This document shows positions 1-64,000 of a DNA stretch of 64,000 bases, piece after piece (the stretch's first letter is position 1; every line of letters starts with the position of its first letter). This stretch comes from Dendrophyllia cribrosa. Lineage: Eukaryota > Cnidaria > Anthozoa > Scleractinia > Dendrophylliidae. The stretch is from positions 2,800,159 to 2,864,158 of the forward strand of contig JAJLRJ010000004.1 of NCBI GenBank assembly GCA_024195265.1, given 5' to 3'. Position numbers and translations under genes: made by a program. The notes under the pieces are model-generated. The model worked only from the letters and a program-made list of their open reading frames with translations, did not search any database and had not been told where the DNA came from.

Positions 1-141
1 TTGCCACTTTGTAGATATTGTAATGCTAGTTGCATTCTAAGTTTTGGTTTCTTCATAAAAGAGTTTTATTTCTTATTTGTCTCTGGGGAAAATTTAAGTT
101 TGGGTAGTCTTCAATTAAACTCTGTTTGTATTTTTGTACAG

Positions 142-422
142 GCCGTTTAGCAATGACTTTCATGCAAGAAAATGGCATTAACCACATGTACTGGCCTACT
201 CCAGCAGAGAGCCCAGACCTCAACCCCATTGAGATGATTTGGCATGAGCTGAAGTGGTACCTAAGAAGTGTTGTGAAGCCATCCAACAAGGAAGAGCTGG
301 TACAGGGCATCCAGGAGTTTTGGCAGTCAGTGAGTCCAACAAAGTGCTGCAAGTATAGCGGCCACCTAAAGAAAGTCGTCCCAGAAGTGATTGCCCGTCA
401 AGGAAAAGCCTCTGGGTATTAA
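142..422 (+). mobile_element. Tc1/mariner transposase, C-terminal fragment
   Basis: This reading frame encodes the last part of a Tc1/mariner-type DDE transposase and ends at TAA (420-422). The signature is WPTPAESPDLNPIE followed by a tryptophan and LK; in this family the glutamate of NPIE is the third catalytic residue and SPDLNP is the conserved block before it. The helical tail after it (KEELVQGIQEFWQSV) is also typical. The sequence immediately upstream reads as a pyrimidine-rich stretch ending in AG at 140-141, so this may be an exon, or the earlier DDE residues may be left of the window or lost. The first two catalytic aspartates are not visible here. I see no terminal inverted repeat after the stop. 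The frame is intact over about 93 codons, but the element cannot be judged active from this piece. Confidence 0.85.
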
Positions 423-431
423 ATTAATATC

Positions 432-1267
432 CTAACAAACGGCTCCTTTAGGAGCCACCAAATAAAAAAAAGTCATAAACCAATAAATGATATTCCTGTC
501 CTTTTGTTGTTGTTGTTGATACCTATTTTCCAATTCAATCTGATACAGAATCTCTCTACAGTTATTTCGAACAAAATTTAAGCACAATAATTGCCATGGA
601 AAAAACAACAAACTTAGACATTGGAGAGGTTTTAACAAATTGGTTTGGTTCAGATAGAAAATTGTAAAATACACCACTTCAGAACCTATGGGGAGACTGA
701 GTTTCTGGAGTGGCACATTGAAGAATTGGTTCTTCATACAAAGCAAAATGAGTGCTGTTGACTGCCATAGATTGTCATCGATAGCTAACAGTGAAATATA
801 GCCAAATTATAATTATTTTTACCGCATGGCATTATACTTGTAGATATACAAAAAATCTTACAGCACAAGAATGACCACCATAAAAGCTCATAAACGGGGG
901 GGGGGGGGGGGGTTGGCTTATTAGAGAGGGGGACTTATTTCAAATATTAACAAAAGCACCGTTTTCATCTAATAGTTGTTGTACGGAACTCAAACATGGA
1001 TTTAATAAATTTGTTTGCAATTAAAACATTTAATCTGTTCGCCTCATCGCAAAGAAATTCTAGCTCCCCATGGTGTAGCTTTTTATCGTCATCTGTGAAA
1101 GAAAAGTAGTATGTATCAGAGTTGAGCCTGGTTGACTTTTTAGACTTTCGTTATTAAAAAAGATATCGTTTTCGTAAATGACTGTTAATTAAATTGCTTG
1201 TAACAAATGAAAACTTCCGTGGCCAATGAAGAACATCTTGCCAAAGTAATAAGTATTATTAATAAAA
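432..1267. other. no gene recognised; contains a G17 run
   Basis: Between the transposase stop and the exon at 1274 I see AT-rich sequence without a supported gene. A homopolymer of 17 guanines runs from 896 to 912. A short open frame on the minus strand (432-746) has low-complexity composition and no recognisable domain. Confidence 0.6.
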
Positions 1268-1273
1268 ACTTAC

Positions 1274-1463
1274 CGTTAACAGCGATGATCTGTGCTTTTA
1301 ATAACACGCTTCCGTAAAAGATCTCAACCAAACTGCCCTCTTTGGTGTTGGTACCCTCGAGAACCTTTTTAATTTTACTCAAGCGAACTACACTTAACGT
1401 TCTGTCGGATTCAAAATAAAAAAGTCCATATTGTGGAACTTTAAGCTGCGTACGTAGTGCCAT
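1274..1463 (-). CDS. candidate first coding exon of an unidentified gene (small beta-rich N-terminal domain)
   Basis: On the minus strand an ATG at 1463 opens a frame that runs to a perfect splice donor (GTAAGT, first base at 1273), giving about 63 codons. The peptide begins MALRTQLKVPQYGLFYF, continues with a VVRLSKIKKVL segment, then EGSLVEIFYGSVLLKAQIIAVNG. The pattern of a short beta-strand opening (YGLFYFESD), a basic KIKK segment and a KAQIIAV strand resembles the N-terminal module of lineage-expanded cnidarian proteins that I associate with BEN-domain and similar families, but that is from memory and uncertain. The rest of the gene would lie to the left, beyond the window. It lies downstream of COPB2 on the same strand, so either it is a separate gene or COPB2 has a very long intron containing it. 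Confidence 0.4.
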
Positions 1464-1849
1464 GCTGATCGATAACGCGTATCAAAAATAATGCGAATAC
1501 CAGTAAATAGAATCGTGCTGTACATGTATTTATGGAAAAGTTTTAAATCAAGAACACATCGAATTTGCCAATCAAAAGGTGAGGAAATTTAGTTATTGTA
1601 TGTTTGTAACAGAGCGTAATGACAAATTGCCGCGCGAGCGACGCTAATTATAAAAAATCACAAGTATGCACAATGGATGGAGTCTGAATGAACATGGAAA
1701 TTTCATTCTTATAAACCTTTTTAAAGGCATTTTAGGACATGGAAAAACAATAAATACTTCACGATTAAAAGAAATCGTTCGTTTTATTAACGCGGAACGT
1801 TGGTCGGCTGAAGTGGACCCAAATTCCGTCGTGCTTCAGTGCTTCCACT

Positions 1850-2159
1850 TGCGCAAATTGGTCTTCACGGTTTTTCAAAATTTTTATATTGGCCTGATAG
1901 CGAAAATCCATCGACAGTGCTGGAAAAAGCATCTCAAAATTAGTAAAGTGGCTGAGTTTAAAAGCGATATATTTTAAAATAGTGGAGCATAGCGCCGCAA
2001 AGTCGGCAAATTTCACAAACGTCTGTGAAATTTGCCGACTTTGCGGAGCTAATATTATCTCTACTTTTTTAAAAGTTATGGCTTTTAAACTCGGCCACTT
2101 TACTAATTTTGAGATGCTTTTTCCAGCAGTGTTGATGGATTTTTGCTATCAGGCCAATA
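1850..2159. repeat. large palindromic repeat, left part (arms about 140 bp)
   Basis: The sequence folds back on itself around 2022 (centre near ACAAACGTCTGTGA). Going outward, both arms read: tttgccgactt, then a variable segment, then cttttaaactcggccac, tttactaattttgagatgc, ttttccagca, gttgatggatttttgctatc, and aggccaatat. The arms are similar but not identical. Short open frames occur in both strands (1765-2016 minus, 1982-2209 plus) and encode related peptides only because the DNA is palindromic. The right arm is interrupted at 2160 by the Academ-like transposon and resumes at 8916. Confidence 0.85.
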
Positions 2160-2160
2160 T

Positions 2161-2336
2161 AGTGGGGCGGATATGTGCTGGAATTGTTCACTTTCTGTTA
2201 AAAGCATGAAATTTGGCGGAAAGGTAGCTTTTAACGTGTCAATGAAAAGTTGATATAGTGCCTCCACAAAAATTTCATCTGAGCCGAGTTAAGAGGATGT
2301 TTCAAAATGGCCGCCATCTTGAACCGGAAGTGGAAT
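2161..2336. repeat. left terminal inverted repeat of the Academ-like element
   Basis: The outer 18 bp match the other end perfectly. After a poorly matched stretch the inner block (about 2252-2336) aligns again, including gatatagtgcc, a gccgag core and the compact motif CCGCCATCTTGAACCGGAAG. That motif combines a YY1-like (CAAGATGGCGG in reverse) and an ETS-like (CCGGAAGT) sequence. Further CCGGAAGT copies lie inward at about 2498. Confidence 0.8.
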
Positions 2337-2559
2337 CGCAACTTAATATAAAAGCTATAAATATTTGAGTGTTTGTCTTAAAAACGGTAACGTAGGAAGC
2401 ACGTGATCGAGGTTAACTCGAAATTAAATGTTGAGTCCAAAAAACACAAGAGAAATGCAATTAGGTAATAAACTTTAATGAATGCCATATTCAACCGGAA
2501 GTGGCGACGTATCTTGTGTTAAAATAACATTTACTGTCTACCAATAATATTTTGCTTTT

Positions 2560-3245
2560 ACATGTATATTTCTTGTGATACAGTGTCAGATTCTTTTTGT
2601 TACATTTCTTTGAAGAATAAACTGCTTAATTACTGATAGACTAAGAATCTGCAACAGTCTGCAGACATTTTAAATCGCGGTATGCTTTCTCTTCATACTA
2701 GTGTCACTTTTGTAACATACATTCTGTCTATCCTGCCGTTATAACTTTTATGTTAGGTTAATTGATACGTTTCACATATTAACATCCCAAGAACTCACAA
2801 ACGGCAAGTCTAGTAAGAAACATATTAAGTCATTCAAACTTTGAAAGACACTGCTGTTGTAGTACTTATCGGGGCATCTATGATATCCACATCTCTTTAG
2901 TTCGTAACTGGTTGCTATCCTGCGTTTTTTCTTTCTTGTACAGTTTAAGTTACTTTTAGTTTTTCACAAAGAATAAACTGCTTAATTTCTGATTGACTAA
3001 GAATTTGTAAACTGCAAACTGCGACACATTTTAAAGAGCGGTATACATTCTGGCTATCCTGCCGTTAATACTTTAATGTTAGGCTAAAGGATGCATTTGG
3101 CATATAAACATTGAACACTCAGCAGTTCTTCTCAACATATCTACATTAGGAACTCGCAAATGGTAAGTTCAATAAGTAACATACATGTTAGTCATTCAAA
3201 CCGAGGAGTTCATCTGTTGTCACACTCATCAGGACATCTACAGAG
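2560..3245. repeat. internal direct duplication at the 3' end of the transposon gene
   Basis: Two roughly 300-bp direct copies lie next to each other: one from about 2560 to 2890, the other from about 2930 to 3245. Shared blocks are gaataaactgcttaat, gactaagaat, cattttaaa..cggtat, tatcctgccgtta, atgttagg, aactc(g/a)caaa(t/c)gg and gtcattcaaa. The second copy runs into the stop codon and last codons of the gene; the first carries a decayed version of the same coding end (gttgtagtacttatcggggcatct against gttgtcacactcatcaggacatct). The gene end has therefore been duplicated and one copy has degenerated. Confidence 0.7.
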
Positions 3246-6200
3246 GGCCGTGCAGCGCAGAGAAGCCTTCACACAAGAGCACTTCCTTCGGCAGCCTTTC
3301 GTGCAGCCACACCGAACAAGTTCCTGGCAGGAGCCCATCACATCTGGCAGTGACGTCCAGAAAGGCCTCCACAAACCTCCATCTAAGGTCCAACCCCAGT
3401 CTTGTGGACTTGGCAGTGTAGGGTTTGGAGTGAGAGACTGAGCCCAGATGTATCCTGCTTGGAAAACGGCACGTTTGGAATGCTCCAGTAGGGCTGCTCT
3501 TGTTGATGGGATGCTGTCAAACTGTCTGCCCTTCTTTACAAACAGGTGCTTACGTGCGTCATTCACCGTTTTTTCTCCACTTGTCCTCTCATACAGTAAA
3601 ACTACAAAGCGCTCAAGGGTCGCCATGCTCGTTTCGTCGACTTCAGGGGGTGTACTTCCTAAAGTGAGAAAGGCGGTGGTGGCCTCTGGAAAACTGTTCC
3701 ATGCGTCCATTGCTGTCTTCTTTCCTCTTCCAATAAAACACGAGACTGTATCACAGCCAGTGAAGGCGTGAAAAAATGGGAGTGCACTTGAGACTCGAGG
3801 GCCTAGTTTTCTGGAGATTTCATGGGCAGGAATATAGCGAAGGTGTTTGCCTACGCCAAACCCAACCCAAAGTTCCACAACTCTCCCTTGAAGCTCTTCC
3901 AATTTTTCGAAAAAGGCAACGGCCAAAACAAGGACATCAGTGTCAACTGTACGCAGAAGGATCCTGGTATGACCACAAGACACCGCATCCGCTGCATGAA
4001 GAAGCATCCTTGTGTCAGCTTCTTCATGAGTGCAAGGGGCTAGTCTACCAATGTTGTCGCGTGAAATGGGGATGGTGCTCAAGACCTGCTCGCCACAGGT
4101 TGAGATTATCTGCTTCTCGACTTCGATTGATGTTACACTTTGGGCGAGATACTTAAACAGTTCTTCCTTGTTTTTGTCGACCCTTAAGAACTCTTTCCAG
4201 TTGCGCGGAAGCTTGTTTTCAGCTGCTACACGTTGTCGCACACCAGAACCACGCTGACATCGAGTTGTCAATTTCAGGCTATTCTCTAGGTATTCATCCC
4301 ACACAATATCTAGTCGGTTGACGTGGTTAAGTTGTGCTCTGATGTATGGAATGAAAGAATCTAGAGAATACCCTGAAAAAGTTCGTTCATTTCCGGGTTG
4401 GATCATATTTACAACTGCCGCTCCATCGATGATAAGGGCGTCTAAATTCTTTGGCATCTGGCTTTGTGGTGAAGTGAGTGCTTGAAGGTGTTCCGTCAGC
4501 TCCGACTTCTTCTTTGGAAGACGCAGATTCCCCTGGTCTGATAACGCCGGCGGACAGCCTTGGTTGTCGTGCCTGAAAAACTCATTTAGATCACCATTTC
4601 GGGTCTGGCATGAAATATACAGCCTGGAGAAGAGGGAGCAGTCTCTCTTCATTGAGGTTAACTGCTGGCTTGCTTTTGATGGTTTCTTTGAAGACGTCTC
4701 AAAGAAGCTGATCTTGTTTCTTGGTATGGTGTCACCTAATGGCTTCTTCCTATCAACAAGTCGTTCAGAAATGAACATCTCACACTGCTTTCTTCCTTCA
4801 GATTCAATCTGGCGCATCCTGGCTACTGCTGATTCCTCTGCAACTACCTTGGTGTCAAGTACAATGAGATCACCAGATTCTTCTTGGAAAGGATTTCCCA
4901 TCTCTTCAACAACTGCAACGAGGGATTTGACATCTTGATGGAATGAGGCCTGACAACTTTTGTGATCTTCGTGATGCTTTGAGTTCTCCACTGATTCTGT
5001 GTTAGGATTCATGCCTGCCTCGAACTCATTAACCAGCCTTGCCAACTCTGGGCCAGATAACATCCATCTGCGCAGAGCGTTTGGATTTTCCGTCAAGCCA
5101 ACAGCTCCTCCGTCTCCCTTCACCATGGCATTATTCTGTTCATGTGCTTGGTCGATGGCTATTGCTGAAAATTGCTTTGGCGTTTTGCTCACGGTGAAGA
5201 GCCCTTTCTTGAACTGTGAAGCAACATCTGGAGCCTTCTGATCAAGTTCGCGCATGTCACGTAGATGGATTGGTAGCCAACGAGCATAGTTGCTGTGATT
5301 CATTGCGAAAAGCCATGGTAACATCTTCGAGAGTGCATCAACATAGAGGTGGAAGTCAGCTGCACGAAGCGACTTGAGAAAAACAAGAAGCAGGAGCTCA
5401 AGCTGTAGGGCTGTGTACCAGTACTGAAACTGAGGAAATGCAGAAACTTGCTGAGTACACCAACAGTCAAAGGACATGTCATCTTCGTTGACTACTCCTT
5501 CTTTGTACTTCGCGAACGCCTTCTGGATCAGCAAGAATAAACAGCAGGCTGTCACCTGATGGGCCCGACGGGAACGCGTGACACTTGAAGCTTTGACAAA
5601 GGAGTCTGCTGTTCCGGGAGACGCAACGTTTGCATCAGCCAACGCAGTGTTCCATCCACTACCTTCCAGCCATTCTCCTATCACCTTTAGAAACACCATC
5701 TCTATATGCAGGCCACCAAACATAACCACGAACTTATCTTCACCGTAGGTATCGCTCCAGTTCCACTGAATTTCTTTTGCAACAGCAAATAGTGGCTGAT
5801 CGAAGGCGATTACCGGAACTTGTCCAGGATTTAGATGGTTTACAGAGAGCTTGATCACATCCATAGCATGTTTTATCATAGCAATGGACTTGGCTTGATC
5901 AGGGAACAGTGGTAACAAGCCTGATAACGCAGATGAACTGGGCAAGCTGTGTTGCGGGTCACGAGAGTGGAACGCCCCCCAAGAAACTACTTCCTCTTCC
6001 TTCAAGCCCTCCTGATTACATATAACGTTACTGGAATTCTCAAGCCATCTTATCTCATCTTTCAAACCACGATCACAGGATCTTCCGTCAGGTTGTATGT
6101 TTATGTTGGTTGCTGAAACCTGTGGATTCTTGGTTGGGGCAATAACTGGTGCAACTTCAGTATAAGCTTCTGGTAACTCGCGGACTGACTTCGTGTTGGC

Positions 6201-7775
6201 TGCTGCATGTGATATATCAATAGGTGCTCTTGTTGTTCCAGGGTTTTCTGCAGTGGGTTGCTGAAATAAAGATATGCCAGTCCCATGAAATGAGTCTTGT
6301 GCGGTTGTTGAAGAGGGATTATGGTCAATATTGTCGACAGCCGCCGTTGTAAATAAATGTAGGCGAAGATTGGATGGACATACTGCACCTTCTTCTATGT
6401 AGTGTCGGCAAACTTCGTTCCCCAGATCTGTGGAAATCGCCAACACTCTGTCATAAGAAACACTGATCCCTAGGTCGTGTAATGACTCAACAAGCTCACG
6501 GCTGCGTGTCTTAGCGTGAACAGATACTCCTATGTATATAGGAAGGGGTGTCTCACGAAATTTGCTTCTCCGCTCCCTCTTTACTTCTCTGTCACGACAA
6601 CGAACACGGGTGTTGTACTGCAGAAGCTGTGAGATGGTAAGTGCTGCTTGTACTTTTCCTGAACTACATGCCTGTTCGTCAATATTTGGACCATACAGGA
6701 TCATCTTAACAAGAGACATCAGTGAAGCTGGGACAGATTCTGCCTGGCAGTTAGGCTCAAAGGATCCTGCAAAGGTGTATTTACTTGCAAGCATATCTTT
6801 ACGGACAATCGCAGCTGTCTTGGCAAGGTGCATGGCCTCTTCATCGCAGTCTTCTTCATGTGCTCTATGTAGTGCAAATCCGACATCAGCACTGAAAGCC
6901 AAGTACACATCGCGCCCTTCTTTGTAAGCCTGAAGACCAGGAATTTGTAAAACAAGGCGCTCTTTGAGTCGTGAAGTGTTAACACGTGTCACTGCGTCAC
7001 AACCGAGTCTTTGCAAACAGGATTGGTACTTTTTTGCGAGATCGGCAAGTTTAAACGTGGGTAACTCTTCACTACCTGTTCTAAAATCTTCTATGTACGA
7101 CACCAGTTCTGCTAGAGCGATTCCATCGAGACGATGACGGGGCTGTTCGCTCTCTTCGCCCTCTTCCTTTGCATATTGTGCTTTCCTGTACAGCGTAGAA
7201 AGGCATTGAGTATGGTACTTAGCCTCAAGAGCGATGAGATCCCCTCCACTTAACTTTGCCAACAACTTTTCATCGTTAAGAAGTGATGCACATTCCCGTA
7301 CTCTATCATCTAATCCGAGGGTGGATACATTATGAAGAATTCGGTCATCACTCTCTTCGCATATAAAACAGGCAGGAATTGTATTTTGTGCGCAAACAGC
7401 AGCATTTGATCGTGTAAACTTCCCGCCAACTAGGATCTCTTGTTGCGTTGAATGCCTCTTTTCAGCTCTTTTTAGCTTGGTTGAATTGAAAAGGGCATAG
7501 CAACTTCTATGCCAACGTGCCCTGTTTGCCAGAAATGTCTCATCAATTCCTTTGCCTTCGTCTAATCGGGAAAGCGATAATTCTTTTGGCATGCATCCCA
7601 GCTTTGCAAACTTCTCTATGTTGGTTGCCAGGGTTTTGTAGCCTGCTCCCACATCTGGGCGTTTTGTATCAGCAGGACATTGCAATGCCTCACTGGTGAC
7701 ATTTTGGCAAATAGCACAGAGCTGCCAGTTGGTCTTTGGATCAGTTGTTCCTGGTGTTTTACTGCCATAATCCAT
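3210..7775 (-). CDS. Academ-type transposase: zinc fingers, DDE-like core, XPG/FEN1-like nuclease, CXC domain
   Basis: One uninterrupted frame of 1521 residues. N-terminal zinc-binding modules repeat the pattern CxxC...HxxC: C20/C23 with H89/C92, and C136/C139 with H188/C191. A probable RNase H-fold transposase core spans about 640-920 (AFDQPL with D659, FGGLHIEM with H690, DQAHEQNN with D875/E879); the catalytic assignment is tentative. Residues about 1108-1365 read as an XPG/FEN1-type PIN nuclease: LIIDGAA (D1117), DIVWDEY (D1156/D1160), EEADTRM (E1252/D1254), TVDTDVLVL (D1278/D1280), and FTGCDTVSCFIGRGKK (D1342), which matches the GCD and helix-hairpin signature after the XPG I region. The tail (1488-1519) is a cysteine-rich CXC motif (RCGCTKGC, CSCVK, CTALCRCPDEC) of the Tesmin/MSL2 kind, likely DNA-binding. 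The ATG at 7775 is used because it precedes the first CxxC; an AG acceptor-like site lies about 15 bp upstream. No internal stop or frameshift suggests recent activity. Confidence 0.85.
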   Translation of the reverse strand: MDYGSKTPGTTDPKTNWQLCAICQNVTSEALQCPADTKRPDVGAGYKTLATNIEKFAKLGCMPKELSLSRLDEGKGIDETFLANRARWHRSCYALFNSTKLKRAEKRHSTQQEILVGGKFTRSNAAVCAQNTIPACFICEESDDRILHNVSTLGLDDRVRECASLLNDEKLLAKLSGGDLIALEAKYHTQCLSTLYRKAQYAKEEGEESEQPRHRLDGIALAELVSYIEDFRTGSEELPTFKLADLAKKYQSCLQRLGCDAVTRVNTSRLKERLVLQIPGLQAYKEGRDVYLAFSADVGFALHRAHEEDCDEEAMHLAKTAAIVRKDMLASKYTFAGSFEPNCQAESVPASLMSLVKMILYGPNIDEQACSSGKVQAALTISQLLQYNTRVRCRDREVKRERRSKFRETPLPIYIGVSVHAKTRSRELVESLHDLGISVSYDRVLAISTDLGNEVCRHYIEEGAVCPSNLRLHLFTTAAVDNIDHNPSSTTAQDSFHGTGISLFQQPTAENPGTTRAPIDISHAAANTKSVRELPEAYTEVAPVIAPTKNPQVSATNINIQPDGRSCDRGLKDEIRWLENSSNVICNQEGLKEEEVVSWGAFHSRDPQHSLPSSSALSGLLPLFPDQAKSIAMIKHAMDVIKLSVNHLNPGQVPVIAFDQPLFAVAKEIQWNWSDTYGEDKFVVMFGGLHIEMVFLKVIGEWLEGSGWNTALADANVASPGTADSFVKASSVTRSRRAHQVTACCLFLLIQKAFAKYKEGVVNEDDMSFDCWCTQQVSAFPQFQYWYTALQLELLLLVFLKSLRAADFHLYVDALSKMLPWLFAMNHSNYARWLPIHLRDMRELDQKAPDVASQFKKGLFTVSKTPKQFSAIAIDQAHEQNNAMVKGDGGAVGLTENPNALRRWMLSGPELARLVNEFEAGMNPNTESVENSKHHEDHKSCQASFHQDVKSLVAVVEEMGNPFQEESGDLIVLDTKVVAEESAVARMRQIESEGRKQCEMFISERLVDRKKPLGDTIPRNKISFFETSSKKPSKASQQLTSMKRDCSLFSRLYISCQTRNGDLNEFFRHDNQGCPPALSDQGNLRLPKKKSELTEHLQALTSPQSQMPKNLDALIIDGAAVVNMIQPGNERTFSGYSLDSFIPYIRAQLNHVNRLDIVWDEYLENSLKLTTRCQRGSGVRQRVAAENKLPRNWKEFLRVDKNKEELFKYLAQSVTSIEVEKQIISTCGEQVLSTIPISRDNIGRLAPCTHEEADTRMLLHAADAVSCGHTRILLRTVDTDVLVLAVAFFEKLEELQGRVVELWVGFGVGKHLRYIPAHEISRKLGPRVSSALPFFHAFTGCDTVSCFIGRGKKTAMDAWNSFPEATTAFLTLGSTPPEVDETSMATLERFVVLLYERTSGEKTVNDARKHLFVKKGRQFDSIPSTRAALLEHSKRAVFQAGYIWAQSLTPNPTLPSPQDWGWTLDGGLWRPFWTSLPDVMGSCQELVRCGCTKGCRRKCSCVKASLRCTALCRCPDECDNR

Positions 7776-8729
7776 TCAGCTGTCTCACTGAAAATCAATT
7801 TGTTGTTTCTTTATTGTACATTAAAACTATTTATATAAGCCATTGCTATCTAGAAGGCCATGCTATCTCGAGAGTTAATGCATTGTGTATATGATGCAGT
7901 TCTATATCACCTTCAGACTAGGGTGACACCTAAAAATAACAAGCTTCTTGTATATACACAACCCTTTCTTGCATTTGGTGCCTGTATAATAGGCATAACG
8001 TATTAACTCGAGATCACATTTGTACTTAAAAGAATTTATACTTTAAATTTGCGAATAAAAATTCAAGCTACAACAGACTATATTGTCTCACAATAATAAC
8101 AGCTAAAAAAATATAACCTAACAAAAACGTTCAACAACGCGACACTATATTTCCCGGACAAAAATGTCCATTGTATCACATTTTGTTTCGTGGAAACTGA
8201 AGTCCGATCGAGTCATCACTAATTACATTAATCGAGAGCTATGACTGCCATAAAGATGATTTTTTTAAAGAAGATTAACCAGTTGTTATCGTAATGTGTA
8301 TATATCGTGTTTTTCCGCTTAAAAGAAGTGGATACTTACAGTTAGCACGAGAAGTCATAAACATGGCTGAACCAAGATGGCGGGTCTGATGTGCAAATTA
8401 TAAAGCATTCTGGGTAATGCACTGGAGCATTCTGGGTATTTTATCAGTTGCTATGAAATACTCGGTATATCATAAAAACAAAACAACTTCATCATCTTAG
8501 ATAAACATAAAGGCATTCTTGTTACCAGTTGACAACAATATGACTTCCGGTTGAATACAATTTCACTTCCGGTTTGGTAAAATTACTTTTATTTAAGCAT
8601 ACCAGTTGTGTGTAACGTATTATTTTCCGCCATAATTGTTCAGAATATAGGCAAAAATTATTAGGATTCATTTTATTCAACATTGGAACTAGTTAAATTA
8701 GATAAAAAGGCACTTCCGCTTATACTGCA
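7776..8729. other. transposon 5' non-coding region
   Basis: This stretch lies between the transposase start and the right terminal repeat. I see no open frame. It carries several CACTTCCGG or ACTTCCGG sites (8541-8575 and 8712), a YY1-like AAGATGGCGGG at about 8373-8384, and GCATTCTGGGTA twice (about 8404 and 8428). It probably holds the promoter and 5' untranslated region of the transposase gene. Confidence 0.5.
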
Positions 8730-8914
8730 TTTCACTTCCGGTCAAGATGGCGGAAATTTTGGAAAAAGCTGTAAAACTCGCCTAAGCAAAAAATTTTTCG
8801 ATGGCACTATATCAGATATTCACAGGTATAAAAAAATCTATCATTCCTGAAAATATGGTGATTTTAACACCAAATGAATAATTCGGGGAAAATTCTGCAC
8901 ATATCCGCCCCACT
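8730..8914. repeat. right terminal inverted repeat of the Academ-like element
   Basis: This is the inverted partner of 2161-2336. It contains CACTTCCGGTCAAGATGGCGG-type sequence at 8733-8754, with gatatagtgcc in reverse near 8805-8814 and the 18-bp terminal match at 8897-8914. It lies upstream of the transposase gene, so the YY1-like and ETS-like sites could belong to its promoter. Confidence 0.8.
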
Positions 8915-8915
8915 A

Positions 8916-9246
8916 ATATAAAAATTTGGAAAAACCGCAATTACTTTTGACATATGCAAATTGCAACATTTTTACCCGTTTTAACAACACTTCAGCAAAG
9001 TGCAATGTTGTTCTCTCGGCTCGTGAAGATAACTCAAAACATCTGAGGACGAAACTTGTGTTTATATAACTTCTTCGCTTGTCTTGCTGGCGGCGTCGTT
9101 CGCGAAAGGTTAAAACAGTTGACAAGCTTAGAAATACGCAGGTTCTTGTGGGCGGTAGCCGCGATTTGAAGGATGCGTGCGGACCTCCCTTCTTCGTATG
9201 ACCCCGGCGTCTGACTCGACTGGAAGCCGCTAGAAATTTGGCCGCG
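8916..9246. repeat. palindromic repeat, part to the right of the transposon
   Basis: The first 30 bases (aatataaaaatttggaaaa and what follows) continue the right arm of the palindrome that stopped at 2160 and match the complement of about 1855-1890. From about 8945 to 9246 the sequence is different; an open frame on the minus strand (8913-9254) has basic low-complexity composition and I do not accept it as a gene. Confidence 0.6.
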
Positions 9247-9396
9247 CGATACAAACGTCTGTGAAATTTGCCGACTTTAAAAGATATCGCTTTTAAACTC
9301 GTCCACTTTACTAATTCTTGAGATGCTTTTTCAAGCAGTGTCGATGGATTTTTGCTATCAAGCCAATATAAAAATGTAGAAAAACCGTGATAATTA
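9247..9396 (+). repeat. third copy of the palindromic repeat arm (unoccupied site)
   Basis: This copy starts at the same centre (acaaacgtctgtgaaatttg) and reads through tttactaattcttgagatgc, gatggatttttgctatcaag, ccaatataaaaatg and gaaaaaccgtga without interruption. It is one of two related sites in the window that lack the transposon and so define its target duplication. Confidence 0.8.
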
Positions 9397-9471
9397 AGAC
9401 CTATTAAGTTCGCCGTTCAAAGTTATCAGATTTTACGAAAGCCCCGAAAAGTTTCTTTTGCGCGATCCGAT

Positions 9472-9838
9472 TTAAAGTTCTTTATTTCGTTGGCGCTGGC
9501 AGATTACGGCCGGTTTCCCTCGGTCGCAATTCCATTGCCAGCGGGACGGTACAGTCGATCGATTATAAAATTCATGTACAAAGTCTACAAATCGACGCGA
9601 ATACACCTGTATTAAAAAATTGAGTGTTTGGTGTAAACGTTCGTTATCTTTCCTACAAATGTATGAAGCCAGAAAGGCGATAAGAATATAGATTCTTGTT
9701 TTCGCCGTTCCTGTGAACGGAGAAGATTCAACAGAACAACTTGATATTGCTTTTATCATGATGTCGGATGTTGTGAAATCGACATCTCTTAAGCCTTTTG
9801 TTTCATTGCCTCCTTGGAGAATATCACTGATATAGAGT
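9472..9838 (-). CDS. unrecognised open frame, possibly an exon or relic
   Basis: A minus-strand frame runs about 120 codons between stops. Its middle has a balanced, protein-like composition (for example DVDFTTSDIMIKAISSC and NERLHQTLNFLIQVYSRRF). I recognise no domain. It lies between the palindromic repeat and COPB2, on the COPB2 strand, but does not resemble any part of COPB2 that I know. Confidence 0.2.
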
Positions 9839-11318
9839 TAAACAATACCATAACAATAGAAATTAGCCACTATTGTTTGTAACCGAGGTATTACCGCGTA
9901 TGTTTCTCCACGGTGCTTCGGTCGCTTTCGTCCTTTCCGCGGTTGCAGTTTTGTCCCACTAATAGTTTCGAGCGGTACTGTAACGATCTTTCAAGTCAAG
10001 TTTGCCATTAATTATTTTGTAACTTTGAAATTCTATGCTAGACTAAATTTGTAACTCTAAAATGGGAATTGTTGCGGGAAAATCGTGCGCTTTGACATCC
10101 GCTCACCGCGATTTTGTTATGAAGAATTTCATGCCACTGCTCAGATCAGATGGTCGACGATAAAGCTGAATAAAGTAAGTCCTACAGCCGATATAACGAT
10201 GTCTTTGCTTATTTCCACATGAAATTTATCTTATGGGGCTTTTGTTCGTATTTTTACGGCCGTTTATAGAAGTGACAAAATTGACCGTGCTGACAGATGC
10301 GGGTCACCGCAGCGCCTTCAAATTGTCGCTCAAAATATCAAGTGTTTTTTTCCCTCAACAAAATCCCTAAACGAAATAGAAACCTTAACCCAGTGTACCC
10401 GGGCTAGTCGATATTCGGTGAGTCTCAGTGGTGGATAATTGTTACGTACAAACCTTTACGGTTTCCAACTCGGCACGAGCGAAATAACAAGTTCAGGGCA
10501 TTTCCCGAGAATCTGACTCTGCTGACTCTACTAATTTGGCAATAGCTATTGAAATCATCAAGTTCACAGTTTTCAGAGGGCTTATAAATTTTGTTTTTAG
10601 TCATGACGGATATTGTAGCATTTGTAACTTCCGAACATGAAAAGATATATGATCCATGCCCACGTCTGTGAAACCTGGCGAAGCATCAGGTGTGGAGTTG
10701 TGTTTGTGGATAGCTTTTTATTAAAGAGTGAGATCTGGTCGCAAATGGGCATTTTGCAAAAACTTCCTAGCTTGCTGCAACAGCATGGTCCTCAATAAAA
10801 TATGAGAAAAGTTTCTTTTTATTTGACGCAGGATTTGAAGAACATTGTTTTCGAATAGCGAAACATCGAGTGTTATGAATCAGCTCTAATTCAGTGGTTG
10901 TAACTCCGCCGAGATCGCTCGGCGGTTTCGCTTTACTATACAGAAAAATAGCCAAACATAAATAGAACATAAATACACAATTACCTCAAGATAGTTTTGA
11001 ATTACTACACCAATGATACTTGTGAGAGAAATCAATATTTGCAATTATGTTCTTCTGGCCGTGGAAAATGCGTTCTTGCTATTAAATTGATGCCCGGCCG
11101 AACGTTTACCGTTTATTACAGCAGGTAAGCCGATGCCGATTTGCCAAAATTTGACCTTGAACATTTTGCACTTCGGTGTTATTTTCGAGGCCAAAAACGC
11201 CAAAGTTCAGCTGGAAAAGCGTCCAAAAATGGTATTCATGAAACAGCAATTTTGCTTTCGTAACATGTTGCCTTGATTTTGATCTTGCGGTTGGCTGTAT
11301 AAACTATCTTCGCCTTCT
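9839..11318. other. non-coding region; one perfect GC-rich hairpin
   Basis: I see no supported gene. A perfect 8-bp stem with a 4-base loop, CCGCCGAG-ATCG-CTCGGCGG, lies at 10906-10925. A sequence related to the palindrome centre (acgtctgtgaaacctggcga) occurs at about 10662. No exon of the second COPB2 propeller was found here. Confidence 0.5.
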
Positions 11319-11420
11319 GATTGGATAATCGACACGAAAGAATGCGAATTAATTAAAAGTGCTCTCACATGATTGGATAATCGGCACGAAAGAATGCGAA
11401 TTAATTAAAAGTGGTCACAC
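11319..11420 (+). repeat. two-copy tandem repeat, about 51-bp unit
   Basis: Gattggataatcgacacgaa followed by agaatgcgaattaattaaaa and gtg occurs twice in tandem, with one base difference in the first block (cgacac against cggcac). Confidence 0.85.
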
Positions 11421-11596
11421 TTTTGGGCGCCGCACTGTAACGCAATGGCAATCCATCGGTGAGATTTTGGCGAAATATCGCAAGAACAAAGCGGGATATT
11501 TGACAATTATCCTTTACATTTCTTTTTCACAATACTGCACCCTTATAACAATGTAGATGCAATGCCTGATGCAAATTTGGGGAACAGCTGACAAAC

Positions 11597-11739
11597 CTTG
11601 ATAAGAATGCTGCCTTCATCATATCCAAGAGCCACGTTATTTGAACCTTTGAACATAGCCATGCTCCACACTCTTTCCAAGCCATAGTTAAGAGTGCTCT
11701 CCAAACGGTATGTGTTAGCTTGCCAAATGCGAACAGTGC
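11597..11739 (-). CDS. COPB2: COPB2 exon 11, WD40 blade 7; last COPB2 exon in the window
   Basis: Acceptor attgcag, donor GTTTGT. It encodes [40 protein letters not shown] and DEGSILIK, ending at about residue 298, the end of the first propeller. The expected next segment (LGREEPA-like) is not found downstream on this strand. Confidence 0.95.
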
Positions 11740-14700
11740 CTGCAATGTACAGGAAATACATGTACTTCAGTACGACTGGCAGTTTTTCCCTTATAAGCAT
11801 TTGAATCACAAAGAACCATCCATGGATCTCTTCTTTGTTCTAAATATTACAGTACACTGTATGACAGGTTCACTGTAGGTTTAATCCTGCTTCTCTTAAA
11901 GCAGAAGTCCATCAAATAAGAAACTCTACACATCTACGCTACTGAATATAAACACCAATGGAAACAAGTCCCAATAAATACATGCTTCGTAGAAATCCCC
12001 CTGAACATAGTGATTATGCTTCACAGGTCATTACATTATGCACTTGTCTGTCAAATACAGGTACATGTACCCTTAGAACTCTTTACATACCATCTTCTGA
12101 ACCAGTCAAGATGATGGGCAACTCTGGGTGAAATCCAACACAGGATATATTCTGGGCATGCCCTTCAAGGGTTTGCACACAGGTTTTGTTCTGCAACAAG
12201 AAAAACAACTTTTAACATTTTTTTTATAAACTTTATGACAAAAAGAATTTGTAATAATTATTGCAAGAGTCTAAAATCTTCATTTAAAAAAGCTACTTTG
12301 CTGGTTTAAATCTGAAAACAAAAAAGAGAGAAAACCTACCTGTACATGTACAATGCACATGTGCATACGGTAAATGTATATACAGTGGAACCCCGCCTTA
12401 CGGTCACCTCGTTAATACGGTCACCTCGTTAATACGGTCACCTCGTTATTACGGTCACTTCTTTTTGTCCCGGCGAAACGTGCACCCATACATTTTCTTA
12501 TAATCAAACCCCGTTAATGCGGCCACCCCGGTACTACGGCCAAATTTTCATGGCCCGTTGGTGACCGTATTAACGGGGTTCCACTGTACATTGTAAAATG
12601 TGGCTGCTCATGAAGTGTCCAGTAGCCCAAGGCAGCTACATGTACATGTAGGCTACTAACAGGCCACATGTTTAACAGACAAAGAAAACCTTACTCTTCG
12701 CACACACATAAGTGATGCATGCATGGTTCTGTAATTAGTAGCTTTTAGGATCCCTGTGATTTTTCTAAGAGCAAAACCTTTACTGCAAGGCATTATTAAA
12801 ATATGGAAAGAAAAAGCAAACCTGGTAATCCCATATTTTGACCAGCCTATCGTCAGCACCAGATATAAGATATGGCTTCTCTCCTCCATGGAAATAGTCA
12901 ACACAGTTTACTCCCTGGAATATGATCATAATAATTATCTGTTTAATAATTTGTTACAATGTAAAGAGGAAAAAATGCTTTGGCAAGTCTCTGCTTTTTT
13001 TCTGCTAACAGTGCTCTACACATGTACATGACAAATGATGTGATACCATACTGAAATACATGTAAAGATGATGATGATGGTGATGTACATGTTAAGGATT
13101 TACCGTATTTACCCGTGTATTAGTCGATCGCATGAATAAGTCGACCCCCTATTTTTGAGGCCATAAACTAAGTTTTCTTCATTTCTGGGTAAGAATTTTG
13201 TTGAAAACCTTATCTTATATTTCTTAGAATTTTCTTTCAGGTACTATGAATATATGAAAAAATCACAGCAAGTTTTAACATGAAGTTTATTTTCGCACGC
13301 ATGTGAGCGTTTAAGCAGGTTTTAGCAACACGTGTATAAGCGGGCATTTTGTCCATAATTTTTTACATAGGCTTATAAAATCAAACATTCTAATTCAAAA
13401 CGAACCTTTCTAATTGTGGAGGTGGAAAGAAGCTTTGAAGACAGGCAAAACACCAAAGAAGCTCAAGAATCTTTGAAAACGACTTGATAAACAAATTGCC
13501 AAGCTTGCTCGGGGAACTTGGTAACCAAGCTACAAAATCGGTTGAGTACTGGTAACTGATAACTGTACATGCTTACTAAGCCAGGTTACTAAGCAGCAAA
13601 GTTCGAAGCGAGAAAGATGTTTTTCTTCGAGCAGATTTACGGCTTTATTAGCAGGAAATGTCAGCTCTTTATTCCAAGTATTTACAACATTCAGGTTTAT
13701 ATTAAGCGGATAAATCTTAATGCATTTCAACTTGAACTGCTAATTTAAAGACATCGCTAAGCGAAAGGACATCGTAACCTGTACTGTGGTTTATTTAGAA
13801 GTTTGTTAACAAATAAAGACATTATTATTATGCTATTTGTGAATAATTTATTCAACTGGTGCTGGGATCTCAATTTTTGACCCATGTATAAGTCGAGGCC
13901 GATTTTTTGGACTGATTTTTAGGTCGTGAAAGGTCGACTTATACACGGGTAAATACGGTACACTGTTTGTCCTACCTTTTCATGTCCCTCTAGAGTGAAG
14001 TTTGGAGTATTGGAACCAAGTTGCCACACCTGAAAACCAAATCAAAGTTATTCAGTATAACAATGATCTCTCCTCCAATGCATTTTTAGGGGCCATAATT
14101 CACTCCCACTGGGACTAAATGAGCTGTTCTTAACAAAGGTGGCACTTAATAGTCATACAATGTATGACTAACAAACCCTTGGATTGGATTGGATTCTTGG
14201 ATTCCAGATAACTGTAGAATTGAAATTTAAAAATGTTGGGAGGGAGGAGAAACTGAAGTACCCAGAGAAAAATTTCTTTGGTGCAAGGAGGAGAACCAAC
14301 AACAAACTCAAGTTTCCCCCCATGTATGATGCTGAGTCAGGGCGACATTGGTGGGAAGCAAACCCTCTCACCACTACAACATCCCTGCTCCTCACAACTG
14401 ACCCTACAACGCACGTAAAACGTTGATTAAAGAGTACAAAATGTGCTGTGCATGAGCAAGTGTACAATGTATATCATAAGGTACTTTGTTTTTAGTTCAT
14501 ACATGTACCTTGATAGTCCTATCCAGGGAAGCACTGGCAAATTGATTGTTATCCTTTGGGTTGATAACGATCTGCATCACATAGTGGGTGTGTCCCTCAA
14601 ACACTTGACTACACTGCCACTTCTTATCCCAGTCCCACAGCTTAATCAGCATGTCATCTGAGAGTCAGCAACAAAACCAAATGCAAGTTTAGTGCCATCT

Positions 14701-17700
14701 CCAGAAAAATCAATAAATTACAGTTTAACAGACACCTTCTGGGCCACCATTTGGTGTTTGTTATAGAGAACGTCTGAAATACATGTAGCTGGACTAAGCT
14801 GGACACCTTCAGGACCAGCTCCACAGTAGCTGTCTGCCTTGGAGAGGTGTCCACCTTATAGAATTTAGTCACAGATACACGTGAAATTCAGCCAGACCAG
14901 CTAATTGAAGGCTTTCCTGCAAAAGGGCCTATGTCGCTTTTTGGGCCGATTTTCATTTTTTGCAGGATTGAGCTAATTTTTGGCAGACTGACTTGTTTTG
15001 ACATGACAAACATTGTTTCGTAATTTTTTTTGATGATTTGCACCTCATTTTCGAGAAATAACGTTGCAAATAAAGCGCGGCTGCGTCTGTGGAAAGCCAT
15101 GCAATGGTACATTGTACATTGTACTGTTTAACCAGAAACAAAAGAGATTTATTTCTCAAAAACAAGGTGCAAATCAGCAAAAAAATTATAGAACGATGTT
15201 TGTCATGTCAAAACAAGTCAGTCTGCCAAAAATTAGCTCGATCCTGCAAAAAATGAAAATCGGCCCCAAAAAGCTATATAGGCCCTTTTTGCAGGAAAGT
15301 CTTCCATTGTTAGAGAGGTGTCTGCCTTACAGGGGTGTTCGTCTTAAGAGAGTTTACTGTATCGGGGGTTATTTTAATGCATAAATATGAAAAATTATAG
15401 TGTGTATAGTATTGTGGTTTACTTTTTGGGGGGTATGAAAAGTTCAAACCAGTTTCATTTTTATTTTTATTTGTCTCAGATTCATTATTTTACAGCTACA
15501 GTGTATATTACCATAAACTGAGAGAAATGAAATTGAATTAAAACTGGTTTGAAAATTTCTTACCAGAACAAAAGTGAAACCACAACATCTAAAAGATGTA
15601 CTAAAGATTACAAAATTAATTATCCTGGACATTCTGCCCTACTCACCACTGCTGGTAAGAATGTATGGCTGTGATGGATGAACAGCGATTGATCGCAAAT
15701 AATCTGAATGAGCTTCAAATCCATACACCTATCAGAGAGACAACCATGACATGTATGAGCTGAGTGTGAGCAAGACAATTGCCTACAAGTTTAATGTGTA
15801 CATGTAAATATAACACTAACTTAGACCTGAAGGTTGCATGTGTACAACTCGCAGGTGCGGTCTGTCTGTCCAATTGAATTCTTGAGCGGCCAGTCAAGCA
15901 ACAAGCTTATTAGTTTCTTGACTCGACTTGTCTCATCTCGAGAATCAAGACGTGAGGATCGAGATGCACAAGCGACTGTCAACTAACATTTAAGTGGTAC
16001 TGTACATTGTATGGCAGAGACTACACATATGCAACAATAAAATACATGTACATAATATTTTGAGTTTATGTCTGTTTTATTTCAGTACAGTGTACTTATG
16101 TAGATGCATTGGGGGATGAGGGAGGGGGGAGGGGGGGGGGGAGGGGGAGAGAAGAGTTGATTTTTATCTTGAATATTATGATTATTAAAGTGCCCCTGTG
16201 ATCAAATTTTTGATTTTCATTTTTTTACATTTTCGTCTACTATTAGACTTTAATTTGTTACCCATCTTGCCAAATTTCAATTCATTACGTGTAATAAGTA
16301 TTGAAAATCACGCGAAAAGCAACAAAAACTTTGGACTTGTTCTTCATGCAATTTTCTATGCTGATTGTTATTATAATTTCAACCCGTGAGGCATGTTTGA
16401 GTCTTTGACGTCACTTTCTCCCACTTGCAACCAAGCCTTGGAACAAGGTTGATTAATGGCGGCCGTAAATTCTCGGAAATAAATGTTAAAATAAAATGAC
16501 TTCTGATGTTTGTAATGAATTGAAATTTGGCAAGATGAGTAAGAAAGTCTAATAGTACACGAAAATGTAAAGAAATGAAAATCAAAAATTTGATCACAGG
16601 GGCACTTTAAATTTTTCAGGGTCCCAGAAAATTACCTTGACAAATTGGATTCCCTCATTAATATTCTTATAATTACTATTTTTACTTGTACATATTACTT
16701 GTACATGCAAGGACATCACTTGCAAACCTAACTTAGCAGATTGCTAAAAGGTGAAACTTTCAATGCAATGCAATTTACACAATGTTCTACAGGTAGATAA
16801 GGAAGTTGGGACTGGGACATACTGTAATAATAGTTATGCAATTCATTAGGCAAGTCATTTTACCTTCTCCAGAGTGTTGTAATTAAATACCCTCAGCATC
16901 ATGTCATCCTACCGAAACAACAAAACAGCTTGTTTACTTGGCATATATTTGACGACAAGATACAGTGTAATGATCACCAATAAGTACAGTACAAATGTAA
17001 TGTGTAATGAGCAATGCTCAAGTAGGAAAACTGATTTTAATTAATATTTTCCCTTTTTTATATATATTTTTGTGAGAACTGAGAATTTTTGGAGACCCCA
17101 AGAAACTCATTTATCTGAAGATTAAGTAATGATCCACATAAGAAGGATAGCGCTGAACGGCAATGGAATATCAAACACGATGGAATGTCAAGATTTTTCA
17201 TTGTTACAACTAGTGATCTCGTTGGCCTAGACTCAAAAACCGCTAAAAAGTTAAGGTTCAAGGTGCATTTTGTCTAATTTTTTTAAGGTTTCAAGTAATT
17301 TGAGACCCAATCGCACAACATACAATTTTTAAAAGAAATTGTATTTGGGGAACTTCATCAAAGAGGCAAAATTATTAGCTATTGTCTTCTGCTATTCTGA
17401 TTGGTTAAGGTGGCTCGATATAGTATTTTGGTTTCCCTGTATAGTATATTTGGAGGCAAAACAATTAGAGTTATACTTTGCAGATCGTCATCACATTTTA
17501 CCCTGAAATCACGATAATATTACAGTATTAATTTGCCATACATGTATCGAGGTTGGCGTTGCCATGGCAACGCCATTGGGCTTTTAAGTAGGGCCTCAAA
17601 ACAGACATATCTTCAATTATCTTTTAAATTCCACGGTGAATTCTGTTTAAATTTTGCATACGGCCTTCGACCCCTGTGTTCTACCCGAGTACCAACTTTA

Positions 17701-20700
17701 AAAAAAATCTGTCAGAAATTTTAAAGAAAAAACGCGTTTTTTAGAATTCGTTGGTAATTTTTTTCTCTTTTGACAGAATTTTTTGAAAATCGCGTAAAAC
17801 GCACTTTGGATAGAACGAAGTCAACATGCAAAAAATGAAAAAAATTTACCAAGCGGAAGCGGAAGTGTGGACTTCAAAAGTTTCAAATTTCTGAAAATTT
17901 TGACACGACAAGATCGGCAATTACGCATGCGTGGCAGTTGTCACGCCACTCCTCCACGCGGATTTTGTGGTCGATTTGCGGATGTTATTCTTGTTTATTC
18001 ATTTATAGACAAATCTCTTTCGCGCTGTGCAGCTTTTTGTGAGATAGAAACTGTTATCTTTTGGATGAATCGTGTCTAGTAATGGCTGGTACATCACTTG
18101 CCTTCGAAATGATTAACAATTCTGGCTAAAATCGCTGGATGCTTTGTTCCTCGTGGTGTGGATGGAATCGCTGCTGTCGGCGCTCTGCTCAAAATTGCGA
18201 GCCTCTCTAGAGACGCTGTAAGTCCTAGTAGGACAGGCCACTTTCTGCAATTTTTTGTAGGAGGCTTTGCTTTACCAGCCCATTATTACTCTGAGAAAAG
18301 ATGTTATCCCTGAAATTGCACACGCTGGAAGCGTTCGTCTAAAAATACCATGTCTTCGAAAGCGAAGGAGGCGGAATTTACATTGCCGTTGTTTACAATG
18401 ACGGGGATTGAAATAATAATAAATACGCGATGGAGAGCAAAGACATCTTCCAAAGCATCATGTGCTAAAAAGCTCTTCATTAAAAACAGATTTTAAAACC
18501 GATGGAAGATTGCTTCTACAGGGCTTTCCTCCCGGATTGAGCGATTCGGGTGTTTTGACAAGGTGAAGACTGTCGGCGAATAGAATTTTTCATGGATGAA
18601 AGTGTTTCTTTGAACTCATGCCCAACTGATAGGAGCCTCTGCGGAGGAGAGAGCCTAAGACAGCGTAGCAATGTGGGAGTGTCAAAACAAAAGAATTGTG
18701 GCCGATCAAAACACTGTGGCAATTTGCGACAGCATTACTGGAGAGAAAAGTGGTGAAATCGCTCAGTTGAACAATATGCACTGGAACGTTTTCTTTGAGC
18801 AAAGTTTTCTGGCCATTTATCGATTCCACTGACAGTTTGTTAAATCGAGAAGCGTAGTAGCTGATATTGCATTTTGGGAAAATGCACATAGTAATTGTAA
18901 GTGTTTACCTGTTTAGTTATAGCTGCTATTTTATCTAAAGAAGTTGTCTCCGTATCAAAAACTACAAATTGATAATCACTGTAGCCGTGTTGTTGTGTCT
19001 TTTCTTGAACGCCAGATCGAAGATCTCCTAATTTTCTCCTTTGAGTATTTCTGATTTGCTGCTTCATTAAAAGCCATACAACGTCTGCTTCCTTTTTGCT
19101 TTTTATTTCCTCTGGTGGTTCGTGGTTCGTACCTTTTTTGTGCATTTTCTTATCTAATTGATGACGAGAATCGACCATAAATGTCATGCAGTGGGTGGGA
19201 ACTTCGTCGCGCACACGCTCTGTTGCTGTTTGTTCTTATTAGAAGATGAACTGTCTTTCCCAACACATTCTGCATTACCCTTTTAATAGAGTTTAGATTA
19301 AGAAAATACACTGCCCCTAAAAACAGCCCAAAATAAACTCTCTCGTATTCAGAGGAAAATTGCGTCGATGCGGGGCTGAGTTGTCGATCGCGAAACCATT
19401 CTTCACTGCATTCTTGTCAGGGAACTTTAACCGCCCTATTTTCTTTTTCTCGGTAAATCACATTACCACCAAAGAAAGAAGAATGTAAACCTAGCTTGCA
19501 TACACGCGAAAAACACAGTCAACCAGGCCGGCGCAAAAATAAAATTGTGAAAGGAGTGTTGCGGCCATGTTTGTTTATCTTTTTTCTTGCATGACTCAAA
19601 TTTTTAAAAGTCCCGCGGGTAAATTAGAACCCAATCTGCGCGCGCCAAAAAAAAACTATATCGAGCCACCTTAAGCACAAACATTTCCTAAAATTTATTT
19701 GACGCAAATAGATTTTCTTTATTTTTATAATGAAATATAATTATTAACCATCAGCTCCTCCTCTATTCTTGAAATCAAAGAAATTCTATGTGGGAAAGAG
19801 CTAATGCCGCAGAACAATGAAGTTTGCTATCGTTCTTATGTGGAACAATACTTAATACACATACATGTACTGTGTCATGTATGTAGATGCCATTAGCAAT
19901 GAAGTTCATTTCAGATGGCACAAATTACAAGTTGCTCACCTGTACAAATGCATGTGAAAACCTAAACACAGTACAAAAGCTGTTGTACACTACATTAAAC
20001 AGCATCATTTTCAACAACAACAAACAATACTCACAGATCCTGACACCACCCAGTTCTTTCTTGGAACAAATTTGGCAGTACGCACTGCAACAAGAAAAAT
20101 AAAAGTAAAATATTAGTAAAACTACCACTTCGGAATAATTATCTTTTGGATGATGAATGATGAATGAGTAAAGATACATGTATAAGAATTTTAAGAATTA
20201 CAGTAAAGAAAATCATGAGTATATCACACACAATTATCACAGTAACCAGGTTCATATAATGAGACCCTAATTGCACACAAATACATTTGTCCTGCTAACC
20301 AACCCAGCCCAGTTACTGGACTCATACAGTATGAAGAGGCCTTAGAAAGTCGAAAAATTCTACCTGGCAAATCAGTGACTTCAAATGTCTTGACCAACGT
20401 CTGGGATTCATAATTCCACACATGAACATTGCCATTATATAAACTTGCTAACATCCATGGTTCAGTAGGGTGAACATCCACACATTTAACACGGTCAGAA
20501 CGCGCTGAGAGCTTGCGCTGTTGACAAATACATGTAGGTAAACTGTAAGATACTATACAAAGTTTTAACTGCTACATCTACATACACGTACAGTACACGA
20601 ACATGTACATGTATCAACATGCTTATTCAACGAGGTGCAAATACATGTACATGTACATGTAAGTGGCCGTGCATTCTTCAGAGTAAACCAAGTAGCAAAA

Positions 20701-23340
20701 TAAAACATCACAATCCTTTGTTCTTCTACCAAGTCCATGGCAATATTTTTTTGGTTTATGCAGTACAGTTGTACATGTAACTTATTAAGCTTAATAGAAT
20801 CACAGCAATAATTAATGATGGAATTTTGCCATCATAATAATTTACCATTCCAATTCGCATTTCGTTGAGGAAATTTTACTACAGTACTCTAAGAGTTATA
20901 AACGTACTAGATGTACTGTACAAGATGAGACAGTATAAGCCTTTAAAGTGCACCTACTGTAACACCAAAATTTTTTTTGGCTTAATCAATTCTATGTATG
21001 TTGAGAAGTTGAATACTGTAGTTAAAAAATATTTCTTGTTTTTAACGTCGCGTTAGCGAGTTATAGAGATTTGAATTTACAAAATGCTAATTAGATAACA
21101 TCAATTCGGGATTTTGCCATGATTTCTACGTCAATTAACAATACGCAGTATACAACTTAAGGAAAATCAATTTGAGAAATACACTGTACTAAATATAAAC
21201 TGTGGATAGTCAATTGATTCGTAAAAAATATTACTTGGAGGTAAAAACAAGTAGTTGTATAATAAATGATTCCTGAATTGACGTCATCTAATAGACCTTT
21301 CCCGCATTCCACTCCAGTGGGCACACACAATGAAATGAGGTCGAGGCTTGGGTGGACAATTTCATACAAATCACTGTATTTTGTCCACCCCAGCCTCGAG
21401 TTGGTGCCTTTGTTCACAGGAATGCGGGAAAGGTCTATTAGCATTTTGTAAATTCAAATCTCTACAACTCACTAATGCGATGTTAAAAACAAGAAATACA
21501 GTGTATCTAACTATTCAACTTTTCAACGTACATAGAGTTGATTAAACCCAAAAAAATTTGGGGGTTAGGTGCACTTTAATGAAGGGAAGTAAAATTAAGG
21601 CTACAGTTTTTAATAGTGTCCTTACTTAAGGTTACCGTGTACCTTCAGATCGAAAATTTATTGAATTTTTTTTTTGGCGTCAAAATAAAGTTTACAGAAT
21701 GAACTTTCATCCAAAAAAAATTATCGAAAAATAGTGAAAATTGACGGAGAAATGACGGTATAACTTTTGTGGGCGGAGTTTGTTTATGAAGCAATATGTT
21801 TTTCTAAGCGCCATTTTCTCAAAGTTAATTTTTCGCTTGTAGGGGACACTTAAAAGAGCTACAACTCAAAGGGAATTTGTTCGATTTTCCTCAAATTTGG
21901 ACAGAAGCTAGGCTAACATATAATCAACAAAAACGTGTCGGTGAATTTCTTATTTCCGAAAACTTTTTCGTCAAGAGCCATTTCCGTGCGATCACTCTAA
22001 TTTTTTTTCCTCCCCTTTTCAAAAATATTCTGTAACTTTTCACTAAAATTGAATATGGGAAATCGCTGACACGTTTTTTTAGCGCTTCGTGTCTGGAAAC
22101 CCGAGAACAAATCAAATTAGCAAAATACAATAATCGCTTTGAGTTATAGCGTTTTAAAGCTGATTCGGACGTTCGAATTTAGACGTCGTAAAAAATTCAA
22201 CAATTCATTTTATTACCAAATGGTTTCCATATTTAGATAGCCAGCTCTATAAGCTTTAATTTGATATACACTGTAGGGGTTTAGGTATATTAAGTGTAAT
22301 CTTAAGACGCTAGAGCTGTTACATATACTGGAGACACCCCCGAAGGTATACGGTAACCTTAATTAGTGGGCAACTGCTATTAACAATGACACTTTAATAA
22401 AGTTATCTGCATGTACACACTGTATCGATCTATCTATCTATCTATCTAAGGCTAACTCAATTGAGCTTCATGCAACAACTACATTGTATTGGGGGTTTTC
22501 ACACGACAACATAAAAATTAAAAAACATGGTATATGGATACCAGTGTTATAATCTTTCACAAAAAAATTTCAGGTTTTAACAATGTTTTGCTTCCAATTT
22601 ATAAAGGTTTTAAATGTGCCAGGCAATCCATCACACTATTTCAGATAAGCCGTGAAAATAAATAAAATTGAACCAGTTGAAAGTTATTTTTGCATTATAA
22701 ATGCCTACAAGCCAATTTGATGTAACTTATAGCAAATACAATATGTTTTTATTTGATTTTTGGTGTAATTAAGACTTCGAATTTTTGGCCGCCATGTTGG
22801 TGTGCCTGAGTGGGGCACCAAGATGGCCGCTCCATACATTTCTTACTCAAAATGTCTAATATTCGTTTGCCTATCACTCTTGAAAAAAATCCTCTTGCGC
22901 TTCACAATTTGACCCAGATGGGTAGTTTTAAACTCTCTACAATTCCATAAACATTGGAATCGAAATATGTTGTTTATTTTAATGCTTCTGAATTTTGATA
23001 TGACGTACAGTGTAAGTGATTGATCTACATGTATATATAAAGCCTACAGCAATTGAAAAAATATATATAACATACCTTTACGTCTAACCTCAACGGCTAT
23101 TGGTTCCAAGAAGATGCAAAATAAAAAAAAGAGATTGACTTAATAAATTTCCCAGTGGTTTAGAATTAATCAGGATAGATTAACCTCAAATCCATTCGAG
23201 GAACGAGCCGGTAAAATTCCATACTGGCAACAATGAACATGACTTTAAAAATTAGTCTAATTTTCCACAAACAACATTAAATATAGCAAGATGTTCTCGA
23301 ATATCACATATGGAAAGAAAAAAGGGAGATACGTTACCAT
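11597..23340 (-). CDS. COPB2: coatomer subunit beta-prime gene, exons for residues 1-298 (3' two-thirds absent from window)
   Basis: Beta-prime COP is a core subunit of the COPI coat on Golgi-derived vesicles; its first WD40 propeller binds dilysine retrieval signals of cargo. Eleven minus-strand exons join in frame and match the animal protein residue for residue in length: 23338-23340, 23076-23096, 20364-20517, 20035-20084, 16864-16908, 15647-15728, 14509-14657, 13976-14029, 12822-12914, 12091-12190 and 11597-11739. All introns start GT and end AG. Hallmarks include [59 protein letters not shown] and [15 protein letters not shown]. The joined product is about 298 residues; the family is about 900. 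The second propeller and alpha-solenoid should follow residue 298 but I find no such exon down to position 1. Introns are large and transposon-rich. Either the next intron exceeds 11.6 kb or this is a partial copy; the clean frames argue against an old pseudogene. Confidence 0.95.
12091..12190 (-). CDS. COPB2: COPB2 exon 10, WD40 blade 6
   Basis: Acceptor ttgcag, donor GTATGT. It encodes [20 protein letters not shown] and [13 protein letters not shown] plus the first base of a glycine codon. Confidence 0.95.
12383..12586. mobile_element. 204-bp MITE with TA target duplication (pogo/mariner-like ends)
   Basis: The ends are CAGTGGAACCCCG and its complement CGGGGTTCCACTG, and TA lies immediately outside each end (12381-12382, 12587-12588). 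The left half contains four near-tandem 17-bp units of tacggtcacctcgttaa. It is in the COPB2 intron between exons 9 and 10. Confidence 0.9.
12822..12914 (-). CDS. COPB2: COPB2 exon 9, WD40 blade 5
   Basis: Acceptor ttccag, donor GTTTGC. It encodes [20 protein letters not shown] and [11 protein letters not shown]. Confidence 0.95.
13103..13958. mobile_element. 856-bp inverted-repeat element with TA flanks
   Basis: The left end is CCGTATTTACCCGTGTATTA followed by GTCGA; the right end is the near-complement with GTCGACTTATACACGGG then TAAATACGG. TA flanks each end (13101-13102, 13959-13960). I see no coding frame. It lies in the COPB2 intron between exons 8 and 9. Confidence 0.85.
13976..14029 (-). 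CDS. COPB2: COPB2 exon 8, WD40 blade 4
   Basis: Acceptor tttcag, donor GTAGGA. It encodes [18 protein letters not shown]. The exon ends only about 18 bp from the end of the inverted-repeat element at 13103-13958. Confidence 0.95.
14180..14400 (-). mobile_element. tRNA-related SINE copy with pentamer tail
   Basis: Read on the minus strand it begins near the degenerate promoter-like gggatgttgtagtggtgaga, passes through ttgagtttgttgttggttct and tttctctgggtacttcagtt, and ends in an aatcc-rich tail (ggattggattggattcttgg on plus). This arrangement is one I know from common anthozoan SINE-like repeats. An open frame on plus (14184-14426) is a by-product. Confidence 0.65.
14509..14657 (-). CDS. COPB2: COPB2 exon 7, WD40 blades 3-4
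   Basis: Acceptor tctcag, donor GTACAT. It encodes [20 protein letters not shown], then [20 protein letters not shown] and [10 protein letters not shown], the most conserved stretch of the propeller. Confidence 0.97.
14907..15304. mobile_element. 398-bp MITE with arms of about 165 bp
   Basis: The left arm (ctttcctgcaaaagggccta, ggccgattttcatttttt, gcaggattgagctaattttt, ggcagactgacttgttttga, catgacaaacatt) is repeated inverted on the right with few differences. The two arms are separated by about 70 bp. It lies in the COPB2 intron between exons 6 and 7. Confidence 0.85.
15647..15728 (-). CDS. COPB2: COPB2 exon 6, WD40 blade 3
   Basis: Acceptor tgatag, donor GTGAGT. It encodes [20 protein letters not shown] and PYILTSS plus one base. 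The intron before it contains the TTAA element 16189-16606. Confidence 0.95.
16189..16606. mobile_element. 418-bp TTAA-flanked MITE (piggyBac/Kolobok-type target)
   Basis: The ends are AGTGCCCCTGTGATCAAATT and its complement, and TTAA lies outside each end (16185-16188, 16607-16610). The inverted arms reach about 100 bp, through tactattagactt and gccaaatttcaattcatta. It lies in the COPB2 intron between exons 5 and 6. Confidence 0.9.
16864..16908 (-). CDS. COPB2: COPB2 exon 5, WD40 blade 2
   Basis: Acceptor cggtag, donor GTAAAA. It encodes [15 protein letters not shown]. The intron before it is about 3.1 kb and carries the 2.26-kb TTAA element on 17407-19670. Confidence 0.95.
17558..17571. 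promoter_or_regulatory. perfect RFX X-box palindrome
   Basis: GTTGCCATGGCAAC has two consensus RFX half-sites in ideal inverted arrangement, inside a longer 20-bp perfect palindrome (17555-17574). It lies about 150 bp inside the left end of the TTAA element. Binding is inferred from the motif only. Confidence 0.5.
18425..19214 (-). pseudogene. DEDDh (TREX/DnaQ-like) 3'-5' exonuclease, frameshifted
   Basis: All three exonuclease motifs are seen on the minus strand but in different frames. Exo I is [11 protein letters not shown] (about 18945-18980). It continues as YVHFP, then after a shift [20 protein letters not shown]. The segment before Exo II ends HSVLIGHNS, and [10 protein letters not shown] follows in another frame. 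Exo III is [14 protein letters not shown] (about 18425-18470), again in a different frame from the preceding NEELF. At least three frameshifts break the gene, so it cannot give a full product as it stands. About 75 residues before Exo I are lysine-rich and unrecognised. The gene lies wholly inside the TTAA element and on the COPB2 strand. In intact relatives the D, E, D and H residues of these motifs coordinate two metal ions. Confidence 0.75.
20035..20084 (-). CDS. COPB2: COPB2 exon 4, WD40 blade 2 start
   Basis: Acceptor ttgcag, donor GTGAGT. With the leftover G it encodes [17 protein letters not shown]. Confidence 0.95.
20364..20517 (-). CDS. COPB2: COPB2 exon 3, WD40 blade 1
   Basis: Acceptor caacag, donor GTAGAA. 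It encodes [20 protein letters not shown], then [18 protein letters not shown] and [12 protein letters not shown], plus the first base of the next codon. Confidence 0.95.
20947..21575. mobile_element. 629-bp TTAA-flanked MITE with a nested hairpin element
   Basis: The ends are AGTGCACCTACTGTAACACC and a near-complement (ggttaggtgcact), with TTAA outside each (20943-20946, 21576-21579). The arms include caattctatgtatgttgaga and tttacaaaatgctaatta on the left, with inverted partners on the right. A second inverted-repeat unit (21289-21440) lies inside. It is in the COPB2 intron between exons 2 and 3. Confidence 0.85.
21289..21440. mobile_element. 152-bp hairpin element nested in the TTAA MITE
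   Basis: The ends are TAATAGACCTTTCCCGCATT and its complement AATGCGGGAAAGGTCTATTA. The interior is also roughly palindromic (gaggcttgggtggaca against tgtccaccccagcctc). Confidence 0.8.
21630..22358. mobile_element. 729-bp TTAA-flanked inverted-repeat element
   Basis: The ends are GGTTACCGTGTACCTTC and the near-complement GAAGGTATACGGTAACC, with TTAA outside each (21626-21629, 22359-22362). No coding frame is supported. It starts only about 50 bp from the end of the preceding TTAA element. Confidence 0.85.
22539..22862 (+). repeat. dispersed repeat, copy A
   Basis: About 320 bp match the inverted copy at 35572-35890. Shared blocks are ccagtgttataatc, caggttttaacaatgttttg, cttccaatttataaaggtttt, tttcagataagccgtgaaaa, ggccgccatgttggtg and ccatacatttcttactcaaa. 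It is in the COPB2 intron between exons 2 and 3. Confidence 0.85.
23076..23096 (-). CDS. COPB2: COPB2 exon 2 (PLRLDVK)
   Basis: This 21-bp micro-exon lies between acceptor caatag and donor GTATGT. It encodes PLRLDVK, matching the conserved start of beta-prime COP (MPLRLDIK). Confidence 0.85.
23338..23340 (-). CDS. COPB2: COPB2 exon 1, coding part (initiator ATG only)
   Basis: The next exon begins with the codons for PLRLDVK and lacks a start. The nearest upstream ATG that ends at a donor is at 23340-23338, followed by GTAACG. The start codon on its own in the last bases of exon 1 is inferred; the 5' untranslated region would extend upstream to about 23450. Confidence 0.65.
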
Positions 23341-23520
23341 TATGGCCACAAAATTGGACGAAATTTACGAGAAACAAGACCAAACTTCACAGTCAAAATG
23401 GCCGACGTGGCATTGAACATCACATCAGCCTCGTTCTCATCCGTTTTGGTAAAACCGCTGTACGACCGGTGTGCACTTCACAAGAATACGCGCGCGTGTG
23501 TCCGCGTTTGGCCACGAGCT
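23341..23520 (-). promoter_or_regulatory. COPB2: presumed COPB2 5' UTR and core promoter
   Basis: This is the 180 bp upstream of the inferred ATG. It has a YY1-like motif (CGGCCATTTTG in COPB2 orientation) about 60 bp upstream and is richer in CpG (cgcgcgtgtgtccgcg near 23490) than surrounding DNA. No TATA box is evident. The transcription start is not determined. Confidence 0.4.
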
Positions 23521-23760
23521 GAGGTGTCCGATTTGATTTTTTTTTGGAGAAATGACCTTGATTTAAACTCAGGGATCCATTTTATTATCAGCTGTTATTC
23601 ATTTCTTTTTATTTTGTTTTCATTGGAATCAAATGAAAAGAATCAATCAGTCACAACTCTTTGAGGGCGTATGCGAGCTCGCGTCTGACGAAATTTTCTT
23701 TGTTTAGTGTTGTCAGTGTGGCGTCAGTGTGGCGTCAATTTTTCTGCAGTTGGCTTTGCG

Positions 23761-24714
23761 TGGGAAGTATACAGATCAATCAGACGTTTAGCTCTGTGTA
23801 TCCAATTTAAAAGGCTCTGTTCGACTTATAAGAAGATATTTTCAGTGGTTTAATGTACGGTTCCGTTTCAGTGTATCCAACTGGAGCTTGTGTGAAGTCA
23901 GCCGTCTACTTGAAGATTAGCCGGGCATGAAAAGAGACTTACAACGACACTTTGTAAGGTGAGACAAAGAAAGGCGTGGGATTGTATTCTGCTTCTATTT
24001 GTGGTGTTCTCCATTACAAGCAATAGAAAAGCAATAAGTAACGGCAAACTTGACATTCAGAAGTTTTCTGACTAACTTTTCTGACTAACTTTTCTGACTA
24101 ACTTTTCTTTAGTTTTCTGACTAACTTTTAACTTGTACTGGCGAAAGGGCTTTTTGAAAATTATCAGCCCGGTGGAAATCTAGCCACCCTCTTGCAGACA
24201 ACTCTTCACCTAAAATATCGCAGGAGAAACAACGAGTTGAGTTTTTCGCTACAAAGTACAGGCTTGTCGCGTCGTTTTTTGCAATGGTGGCTCAACATTT
24301 TTGGCAAAATTTTGCCTCTGCCCGTTCAGTTGTAGCAGCAACTCGCTAGTGCAGCCTCGATTCAAATGGAACTCATGAAAATGTTCATAAAACTGTCGCT
24401 GTTTTACTAGAGTGAGATCGAGACTACTAAGGGTTAAAATGGCAACCTTTCCTGGTGCCATTTGAGAAAGAGGAACTATTAGCCAGCCTAAGAAAGGAGC
24501 TCCATTCCCCTGCTTCCAGACGCTACAAAATTTGTGTTCAAAATCGATGTCCTCAGACTTCTAAAGCACAAGTCCACTGAGGCGATCTTCCTTCATTGAT
24601 GACCTCAAGTAGGTCTTTAGTCTTCTGAGCGCACTAAAGTCGCGACTCTCTACAGCGGCTGTGGTGATTGGCAAGGTGAGGAGCGTTGTGAAGGCCCTTG
24701 AAATATTTGGCATA
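23761..24714. other. no gene recognised; short tandem repeat
   Basis: Upstream of COPB2. A 14-bp unit, ttttctgactaact, is repeated about four times at 24064-24128, and gtgtggcgtca is doubled at about 23716-23738. Nothing else is supported. Confidence 0.55.
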
Positions 24715-25140
24715 TCGAATTTAAGCATCTTCTTTTTGTCTATAAATCATTGAATCGTCTCTGCCCGCAATATCTAATAGATCTCCTGAAACATCGGAAA
24801 TCAACTAGGTCTTTACCCTCGAACTTTCAAGACCTGCTGACGCAGCCAACTTGTAAAACCAAAACATATGGTGACAGAGCTTTCTCTGTATGCGCTCCGA
24901 GGATTTGGAACACTGTTCCTTTGGAAATACGACAACCCAGTACAGTTTTATCTTTTAAGAAAAAACTCAAGACTTTTCTTTTTACTAAATTTATTGAGAG
25001 TGACTCTTTATCATATTTTTAATTTTTTAGATTCTAGTTTCTTAGGTATATTGTTAGTTTTTTAGTTTTTTAAAGTTTCTTGGATTGAATTTGTGAAGCG
25101 CCTCGAGCAAATAGTGGATGTGTGCGCTATATAAATGAAC

Positions 25141-25191
<51 letters not shown>
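24715..25191 (+). mobile_element. non-LTR retrotransposon (LINE), 3' end with reverse-transcriptase tail
   Basis: A plus frame reads HIEFKHLLFVYKSLNRLCPQ then YLIDLL, KTKTYGDRAFSVCAPRIWNT and SFKKKLKTFLFTKF before a stop at about 25020. This is the thumb and C-terminal segment typical of CR1/L2-like reverse transcriptases (RAFS..AP..WN.LP and FK..LK..LF). The 3' untranslated part ends gcgctatataaatgaac followed by a TAT/ATT trinucleotide tail at 25140-25191, as such elements do. The 5' part is missing, consistent with 5' truncation on insertion. Confidence 0.9.
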
Positions 25192-25194
<3 letters not shown>

Positions 25195-25198
25195 TTGT

Positions 25199-25212
25199 GG
25201 GGGGGGGGGGGG
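25199..25212 (+). repeat. G14 homopolymer
   Basis: A run of guanines directly follows the LINE tail. Confidence 0.9.
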
Positions 25213-25696
25213 TCAATGAGAAAGTGTTTCACTGGAGCAATGGTGGTTGGAACTGTGATCTTGCACTTGCGCCCAACAAGATTATTATCTCTTGCATTCG
25301 CTTTTCTGTAATCGGACGGATATCATCTGGTATGTCTGGAACAAATGCACTCAAAATTTATCGAAACCCAGCAGAGGCAGGACACTCCAGTACGAACACT
25401 CGGCGGCGACTCTGAACTGGAGAAGGAAAACTTACTTGTAAAAGGGAGGTACGTAATATGCTTTAGTGTATTTTCAACATAGTAGTTTTGAAAATTTTCA
25501 TGCAGGCGAAGGGATACTCGATATTGAAATGATTCAACTCTAGGAGATGCAGGCGTCTCGCCGAAATATGGAAATTTCGCTTACCGTAGTTTCCATGTTA
25601 TAGTTGCCAAATAAATAATACAGGAAACTAAATTGGATTGAAAAGATTCTACATCAGAGCAATAGTTTGGTATAAATTGTATGCATGATTACAAGG

Positions 25697-25768
25697 ATGG
25701 AAGTGGTTTCCAGTTTATCACTTCGTGACACAGCTGCGCCGGGTCCAGAAATCGATAATTCCATTTTG
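25697..25768 (+). CDS. candidate first coding exon (24 codons) with GTGAGT donor
   Basis: An ATG in good context (acaaggATGG) opens a 72-bp frame, MEVVSSLSLRDTAAPGPEID then NSIL, that ends exactly at a perfect donor GTGAGT (25769). The phase is 0. I do not recognise the peptide and find no following exon with confidence. It could be a chance combination. Confidence 0.25.
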
Positions 25769-25929
25769 GTGAGTTTTCCAGCCGTTATTTTGTATTGTTA
25801 GTTGCTTTTATCGCTTCTGACGGCTTTCTTATTCCTATTATATTAAAAAATAATAAGGTATTTTTATAGCAAGACTCGTGGCCATTCACATGAATGCACG
25901 ATAGGGTGGCATTCAATTGGTTGAATTTG

Positions 25930-26165
25930 AATGAAATAGTTAGAGTTTTATAAAAGAAAGGATAGAAGACAGAAAATTACTCTTGAAACACTAACAAATA
26001 TTCACCACCCACGCCAGAACAACCCGCGCTTGATAGCGGACTATTTTTGTTTTGGGAAAGATACAAAATGTTCATCGTGTCACGAATGAGCGTGGGACAA
26101 AAATATTAAACTCTGTGCAATCGAACGGCCATGACCCGTACACTGAGCTACGAGAGCCTCGCCGC
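25930..26165. repeat. dispersed repeat, empty-site copy, with tRNA-like fragment (minus)
   Basis: Sequence at about 25960-26050 (gaaaattactcttgaaacac, caccacccacgcc, gcggactattttt) resembles 26670-26724 joined to 27389-27415, that is, the same repeat without the MITE between. Next to it, read on minus, ctctcgtagctcagtg and ccgttcgattgc look like tRNA promoter boxes A and B with the middle deleted, probably a SINE fragment. Confidence 0.45.
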
Positions 26166-26725
26166 GAGGCTATTAATGAGGTTCAAATATGACTTCATGC
26201 GTACTGCTAGAATGCGCGCGTCATCAGTGTGGTGACAATAAAGAAAGATTATAGATCTGCGGCGAAGAGCTATAATGGACCTCCTCAGTGTTTTTTTTTT
26301 TTTGGAAGAGAGAAGAAGGGAGAGAGATATAACTCTTTCTCCCCTCCTCCCGTGAATTCGGCACCAGCCCCCCCATTTCCTTCGAATCCTCAACACAGGA
26401 AGCCCAAATCTGAAGAAAAGCCAGTGAGTTGCCTGCGGAGGAGGCTAACTTTAATCGACGTTTGAGTGATTTCACAAAACCCGTGAAATAAAAATAAATA
26501 CGCAATGTCTAATAGTCAAAAGTAAACGAAAGAAACGATTTGTTTAATATCTATTTCACGGGTTATCTGAAACACCCCCGCATGCCTTACTATATTGCCA
26601 AATTAAGGCGGCGGTACACATGATTTTCAATAAAATTTTAAGAGGTTTAAAGAAGGGAAAGAAGAAAGAAAATGATTTTTGGAACACCAACAGACAAATT
26701 GATACCCACGCAAGAGCACTCCAAG

Positions 26726-27388
26726 GGCCTCTTTATATGGAGAAAAGTTGGCCCGGGTAGGAGGGTCACCCGCCCACCCGAGCTACCCTGTGCGAGCCAA
26801 GTTTTCATACTTTCCCTTACAAAACGCGGCGAACTGTTTATATGAGAATCTCAAAGTTGGCTCGGCTGGCCGGGTGACCCGGTTAGCCGGGTCACCCTCT
26901 TTCGATGGCAGGGTGACCCGGCTAGCCGAGCCAACTTTTTCTCATATAAACGGTTTGGCTCGGCTAACCGGGCCAACTCGGTCAACTATAGATAGTCTGG
27001 GCATGCGCGGGCTAGTTACAGCCACAAGACTGAAATAAACATTTAAATATTTCTATGTAACGTCCGGGATTTGAATGAAACCTTGAAGATCTCTCTGGAA
27101 AACACTTTGAAAGTCACGAGTTAACGGAAAATAACTTCGCTACACGCATAAAAAACCTAATATTGTTCGGATATGTAACATTTCAAATAAAATGATATTT
27201 TGTTGCTCTTTGTTTCCGAAAATGCGGTGAAATTCTCACGGGAATGCTTGATGGAGCACGGACAGCTTTGGCTGACTTGGCTCGGTTAGGCGGGACAACA
27301 TTTTTTCATGCGAACGCTCGATAAAGTTGTCCCGGGTGGGCGAGTGACCCTCCTACCCGGGCCAACTTTTCTCCATATAAACAGGCCC
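26726..27388. mobile_element. about 663-bp complex MITE rich in CCGGGTGACCC palindromes
   Basis: The outer ends are ttatatggagaaaagttggc, ccgggtaggagggtcac and their inverted partners (27335-27380). CAAG flanks both sides (26722-26725, 27389-27392). Inside, further inverted units of the same theme (aagttggctcggctggccgg, gtgacccggctagccgagcc, tttatatgagaa) suggest repeated self-insertion or foldback growth. Confidence 0.8.
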
Positions 27389-27728
27389 CAAGTTGAAAGT
27401 GGACTATTTTAATTGGTGTCCATCTACGAGTATATAGTACTCGTAATAATTAAAATAATAATTAAAATGATTAACTACAAATTCTGATTTTAAAACTGCA
27501 TTAAGTCTTCAACATTTATTATTTCTCTAAATATCACAAATCCTTTGAGAAAAACTATTTCCTCCTAAACGTGCCCAACAAAAAACACCTTATGAGATGA
27601 GCATTAATTTAGAGTGTTTTGGATTACTTGAAACGTGAACGAGATATTGCCATTAAACCCATGTTAAGTGGCGGGAAAATGGCATTCGGGTGTACTCCTG
27701 CCTTAATAGCACTTATTATGATAAGTTA

Positions 27729-28492
27729 AGCCTGGTTCTCATATGTCGCCGGCATACCTACGACAAAGTCGCCGGTTGCAACCGACAGTGTTCGGCGATC
27801 TATTCCAGTCAAGCCCCGGTCTATCTGCGGTGTATCTGCGATGTGTCGCCGACGTACTCAAAAAGGCGCGAAATGCAAACCAAATTGGCGCATTTTCAAC
27901 CGTTTCATTTGTGAACATGGATTGTTCCCTGTTGCTGAAGCGCCAGTTTTCGTTTGCCAATATCATACTTTGTTCGGAGAGTTGCAGCTCCTTTGTTGAG
28001 CTGAAGCAACATCAATCTTCAGTGTATTAGCGACTGCTTGCCAAGCATTTTTCTTTACTCCCTGGTTTTTGTATTCGTGACAACCTTTGTCATATATTGC
28101 ACGACAATTTCGAATTGTGTCAATCAACATTCGATTGCCAGTGGGTGAAATAGCGATCCCCTCCGGTGTAACCCCCTCGCTCTCCGCCATTTTGAATGAG
28201 CGATTTCGTAAGGTATTGTAGGAAAAATCGAGTAAGTGCGTCATACATTTTCTCGCCGGCCACCGCCGAAGACGTTCACATAGAATATTTTTATCGCAGA
28301 CAACCGCCGACTTGCCTGCGAAGTTGAACTCAGTTCAACTTCGCAGGCAAGCCGTCGGTCAATGCCAGGGACACATTCTGATGCCGGCGGATGCCGGCGA
28401 TAAATTTAAATGTTCCCATATGCCGGAAGGTTGTCCCAGGCCGTGCCGGCGGCTATGTACCAGGCATATCGGCGGCATATGAGAACCAGGCT
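27729..28492 (-). mobile_element. 764-bp PIF/Harbinger-derived element
   Basis: The ends are AGCCTGGTTCTCATATG and the complement CATATGAGAACCAGGCT, with TTA outside each (27726-27728, 28493-28495). The 3-bp TTA duplication is typical of PIF/Harbinger. A partial MADF-domain exon inside supports this, since Harbinger elements carry such a DNA-binding gene beside the transposase. The transposase itself is absent, so this is a deletion derivative. Confidence 0.85.
27963..28244 (-). pseudogene. partial MADF-domain protein of the Harbinger element
   Basis: The minus frame reads MAESEGVTPEG (a second ATG in strong context at 28190), then MLIDTIRNCRAIYDKGCHEY, KNQGVKKNAWQAVANTLKID and VASAQQR. The pattern LID.I...aIYD....YK....K..AW..VA..L with a final basic helix is that of a MADF/Myb-like DNA-binding domain. 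It stops soon after, short of the end of the domain, so the gene is truncated by the internal deletion. Confidence 0.7.
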
Positions 28493-28495
28493 TTA

Positions 28496-29756
28496 CCAAC
28501 GAATTCTTGCCGAACTTTTAGTTTTTAACTTTAAAAGGCAACAGACCAGAAATGAGAAGCGAACGACTTTGAGAAAGTCTACTTGGCAGCGTCTTTCCGC
28601 ACCGGGAAATATATAAATCACTGTTTTGCAATCACAAACATTACATCCCGTTCATTGTGTATAAAAACACCCAAATATATTACCAATTTGCAAAATATTA
28701 ACCGCATTTAACCTGCCTTTGAACTTTGACCTTTTGACATACATAAACACCTATTTCACTGATGGTCGTTCGGCGCATGTACACACTTTACACGAGATGA
28801 CGGCAAGCGAACGTATAATCGCAAGCGTTATTTTGCTTTGACGCAAATCCGACTCTTTTTGGGAAGCATAGAAACATACATTGGCACAAAGATGATATGA
28901 GCGATTTTAAACGTGGAGGTAAGTAAGCAGCAAAGGCAGTTTTAGTCCATTTGCGTTGTTCTGACTGTTCTGGAGCCTTCACGGCTTACATGATCAAACC
29001 GTTGTTGCAAAATGCCAACTTTCGAACGGGCCGAATTTTCGATAGCAGCGCTTATATTTGCAGGAATGGTTTCCCAAGCATAACGAAAATAGAGCCGTTT
29101 AAGATTTCCGTTACCTGTTGTTTTGATGTTCAATGATAATGCATAATGTTCGGGTATGACCATTCTCTTTCATTTGTCTCCTTCGTTGAATATATTATGA
29201 CGCCGTAAACTAACAAAAGCCGAATCGTGCAAATCATGACAATCAACCGGTTTTGATCGTCTTTCGAAAGGCCTAGTTATATAGTTGTCATTATTAATAG
29301 TGCAAGTGTGGACTCGATGGACAAATTATAATTTGAGAATGCTTGTTTTTGCAAAATTGAGCTCGAATATTCGTCACAAGAGACAAGTCAAATGCGACCG
29401 GCTCTTTCCGCTGGGCAAATGGCGCCAAAACAGCACGCTTTTCATCAGTTATTTTTCGTGTCCGATTACCCACTGCTCTTTGGGAAACATCAATTCCCTT
29501 TTACATTCACTAACACTGGAACCAGTCTACATGTATTTAAACAGCAACGGAAAAATGACAAGGAAGAGAAATGCTACTCATACCGAGAAAATCTAACAAT
29601 ACCGAACTGAGAAGAAACTCGAATTAAAGTATCCCAGGATGAAACGACTCGTGTAAACATGGTAACCTAGAACGGCCTATCAAATTAAACACATGCATTT
29701 AACGCAAATCTAGATAGTAAAATGGAAGCCTGTACACGTTTGCTACGTACACTAAC
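28496..29756. other. no gene recognised
   Basis: Overlapping short frames on both strands lack recognisable domains. I see no clear repeat ends. Confidence 0.5.
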
Positions 29757-30280
29757 ATTCCGAAAATAGGCCCCGGGGCTTATATTTTTCAACGCACCTT
29801 TTTGAGGGGCTTATATTCGGTAGGGGCTTATATACGGAGGAGCTTATTATAGGAGGGAAATTTGCGTTTAGAACTCAGCTGGGTCTATAATTGGAGGGAA
29901 ATTTGTGTCTGCAATTTTTCAATGTGCAAAATGATATATTGGGGCGTTAATTAGAAATTCATGACAACTTACGGTTTGGTTATCCATATGGTAAATATGG
30001 TGAAAAGCGAGGAGCACCAGAGGGAGTTTGGGTTCAGGGCGGCGGGATCGAACTTCCTTGTAAATACTTTTGTCTATGGACCGAAGGAATTCAAGGCGAG
30101 ACCCGGTGAGGAGTGAACTACGTAAAGGACAATAAACTTTGAAACTTCTTCCACAGTGGTTCAGCGTACGGATTTTGCTTTGGTTTATTTTGTATTTGGG
30201 GGCAATTCCCAAATATAAGCCCCCGGGGGCTTATATTCGGAGGGGCTTATACACGGAGGGGCTTATTTTCGGAATTTTAC
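29757..30280. mobile_element. about 520-bp inverted-repeat element
   Basis: The left end has ccgaaaataggccccggggc followed by ttatatt and ttatattcggtaggggctta; the right has gggggcttatattcggaggg, gcttatacacggaggggctt and attttcgg. The ends repeat a gcttatattcgg theme in inverted orientation. A minus open frame inside (29919-30212) is not recognised. Confidence 0.7.
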
Positions 30281-31213
30281 GGTATTTTACTTATGTCCTT
30301 AGTGTTTGACGTGTGACGCGACTTTTTGTTTACATTGTATATCATCCACTCAGTTAAAAACAATTTCGCCGACATTGATCATCCGGATGGTTTTTTTAAC
30401 CAGCAAATACACGGCATTCCCGACCGGAAAGGTTCTAGTAATCAAGGGCTACAAGTATTTATTTATTGATTTGTTTCAATCGTTAAACTTTATATGCAGC
30501 CGGAAACGCTTAACGGGGAAATGTCATGTATTTTACTATCACTTTGACAAGCCAAAAAAAAAACATATCTGTAACACAATGTCCACGATGGACTAGTTTA
30601 GCTAGCAATTACTATTTTAAATTACTATTGCACTGAAAATATAAATAAGTGCTTTTGACTGCAGACGGCCAGGATGGAAATGGATTGCAGATTGCAACTT
30701 GAAAAAATTGACCATTTATTTCAAGTTCTTCTCTTCTGTCTTGGAAAAATAGCTAAAAACCGATTGTAGTTTGTTCTCACTTCGATATATTTTTCGTCTC
30801 GGTGTTCTAGGAGCATTTTCATGGCTGTTTAAGAAAAGGTATTAGTCGAATTTTTTATAGTTTGAGTCAACAACCCATGGAATTGCCCCTTGAAATGGAA
30901 TTTCGTTCTATTGTTTTAAAAGATAACAAACACTTTTAATTCTTTGCATTTCAAGCTGACGAGTGGGCGTTCTAAAAGTTTCCACCCACGGAGACTTCCT
31001 TCCATATCTTCACGATAACGTACAGTTTTAATATGGATTGTAAATATTTGAGATCAAGTAAAGTGGGTGCTACAAATACAATTAACTCCAATTTCCCGGT
31101 ACAGCTTTTTATGACTTTTCTTGCCACAATATGACGTGATTCTCACTGTTTTTGGACAAAATTCTTAACGACCTTTGGACGCTCTTGATCAGTACTTCCC
31201 TGTGGTGATGTTT
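30281..31213. other. no gene recognised
   Basis: AT-rich sequence without a supported coding or RNA feature. Confidence 0.5.
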
Positions 31214-31985
31214 ATTATGTTTCACAAGGAGTTCTAACTTTTGAGTGTGCAGGTGACATTCAAATGAAAACTTTTAACAGTACCACAGTCAAACATCTCC
31301 TTACGGACATCTCCATTAAAGGCGGACACCTCTCTATTACGGACAGCTTACTTTGTCCCGAAAAGACTTTTATTCCGGCTGAACCAGATGGTTCTAACTT
31401 TTGAGTTTGCGGATGAAATTTTAAGGTGTGACCATTCAAATGAAAACTGTTATTATGTTGTGCATTTTGAGTCTGGATGAAATCTAGTGTGACCATTTAA
31501 ATAAAAGCTACTGAACAGTACTTTCCTGTGGTTCTGTTTATTATGCTGTACAAGGTGGTTCTAACTTTTGAGTCTGTTGATGGATCCTATAATGTGACCA
31601 TTGAAATGAAAGCTCAGTACTGAGCAGTACTTTCTTGTGGTACTGTTTATTATGCTATACAAGGTGGTTCTAACTTTTGAGTCTGTTGACGAAATCCTAA
31701 AGTGTGACCATTCAAATGAAAGCTACTGAGCGGTACTTTCCTGTGGTACTGTTTATTATGCTGTACAAGGTGGTTCTAACTTTTGAGTCTGTGGATGAAA
31801 TCCTAAAGTGTGACCATTCAAATGAAAGCTAACGAGCAGTACTTTCCTGTGGTACTGTTTATTATGCTGTACAAGGTGGCTCTAACTTTTGAGTCTGTGG
31901 ATGAAATCCTAAAGTGTGACCATTCAAATGAAAGCTACTGAGCAGTACCTTCTTGTGGTACTGTTTATTATGCTGTACAAGGTAT
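31214..31985 (+). repeat. minisatellite, about 106-bp unit, interrupted by a MITE fragment
   Basis: The unit reads aaggtggttctaacttttga, gtctgtggatgaaatcctaa, agtgtgaccattcaaatgaa, agctactgagcagtactttc and ctgtggtactgtttattatg with ctgtac. About five good copies lie at 31500-31985, preceded by diverged ones from 31214. A fragment with inverted-repeat transposon character (tctccttacggacatctcca, cacctctctattacggacag) at about 31270-31375 splits the left copies. Relatives lie near 50380 and 51600. Confidence 0.9.
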
Positions 31986-32805
31986 CTCTCAGGACAAAAT
32001 CCGTTGAGAGATACGTTTCTGTGATTCTATTTAATGGTCCTATATGTTATACAGTGATTCTTTATCTTTTAGTTTTTCACTTCAATATAATGTTGATCTT
32101 CCGCTCTCTTGAGAGCGTCAGGGTCAAACAAAATTGTATTGTTTGTTTTTATTTTGACATTCTTCAGGGATTGTTTTGACTTCACCCGGATACAATAAGC
32201 CGCTCATCGCTATCACCCCAAAACAGGGAGGAAATTCCTTCTCTGGTCACACAGTGTATGCAAATCGTGCTACGTTTTCGTGTTTTAAGCCCACACCAGC
32301 GAGAGTTGACGAGAGTTTAAATCCAATGAGAGCGGGTGAGAGTCATTTCGATCAGATTAGGATCAGAGCGCGCAGGAGTAGCGAGCCACGTTCAAACGAT
32401 AGCGAGGAGACAACTCTTGTCAACTCCCTTCGACTTTTCGCATTTAACACGCGTTGTGTACATCTGTCCAAGAGGGAATTTTGATGCCAATACGCTGCTG
32501 GCGCTGTTATGGACCGTTTGCGGCAAGACACAGAACTATTGGGGTGGACAAGTACACCATACACACAGTGGATGCGTTTCCCACGTAGATTGTAAGTAGT
32601 ACAATTATGTAGATTATGTTTCTCTCAATCACCCATTGTTGACTTGGTTTACATCCACGACAAATAGTGGCATTTCTGCAGAATTTGGTCATTATGATTT
32701 CTTTTTCTCAAAGCATAGTTTGGAAGTACGCGCAATCTACTGACATTTAGGCTCGATTACTTTACCAGCCGCTTTTCGGGATATGAGCCCAAGGAAACCC
32801 GACCC
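31986..32805. other. no gene recognised
   Basis: Open frames at 32176-32599 on both strands have no recognisable domain. No clear repeat ends were seen. Confidence 0.45.
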
Positions 32806-32879
32806 TACCCTGCGAGCAGGGCCTCTTTCTATCTCCCGATTTTTCTAGGAGGATCGAAAGAGGCTCTGCTCGCAGGGTA
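32806..32879. mobile_element. 74-bp hairpin MITE with perfect 9-bp target duplication
   Basis: TACCCTGCGAGCAGG and then gcctctttc pair with gaaagaggc and the complement ending CTCGCAGGGTA, forming a near-perfect foldback with a short interior that also pairs partly. ACCCGACCC flanks both sides exactly (32797-32805, 32880-32888). A 9-bp duplication suggests a Mutator-like or related transposase acting in trans. Confidence 0.85.
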
Positions 32880-32888
32880 ACCCGACCC

Positions 32889-34069
32889 GAGCGAGAGGGC
32901 CGGAAATCAAGCCTTCTGACAAACTGGATTTTTAGTAACGTGAAACGTAATTTTCTAAACCCGCTTTGGAGTCAAAATTCCACAGCCGCTTCACAGTTTA
33001 CTTTTCGGTGCGAATGGGATACATGCTGCGTAAATTAAGTCATGAGAGAGAGAGAATGCATCAACGGCTTGCATCTGCCTAAAACGTTGAGCCGCTGTCA
33101 ACTATTTTCGTAGATGCAAGCCGTATTATAAAGAAGAAAACAACACAAACACACGAATTCTTATCTAAACATGAAAACGGATTTTCCTTATGTCTGCTCT
33201 TGTTATTTATCACATTAATTTGCTTGATCAATGTTATTCCTGTTATTCGTGAAAACCAGTGTTATGAAATCGTAGGACATTTAAACATTTCCCTGGTTTT
33301 GTAAAGCTTAAAAAATATATATCCCCCCCCCCCCCCCCTTCCCCTAGTCTAATGGAACCTTCAATCTTGGACATTTCAAATGAAATACCACCCCTCCCCC
33401 CCTCCCCCCCCCCCCCCCTCCCCCCCAGTTCAGTGATGGAAAAATGGCGCGTTTTGGTTTTCGCGCGAATCCATCTTTGAATCGGGGGGAGGGGAGGTGT
33501 TATTTCTCTTCTTATTCCGTCCGAGATTGTAGGTATCTTTACCGCATGCGGGAGATAAAAAAAAATATTTAATTGCCTTGTTTTACTCAGTCTAAATCAA
33601 TTTACATTTGCGCCTTATGTATGTCAAGAGTGTTTACATTATGAAACGCGAACCACCTCAAATGCATACATCCTTTGCTTCATGCCATTATTTCATGAAC
33701 CGCCTTCATAGTACAACAAACCTTCGTTGGAGTTCGAAAACAGTCACAACTGAACAACTAACGTATGAGTTGTTTCGTCGGTATTAAGAATGTAAGGAGA
33801 AGTAAAAAGGCAACAAGTCACATTTATATGTCAGGGTAATTAATGGCTTATACAGGGCACTTAATCGCTTTTGAAGGCGTACTTCAGTTTTGTTTACATT
33901 CTTGTCGCGACAACCGGGCCACGCCATAGCTCCACATGAAAATCCTCACAGGAAGTTACGTCCACCGTAAAATGAAAGTTTGTTAAAGGTATTATCTGTG
34001 TGTTAAAATCAATAGACCAAGGAATTGGTCTATTACATGTACCGTTCGGTGTTTACTCCAAAAACACCG
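32889..34069. other. no gene recognised; C-rich tracts and small inverted repeats
   Basis: C-rich runs lie at 33325-33340 and 33388-33427. The latter (aaataccacccctcccccc) pairs with gggggaggggaggtgttatt at 33484-33503. Another small inverted pair, cggcttgcatct and agatgcaagccg, lies at about 33066 and 33112. Confidence 0.55.
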
Positions 34070-34251
34070 CTCCCGAATAAGCGCCGCACATAACAGCGAA
34101 CAATAAACATGAGTGAAATTTGTTCCCAGCAGTGTGCTATGAACTTAAGCAATTGAAAAAGCAACCTTAAAAAAAATTCAGGCTTGAACGGGACTCGAAC
34201 CCATGACCATGCAATACCGGTGCAATGCTCTATCCACTGAGCTACCAAGCC
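34070..34251 (-). mobile_element. tRNA-derived SINE; 71-nt tRNA-like head (34181-34251)
   Basis: On the minus strand the head reads GGCTTGGTAGCTCAGTGGAT onward and folds as a tRNA: acceptor 7 bp closing with TCAAGCC, D arm GCTC/GAGC, T arm ATGGG-TTCGAGT-CCCGT. Polymerase III boxes A (TAGCTCAGTGG) and B (GGTTCGAGTCC) are intact. The anticodon loop would be CCGGTAT (GGT, threonine), but it has C instead of T at position 33 and a mismatched stem. The body after it (cctgaattttttttaaggtt, tttcaattgcttaagttcat) is one I know behind this head in anthozoan repeats, so I call a SINE and not a working tRNA gene. Confidence 0.7.
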
Positions 34252-34378
34252 ATATGGATAGATAGTCAATTGTAAGTTCGTGATATACTGTCTTTCATAT
34301 ATTAATATTCTTAAACAATAAAGAATTATTGGATGAGGTTTTTGTGACATCCGGAATAGTCAAGGTAAATGGTATTAA

Positions 34379-35093
34379 CCCTTTGACTCCCAAATTTCCA
34401 CCAAAAAACGCTTTTTCAGGCTACAAATGCCATTTTATGGCCATTATCTAGCCAAATTGAGGCCGAACAGTCAATAACATCGTTTGCAGCTCGGCAAACT
34501 AAACCCTCCTGCCATTTGTAGAAGTATTTGAGTATTTGAGTTCGGGCATGCGCACTGATCGTAATTTCGACAGTTTTTGAACGAGAAAAACACGACTTGC
34601 CTTGACTTTTTCTTTTTTATTCTCAAGCCCATTCTTTTAGTTTCCTTTTTGCCTGTTTGTTTTCTTTTTGGTCAGTTTTGTTGACCTTTTAATAGTCTTT
34701 CATTTACTTATTTTATTTATTTATTTATTTGTTGTTTTATTTTTACGGTTGGTGTGATATCTTGACGATTTTACCGACCTAATAATATGTAAATGTAAAT
34801 GTAAAGTTTTCACCCAGACGTCGCGGAATGTGGAAATTTTGATCGTCAAGTAGCCGTCGGTGGGAAGGGCAAATTTTCCTTTGATTTTGTAACATAAAGT
34901 TCAGAGGTTGTTTGCGTGAAACTCCAGTTCAATTCATCCAATTGGTCTCATCTGGGTATGTTTAGCAAGATTTCCTCCTTCCCTTGCCGATATTTGAAAA
35001 AAAATCTTCGGACGCTAAAACTGATGACGTCACAAATGGTACAATATGTATGACCCTAAACAGCGCCTAAAGGCGCGCTTGGGAGTGAAAGGG
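34379..35093. mobile_element. 715-bp TTAA-flanked inverted-repeat element
   Basis: The ends are CCCTTTGACTCCCAA and TTGGGAGTGAAAGGG, with TTAA outside each (34375-34378, 35094-35097). No coding frame is supported. This is the fifth TTAA-flanked element in the window and the only one outside COPB2. Confidence 0.85.
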
Positions 35094-35097
35094 TTAA

Positions 35098-35465
35098 CCA
35101 AAAAAACCCTCAAATCCTTTTTTTGTGGCCATTTCAACTCGTTTCAGTGTTTTTGTGAGAGATCCTGCAAAAATATGTTAAAAAGTGTCATCTTCAAGCA
35201 AACACAGCGATGTGGTTAACCGAAGTCGAAGGCTGAGGTTGATAACACTTACCAAGACCTACAAGACACAGGGGGATGAGCGGGCTCGGAATGAACGGAG
35301 TCATTTAAACCAGACGTTTCTTTAATCATAATGAAGAAACGAGTCCACTTTTCTAATACTATTTTTGTTCCATGTTGTAGGTTTTGCTTAAGTAGACGGC
35401 TTTAAACAGACTTCAGTAAAAACAGACGTTTCTTCATTGTGCATAGATTCAGTTTTATTATCACG
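35098..35465. other. no gene recognised
   Basis: No coding, RNA or repeat feature is supported here. The phrase cagacgtttcttta and cagacgtttcttca occurs twice. Confidence 0.45.
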
Positions 35466-35571
35466 TTACCTCAACTCCCTATAATCCGGACACCTCTCTA
35501 ACACGGACAGTTGTGGCCGGTTCCGACGGTGACCGTCTTTAATAGAGAGAGTTGACTGTAATAGACATTTT
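35466..35571. mobile_element. short inverted-repeat transposon fragment
   Basis: Acctcaactccctataatcc, ggacacctctctaacacgga and aatagagagagttgactgta form the ends of a compact element of the same style as the fragment at about 31270-31375 (shared cacctctct.a.acggacag). Confidence 0.6.
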
Positions 35572-35890
35572 TTAGTAAAAATGTATGGAGCGGCCAACTT
35601 GGTAAACCACTTCACTACACCAACATGGCGGCCGAAACTTCACCAAAATCATAATTACGCAAAAAATCTCATCCCAAATGATTGGATTCACTATAAGTTA
35701 CATTAAACCGGCTTATAAACATCTATAATGCAAAAAATAACTTTCAACTTGTGCACGTTTGTTTATTTTCACGGCTTATCTGAAATAGCGTTACGAATTG
35801 CGTGACACATTTAAAACCTTTACGAATTGGAAGCAAAACATCGTTAAAACCTGGAACCTTTTTATGAAGGATTGTAACACTGGTATCTAC
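35572..35890 (-). repeat. dispersed repeat, copy B (inverted relative to copy A)
   Basis: Agacattttttagtaaaaat, gtatggagcggccaacttgg, caacatggcggcc, cacggcttatctgaaata and aagcaaaacatcgttaaaac are the complements of blocks in 22539-22862. Confidence 0.85.
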
Positions 35891-36475
35891 ATACACTCTT
35901 AGAAACAGCTTTGTAGGATGTAAAGTATAGATTTTAAATAGTTTTTTATCACGTCAAGTGCAAGCCAAGAAACTTTGAAAATGTTGAGATACAGGCGCTA
36001 CTTTTCACGCATCTTTTTTAGGAAAAAGTCTGTGAACAACCATTTCAGTTGAGCAGTTAAATATACGAAATTCCGTAATATCCGCAGAACCAAATGAGCG
36101 ATCCAAAGTTTGAATAAAGAAAACTTAAAATATTTAAGCCTGAATTAAGGTCAATTAATTTAAAAGAATAATCATTTTTTAAGATCCTTTGTTAAAGGGG
36201 CGGTATCGGGGATTTGCTGTCAAGTTATGCAAATGGTGTCATTTCAAAAACCTAAAACTGTTATATTTTTTTTTAAAAAACCGAAACATATGGCCCAGTT
36301 TTGTGCTAAATTAACACCCAGTCTCCCCAGTGACCAAAACTGTCGATGAGTGTCTTTAGTCATAGACGGACTGGGGGTCTGGATGAATTCCGAGTTAAAA
36401 ATTTAGCCTGTAACTTCAAAATCCTCGTGATACTTCCCATTTAATTGGCCATAGGGCAGCTCAAGAGCTTAATTG
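35891..36475. other. no gene recognised
   Basis: AT-rich sequence without supported features, leading into the 24-bp minisatellite. Confidence 0.45.
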
Positions 36476-38277
36476 GGTCAAGGGAGCCACCTTATAAAAG
36501 GGACGGCTCCTCACCTTAAAGAAGAGACGGCTCCTCACCTTACACAAGGGACCGCTTCTTACCTTATACAAGGGACGGCTCCTCACCTTGTACAAGGGAC
36601 GGCTCCTCACCTTATAAGGGACGGCTCCTCACCTTATACAAGGGACGGCTCCTCACCTTATACAAGGGACAGCTTCTTACCTTATACAAGGAACGCCTCC
36701 TCACCTTATACAAGTGACGGCTCCTCACCTTATACAAGGGAAGGCTCCTCGCCTTATACAAGGGACGGCTCCTCACGTTATACAAGGGACGGCTCCTCAC
36801 CTTATTCAAGGGACGGCTTCTTACCTTATACAAGGAACGGCTCCTCACCTTATACAACGGACGGCGCCTCACCTTATGCAAGGGACGGCTCCTCACCTTA
36901 TACAAGGGACGGCTCCTCGCCTTATACAAGGGAAGGCTCCTCGCCTCATACAAGGGACGGCTCCTCACCTTATACAAGGCACAGCTTCTTACCTTATACA
37001 AGGAACGGCTCCTTACCTTATACAAGGGACGGCTCCTCACCTTATACAAGGGACGGCTCCTCGCCTTATACAAGGGAAGGCTCCTCGCCTCATACAAGGG
37101 ACGGCTCCTCACCTTATACAAGGGACAGCTTCTTACCTTATACAAGGAACGGCTCCTCACCTTATACAACGGACGGCTCCTCGCCTTATACAAGGGACGG
37201 CTCCTCGCCTTATACAAGGGACGGCTCCTCACCTTATACAAGGGACAGCTTCTTACCTTATACAAGGAACGGCTCCTCACCGTATACAACGGACGGCTCC
37301 TCACCTTATACAAGGGACGGCTCCTCGCCTTATACAAGGGACGGCTCCTCACCTTATACAAGGGACAGCTTCTTACCTTATACAAGGAACGGCTCCTCAC
37401 CTTATGCAAGGGACGGCTCCTCACCTTATACAAGAGAAGGCTCCTCACCTTATACAAGGGACGGCTTTTCACGTTATATAAGGGACGGCTCCTCACCTTA
37501 TACAAGGGACGGCTCCTCACCTTATACAAGGGACGGCTCCTCACCTTATACAAGTGACGGCTCCTCACCTTATACAAGGGACGGCTCTTCACCTTATACA
37601 AGGGAAGGCTCCTCACCTTATACAAGGGGCGGCTTCTTACCTTATACAAGGGACGGCTCCTCACCTTATACAAGTGACGGCTCCTCACCTTATACAAGGG
37701 ACGGCTCCTCACCTTATACAAGGGACGGCTCCTCACCTTATACAAGGGACGGCTCCTCGTCTTATACAAGGGACGGCTCCTCACCTTATACAAGGGACAG
37801 CTTCTTACCTTATACAAGGGACGGCTCCTCACCTTATACAAGGGACGGCTCCTCGTCTTATACAAGGGACAGCTTGTTACCTTATACAAGGAACGGCTCC
37901 TCACCTTATACAACGGACGGCTCCTCAACTTATACAAGAGACGGCTCCTCACCTTATACAAGGGACGGCCCCTCACCTCATACAAGGGACGGCTTCTCAC
38001 CTTATACAAGGGACAGCTTCTTACCTTATACAAGGGACGGCACCTCACCTTATACAAGGGACGGCTCCTCGTCTTATACAAGGGACCGCTTGTTACCTTA
38101 TACAAGGGACGGCTCCTCACCTTATACAAGGGACGGCTCCTCACCTTATAGAAGGGACGGCTCCTCACCTTATACAACGGACGGTTCCTCGCCTTATACA
38201 AGGGACGGCTCCTCACCTTATACAAGGAACGGCTCCTCACCTTATACAAGGGACGGCTCCTCACCTTATACAAGGGT
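36476..38277 (+). repeat. 1.8-kb minisatellite, 24-bp unit (about 75 copies) with higher-order 120-bp period
   Basis: The unit is GACGGCTCCTCACCTTATAC plus AAGG. Since 24 is a multiple of three and few copies carry stops, long frames stay open in several phases of both strands: DGSSPYTR and TAPHLIQG on plus, SRPLYKVR on minus. At about 37020-37400 a five-unit block repeats every 120 bp: one unit variant with gacagcttcttacc, one with gaacggctcctcacc, one with caacggacgg, then two plain ones. Copies at both edges are more divergent. I regard the open frames as by-products and not as a gene. Confidence 0.9.
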
Positions 38278-38521
38278 GAAAATGGCCAGGTCACTCAGGC
38301 CCCTTTTATACCGGAGCTTCCGGTTTACGCAACAAACTTGGCAAGGGAGTTTTCGCTTGTACTTATGTCGTCCTATTTGAGGATGTTATCAGGGCTCAGG
38401 CATTTCAGGGGGGTGGTTTTCCCCCACTCGAGTTAAGAGTTACAACGCATAATTTAAAGCTGGTCTGATGATACCGAAAACTTGTACCAAGTATCAATCG
38501 CTCTCTTCATGTACTTTTATA

Positions 38522-38788
38522 CCGTAAAATGCGCTTATAAGACCTCCCCCCCCCCCCCTCCCCGCCCCTCGCTGATACGTCCACCCGGTTATAGGCCAAA
38601 CAGTTAGGTATATAGCCCCACCACATTATGCACACCACAGCTCCTCAACGGCAATTCTTTACAAAACGTTACACCAAATTAACTAAAACAACGGTTCTTT
38701 ATAACAAATTTTGTTTTATGCATGCCAGCCAAATAAACCTCACGAAGTTGGGTGAGCCCATGCAAGGCTTATCATCGGCATTTTACGG
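38522..38788. mobile_element. 267-bp MITE with TA flanks
   Basis: The ends are CCGTAAAATGCGCTTATAA and the near-complement (aaggcttatcatcggcattt then tacgg), with TA on both sides (38520-38521, 38789-38790). The interior has a C-rich run. The ends resemble those at 13103-13958 and 29757-30280. Confidence 0.75.
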
Positions 38789-38889
38789 TATCACGCGTGG
38801 GTAAGGAGGGCATTAGAAGGAAGGTGTATGACAGTTCCGGGATAGGACTAACGTACCTTTTATTCCAAACTGCACTCGATATTATGAAT

Positions 38890-39056
38890 TCATCTATACT
38901 TTCCTGCGTATGTGTTCTTTGGTTCCAGATTTCGCTTTACATGCCAGGAAAGGCACTGACACGAAGGTAATTAATCTATACTTTCGTTCGTATGTGTTCT
39001 TTGGTTCCAGATTTCGCTTAACAGGCCAGGAAAGGCACTGACACGAAGGTAATTCT
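38890..39056 (+). repeat. two-copy tandem duplication, about 85 bp
   Basis: Tctatactttc.tgcgtatg, tgttctttggttccagattt, cgctt.aca.gccaggaaag and gcactgacacgaaggtaatt occur twice in direct order, near-identical. Each copy ends in cgaaggtaat, which looks like a splice donor. Confidence 0.85.
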
Positions 39057-39288
39057 CCATCGCCTGGTAACTACCAAGCATACATTTTGGTAAGTAGCTA
39101 GAAAATTGTTATATACGTTATAAAAGTTAACTTAACTTAGAATATATTGTTATTAGTTTGCGGCTAGGTAAAGATCAGCATTACTTTGATTTAAATTAGT
39201 GTCTCCTATTAGTAGATCTTTGTTTAGATCGGCTAGATGTTTTGACACCCTCAAATAAAGTTTTACAAGTAGTCGTAATAGCATTAGC

Positions 39289-40419
<1,131 letters not shown>

Positions 40420-40589
40420 TAGAGTGTGGATGGTCGCACTCTGCTTTTTTATTTTTTTTAGCTTAGTAAGTATTCTTCTGGTTCCATTGCTAACTTCCTA
40501 TGGCTCCTTTTCCATAAGTTGAAATGAAGAAAAAATAAAATAAATGCCATGCCATTATGCAAAGGCTTTGAATAACAAAAGTTATTCAA

Positions 40590-41300
<711 letters not shown>

Positions 41301-41819
41301 CTGTTAATGGTGACTGTTGTGGTCTTTTTATCACGAAAACTTCTTCATTTTACTTCCAAAACAAAAGATTTGTCACGCTGGAATAGGGATTAGTGATATA
41401 TCAATTGTATCGTTTGCCAATCACAGGCATCGTTTGGACAGCTACGGGGTCGCCCTTTACCTTTCAATACTTCTGCTCTTCTATTTACAACAAGCCCAAA
41501 ATGTTAATATTAACTGTTATATAGGAAATTTCTGTTAGGTGTTATGATTAATCCTAGGTACTGAATAAAACAAGAAAAATAAAAAATAAACTACAGAAGT
41601 GAAGTTATTGATTAAACGTTTCTACCGGCATGCCAAAAAACGTTATTTTTTTAATTCCAGAGGGAACTTAACAGACCCTGAAGCTAACTTTTAGTGTAAG
41701 GGTAATTGCTAAAAATGTCGATATTTTGACATTCTGGGGCGTTAATGTTTTTTCTTACTGTTATAGCGAAATGTTTACTGTTATCTGTCCTTAGTAGAAT
41801 GTTATAAAACAGTGTTTGG
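41301..41819. other. no gene recognised
   Basis: No coding, RNA or repeat feature is supported here. Confidence 0.45.
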
Positions 41820-42190
41820 ATTGAATGGCCTAGACTTTAATGATTATTTCGAGTGTTGCAAAAGTAAGAACACTAGAGCTAACTATTCGTATAAGATTCA
41901 AACGAAGTCAGTAAGAGTTAATTCCTTGAAGTAAGAATTATCAAAGACTGGAACAATTTACCAAACCATCTATTTGGACATGATATCGACATCAATAGAT
42001 TTATAATGAGTTTAAAAAAGTGGATGAACATTAACTGATTACATATTTGTACATTATATTTTTCTGCCGCTTCAGTGCCTGATGTTCGTATTTAAATTTT
42101 TAGATTTTAGATTTTCTATAAACATTATTAACCATTTTGTATCTGTATTATATATTTTTGTAGTTAATTAAGTTAGTTAGTTAGTTAGTT
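41820..42190 (+). mobile_element. decayed LINE 3' end
   Basis: The plus frame gives GLDFNDYFECCKSKNTRANY, then YKIQTKSVRVNS, and after a frame disturbance RIIKDWNNLPNHLF and FIMSLKKWMN before a stop. The R.I..WN.LP and final helix are the C-terminus of a non-LTR reverse transcriptase. A TTAG microsatellite (about 42172-42191) may be its tail. It differs from the LINE at 24.7 kb. Confidence 0.65.
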
Positions 42191-42794
42191 AGGGAACCTA
42201 AAATAGGGATAACCTCATGGTCCTCCTTTTCAAATACTGTAATGTTAACTGTTGTGCAGACGCCTCTCCCCGCCCCCCACCCCTCCCCCCTCCCATTTGG
42301 TAGTGACGGATATTTCTTCTAAGATAATGTCTTGTAATTAGGATACGAAAATGAAAGGAATGATTGCGAAAATGATATCATAACTTGTTATTGTTAGTTA
42401 CTTCGTTGTTGCATTCTCCTAGCAATAGTAATAAGTTATAGTGCTAATTCACAAATAAGAGGTCCAAGAGACTGTGTGTGAAACAAGATTGGGGAGCCCC
42501 TCCCTGTACCAACTGGGCGCGGTGATTCAGGGTTCGACATCTGGTCAGCTGAGTCACTAGCCACCGGGCTAGTGATCTTTGAAATCTACTAGCCCGAAAC
42601 ACAACTTTGTAGCCCAGCTCATTTTCCTTCTCAGGCTCTATTACGTCACTTAATTTATTATCCACTTTGCCCTTACAATATGAAAAGAAAGACCCTGAAT
42701 TGCAAAAGTTACTGCGTTTGTTTTGTATTACTCAGTTAACATTGTCATTAAAACATCAATGCCAGCAACTTGTATGCGTCCTCTTCTTGGTCTC

Positions 42795-43265
42795 TCAACT
42801 TATCATCATTCTCCAACTCATTGTCAGTATAATAGTCAGATAGATCCCATCATCAGCTGCAGCATCAATTTCATCATCTTTGGCATCATTAGATGGACCA
42901 GGAACAGTTGCCTGTACTAACTTTGCTTCATCAGGTGTATCTTGATCATCAGGAATTACTTCAGGTCCATCCTCTTCCTCTCTCCTAGACCTAGACCTCT
43001 TGTCATTAAAGTATGGCATTCTCTTCTTTCGCAACCAAACGTCAATTGCAGGTTGGAGTTCAAAGTCCTTCACCTCTAGACAGTCAAGTTTGATGATCAT
43101 CAGTGTGAGATCTGAAACACTGTCATCTGTAATCCTGCTTCTCCAGACAGTTTTGATGATTTTCATCAGGGAGAACCCTCTCTCTGCTTCTGCTGAACTT
43201 GCAGGTAGTGACAGCAGTAGATCGATCAAAGCAAGAACAGATGGGCATTTATCTCTAAGATCATC
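42795..43265 (-). pseudogene. hAT transposase, C-terminal dimerisation domain
   Basis: The minus frame reads KCPSVLALIDLLLSLPASSA, EAERGFSLMKIIKTVWRSRI and DDSVSDLTLMIIKLDCLEVK, then DFELQPAIDVWLRKKR and an acidic tail. The block P.SSAEAERGFS.MK.IKT..RSR followed by LSDL is diagnostic for hAT C-terminal dimerisation. The catalytic region is absent. Confidence 0.85.
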
Positions 43266-43383
43266 ATTGACCTGCGAACTGGAATGATCGTATTTCCTGT
43301 ATTTTCGTTGTTGATGACGTGATACTCTAGCCAGGCAAAACGTAATTTCGATGAAGGATTAAACCCTCTTTTGCGTTTTTCAT

Positions 43384-43481
43384 TTTCGTACCTTTTACTT
43401 TTTTCCGCTTCGCTTTCCGCCTTCGCCTTTTTGCTTGGCGGTGTTTGTAGTTAGAGAGAAAACGCTCCATCTTCTCAACAA
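43384..43481 (-). pseudogene. probable N-terminal exon of the same hAT transposase
   Basis: On the minus strand MERFLSNYKHRQAKRRRRKA then KRKKVKGTKMKN follows an ATG. A start with MERFL and a basic stretch is common for hAT transposases of this sort. The link is by position inside the inverted repeats. Confidence 0.4.
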
Positions 43482-43824
43482 TCGCTACAAGTTCGAGGCA
43501 TTTCAACACGCGTAAGGAGAGGACTGAGAGTACATTTACCAAGAAGCGTAGGGTCTGGGTCCCAGTTGTATTTACGATCGACACGCAAGAGCCAAGAAGA
43601 ACGCCATAGAATGGTAGTTTTATACTTTCTTTATTATTATTATCCTTATAACTTTACGTTTTTGTCCTCGTAAATAACTATGGACTTGAAAGAATCAAAT
43701 TAAATATTAATTCTTTGAATTTTCTACTAGCCCGCGGGCTAGTAAACGGGAAATTTTACTAGCCCGAGCTAATTTTCACTAGCATCGGGCTACCGGGCTA
43801 GCGGAGATGTCGAACCCTGTGATT

Positions 43825-46800
43825 GGTTTCATTGCTGAATCGAACCCTTGATAACACCATCATGTGGATTGAGTTTGTGAATGTCTTCCACTCTCTCTTC
43901 CACTCTCGCTTCAAGGTTCTTCTCTCGTATTTCTTATTATTTTGCTTTCAAAATCTAAAATTTTTGGAACATTCTAATTTAATCTCATTAAATTACAAAA
44001 CAAAAGCCCATTTTTCAGTACTGTAGTTACTTCCATAAATGAAATGTGTCATATTATTTCCTTTTTCTTAAGAAAAACGAAAACAGAGTATTAATGTTTC
44101 CGGAAAGGGTAGTCGAGAATTGCATTCACAATGAGTACAGAACCAGGATATTTTTATTCGCTTTCTTCCTGATTTGTCTTTGACGCATGTTTTGTTTCCT
44201 TTATTAACCTGATCGAACGGAAAAAGATTCAAAATAGAATGAAATTCCTTTCCAATATAAAAAGCAATGCATCTCTAATATTAGAACCTTTTCCCGGCTC
44301 GTAGAGCAATGATGAACGTGGAGATATGGGGCCGTTATTCGATTGTAAAGATATAGTAAAAGATATGATATGAATGCTGATATGAATGCTGTTAAGTAAT
44401 ACTTCCTATATTATGCGAGGTCCATCAAACTTTTGAGCACAAATTCTTAGGTGTGGATGTTCTACTGAAATCTATTGGGAGTTATTTTCGTTTAGTCTGG
44501 CTGTTATTGTTTTCGCCAGGAAAATTTATGATCAGAATTTTTAAGAAAATAGGCTAAGATGGCAGCTAAAGAAGAATAGTTGCTTTCATTTACGGTGCTA
44601 TCGATTCCTGCTGGATCCTAGTATTGTTTAATCATCTTCTCTTGGCATTATACATGTTGTAATCCATCAAACGTAGTACGGGGCAGAACATTTTCCTGAA
44701 CCCCAACTGTTTCTTTAAATCTTCCACCTTACGTAGAAGCTTTTTCATAGCCACGTGATATCGCGCTCCGTACTAAATCCCACATTGCAAACACATAAAG
44801 AGTTATTCTGTTCAAATGCTATTGAACTTGTCCTTGGCTGCTACGGGGTGATTCGTTTACTTATTTAAATAGTTTTTCGTGTTTCAATCATTTATTAAGG
44901 TTGCCTCGAAACCCCCGGGTGGCGCTATTGTGTTACTGGCACTTAATTTTCTTCTGCTCACGAGACGCCCCGCTGTGTTTCATTGACAGGCTGTGTGACA
45001 CAATCAAATTTATTGCGTCTGGTAGTGATAGATCTTTAGAAGTTTCCGGCACACAGACCATTTTTAATTATGAATGTCTTTAAATCGTTCCAGAATCTTT
45101 TAGTTTTTCTAAAATGCAAATTTTCCGACGATATCACTAGTTGCTGATTTTCAGTCTTCTGGACAATTTTTTTGTCTCGAAAGTCACTTTGTTTTGTTTT
45201 CTTCTATAATTTTGTTAAATTCAAGTGGCGATTTTTATGTTTGCTTGAATGATATCTCACGCACCGAGACGCCTTTCTACCAACAAGCAAAGGAAATGTT
45301 TGTTTTGTGTTTTCACACTGCAAGGTAATGCTCTGTAGACGAAACAGCTTTCGAAGAGATAAACCTGAGTATGAACGATTTTTCTTGTTTCTTCAAACGT
45401 TTGACAACATCCTCAGCTTCACGCGTTATGCCATTACCCTGTGTGTCACCTTCGCGGCAAACCTCAAATTAAAATATAAAAACATAGATATGTGGGCAGA
45501 ACCTTGAGACGCTTTGCCCTCCTTATTTCTTACAAGCTGGCAATTATCGGAAATTTATTTTTGTATTTCTCGTTTCAATTTTTTTCTTAAGCCAGAGAAA
45601 GCGACAGCGTTTTTCTATTTTTAATTGAACACCAACTGAAACGTTTTTAGTCCCTTTAAGATACCGCAAAGAATTGGCGCCCTTTCTTGCGGTCGATCTC
45701 GTAGTGTGTCGGATCAGATTTAAATAATTTGCAGACAAAGATGAATTCAAACACTGCAATTTGAAAGCATGTTGCCTGCGGAGAGAGTTTGAAAATAGCT
45801 CAGGACGCCAAATTGAAAACATTTGCAAATTCATCCATGTCGCTGTTCCCAAGGTTATTGGCGTCGCCTTGATATCGAGCAGCACGGTAATTAGTTTTTT
45901 TCAAGGCACCCTACAATGCAGTTCTGAAAGAAAGACAAGTAACGAAAATTAGAAACCATCGCCGCCGGCGAAAATGAGTCGTCAACCCAGCACATGCTTG
46001 CTTGCTGATGAATAAGTGTTTTGAATGTCCGCCGCGGAAAAGCCTTTCGCTATGGGTGGCAAACAATTGACGGAGGAATACAACTTTCTTCTCGCAATAA
46101 AACTGAAAATATCGTAGCTTTTTTTAGTTTATCAGAAGCGTTTTTCACTTTGGTTTATTGAGACCTTTATTAGTTAGTATTAAAACGATGCTCTATTCGA
46201 ACATTTTGCTTCCGACACATTTAAATTTATAAAATTTTGTATTTTTCGTTATTTATTTTTATCAATGAAGATTTGTGATATCTTTTCAATTTAGCAGCGA
46301 TAAACTTTCAGACAAAAGAACTTTCGCTGTGGTTTCTTCTAATTCTTTTATTCCTCTATGTTTCTATTTACTCGAATTGAAAAAAATTCTGAAAACCAGA
46401 TTTAGTATACAATTATGCATTTTATTTTTCCCTGAGCGTGTACAAAGTCGTCATATACATTTTGCTTCAGAACAACTATTTTGAGGTAATTTTCTTCGAT
46501 AATATTCACTCGGCTTTGAATGTAAAACTTGCTAAAATTGACGTCGCCTGATTACTGAGTTGAATGTCTAGATTTCACGATACAAAGGGTAACACATTGA
46601 ACTGATCAGATTCGAGCGATAGAAATTCAGTCTTCACTTTCCACTTTCGTATAGCAAGGTTGTACTCATTCAAGCGTTTTTCCAGAGCCGCGTATTGACC
46701 CAAACATAATTACCTATTAGGTTAATTGCTGTAATAAAGGGATGACATACAAACACCAATTCATTTTTCAAAACAACCCAAAATATTTTGCTGTGTAGCG

Positions 46801-47499
46801 AGTTTGTTTATATTTCCCTATGTAAACAACCGTTTACCCGCAAGAGAATCTTGTGCTCGATTCAGTCATACATCTTTTGCGACATTTCTATTGAAGCTTG
46901 TTTTGAAAGGAAATGTTTAGTTTCCTAACTGATTCTTTTACTAGTATTATTTTAATTGACAGTCGTGGGTTATATCGGCATTTATGTGTCTATGTCCAAG
47001 GAAGTCAGAGTGAGCTGAAGTTGATGTTGACATGCACGTAATTTGACAATTCACATATATATCAAATCATTTATAATGCAGCTAGACAGTGTTTTGACAA
47101 GTATGTTTTCTATTCCATCGCATTTTGTGGGGCTTTTTAAATTTTATCAACACCTTTTTTTTGCAAGACTATACAATATCGAAAATAACTTTTGACTGCC
47201 ATTAAACGGGCCGCCATTGCGCTGGTAAGGATTATCAGCGATTTAATGAGAGGTTTACCAGACCTCGGAAAAATGATACTTTCATGATCGTAAGAGTTGC
47301 TGAAGTAGCGTGGAAGAAGCGCGTTGCAAAATGATTTCTGAAGAAATATTCCATGGCTTTGGAGGAAAAGGAGCGTTTAATGCGCAGTCATTAAAGACTG
47401 TATCCCTTAGGATAGTATTGCAAGCATCAGGACTTCAAGATTCATAGTAAGCTTAATGCAACTACAATACAGGACCACTTTTCCAGAAATGGTTCTTAC
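43825..47499. other. AT-rich region, no gene recognised
   Basis: Short open frames occur on both strands; none has a recognisable domain. I see no inverted-repeat element ends. Confidence 0.5.
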
Positions 47500-47805
47500 T
47501 GAAGTGGCTCGGCGGCTCGACAGTAAAGCAAAACGATTTAAAATCTTTTCTAGAAACTAAAAGAAATGCAAGTCTAGCTCTATGCTCATTAGCTCATGGA
47601 ACGAAAAGGTACATGTGTATGTTTTTTGGTGGTTCGCCGGCTCGGCGGCTCCTCAGTCAAGTTAATTTTTTAAAGAATGAGGAATATATATATTTTTGGT
47701 GGCTCGCTAGTCGAACGTAATGTTTAATGAATGAGGAAGGTATATGGTTTTGGTGGCTCGCCGCCTCTGCGGCTCGTTAGTAGTCAAGTTGAATGGCAAG
47801 CCGCC
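47500..47805 (+). repeat. minisatellite, about 3-4 diverged copies of an 80-bp unit
   Basis: Phrases ggtggctcgccg, ctcggcggctc, agtcaagtt and gaatgaggaa recur at about 47502, 47628, 47698 and 47752, with unequal spacing. Confidence 0.7.
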
Positions 47806-50079
47806 GAGTCAGTAGTAAGATAATACTTCTACAAAAGTGGCCCTGTGTTCTGTAGTTTAGCCAAATTGGTTAATGTTTGCTGAAAAAAAAATACTGAGAT
47901 TTTACGGAAATTTGCCAAGATCATAGCTTATCTTCAGCTATCAATTATAAACTTCGCAGTTCCTCCAGTATTGCCGCATGTACTTCTTTTTATCATTTAT
48001 TGTTCATACTTTTTGTCTCGCACTCCGGCATTAAAGATTGACGGTAATCTGTACTGGACCCCATATTTATCGCATCTCTCAAAATAAATACGGGCTACAG
48101 ATGATCAGTTGTGGCAAAATGCAGAAATAATTATTCTCTTTGGAATAAAATAAATTAAATGTTGAATATGTTCAGTCATAACAACATGTTCAAATATCAG
48201 AACGAATACATTGAAATACAATGAGTTGTTAAATCGGTTCGTTCCATTTCGGTTGGATGCAGTGCTGAATTTATAGTGTTTATCAACCCAGGACCGTGAC
48301 AATCGTTGCAGTTTCTTTGAGACCACTCTTCGTTTGGTTTAAAAACAAAAAAAAAAATGTTACAGTAAAATCAATGTTTATATCAAAGGGGGCTTTCTTC
48401 GTCCAGTGAGTTTGTAGTGGTGCCTATTTAAGCTGTACCAGAGCGACAAAACACATTCAAATACCACCGTACATAAGCAACTTCATCTGCTCTCCATGCT
48501 CCATCTAAAAAAAATAAACAAATTTTTTGCACTGGCTGGATAAAATGTGCAACAGCACGCGTGTTTTGTAACATTAAATATTGTTCAACTAACAACAAAT
48601 GGGTAGTCCAGTTTCGTTGCGCCCTTGATTGCCTTCCCACACAGTTGATACTAAAACGATGATAAATCATGGCATATGAACACTCGATTTTAATCCGAAA
48701 ATCAATTTGAACCAATGTGTTATATACTTTGTAGATGGATAACACTTTAGCCCAGTGCAATCCAAGACCTCCTATGCTCTGGCAAACGCCGAACAATGGC
48801 TAACAAAATTATATTTTTTTAATTTCTGAACTTGTCATGTAGTGGTTCATCACAGAGGGTAAAGTTGATTACACGGAGCGAAAAATCAACGCATATAAGG
48901 TTGAAAACATATATGTCAGCTTTTTTAATGAGAATTTAGGTAGCTAAATATCTGACTATCTCCCTAGGCTTTTCTGCAGCTTTGCAAGAGGTATTCTGCA
49001 TTCAAACATTTTGACTTTAACGATCCACATGTTTAGCCAGTTTTTCTCTAGTTAGGGTTTTATCCTCGTTCCTATTCATTGTTTTAAGTTGATTACTTTG
49101 GCTTGAATTGTGTTTATGTTCTTTGAAAAATATATATTAACACCCCTGAAAGACCTGTTTACAATATGCGAGCTTGTGTACATGTTTTATTTTTTCAATT
49201 TCAAGTTAAGCCTTTATTGATTTTCTAAATGGTAAATTGTACATCAACCCTGCCGGAATGCAACCCTCTCCGGGAGCTTTGGTTAAATACAACTTTCAAT
49301 CCCTCCAGGCCAGCATTTAAATTGTTCAGGAGGTATTTATCGCATTTTTAGATCTTGACATACGTTTGTGCCTTTACTCAGTCAAGTTCTAATTTCTCTG
49401 GGAACGTTAAGGCAACCTGCGCCTTAGTGAAGCTATCATGTAAACCATTCAAGCACGCTTTTTTTCAATCATAGTTTCGACAGGTCCGGACAAGCCAGGT
49501 TGATGCAACGATCTGTAGATGGTTTTTATTTCTAATCAATGTCATGAACCTCCACAAAAAATGGATACTATCATTTTCATAGCATTTGAGGATCACTATG
49601 AAACCTGTACGTGTTTTTGTACCTAACAAAATGACACACAATAGTGTACATTATGTCCGTAAACACTCAACAGAAAGCTCTATTGCACTGATGGTAGAAC
49701 GAAAACTATGTCTACGAAACATGCAACTTTGTGTTCTATAAGTTTGCACCTAAGTAAATAAGGAAAGTTTAATGATTTTAAGTTTAGGCATACTACATGA
49801 CCCAAAATAGCAAGTCTTGTTGGACTGTGATAGACAAAGGCAGTGTATCTAGCGTTTTTTTTTTATTGCTAAAACAATTTATAATGATCGCGATCTTTAC
49901 TAGCCTCGAGTGTTTCTTAAGAAACCCATTAAATCTTAGCTCGAGCAAAACGAAACAGCTGGAGAGACAACCTTCATTTGGAAACATGGAGCCGGCATAA
50001 CGGATGAAACCGACACTAAATGTCCCCAGGGGTGTTTTGTAATAGTCGTCTGTACTATAAGTATATAGTTGGTTTTAAG
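47806..50079. other. AT-rich region, no gene recognised
   Basis: A 122-codon minus frame (48428-48796) has no recognisable domain and I do not call it a gene. No RNA gene is seen. Confidence 0.45.
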
Positions 50080-50275
50080 TTATCATGAAGCTTAGTGCTT
50101 ATCTCGATAGAAGTGGCTGCAACTATACTAACAGGTGTTTTCGCTACCATGAAGCTCAGTGCTTATCTCTGCTTACTTACTTACTTACTTACTCGATAGA
50201 AATGGCTGCAACTACTCGATCTGGATTTTTTTCGCTATCATAAAGCTCAGTGCTTATCTCGACAGAAGTGGTTGC
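50080..50275 (+). repeat. three-copy tandem repeat with a TTAC microsatellite in copy 2
   Basis: Tatcatgaagcttagtgctt, atctcgatagaagtggctgc and aactact occur three times about 65-85 bp apart. In copy 2 the run ttacttacttacttacttac interrupts between tctc and gatag. Confidence 0.85.
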
Positions 50276-50379
50276 TAGTTACCTTGACTTTCCTATTAAT
50301 ATTTTTACTCCCCACAGTGGTAAGAATCACAGTTACAGAAAAAAAAGATCCGAAATTTATTTTCTTAAGTATCGCTAAA

Positions 50380-50460
50380 CAAACAGTACCGCAGGAAAGT
50401 GCTGCTGAAGAGCTTTCGCTAAAATTGTCACACCAGACTCAAAAGTTAGAGCAACCTTGC
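50380..50460 (-). repeat. isolated relative of the 31-kb minisatellite (inverted)
   Basis: Acagtaccgcaggaaagtgc, tgctgaagagctttcg, ttgtcacaccagactcaaaa and gttagagcaaccttg are the complement of the unit at 31.5 kb with moderate divergence. Confidence 0.7.
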
Positions 50461-51599
50461 GTTATTCGATTCTTGATTGTGGAAGTGAATGTTTAAGACC
50501 TTCCTTCGCTATTGTATTTACAATTGAATAGGAGACAGCTGCTGCTTTGAGCAATTTCAATTTAAGGAAAATAAAATTTTGTATGTTCGGTTGGTCAATC
50601 AGAAAAAACTAGAAATGTTTTTATCTATAATTTAAATGCTTATAATGATTTTCTCAGTTAAACACAATTTATTTGATCTCTTTGAGGGTTCCGAATACCG
50701 ACAGATGAATAATAAAACTGTGCTAGCATGCGCGCCTTGAAAAAGAGATTCCAGCCTCGAGCAAAGTTGTTTAAAATGTAACCATCAACTTATCACTTTT
50801 ATGAGCTTAGAAAATTTAAGATAGTAATGTTTTCCCTTTCCTGTACATTCATTTGGTTTGAATAAAAAAATAGCTATATGTACAAACATGCCATAAACTG
50901 CAGCAAGATAGTCTGACCAAACTAGAATTAGCTGCCCTTGTGTTTTATTTAGGCCCATCGCATATTTGTAACAATGTTAATTCCGCCTTGTTTTGGGTAA
51001 ACTAGAAATAATTTCTAACTCTTGTCAGCCTGTAGTCAAAACTCAGATGTAATTTCAGTTGCTATACTGTGAATGCTTTGGTCTGTAATAATCCTTAGGC
51101 TTCGTTTTCATAAAAAAGAGACTTGAAGAATGATTCACTGTTGTTGGCTTTTCAATTCTATCCAAACAAACATTGTCGAAATTTTGTCGAGGTGGTACCT
51201 TGAAAGTCTGCACAGGATAATTTGGCAGTGCGCTTTAACCGAACAAAGTAACGGAAAATTATCGAAGACGTGAAATTATTCAGTTATCGCCATGTTAAAT
51301 ATATAACGGCTTACAAGGGCTGTGATTATTTCAATTTGTCATATTTTCTTTAAATCATTTATATCTCTCTCAATCATTTAAAATATTTTTTGACTGTCTA
51401 TTTTTGCGAGGCACATTCAGATTTCAGAAATACAGTTAGCATTTCATTTTTACGAGGCGGCTGCCTGTAAGCTCTTGATACAAAATGTGTCCATTCTTGA
51501 TCAACATTTATCATTGTCAAACGTTTTGTTTTCACTAAGGAAACAAGTAAACTAGTTTGACAGCATAGTCTGTTTAATTTGTGAAAGGATCTTGAGAAT

Positions 51600-51735
51600 A
51601 CATTTAATGGGAACCATACAAAGTGAATCTAGTCTCCGAGTCTGTGGATGAAATCCTAAAATGTAACCGCCATATGATGAATTCATATGAAAGCTATCTA
51701 GCAGTGTTTTCATGTGGCGCCATTTGTTGAGTGTT
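51600..51735 (+). repeat. isolated relative of the 31-kb minisatellite (direct)
   Basis: Gagtctgtggatgaaatcct, aaaatgtaaccgcc, catatgaaagct and cagtgttttcatgtgg match the unit in order. Confidence 0.65.
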
Positions 51736-53096
51736 TCCCAAAATAAAGCTAAGAGCTGAGAACTCCCAAGAGTTGCTTACACCCTGTTTTGCTTAGCAAA
51801 ATCGTTAGTTATAAAATTGGCATTACTGCTATTGTAATGTATTATACTAAAATCACAGACGGCACAAACCCAACACCCAAATTGCTAGTGGTGAGTATTT
51901 TTCAAATGTGTTGTTTCCTCGGTAAAGTGAAGTCTGGTGTAACGGATTTACACCCCAAAAGATATTTCTTTTCCGACATTTTTCTGTTCATTCGGTTTTA
52001 CGATTTTGTTTAGATAACAAATACGGAGAATATTAAAGCAATGTTCGACATATTGCTATGTTGTTTCTTTCCTTGAACATTTCTACGAGGAATTCGAAAT
52101 GAGAGGCGAAACGAATCACCAGTCATGAAGAACAAATAGAGAAAAAACGTTGTGGCTAACCACGCAGAGAAAAATGATTGCGATAAAGAAGTTAACTACC
52201 ATTCCTTTACAGAGAAATTCGAAACGATCTTTCATGCAGTCAAATAAAAATTATTGCAATAAATTTTTCAGCTATTACCAGATCGATGACACCAATATTC
52301 AAAACCTGTGACTGCTGGCTCACTCAGTTCTACTAGTAGTCCATACGGCCATTTTGAAATCTGTCAGATGGCATTCATAAGGATGCGCTTTCTTTTTAAC
52401 AAATTAAAAACAGCATAAACCTGTCGGTTACTGACTAATCTTACTATATATACCTGCCTGTTCTACCTGCCAGTACATAACCTTCGTTTATTTATTCAGT
52501 TATCACATTTACGTATCTCCCGAAAGGCTTATACTTGCTTGGGTGGCGGCTATTCTGAAAGCCATCAAATTTTCCTCCATTCTTACTTATCTTTGAAGTG
52601 AAATTCTTCCTCTACACGTATTTTTGTTGCTGGAAGGAAGTCAGTAAAACCGTTATTCACTCAAAATGTTTCTTTTCCGATACGAGGCATTCAGGAGTGT
52701 ATTTTAATTGTTTTTTGTTGAAAAAAAAAATCACCGCTAATACCGTAGGGTACACATTTACAAATCAAGTTGAGGTATTCAGAAACGTAATTTTCCTTTG
52801 AAAGTTATGTGGCCAAATTGCACATTACAGCTGGTCAACTTGAGATAAATGACTGAGCGACTAAATTCAAAATAAAAACAGATTTTAAAGTCTGAAAAGA
52901 CCTAACATGCTTCGAGTGTAACCCTTTATCGCTGACACAGCTCCCTAGAAAGAAGTCGAGCTTAACCAGTAAAGCTTTTCAGTTTACCAGTAGAAGACAG
53001 GGTATATAATTGTATATAGCTTTAGAAAGGCCAAACTAGTAATCAACAGGTACAAAAAGCGACTCTGATAAAAGACCAAATTGGAGTACATCTATA
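51736..53096. other. AT-rich region, no gene recognised
   Basis: No coding, RNA or repeat feature is supported here. Confidence 0.45.
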
Positions 53097-53485
53097 TAAC
53101 TATTGCATCTATAAAATACCAAAGATGTGCAACTGAATTTTCTGTGAGAAGAAAAATGTTTCTCATACATACAATTATTACACTGACTTTGCTACCTGTT
53201 GTAAACAAGTTGGGTTCTACTATATATAAACAGACGATTTCGACAAACATTTTAAAAGAAAAATCAGCGATATAAGAGTAATCGAAATGTCATGCAACTA
53301 GCAAAGATGTGCAATTTACTATAAAGAGAAAAAATGTTTCTCTTACGTGCATATATTACATTGACTTTGCTACCTGTTGTAAACAAGTTAGGTTCTACAA
53401 TATATAAACAGAGATTTCGACAAACATTTATAAGAAAAAACAGCGAAATACTGAAGAGTCATCGAAACGTCAAGTAACTATTGTA
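53097..53485 (+). repeat. tandem duplication, about 190-bp unit
   Basis: The two copies share caaagatgtgcaa, aatgtttctc, ttac.ctgactttgctacc, tgttgtaaacaagtt, gggttctac and atatataaacaga, then gatttcgacaaacatt, in the same order. Confidence 0.9.
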
Positions 53486-56400
53486 TCGCTGATTTTTCAA
53501 GTTGGATTCGTTTGTTAAAATTAGTATCGTTTTGGTTATTATGTATATTTCGTTTCATGATTTTACATGATGTGCGCATTATTCGCTTTACACACGTCCA
53601 CCCAAAAGGAAATTGGGAACTGAGACTACTGAATTTTAACCCAATTAAGTTTGTTCCATTTTTGTCATCACAAAACGGATTCCTCATGATGACATTGCTT
53701 AATTTATAGTTCAATTTTTTTCAGTGAACAATTTCAAATCCTTCAAACTGACTAAAATTGTGCGATGTAGGCGAACTACACACGTATATGTTTAATTCAA
53801 GATGTCGTTTTCAAAAAAAGCTCTTAATTTTTAATAATAATGGTTATTCACGTTTCTACGCTAAACGAAAAAGGCAATTAATCATTACAGCATCAAACAA
53901 AGAACGCAGTCAAGCAAGGAATCCATTCTTTCATCGGCTTCTCTCTTACTAAGGCATGAGTCAAGAAACAATTTTCTGATGGCACGTTGTACAAAATAAA
54001 TGATGTTCTTGGCTTCAGGAGAAGATATTACCATGGCCAAAGCATCGTTTGGGGGTATAGAATATTTGGGCTTAAGAATACCGCGATTTTGTTATCATTT
54101 TAACCTAAATCATTACTTCGTCACGAGGAATATCTAATATACAATGAAATTGGGTTCGTTTCACAAAACTTCCAATTGTTTGACGCCTAGCACTAACCAA
54201 AAGTGCGCAATATATGTTTGCTGTGTGAAGCAGTAAACCTTCACTTTGTTATTCTAAGCCTAGAAATGGTTTAAAGTTACCTCTAGTATCCCACTAGCTC
54301 ATTTCAAAAGCAACTGCAATCACAACCTTTACATTACATGCAATACAACGGTTCACGTCTGACTAATCTCGATACTAAGCGCTAATAACAAGTAAACATT
54401 ACTAGTTTGCTTTGTCGACCAGTGTAGCAGTACTATGTAAACTGTATTCGCATACCATTAGTATCCTAGAGATCGATTAGAAACTTCGACAAACTGCCGT
54501 GATTCAATCAATGCAAAGTTCCTTCCTACCGTCAACAGATCAATCACTGTAGTTGTAATAACGACGAATGGCTCAGCAAGAGACTAAAGTGCTTAGTCGC
54601 TGTTTTTTCCCGACGTAACTTAAATCTCCAGAGCTAGAAACAATTGCCATGAAGTTAACTCTTACAAAAGATGTTTAACTTCCTATCTTCAGTATTTTAA
54701 AAAAAAATGATTTGACTTGGGACAGTTGCCCTGCGGGTAAGCTAAAATAGATCACGTTCTGTGATTTATGAGGGCCAAAAATATAAATGGTACCGCTTCT
54801 GTCACCAACAGAAATTTATCTTGACTTCGAGCCATGCGAAAGACCACGAGAACAACACGAACGCCTTCTCGGCGCCGTTTTACCTTTCTATGTGAGATTA
54901 CAGGCTATAACTGCTACGAAAAGTGTAGAAAGCTCTCCATACGTGAAAGGATAGCAAATAAGCACGATTGTGTTACGCGGTAGCCTAATACTACCCATAA
55001 CGGAATCTTCCTTTAGTCTTTCTTGACTCTTCTTAATCCCTGACTGACTTTAATGTTCTTTGCCTGAACTTACAATTGTCAAATCAGTTGTTATTACTAT
55101 CTCCCTACCTTATAAATGTATCGATTCGGGACAATCTCGGTAGAACTCATCGGCAAGAGAACAATTGACTTTTAAAAGTTGTGCTCCGTTTTGCCTCAAG
55201 TACATAAATTGAAATTCCTTTTCACAGCTTTCTCTTTGGCTGAACCGCATGAGAGTTTTGCGCGCCTTGCTATTTATGTACAAAATCATTCAAGTATTCT
55301 ACCACATACACCTGGATTGGAACAAGCTGCTATTCTGTACGAGTTTGGCTCAAAACAGACCCCAGCAGGACCCAAGAATTCCGTCAAATGCCTTTATTGT
55401 TTAATGATCGATTAGTTTGTTTAGTGAACCACATGGTTCGCTTTGCTTTACAAGTTATTCTTCCAAATGGTCCTTTAAGTCATTCCCTCAATCACAAATG
55501 ATGTTCATGTTTGCTCAAGGAACTGGCAAGTACTACTTTGAGTACATGTCTCGGTTATTTTTACTAGAGATGTTGCGTTTAAGTCGCATTCTGTGTTTTT
55601 CCAATCAGTGTGCACGCACTTTATAGAACTCTTTCTTCTCGATCTTTAGCAACGCATGACTGTTCTATATTTAACGACGAGGTCTTTTTGTAAAGATGTC
55701 TGTTATGTCATCAATCATCGACTCAACATGGTGCGTTCTGGTTTTCATTCAGGAATAGACAGCGTGTTGAAAGAACGAAGCACACCGGCCGTGTTAGCCT
55801 CCAGGTGAATCAGAAAACATTATAAGCGTAATAAGTTGGTTTAACATATAGGTGTAACTTCATCTTTCCTGGAGACCTTGGAACTGAAGAAGATGAAAAG
55901 AAAGAGAACCGTTGTAGCCCTCACAGAACATTTTGTTTTAATGTCAAATACTGGAATTACCATATACTTGTAAAGTGTTGGTTATTTGTCTTTTACTATG
56001 CCGGTATTATTTCATGGAAAAAAGAACCAAGAGCTTTATTGGAAATAGTCGCCATTTAAAATGACGGTTAAACGACCACGCCTTTCATACAATGAGACTA
56101 CAGGGAATTTTTTTTTTTACTGCATTTAACTTCACAGGTTTTTTTCTTTATTATTCTTGTTCTTATTCTTTTCATTTTCTTTTTCATTGCTTTTCAAGTA
56201 ACGCGCTTTTATTTGTCGCAGTAGTGTTAAATTTAATGCTGTTTTAGAGAAGTTCCCTATGCTACGCTTCCTGCTCTTGACTATCTTTCTGCATTGGGGG
56301 GCTTTCCTGCGGATGAATCGCCATCAAAAGAAACATCATGTTTATTACAATTATTATGATTTGTTTTATCTTTTCACTCCCACGAATATTGGCCTCCATA

Positions 56401-59094
56401 AATATATTGATGGCCTTCTGGGTGAATAGAAAAAAATGCATCTGAACCAATAGAGGCAATCTCAATGTAATTGCCTCGATCGTGGGCAGAGCTTTAGAAT
56501 TTTGGAATCTTCTCGATTTGTAGAATTCTATCTTCTTAATTAAATATCGTAAAATTTGCGGAAATTGCTGAAACGAAATAAGTGTGATCAGCTAAAGTAT
56601 CCGGCTTAAATATTCATGATGTAAAACAGGATTTCATTTTGTCAATTTTTTGTCCAAAAATCAGCAGATGCGGTATTAAGATTGCCTTTCATCTTCTGAT
56701 CAAATATTTGTTCCTAATGTTACGTCGCTTCTTTAAATGTCGATTATATTCAAGTTTGAAGTTTGTTTGCTTACTTCATCCACAAACTATGTTTTACACG
56801 GCCTTATTTTCTCATAAAACAATGTAAACAGCTTGATTTTTTCAAAACAACTATAATATCCCTTCAAGCAGTAACACTGATTATGATTTTTAAGGCAATT
56901 TTTTTCGGAATCGTATATTTATGAAAAAAAAATCATATCTTTCGTATTTAAGCAGTTCATTCCGAAACGTTGCAAAACTAATCGTATCTCTGTGTATTGA
57001 AATATGGGTTGATAAAACCCCCGCTGCGAACCAGAAATATTAATTATTTTAACGATATTTGAGTTTTGTAGACAGTGATGATCTGAATAAATCTATTTTG
57101 GATTGTTGATTACTTTTTTTTCTTTCGCAGCTCACAAGTTTGCGACAAGGCTTATCTGCCATAAGTGATTGGAACACGAATAGTTATGATTCTGACATTA
57201 TTCATAATGAAACATGACTCTCTCCAATTTATCGGGCTCCTTTGCTTTTCTGAAAAAAAATACGGCCCGAAGATAATGGAAACAATTTCATAATTCGTTG
57301 GGCTATGAAGCGTTTCTTTGAGAGCAATTTTCTTCAGCGTCCAACTTATTGAAGAATTATTTTTATGAGTTGTAATAAAATCCAATTAGAGTTTGAAAGA
57401 TTTCATAGTAATCTTAAATTAGAATAATTTACTAAAGGCTATCAACTCGAAGCCAAAATAAAATTTCACAGTCTGATAGATTTTTGCGATCGATTGTGGC
57501 TTATATCTCGCAGTCATATCAACGTGATAATAAAAATAACCCGAAAGTAAAGCTTCAGCTTGTGACAAACTTTTGATTTTAACAAAGGCGGCGATTCCCT
57601 TTCAATTCATGCAATTTCTTTCGGAAATTACCGTCTTATCGTTTGTAGCAGAGTAGTTCGCGCTTAATCCCAATTTTTGATAACATATAGCCGTATACAT
57701 TACAAGACACCGGGAGTAGCTGGAACGTTGTCAGTAAAAATGGTTTTGTTTTTAGTTGTATTGTCTTGCAATGATAAGTGGCCTACTACAGGTTATCTGT
57801 GTAAGCGTCTTCTAGTTTACATTAATACTGACTGCGAACCAGCCAGTAAACAATATTGATTCCGCGGACGTCTTCGTGATCTCTCATTTAAATGCCGCTC
57901 AATTTTGTCGCGCAGCGCAGAAATCCGCGGACGGCTATAGTAAATATGCTATTTATGTTTATTTTGATCTTGTAAAAACTGTCGCTGGTAAATATTTGCA
58001 CCTTTCATCTTCGCGCTAGTCATTGCAAACTAGTGAGTAAAATATTCACTGTCAAGTCTTATTTGCTATTTGGTTACCGGTCGATAATGTATCTTGAAAA
58101 GCCGGGTGCTCGAACAATCAGTTTCAATTTTTTATGGCACTTAACAATATTTTCAGTCACGAAGACAAGTTATATTTTTTTCTTGCCTCACTGCTCGCGG
58201 GTTTAATTGTATTCCACCGCCTTTATTTACGTTCGCTTTCCTGTTTTCGTTTTTGCTTTGTTGATCGCTGCTATTGTGTCCTACGCTTTAGGAGAAGGGT
58301 GAGTGAAGTTACATCTTGATCTCTTTAATGAAGACGCAGAAAACGTAGTTAAAAATTCTGTTGTTACTTCTTTAGCTTGCATTGCCTCCTCTTCGATTTC
58401 GTTTCTACTGCTCGATTATTAGTCTAGTGAAAGCACCCACGCTAAACTAATTTGAAAGTGCACGTTTTGAAAATAACTAAACGCTTATTTCTGTCTGGTA
58501 TAAGAGTATAGTTCAAGGATTGGCAATTATGTCCAATCTGCGGCCTCAACTAAAAATCCTAATGAATTTATTGTGACACGATCAACGCTATAACAATCGC
58601 TAAATTCGAGTTGACAAGAATTTGCTTGGTAAAATTAATATTGCGTGATTACTTAGGCTAAGGTAAACAACAGAGGTAGCAAAACTAGGAATTTGTCTGA
58701 CCGCGATCAAGCAATGGTTATTGTCTTTATCATGCCTGGGTGGAAAGTTCAGTCGACTCTGACTAAACGATGTTTTTACAAAAAGAAAGAGCTCTTGTGT
58801 TAATTCAATAAAGAATAGCTTGTCTGAGTGTGTGTACTATTTATTTTCTCGGGCTAGTCTAAACTTAGAAGTCATGCATCTGATCGGCGCAAGAATTGCT
58901 GAATTACCCTCAATACCTTCATTCGCATAGAAGTGATATGTGCATGTGTGAAAACAAAGCGTAAAACAGGGCTAGTGAAAGAAAGAGGACGATTGGTTTC
59001 CATTCTGGCTAATTGCCACGAGATGCACTGTGGCAAGGTAAAATTTAAATTTCTTATCGGTTTTGTAATTCTAATTTGTTGACAACACCGTGTG
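53486..59094. other. AT-rich gene-poor region
   Basis: I find no coding exon with convincing splice sites and no repeat with clear ends. The low density of recognisable transposons contrasts with 11-44 kb. Confidence 0.45.
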
Positions 59095-59301
59095 ATGGGG
59101 TCGACGTGTTCTTACTCAGCCGTGTGGTTTTTAGCCGAGTTAGTTTTGATTTGTATTGGTTCCACTTCATTGATGTATCGTAAAAATTGTGAGAACACGT
59201 GTAGTAAACGAGAAGCGCGTTGTAAACTGAGACGCGGTGGCAGAATAACGAAAAACACTATAGAAGATGGAGAGACGTTTGGGCCGATCATCGCATATTA
59301 A
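59095..59301 (+). CDS. possible small secreted protein (68 residues)
   Basis: The ATG at 59095 opens a frame whose first 25 residues look like a signal peptide (MGSTCSYSAVWFLAELVLIC then IGSTS). The rest is short, basic and has three cysteines (C32, C36, C43), with RRGGR at about 46-50. I do not recognise a family. It might instead be the first exon of a larger gene or a chance frame. Confidence 0.25.
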   Translation: MGSTCSYSAVWFLAELVLICIGSTSLMYRKNCENTCSKREARCKLRRGGRITKNTIEDGETFGPIIAY

Positions 59302-62300
59302 AAAAAAAACGAAGAAGGAGAAGAAGAAAACGTTGAACTACATGGATACTGATGCGAAGCCAGTGAAGCTAAATTGGTAACTGTTGTTGAAAAATAACAA
59401 TGCTGGATATTTTGCTTAATGCTTATCTTTCTCAAAATATTTTTCGTATTATCTGCGAGAGATTCAAACGTGTGGCTTTACAATGTAAACTGCCCGTAAA
59501 CTAAACAGATATATTTTCGCTGTCAAGAGTTAAAAGCGCGTTTAATTATTCTTTTACCTATGTAGCAGAGTAATTCGTGGTAACTTTTTCAGTTTTCGTT
59601 GGTTAAAATGTTTACAAAAACCTTTATTATTTTCTCTTATAGATGGGCAAGTTGGGCATAATAGAGACCCGACCGAGAGATCAATTTCGCACGGCGCTGC
59701 GACACCCCCAGTTGCTTAGAATTTTGCGCCGCTCTACACCGTTAGCAAGTTTCTTCTTAACAGCTCGGGTCTTTGTGTGCATAGTCGGTTTAACAATTTT
59801 ATTTCATTCTCCTGTCGTTAACAAGAATGTCTTAGGATTATTCTTTTGTCAATTCAGGTTGAGATCAAGACAAGAAAATCTATTGTTTACATGCTTGAAG
59901 ATGGAACCGCTTGGTTTCAAAATTGTGAAGCTTCGCGAGAATTGCCTGACTAGCTAATAAATTTTCAAGCGCCCGAAGGTGCCCAGTTTCTGTTATTAAC
60001 AGAGATAATCCTCATTTCGTCAGGGATATTTCTTTCTAGCTAATGAGCCGAACGCGCCAAAGGATAAGGGAGAGCAAAACCATTTAAGATGCTTCTAAAG
60101 TTAATGAAATATTTATTGTGGTGTGTGTTCGTTGATAGTATTTTGTATTTCTAAAACTTAACCTCATTAAGTGGCTTTGCTGAGAAAGTTGCGTCCTTTT
60201 AAAGAAAAATTGCTTCCATGGTTGAAAATGTTGTTCGGATGTGAAGTAACTCACGTTTAGAATATCTAGTTGATCAGGAGAAACATGATCTGGCCAATTA
60301 CTGTTGGGAAAGCTTTGAAAGACTCTACTTGAAAAGATATCAATTTGATCTCAGTCATTATGACAACCATATCGTTTTAACTGAGGCAGTTTTTTTCCTT
60401 CCCTGTGTAACACAGATGTAATTCATCACAAGAGGAATTCTTCCTCCAGTTGAAACAGATGTGACTTGCTATTTATTTTCCATATTAGCTTACTTGTGTT
60501 GTGTGTGTTCCAGCGTTTTGCTAAAGCAATACTAATTTGTTGCCAAGGAGGTTTCGTTGAAATTTAATTTCAACCGCCTTTCTATCACAAGAATTGAAAA
60601 TAAAATAAATAAAACATAATGCTTGGAGAATGAAAAGTTTTTAGGTACAGAATTTATGTTCCGATAGTGTTATCTGAGGTTTCAGTACTTTTGTGAAGCA
60701 GTAGATAGTAGGAAAGAGCGAAAAATAATTGAGTTAGTTTAGAATTTGTAAACGAGAGGATATTGTCATAACATTCGAAAGCTGAACTAAATTCAGTTTG
60801 CTCAATATTTTCAGAAGTGTGTATTTTTTTTTTGCTGTAAAAAAGAAAAAAAGAAATCATCAAAATGATTATTTGTGCACTGTGTTTTCTCTTGATGTCT
60901 ATGGGGATACAAAAAAAAATGAATGGAGGTTTTACCATTTCTTCTTTAATTTAATCGAAGCTATAATTATGTTATTTACTCAAGTGTTTTCGATATATGC
61001 GGTTATGACTACCTCCAAACCATGGAATATCTTGACTGTATGGCAAACGTAAGGGTGCTAAATCAAGTGTTGGATTTACGGAGCACCCTATATCTTGGAA
61101 GCCGCCAGAGCGTAAAATTCCAAGCTTCCTTTCCCAATCGAGAAAATGTAGCCTCCCAAGAGATGGCATAGTTTTCTTGATACTAAGATAAGTCGATAAA
61201 GGAGTACAAATGTGAAGGAAATGCTTCAGCATTTCCAAGGTTATATTTGTGTCTTTTTTAAGCGGTGCGCGGTTTGTCTTTTAATCAAAAGATAGCTTCC
61301 CTGAAAGGTCACAGGTGCTACTGTAGTTACGCCGGACCCTCCTGTAAACAGACCTCGCATGAAATAGTAAACTGTGACTGTGCAAAGAGGTTTTCCGTTA
61401 GCGCTATTTAAACGCTTTTACTACCAAGTGTGATCTAGATCAAAATTCGTTAAAAATACCAAATTTTATTTTATAAAATACTGAAAAACAAAACGTTTCA
61501 TCAGTTGGAAGGTAAAAGGTTTCATTTTAATAGCAATACTGCACGGTTTAGTCTAAGCATGGCTAAGCTCAAAGTTTAGCAATGGAGTGATCATCCAAAG
61601 CCTTTCGTTTGTTTATACCCCAGGTAAATAAATTGTTTCAAGCTGAAGACAAGTTATATATAAACACCTATGTACTCAATAACTCCACCACTGATGCGGT
61701 TATTAAAGCCGGTTAAACCGAGTTCTAAGAAGGAAGCATGTTCCCTTAACACAGCGCTCTTCTTCATCTCAAAGCCTGACGTTTGCACGATATATAATGT
61801 TCTCGAATACTGATAGATCTACTCAACTCAGACGTCGCTAAAACAGAAAGAAATCGACCGTTAATTCAAACTTGGGTTGGATTACAAATTTGAAGCTAAG
61901 AAGAATTTTTCTCACCATTATTTTGGAATTTGAAATGAGTGGTTTAAATCATAAGCATTTCACACTTTTTTGCTTTCTCTTGGAACTATAAGCCTTGACG
62001 GTGTACGATGATTTCAAACGGTGCACAGTGTTTAGACACCCTACAGAGCCGATTCAACAGCAGCCCACCCTTCAAATCCATGGAGATGCAATATATCTTT
62101 TTAATCAGAAACATTTCCTCTCGATTTCCTTCAGAAATAAGCTCTAGTTCATCACAGCTGGTTCGGAAAGGCTCGGCTAGGTAAAATTTCCCACCCTACA
62201 TTTATTTTTCAACTGTCCGTCACGCATCTCATATACGATAGAAATGTACGGAAGCTGCAAGTCAAAATATAGATCCACCTGTTACGAGAGAAATCGTGTG

Positions 62301-64000
62301 TTTTCAGAATTTTATTTTTTCCGATACCAAAATGCCGTTTTATTCTTCGTTACGGGCTTCGTTCGAGTTCAGTCGCTTAGAAGGAGAGTGGTTTCCACAC
62401 GTGTCTTTCCTTGAGATCCTTTGTGCGATTCTAGAGGCAAGCGACCATAAATGATTCTCTTATCTTGCCGATTTGCCGCAGGATATGTGGTTAATTTGAA
62501 TACAAGAAGTCTTCGCCGGCGATTTTCATGCATCGCTAAGGTTTCCACGCTTATGAAAATTTCTCCTCGTTAAAAGTTTTTATTTTAACTTTAGTGAAAT
62601 AAAAAACCATTGTGTGTTTATCTGTACAGATCCGTGTACCGGAATGTAAATTTCATCAGAAATTTCACAATTTTTGACTTGAAAAGCACGCGAGATTTAA
62701 AACAATGCACGCGAGAGAATCGTATCGGTCATGACAACATTTCAAATTGAGTTAACATTGTCAAGTCTCGTGTCCGCTCTAGCTGCGAAATACCCTCTCC
62801 TTGTAAGCCTGCTAGTATTTAATCGCTGACTATTTAACAGAAAGTTTGGTTAACAATGAGCGATCGAAAAAGCTTAATTTAATGTCAAAACACCATAAAG
62901 TTCAGCGATGGTTTACATTCGGAATGAAAACAAGGCCCGTAAATAACAAACAGTGACCAAGTTTGCTCCGGTTTTTGCCAGCCCATTGGCGGTACGAGTT
63001 TGGATTAATAAACTTTGCTACAACCAAGGGCCGACTGGCAGGCGCAAGTCGCAACGATAAAGCAAATAGTGGGTGGATAATGGAACAAATCATGAATACT
63101 CCGAGATCAGAGAAATAATTTTCTCCCTGCGTCTGATCTCATTTAGTTCAACTCTTCTCAAGACAAGCAGAGTACAATAGTAAGTGTCTTTACCGAATTC
63201 TCGGCAGGCAATATTAGGCACTACAATGTAGTGTGCTCTTAATACTGAATTACAGTTACTCGAACATTTTCAAATTCAAAATTATACCATCTCGAAGCAA
63301 TCGAAACTATTTTGACGAAGAAGTAAATATATTTTCTGACCTGTTGACCCAAACATTTCCCACCGTTCTATTTACTTTTAAGCCCATGAATTATACCAGC
63401 AATCAGTTCTGAGGCTTGAAGGCTTGTTGATTGTGTTATCCCCTTATTTACTCTAGAAAATCAAAACACTCCGATATCCTGGTTAAGAGTTTATTTGCAT
63501 TGAGGGCATAGAAAAGACACTGATATCGCCGCCTTGGCAAATAAATTATTTTCACAAAATTGCGATTATGTTGTACTTCCTCGAACGTTTGAAAGAGCTT
63601 CTGTACAAATGGGTGACAAGTGTTCGCCCGTTGATGGAAATATTCAAAATTAAAGTCAAAACTCAAAAATGGAAGCAAGAGCTTGGCTTAAATCGTTTCG
63701 GTCATAAATGTTCCTGCAAATCGCAGTTATGAAATCAAATTTCTCTCTGCGGTGAAACAACGCTAAAAGTCGGCGTTTGACGCCTTTCACCCTGAAAAAA
63801 TATCGGCCTACGCTTATAACAATTCACAAAAGTGTTGCTAATGTAGTTAGTATTTGTTTTAAACTCTGAACTTTGAACATATGAAAACGGTGCGAAATAA
63901 CAGTAAATCGAACTTTTTTTTTTCTATTAGCTCTCTTTTCTCTCTGCTGTTTGTAGATAATATAAGAATTGGTACAATTTGATTTGTTTGCGAGCCAACT
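59302..64000. other. AT-rich gene-poor region to window end
   Basis: A plus frame at 59643-59957 begins just after ctcttatag, which looks like an acceptor, but has no recognisable domain. No RNA genes or transposon ends are seen. Confidence 0.4.

Follow-up and report, generated by a model that had tools for sequence, protein, structure and literature searches.

The 64-kb window of Dendrophyllia cribrosa DNA analysed here contains a DNA transposon of 6756 bp at positions 2160-8915, which are exactly the coordinates proposed in a first-pass annotation of the same sequence. The single uninterrupted gene of 1521 codons described in that annotation is real: it forms one open frame on the minus strand (3210-7775, read from 7775 to 3210) and was recognized from the open reading frame itself, from relatives and from the copies described below. 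Elsewhere in the window, a tRNA gene is located on the minus strand at 34180-34251 (RF00005, 54.7 bits). Positions 36488-38276 and 39490-40418 are long tandem arrays, in which a 24-mer is repeated about 75 times and CTA about 310 times, respectively; the long open reading frames found there overlap these arrays, and the four that were scanned gave no Pfam match.

Termini and target duplication

The termini of the element, TAGTGGGGCGGATATGTGC / GCACATATCCGCCCCACTA, are perfect inverted repeats with 19 identical bases. The left repeat, TAGTGGGGCGGATATGTGC, occupies 2160-2178 on the plus strand and the right one 8897-8915 on the minus strand; both were delineated by self-comparison, by comparison of copies and by a 19-mer count. 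Thus, the matched termini reported before were confirmed, and the number of identical bases was corrected from 18 to 19. The two element ends are about 70% similar over roughly 180 bp. The host assembly that we searched comprises 627 Mb in 22 contigs, and the match counts obtained are lower bounds. Genome-wide, the exact 19-mer terminus occurred 32 times and the reversed control was not found; 20 of the 32 occurrences belong to ten full-length copies and the other 12 are single ends of relatives.

The genome contains at least ten full-length copies, including the one in the window, and the same ten places were found whether the left or the right end served as query. All ten were compared together with about 1 kb of flank each. 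The edges were TAGTG..CACTA in every copy, and an exact 3-bp target duplication adjoined these edges in 10/10 copies; a 4-bp repeat was present in none. The duplications are ATA, TTA, TAT, GTG, TTT, TGC, TAG, TTG, TTC and, for the window copy, ATA (2157-2159 on the left and 8916-8918 on the right). The first-pass annotation had left the choice between this 3-bp duplication and a 5-bp one, AATAT. Since all copies have an exact 3-bp duplication and none reaches 4 bp, the 5-bp reading is ruled out and reflects a chance extension at the window site alone.

The same data bear on a possible assignment to the EnSpm/CACTA elements, which would explain both the 3-bp duplication and the CACTA motif at one terminus. 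CACTA elements begin with CACTA at their 5′ end. The motif is reversed here, as all ten copies start with TAGTG and end with CACTA, and Pfam matched the protein to no known transposase. We consider this assignment extremely unlikely.

Insertion site, copies and other transposons of the host genome

The element interrupts a dispersed fold-back repeat whose arms (1885-1987 and 2059-2161) are 91% complementary. The main part of this target repeat is located at 1865-2159, and its last bases resume at 8919 and run to about 8937 (8919-8937). The repeat, which is also represented by L055-L074, is MITE-like and has long arms. At least 31 matches to the flank are present elsewhere in the genome, most of them 97-98% identical over 62 bases, and all 20 that were examined read through the site without a terminus. 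The sequence AATATAAAAATTTGG is exact in 17 of these 20 empty sites and differs by one base in the other three (L055, L061 and L066); removal of the element plus one ATA from the window yields this same sequence. These uninterrupted copies bear out the empty-site record that had been claimed for the locus. Of the two element-free copies of the target repeat cited within the window, the one at 9247-9396 is an independent, uninterrupted arm and hence an empty-site paralogue (9251-9390, plus strand, by self-comparison and flank alignment), whereas the one at about 1885 belongs to the interrupted repeat itself, as its left arm.

The ten copies are located on contigs C1, C2, C3, C12, C17, C19, C20 (two) and C22 (two). 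They diverge from the ten-copy majority by 2-16 substitutions (0.03-0.24%), that is 4, 16, 5, 9, 11, 12, 4, 2, 5 and 9 for L039 to L048, the last being the window copy. The suggested search for elements with the same termini and high identity thus produced nine other copies, so that the element does not stand alone in this genome, and the low divergence supports the recent movement that had been proposed. According to another scenario, the element is old and immobile, and its copies were kept similar by gene conversion or stem from segmental duplication; intact frames alone do not show mobility, and the copies come from a single assembly. This scenario appears very unlikely, because the ten copies are spread over eight contigs with differing flanks, each has its own 3-bp duplication, and similarity ends within a few bases of the termini.

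The 1521-codon frame is whole in six of the ten copies (L039, L040, L041, L044, L045 and the window copy). In the other four it is broken, by a stop at codon 588 in L042, by a small complex change adding one base in L043, and by indels in L046 and L047. In L046, only two substitutions are accompanied by 15 indel columns of a single base each, with 12 inside the gene; these indels may be assembly errors, and the copy is counted here as frame-broken. A total of 61 changes was classified, 17 noncoding and 44 coding, the latter comprising 17 synonymous changes, 25 replacements and two stops (one synonymous change and one stop belong to the complex change in L043). For synonymous changes, replacements and stops, neutrality predicts 30.5, 66.2 and 3.3%, and the coding changes come close to these values, which indicates free drift of the copies since insertion, as expected for recent insertions; this pattern says nothing on present function. 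The window copy is not pristine either, one of its own changes replacing a nearly invariant proline.

Older relatives are present in the same genome, and four of 17 such regions were examined (L051-L054). Their termini are the same with 0-2 mismatches out of 19, and they contain a related but broken gene with 36-72% identity by segment (tblastn). Their target duplications, CAC, TTA, TAA and CTG, are all 3 bp long, which brings the 3-bp duplication to 14/14 elements examined (ten copies and four older relatives). One of them, L051, is internally shortened to 3522 bp. In addition, eight further exact single ends, and L032 with one mismatch, represent older Academ-type families that share the 19-bp terminus and coexist in the genome.

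A separate observation is that transposase genes of two unrelated superfamilies in the host genome end in a histone-type stem-loop. At the left edge of the window (126-481), a Tc1/mariner-type transposase exon (DDE_3, E 5e-7) is followed by a textbook stem-loop 13 bases past its stop; the histone 3′ stem-loop in the window scored 35.7 bits with Rfam model RF00032, above the gathering score. RF00032 stem-loops of 34.7 bits each, also above the gathering score, are present in L079, L080 (603-1548) and L081. The gene of L080 is of the IS1595/ISXO2 type and intact (293 aa, E 6e-26), and L079 and L081 have the same C-terminus. L076, L077, L083, L084 and L085 contain a gene of the Tc1/mariner type by similarity and a stem-loop that is a motif match only, those of L076 and L077 being below the Rfam gathering score. 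The distance from stop to stem-loop after transposase genes is 6-125 nt. L078 matches the transposase and no stem-loop was seen in it. The Rfam-supported stem-loop of L082 (1504-1549, minus strand) has no transposase frame within 150 nt upstream, and on the opposite strand of L079/L082 a second, diverged stem-loop is located after a frame of unassigned kind. A lysine-rich, H1-like gene, L086, has the same stem-loop core; it is one of six hits in a 24-kb stretch of C5. These sequence matches suggest transposon mRNAs with histone-type, S-phase-linked ends; judged by title, no literature on histone-type stem-loops at transposase genes was found.

Transposase protein and subterminal blocks

Predicted structure models indicate that one large protein joins a cut-and-paste transposase core and a DNA-repair-type nuclease. 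The N-terminal part contains the Cys/His residues C20/C23 and C136/C139/H188/C191 (7203-7718, minus strand). Residues C136, C139, H188 and C191 are invariant in 18 sequences, and C20/C23 are not present in all; from their sequence, these are probably zinc-binding DNA-binding modules. Residues 330-1050 (4626-6788, minus strand) correspond, by structure model and conserved acids, to an RNase-H-like DDE core with a helical insertion, in which D481 (or D484), D659 and E879 are the candidate triad. The structure closest to the model is that of the P element, and Hermes (hAT), RAG1 and Transib are also alike, with about 8-12% identity in the aligned parts; Foldseek alone gave no significant match for the DDE part. 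The closest relative, P0002 (83%), has an Asn aligned at D659, the expected second catalytic Asp, which could mean either that this copy is inactive or that the triad was assigned incorrectly.

The predicted nuclease domain, of the FEN1/EXO1/XPG type, spans residues 1089-1459 (3399-4511, minus strand). Its model matches EXO1/FEN1/XPG/XRN1 at 10-17% identity, and the acids D1117, D1156, D1160, E1251, E1252, D1254, D1278, D1280 and D1342 are conserved. The protein ends in a Cys-rich, CXC/tesmin-like tail (3222-3311, minus strand), so described from conservation and from the names of relatives. Eight Cys of this tail are invariant in 88 rows, two relatives of the transposase are named 'Tesmin/TSO1-like CXC', and Pfam TCR was matched by 1/28 sequences only, with an E of 0.93.

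No Pfam family matched the whole transposase, and hence no helicase was seen. DUF6589 was matched in 5/18 relatives, and a search for literature on this family found none. Sequence searches of the PDB gave one, two and three weak rows with E values up to 10, and no meaningful match. A Nematostella protein is 53% identical to the transposase. Among IMG/VR sequences, 15 pattern stretches were obtained and none was confirmed as a relative. For GTDB genomes, two of 42 candidate relatives were confirmed; both are distant and on small contigs (a MAG and a gill-symbiont assembly) and are probably eukaryotic contamination. Neither contains CCCCACTA/TAGTGGGG, and one CCGGAAGT-type site is present in L049.

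Motif counts and the alignment of the ends revealed a subterminal block at both sides of the element. The left block, GCCGCCATCTTGAACCGGAAGTG, is located at 2310-2332 on the plus strand, and the right block, which reads TCCGCCATCTTGACCGGAAGTG on the minus strand, at 8733-8754. We take its two parts to be YY1-like and ETS-like; the predicted likeness is to the YY1 and ETS/GABPA sites of housekeeping promoters. The window has five CCGGAAGT sites, all of them within the 441 and 515 bases at the ends of the element, compared with an expectation of 0.011 per shuffle (0/2000 shuffles reach five). The YY1-like octamer CCATCTTG occurs three times in the element, twice in the terminal stretches, and twice outside it. 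A GCCGCCATCTTG-ACCGGAAGTG-like block was found at 10/10 ends of five elements, at an offset of 150-162 (about 150-185 bp inside) and facing inward at both ends. Block scores were 16-22 of 22 and were reached by 0/200 shuffles per end, the ten ends not being independent tests because the query block was taken from the same ends and the elements share ancestry. Terminus aside, the block ranks with the most strongly conserved parts of the aligned ends. Its occurrence at each end speaks no less for a function of the ends themselves, such as transposase or host-factor binding, than for a promoter. Judged by title and the start of the abstract, nothing pertinent was found on YY1/ETS motifs in transposon subterminal regions, and the block goes unmentioned in the available part of PMC10045372, on AcademX. 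This conserved subterminal block is the closest thing to new here.

Classification, proposed mechanism and known systems

AcademX is a lineage of the Academ superfamily, and its nuclease is of the XPG type. The defining paper is said to be Kojima 2020. In the accessible text of PMC10045372, AcademX is described as encoding a nuclease and duplicating 3 or 4 bp of its target, and AcademH as encoding a helicase and duplicating 9 or 10 bp. Our element has the 3-bp duplication in 10/10 copies and 4/4 relatives, a nuclease predicted from model match and conserved acids, and a DDE/D transposase domain assigned by predicted fold and conserved acids only. AcademH, a lineage of the same superfamily, is ruled out by the 3-bp duplication and by the lack of any helicase family among the Pfam matches. 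Together these features, namely the duplication, the DDE core, the XPG/FEN1-type nuclease and no helicase seen, fit the AcademX description and support the Academ-like classification made initially.

It is also conceivable that the element belongs to a separate, non-Academ superfamily in which a DDE core and a flap-type nuclease were joined independently. In favour of this, Pfam has no model for the protein other than DUF6589 in the relatives mentioned, and Academ was compared by description only. We take the NV in the element name Academ-1_NV to stand for Nematostella vectensis. The separate origin is nevertheless unlikely: the lineage features published in the accessible part of PMC10045372 fit, and Academ-1_NV appears in the part of PMC9004415 at hand, besides the 53%-identical Nematostella protein, which may belong to the same family. 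We conclude that the element is very likely an AcademX-type cut-and-paste DNA transposon that is complete, recently mobile and probably autonomous. With AcademX compared by its published description, we would classify it as a new family of this type that was probably active recently.

As for the wider group, the available portions of PMC9587614 and PMC10294476 place Academ among the DDE superfamilies, and PMC10294476 includes 100 curated bivalve Academ elements. The group is known but little studied, and the element is a well-preserved member of it: its ends are defined, its duplication is settled at 3 bp and its frame is open in six copies. It provides material for asking why a DDE transposase would carry a flap-type nuclease, and the conserved subterminal block adds a concrete feature that can be tested.

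In the mechanism that we propose, the Cys-rich modules of the protein would bind the 19-bp termini, and perhaps also the subterminal blocks. The DDE core would cut the transferred strands, whose 3′ ends it would then join to target DNA cleaved with a 3-bp stagger, and host repair would fill the 3-nt gaps. Relatives of the flap-type nuclease that is fused to this core have 5′ ends or branched DNA as their substrates. The nuclease itself would cut or trim the other (5′) strand at excision; alternatively, it may remove 5′ flaps left after strand transfer, or process the excision site. More tentatively, AcademX might carry its own second-strand nuclease in the transposase chain, as a eukaryotic one-protein TnsA/TnsB analogue, and have at both ends, at a fixed distance (~150-185 bp), a YY1-ETS-like module that anchors the transposase or borrows host housekeeping transcription factors for expression and end pairing. 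We regard this combined proposal as possible rather than probable.

With the P element, Hermes (hAT), RAG1 and Transib the transposase shares an RNase-H-like core interrupted by a helical insertion. Target duplications are 8 bp for P and hAT elements, and duplications of 5 bp also occur in this set, whereas the element described here has 3 bp in 10/10 copies, with a 4-bp match in 0/10, and a fused nuclease. The predicted nuclease has the same fold and acidic residues as EXO1/FEN1/XPG/XRN1, but is here a domain within a transposase. The division of labour suggested for the DDE core and the nuclease would resemble, by analogy, that of TnsB and TnsA of Tn7, where a DDE enzyme likewise works with a second nuclease. 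TnsA, however, has a restriction-type fold and exists as a protein of its own, whereas here the two activities would reside in one polypeptide with a flap-type nuclease.
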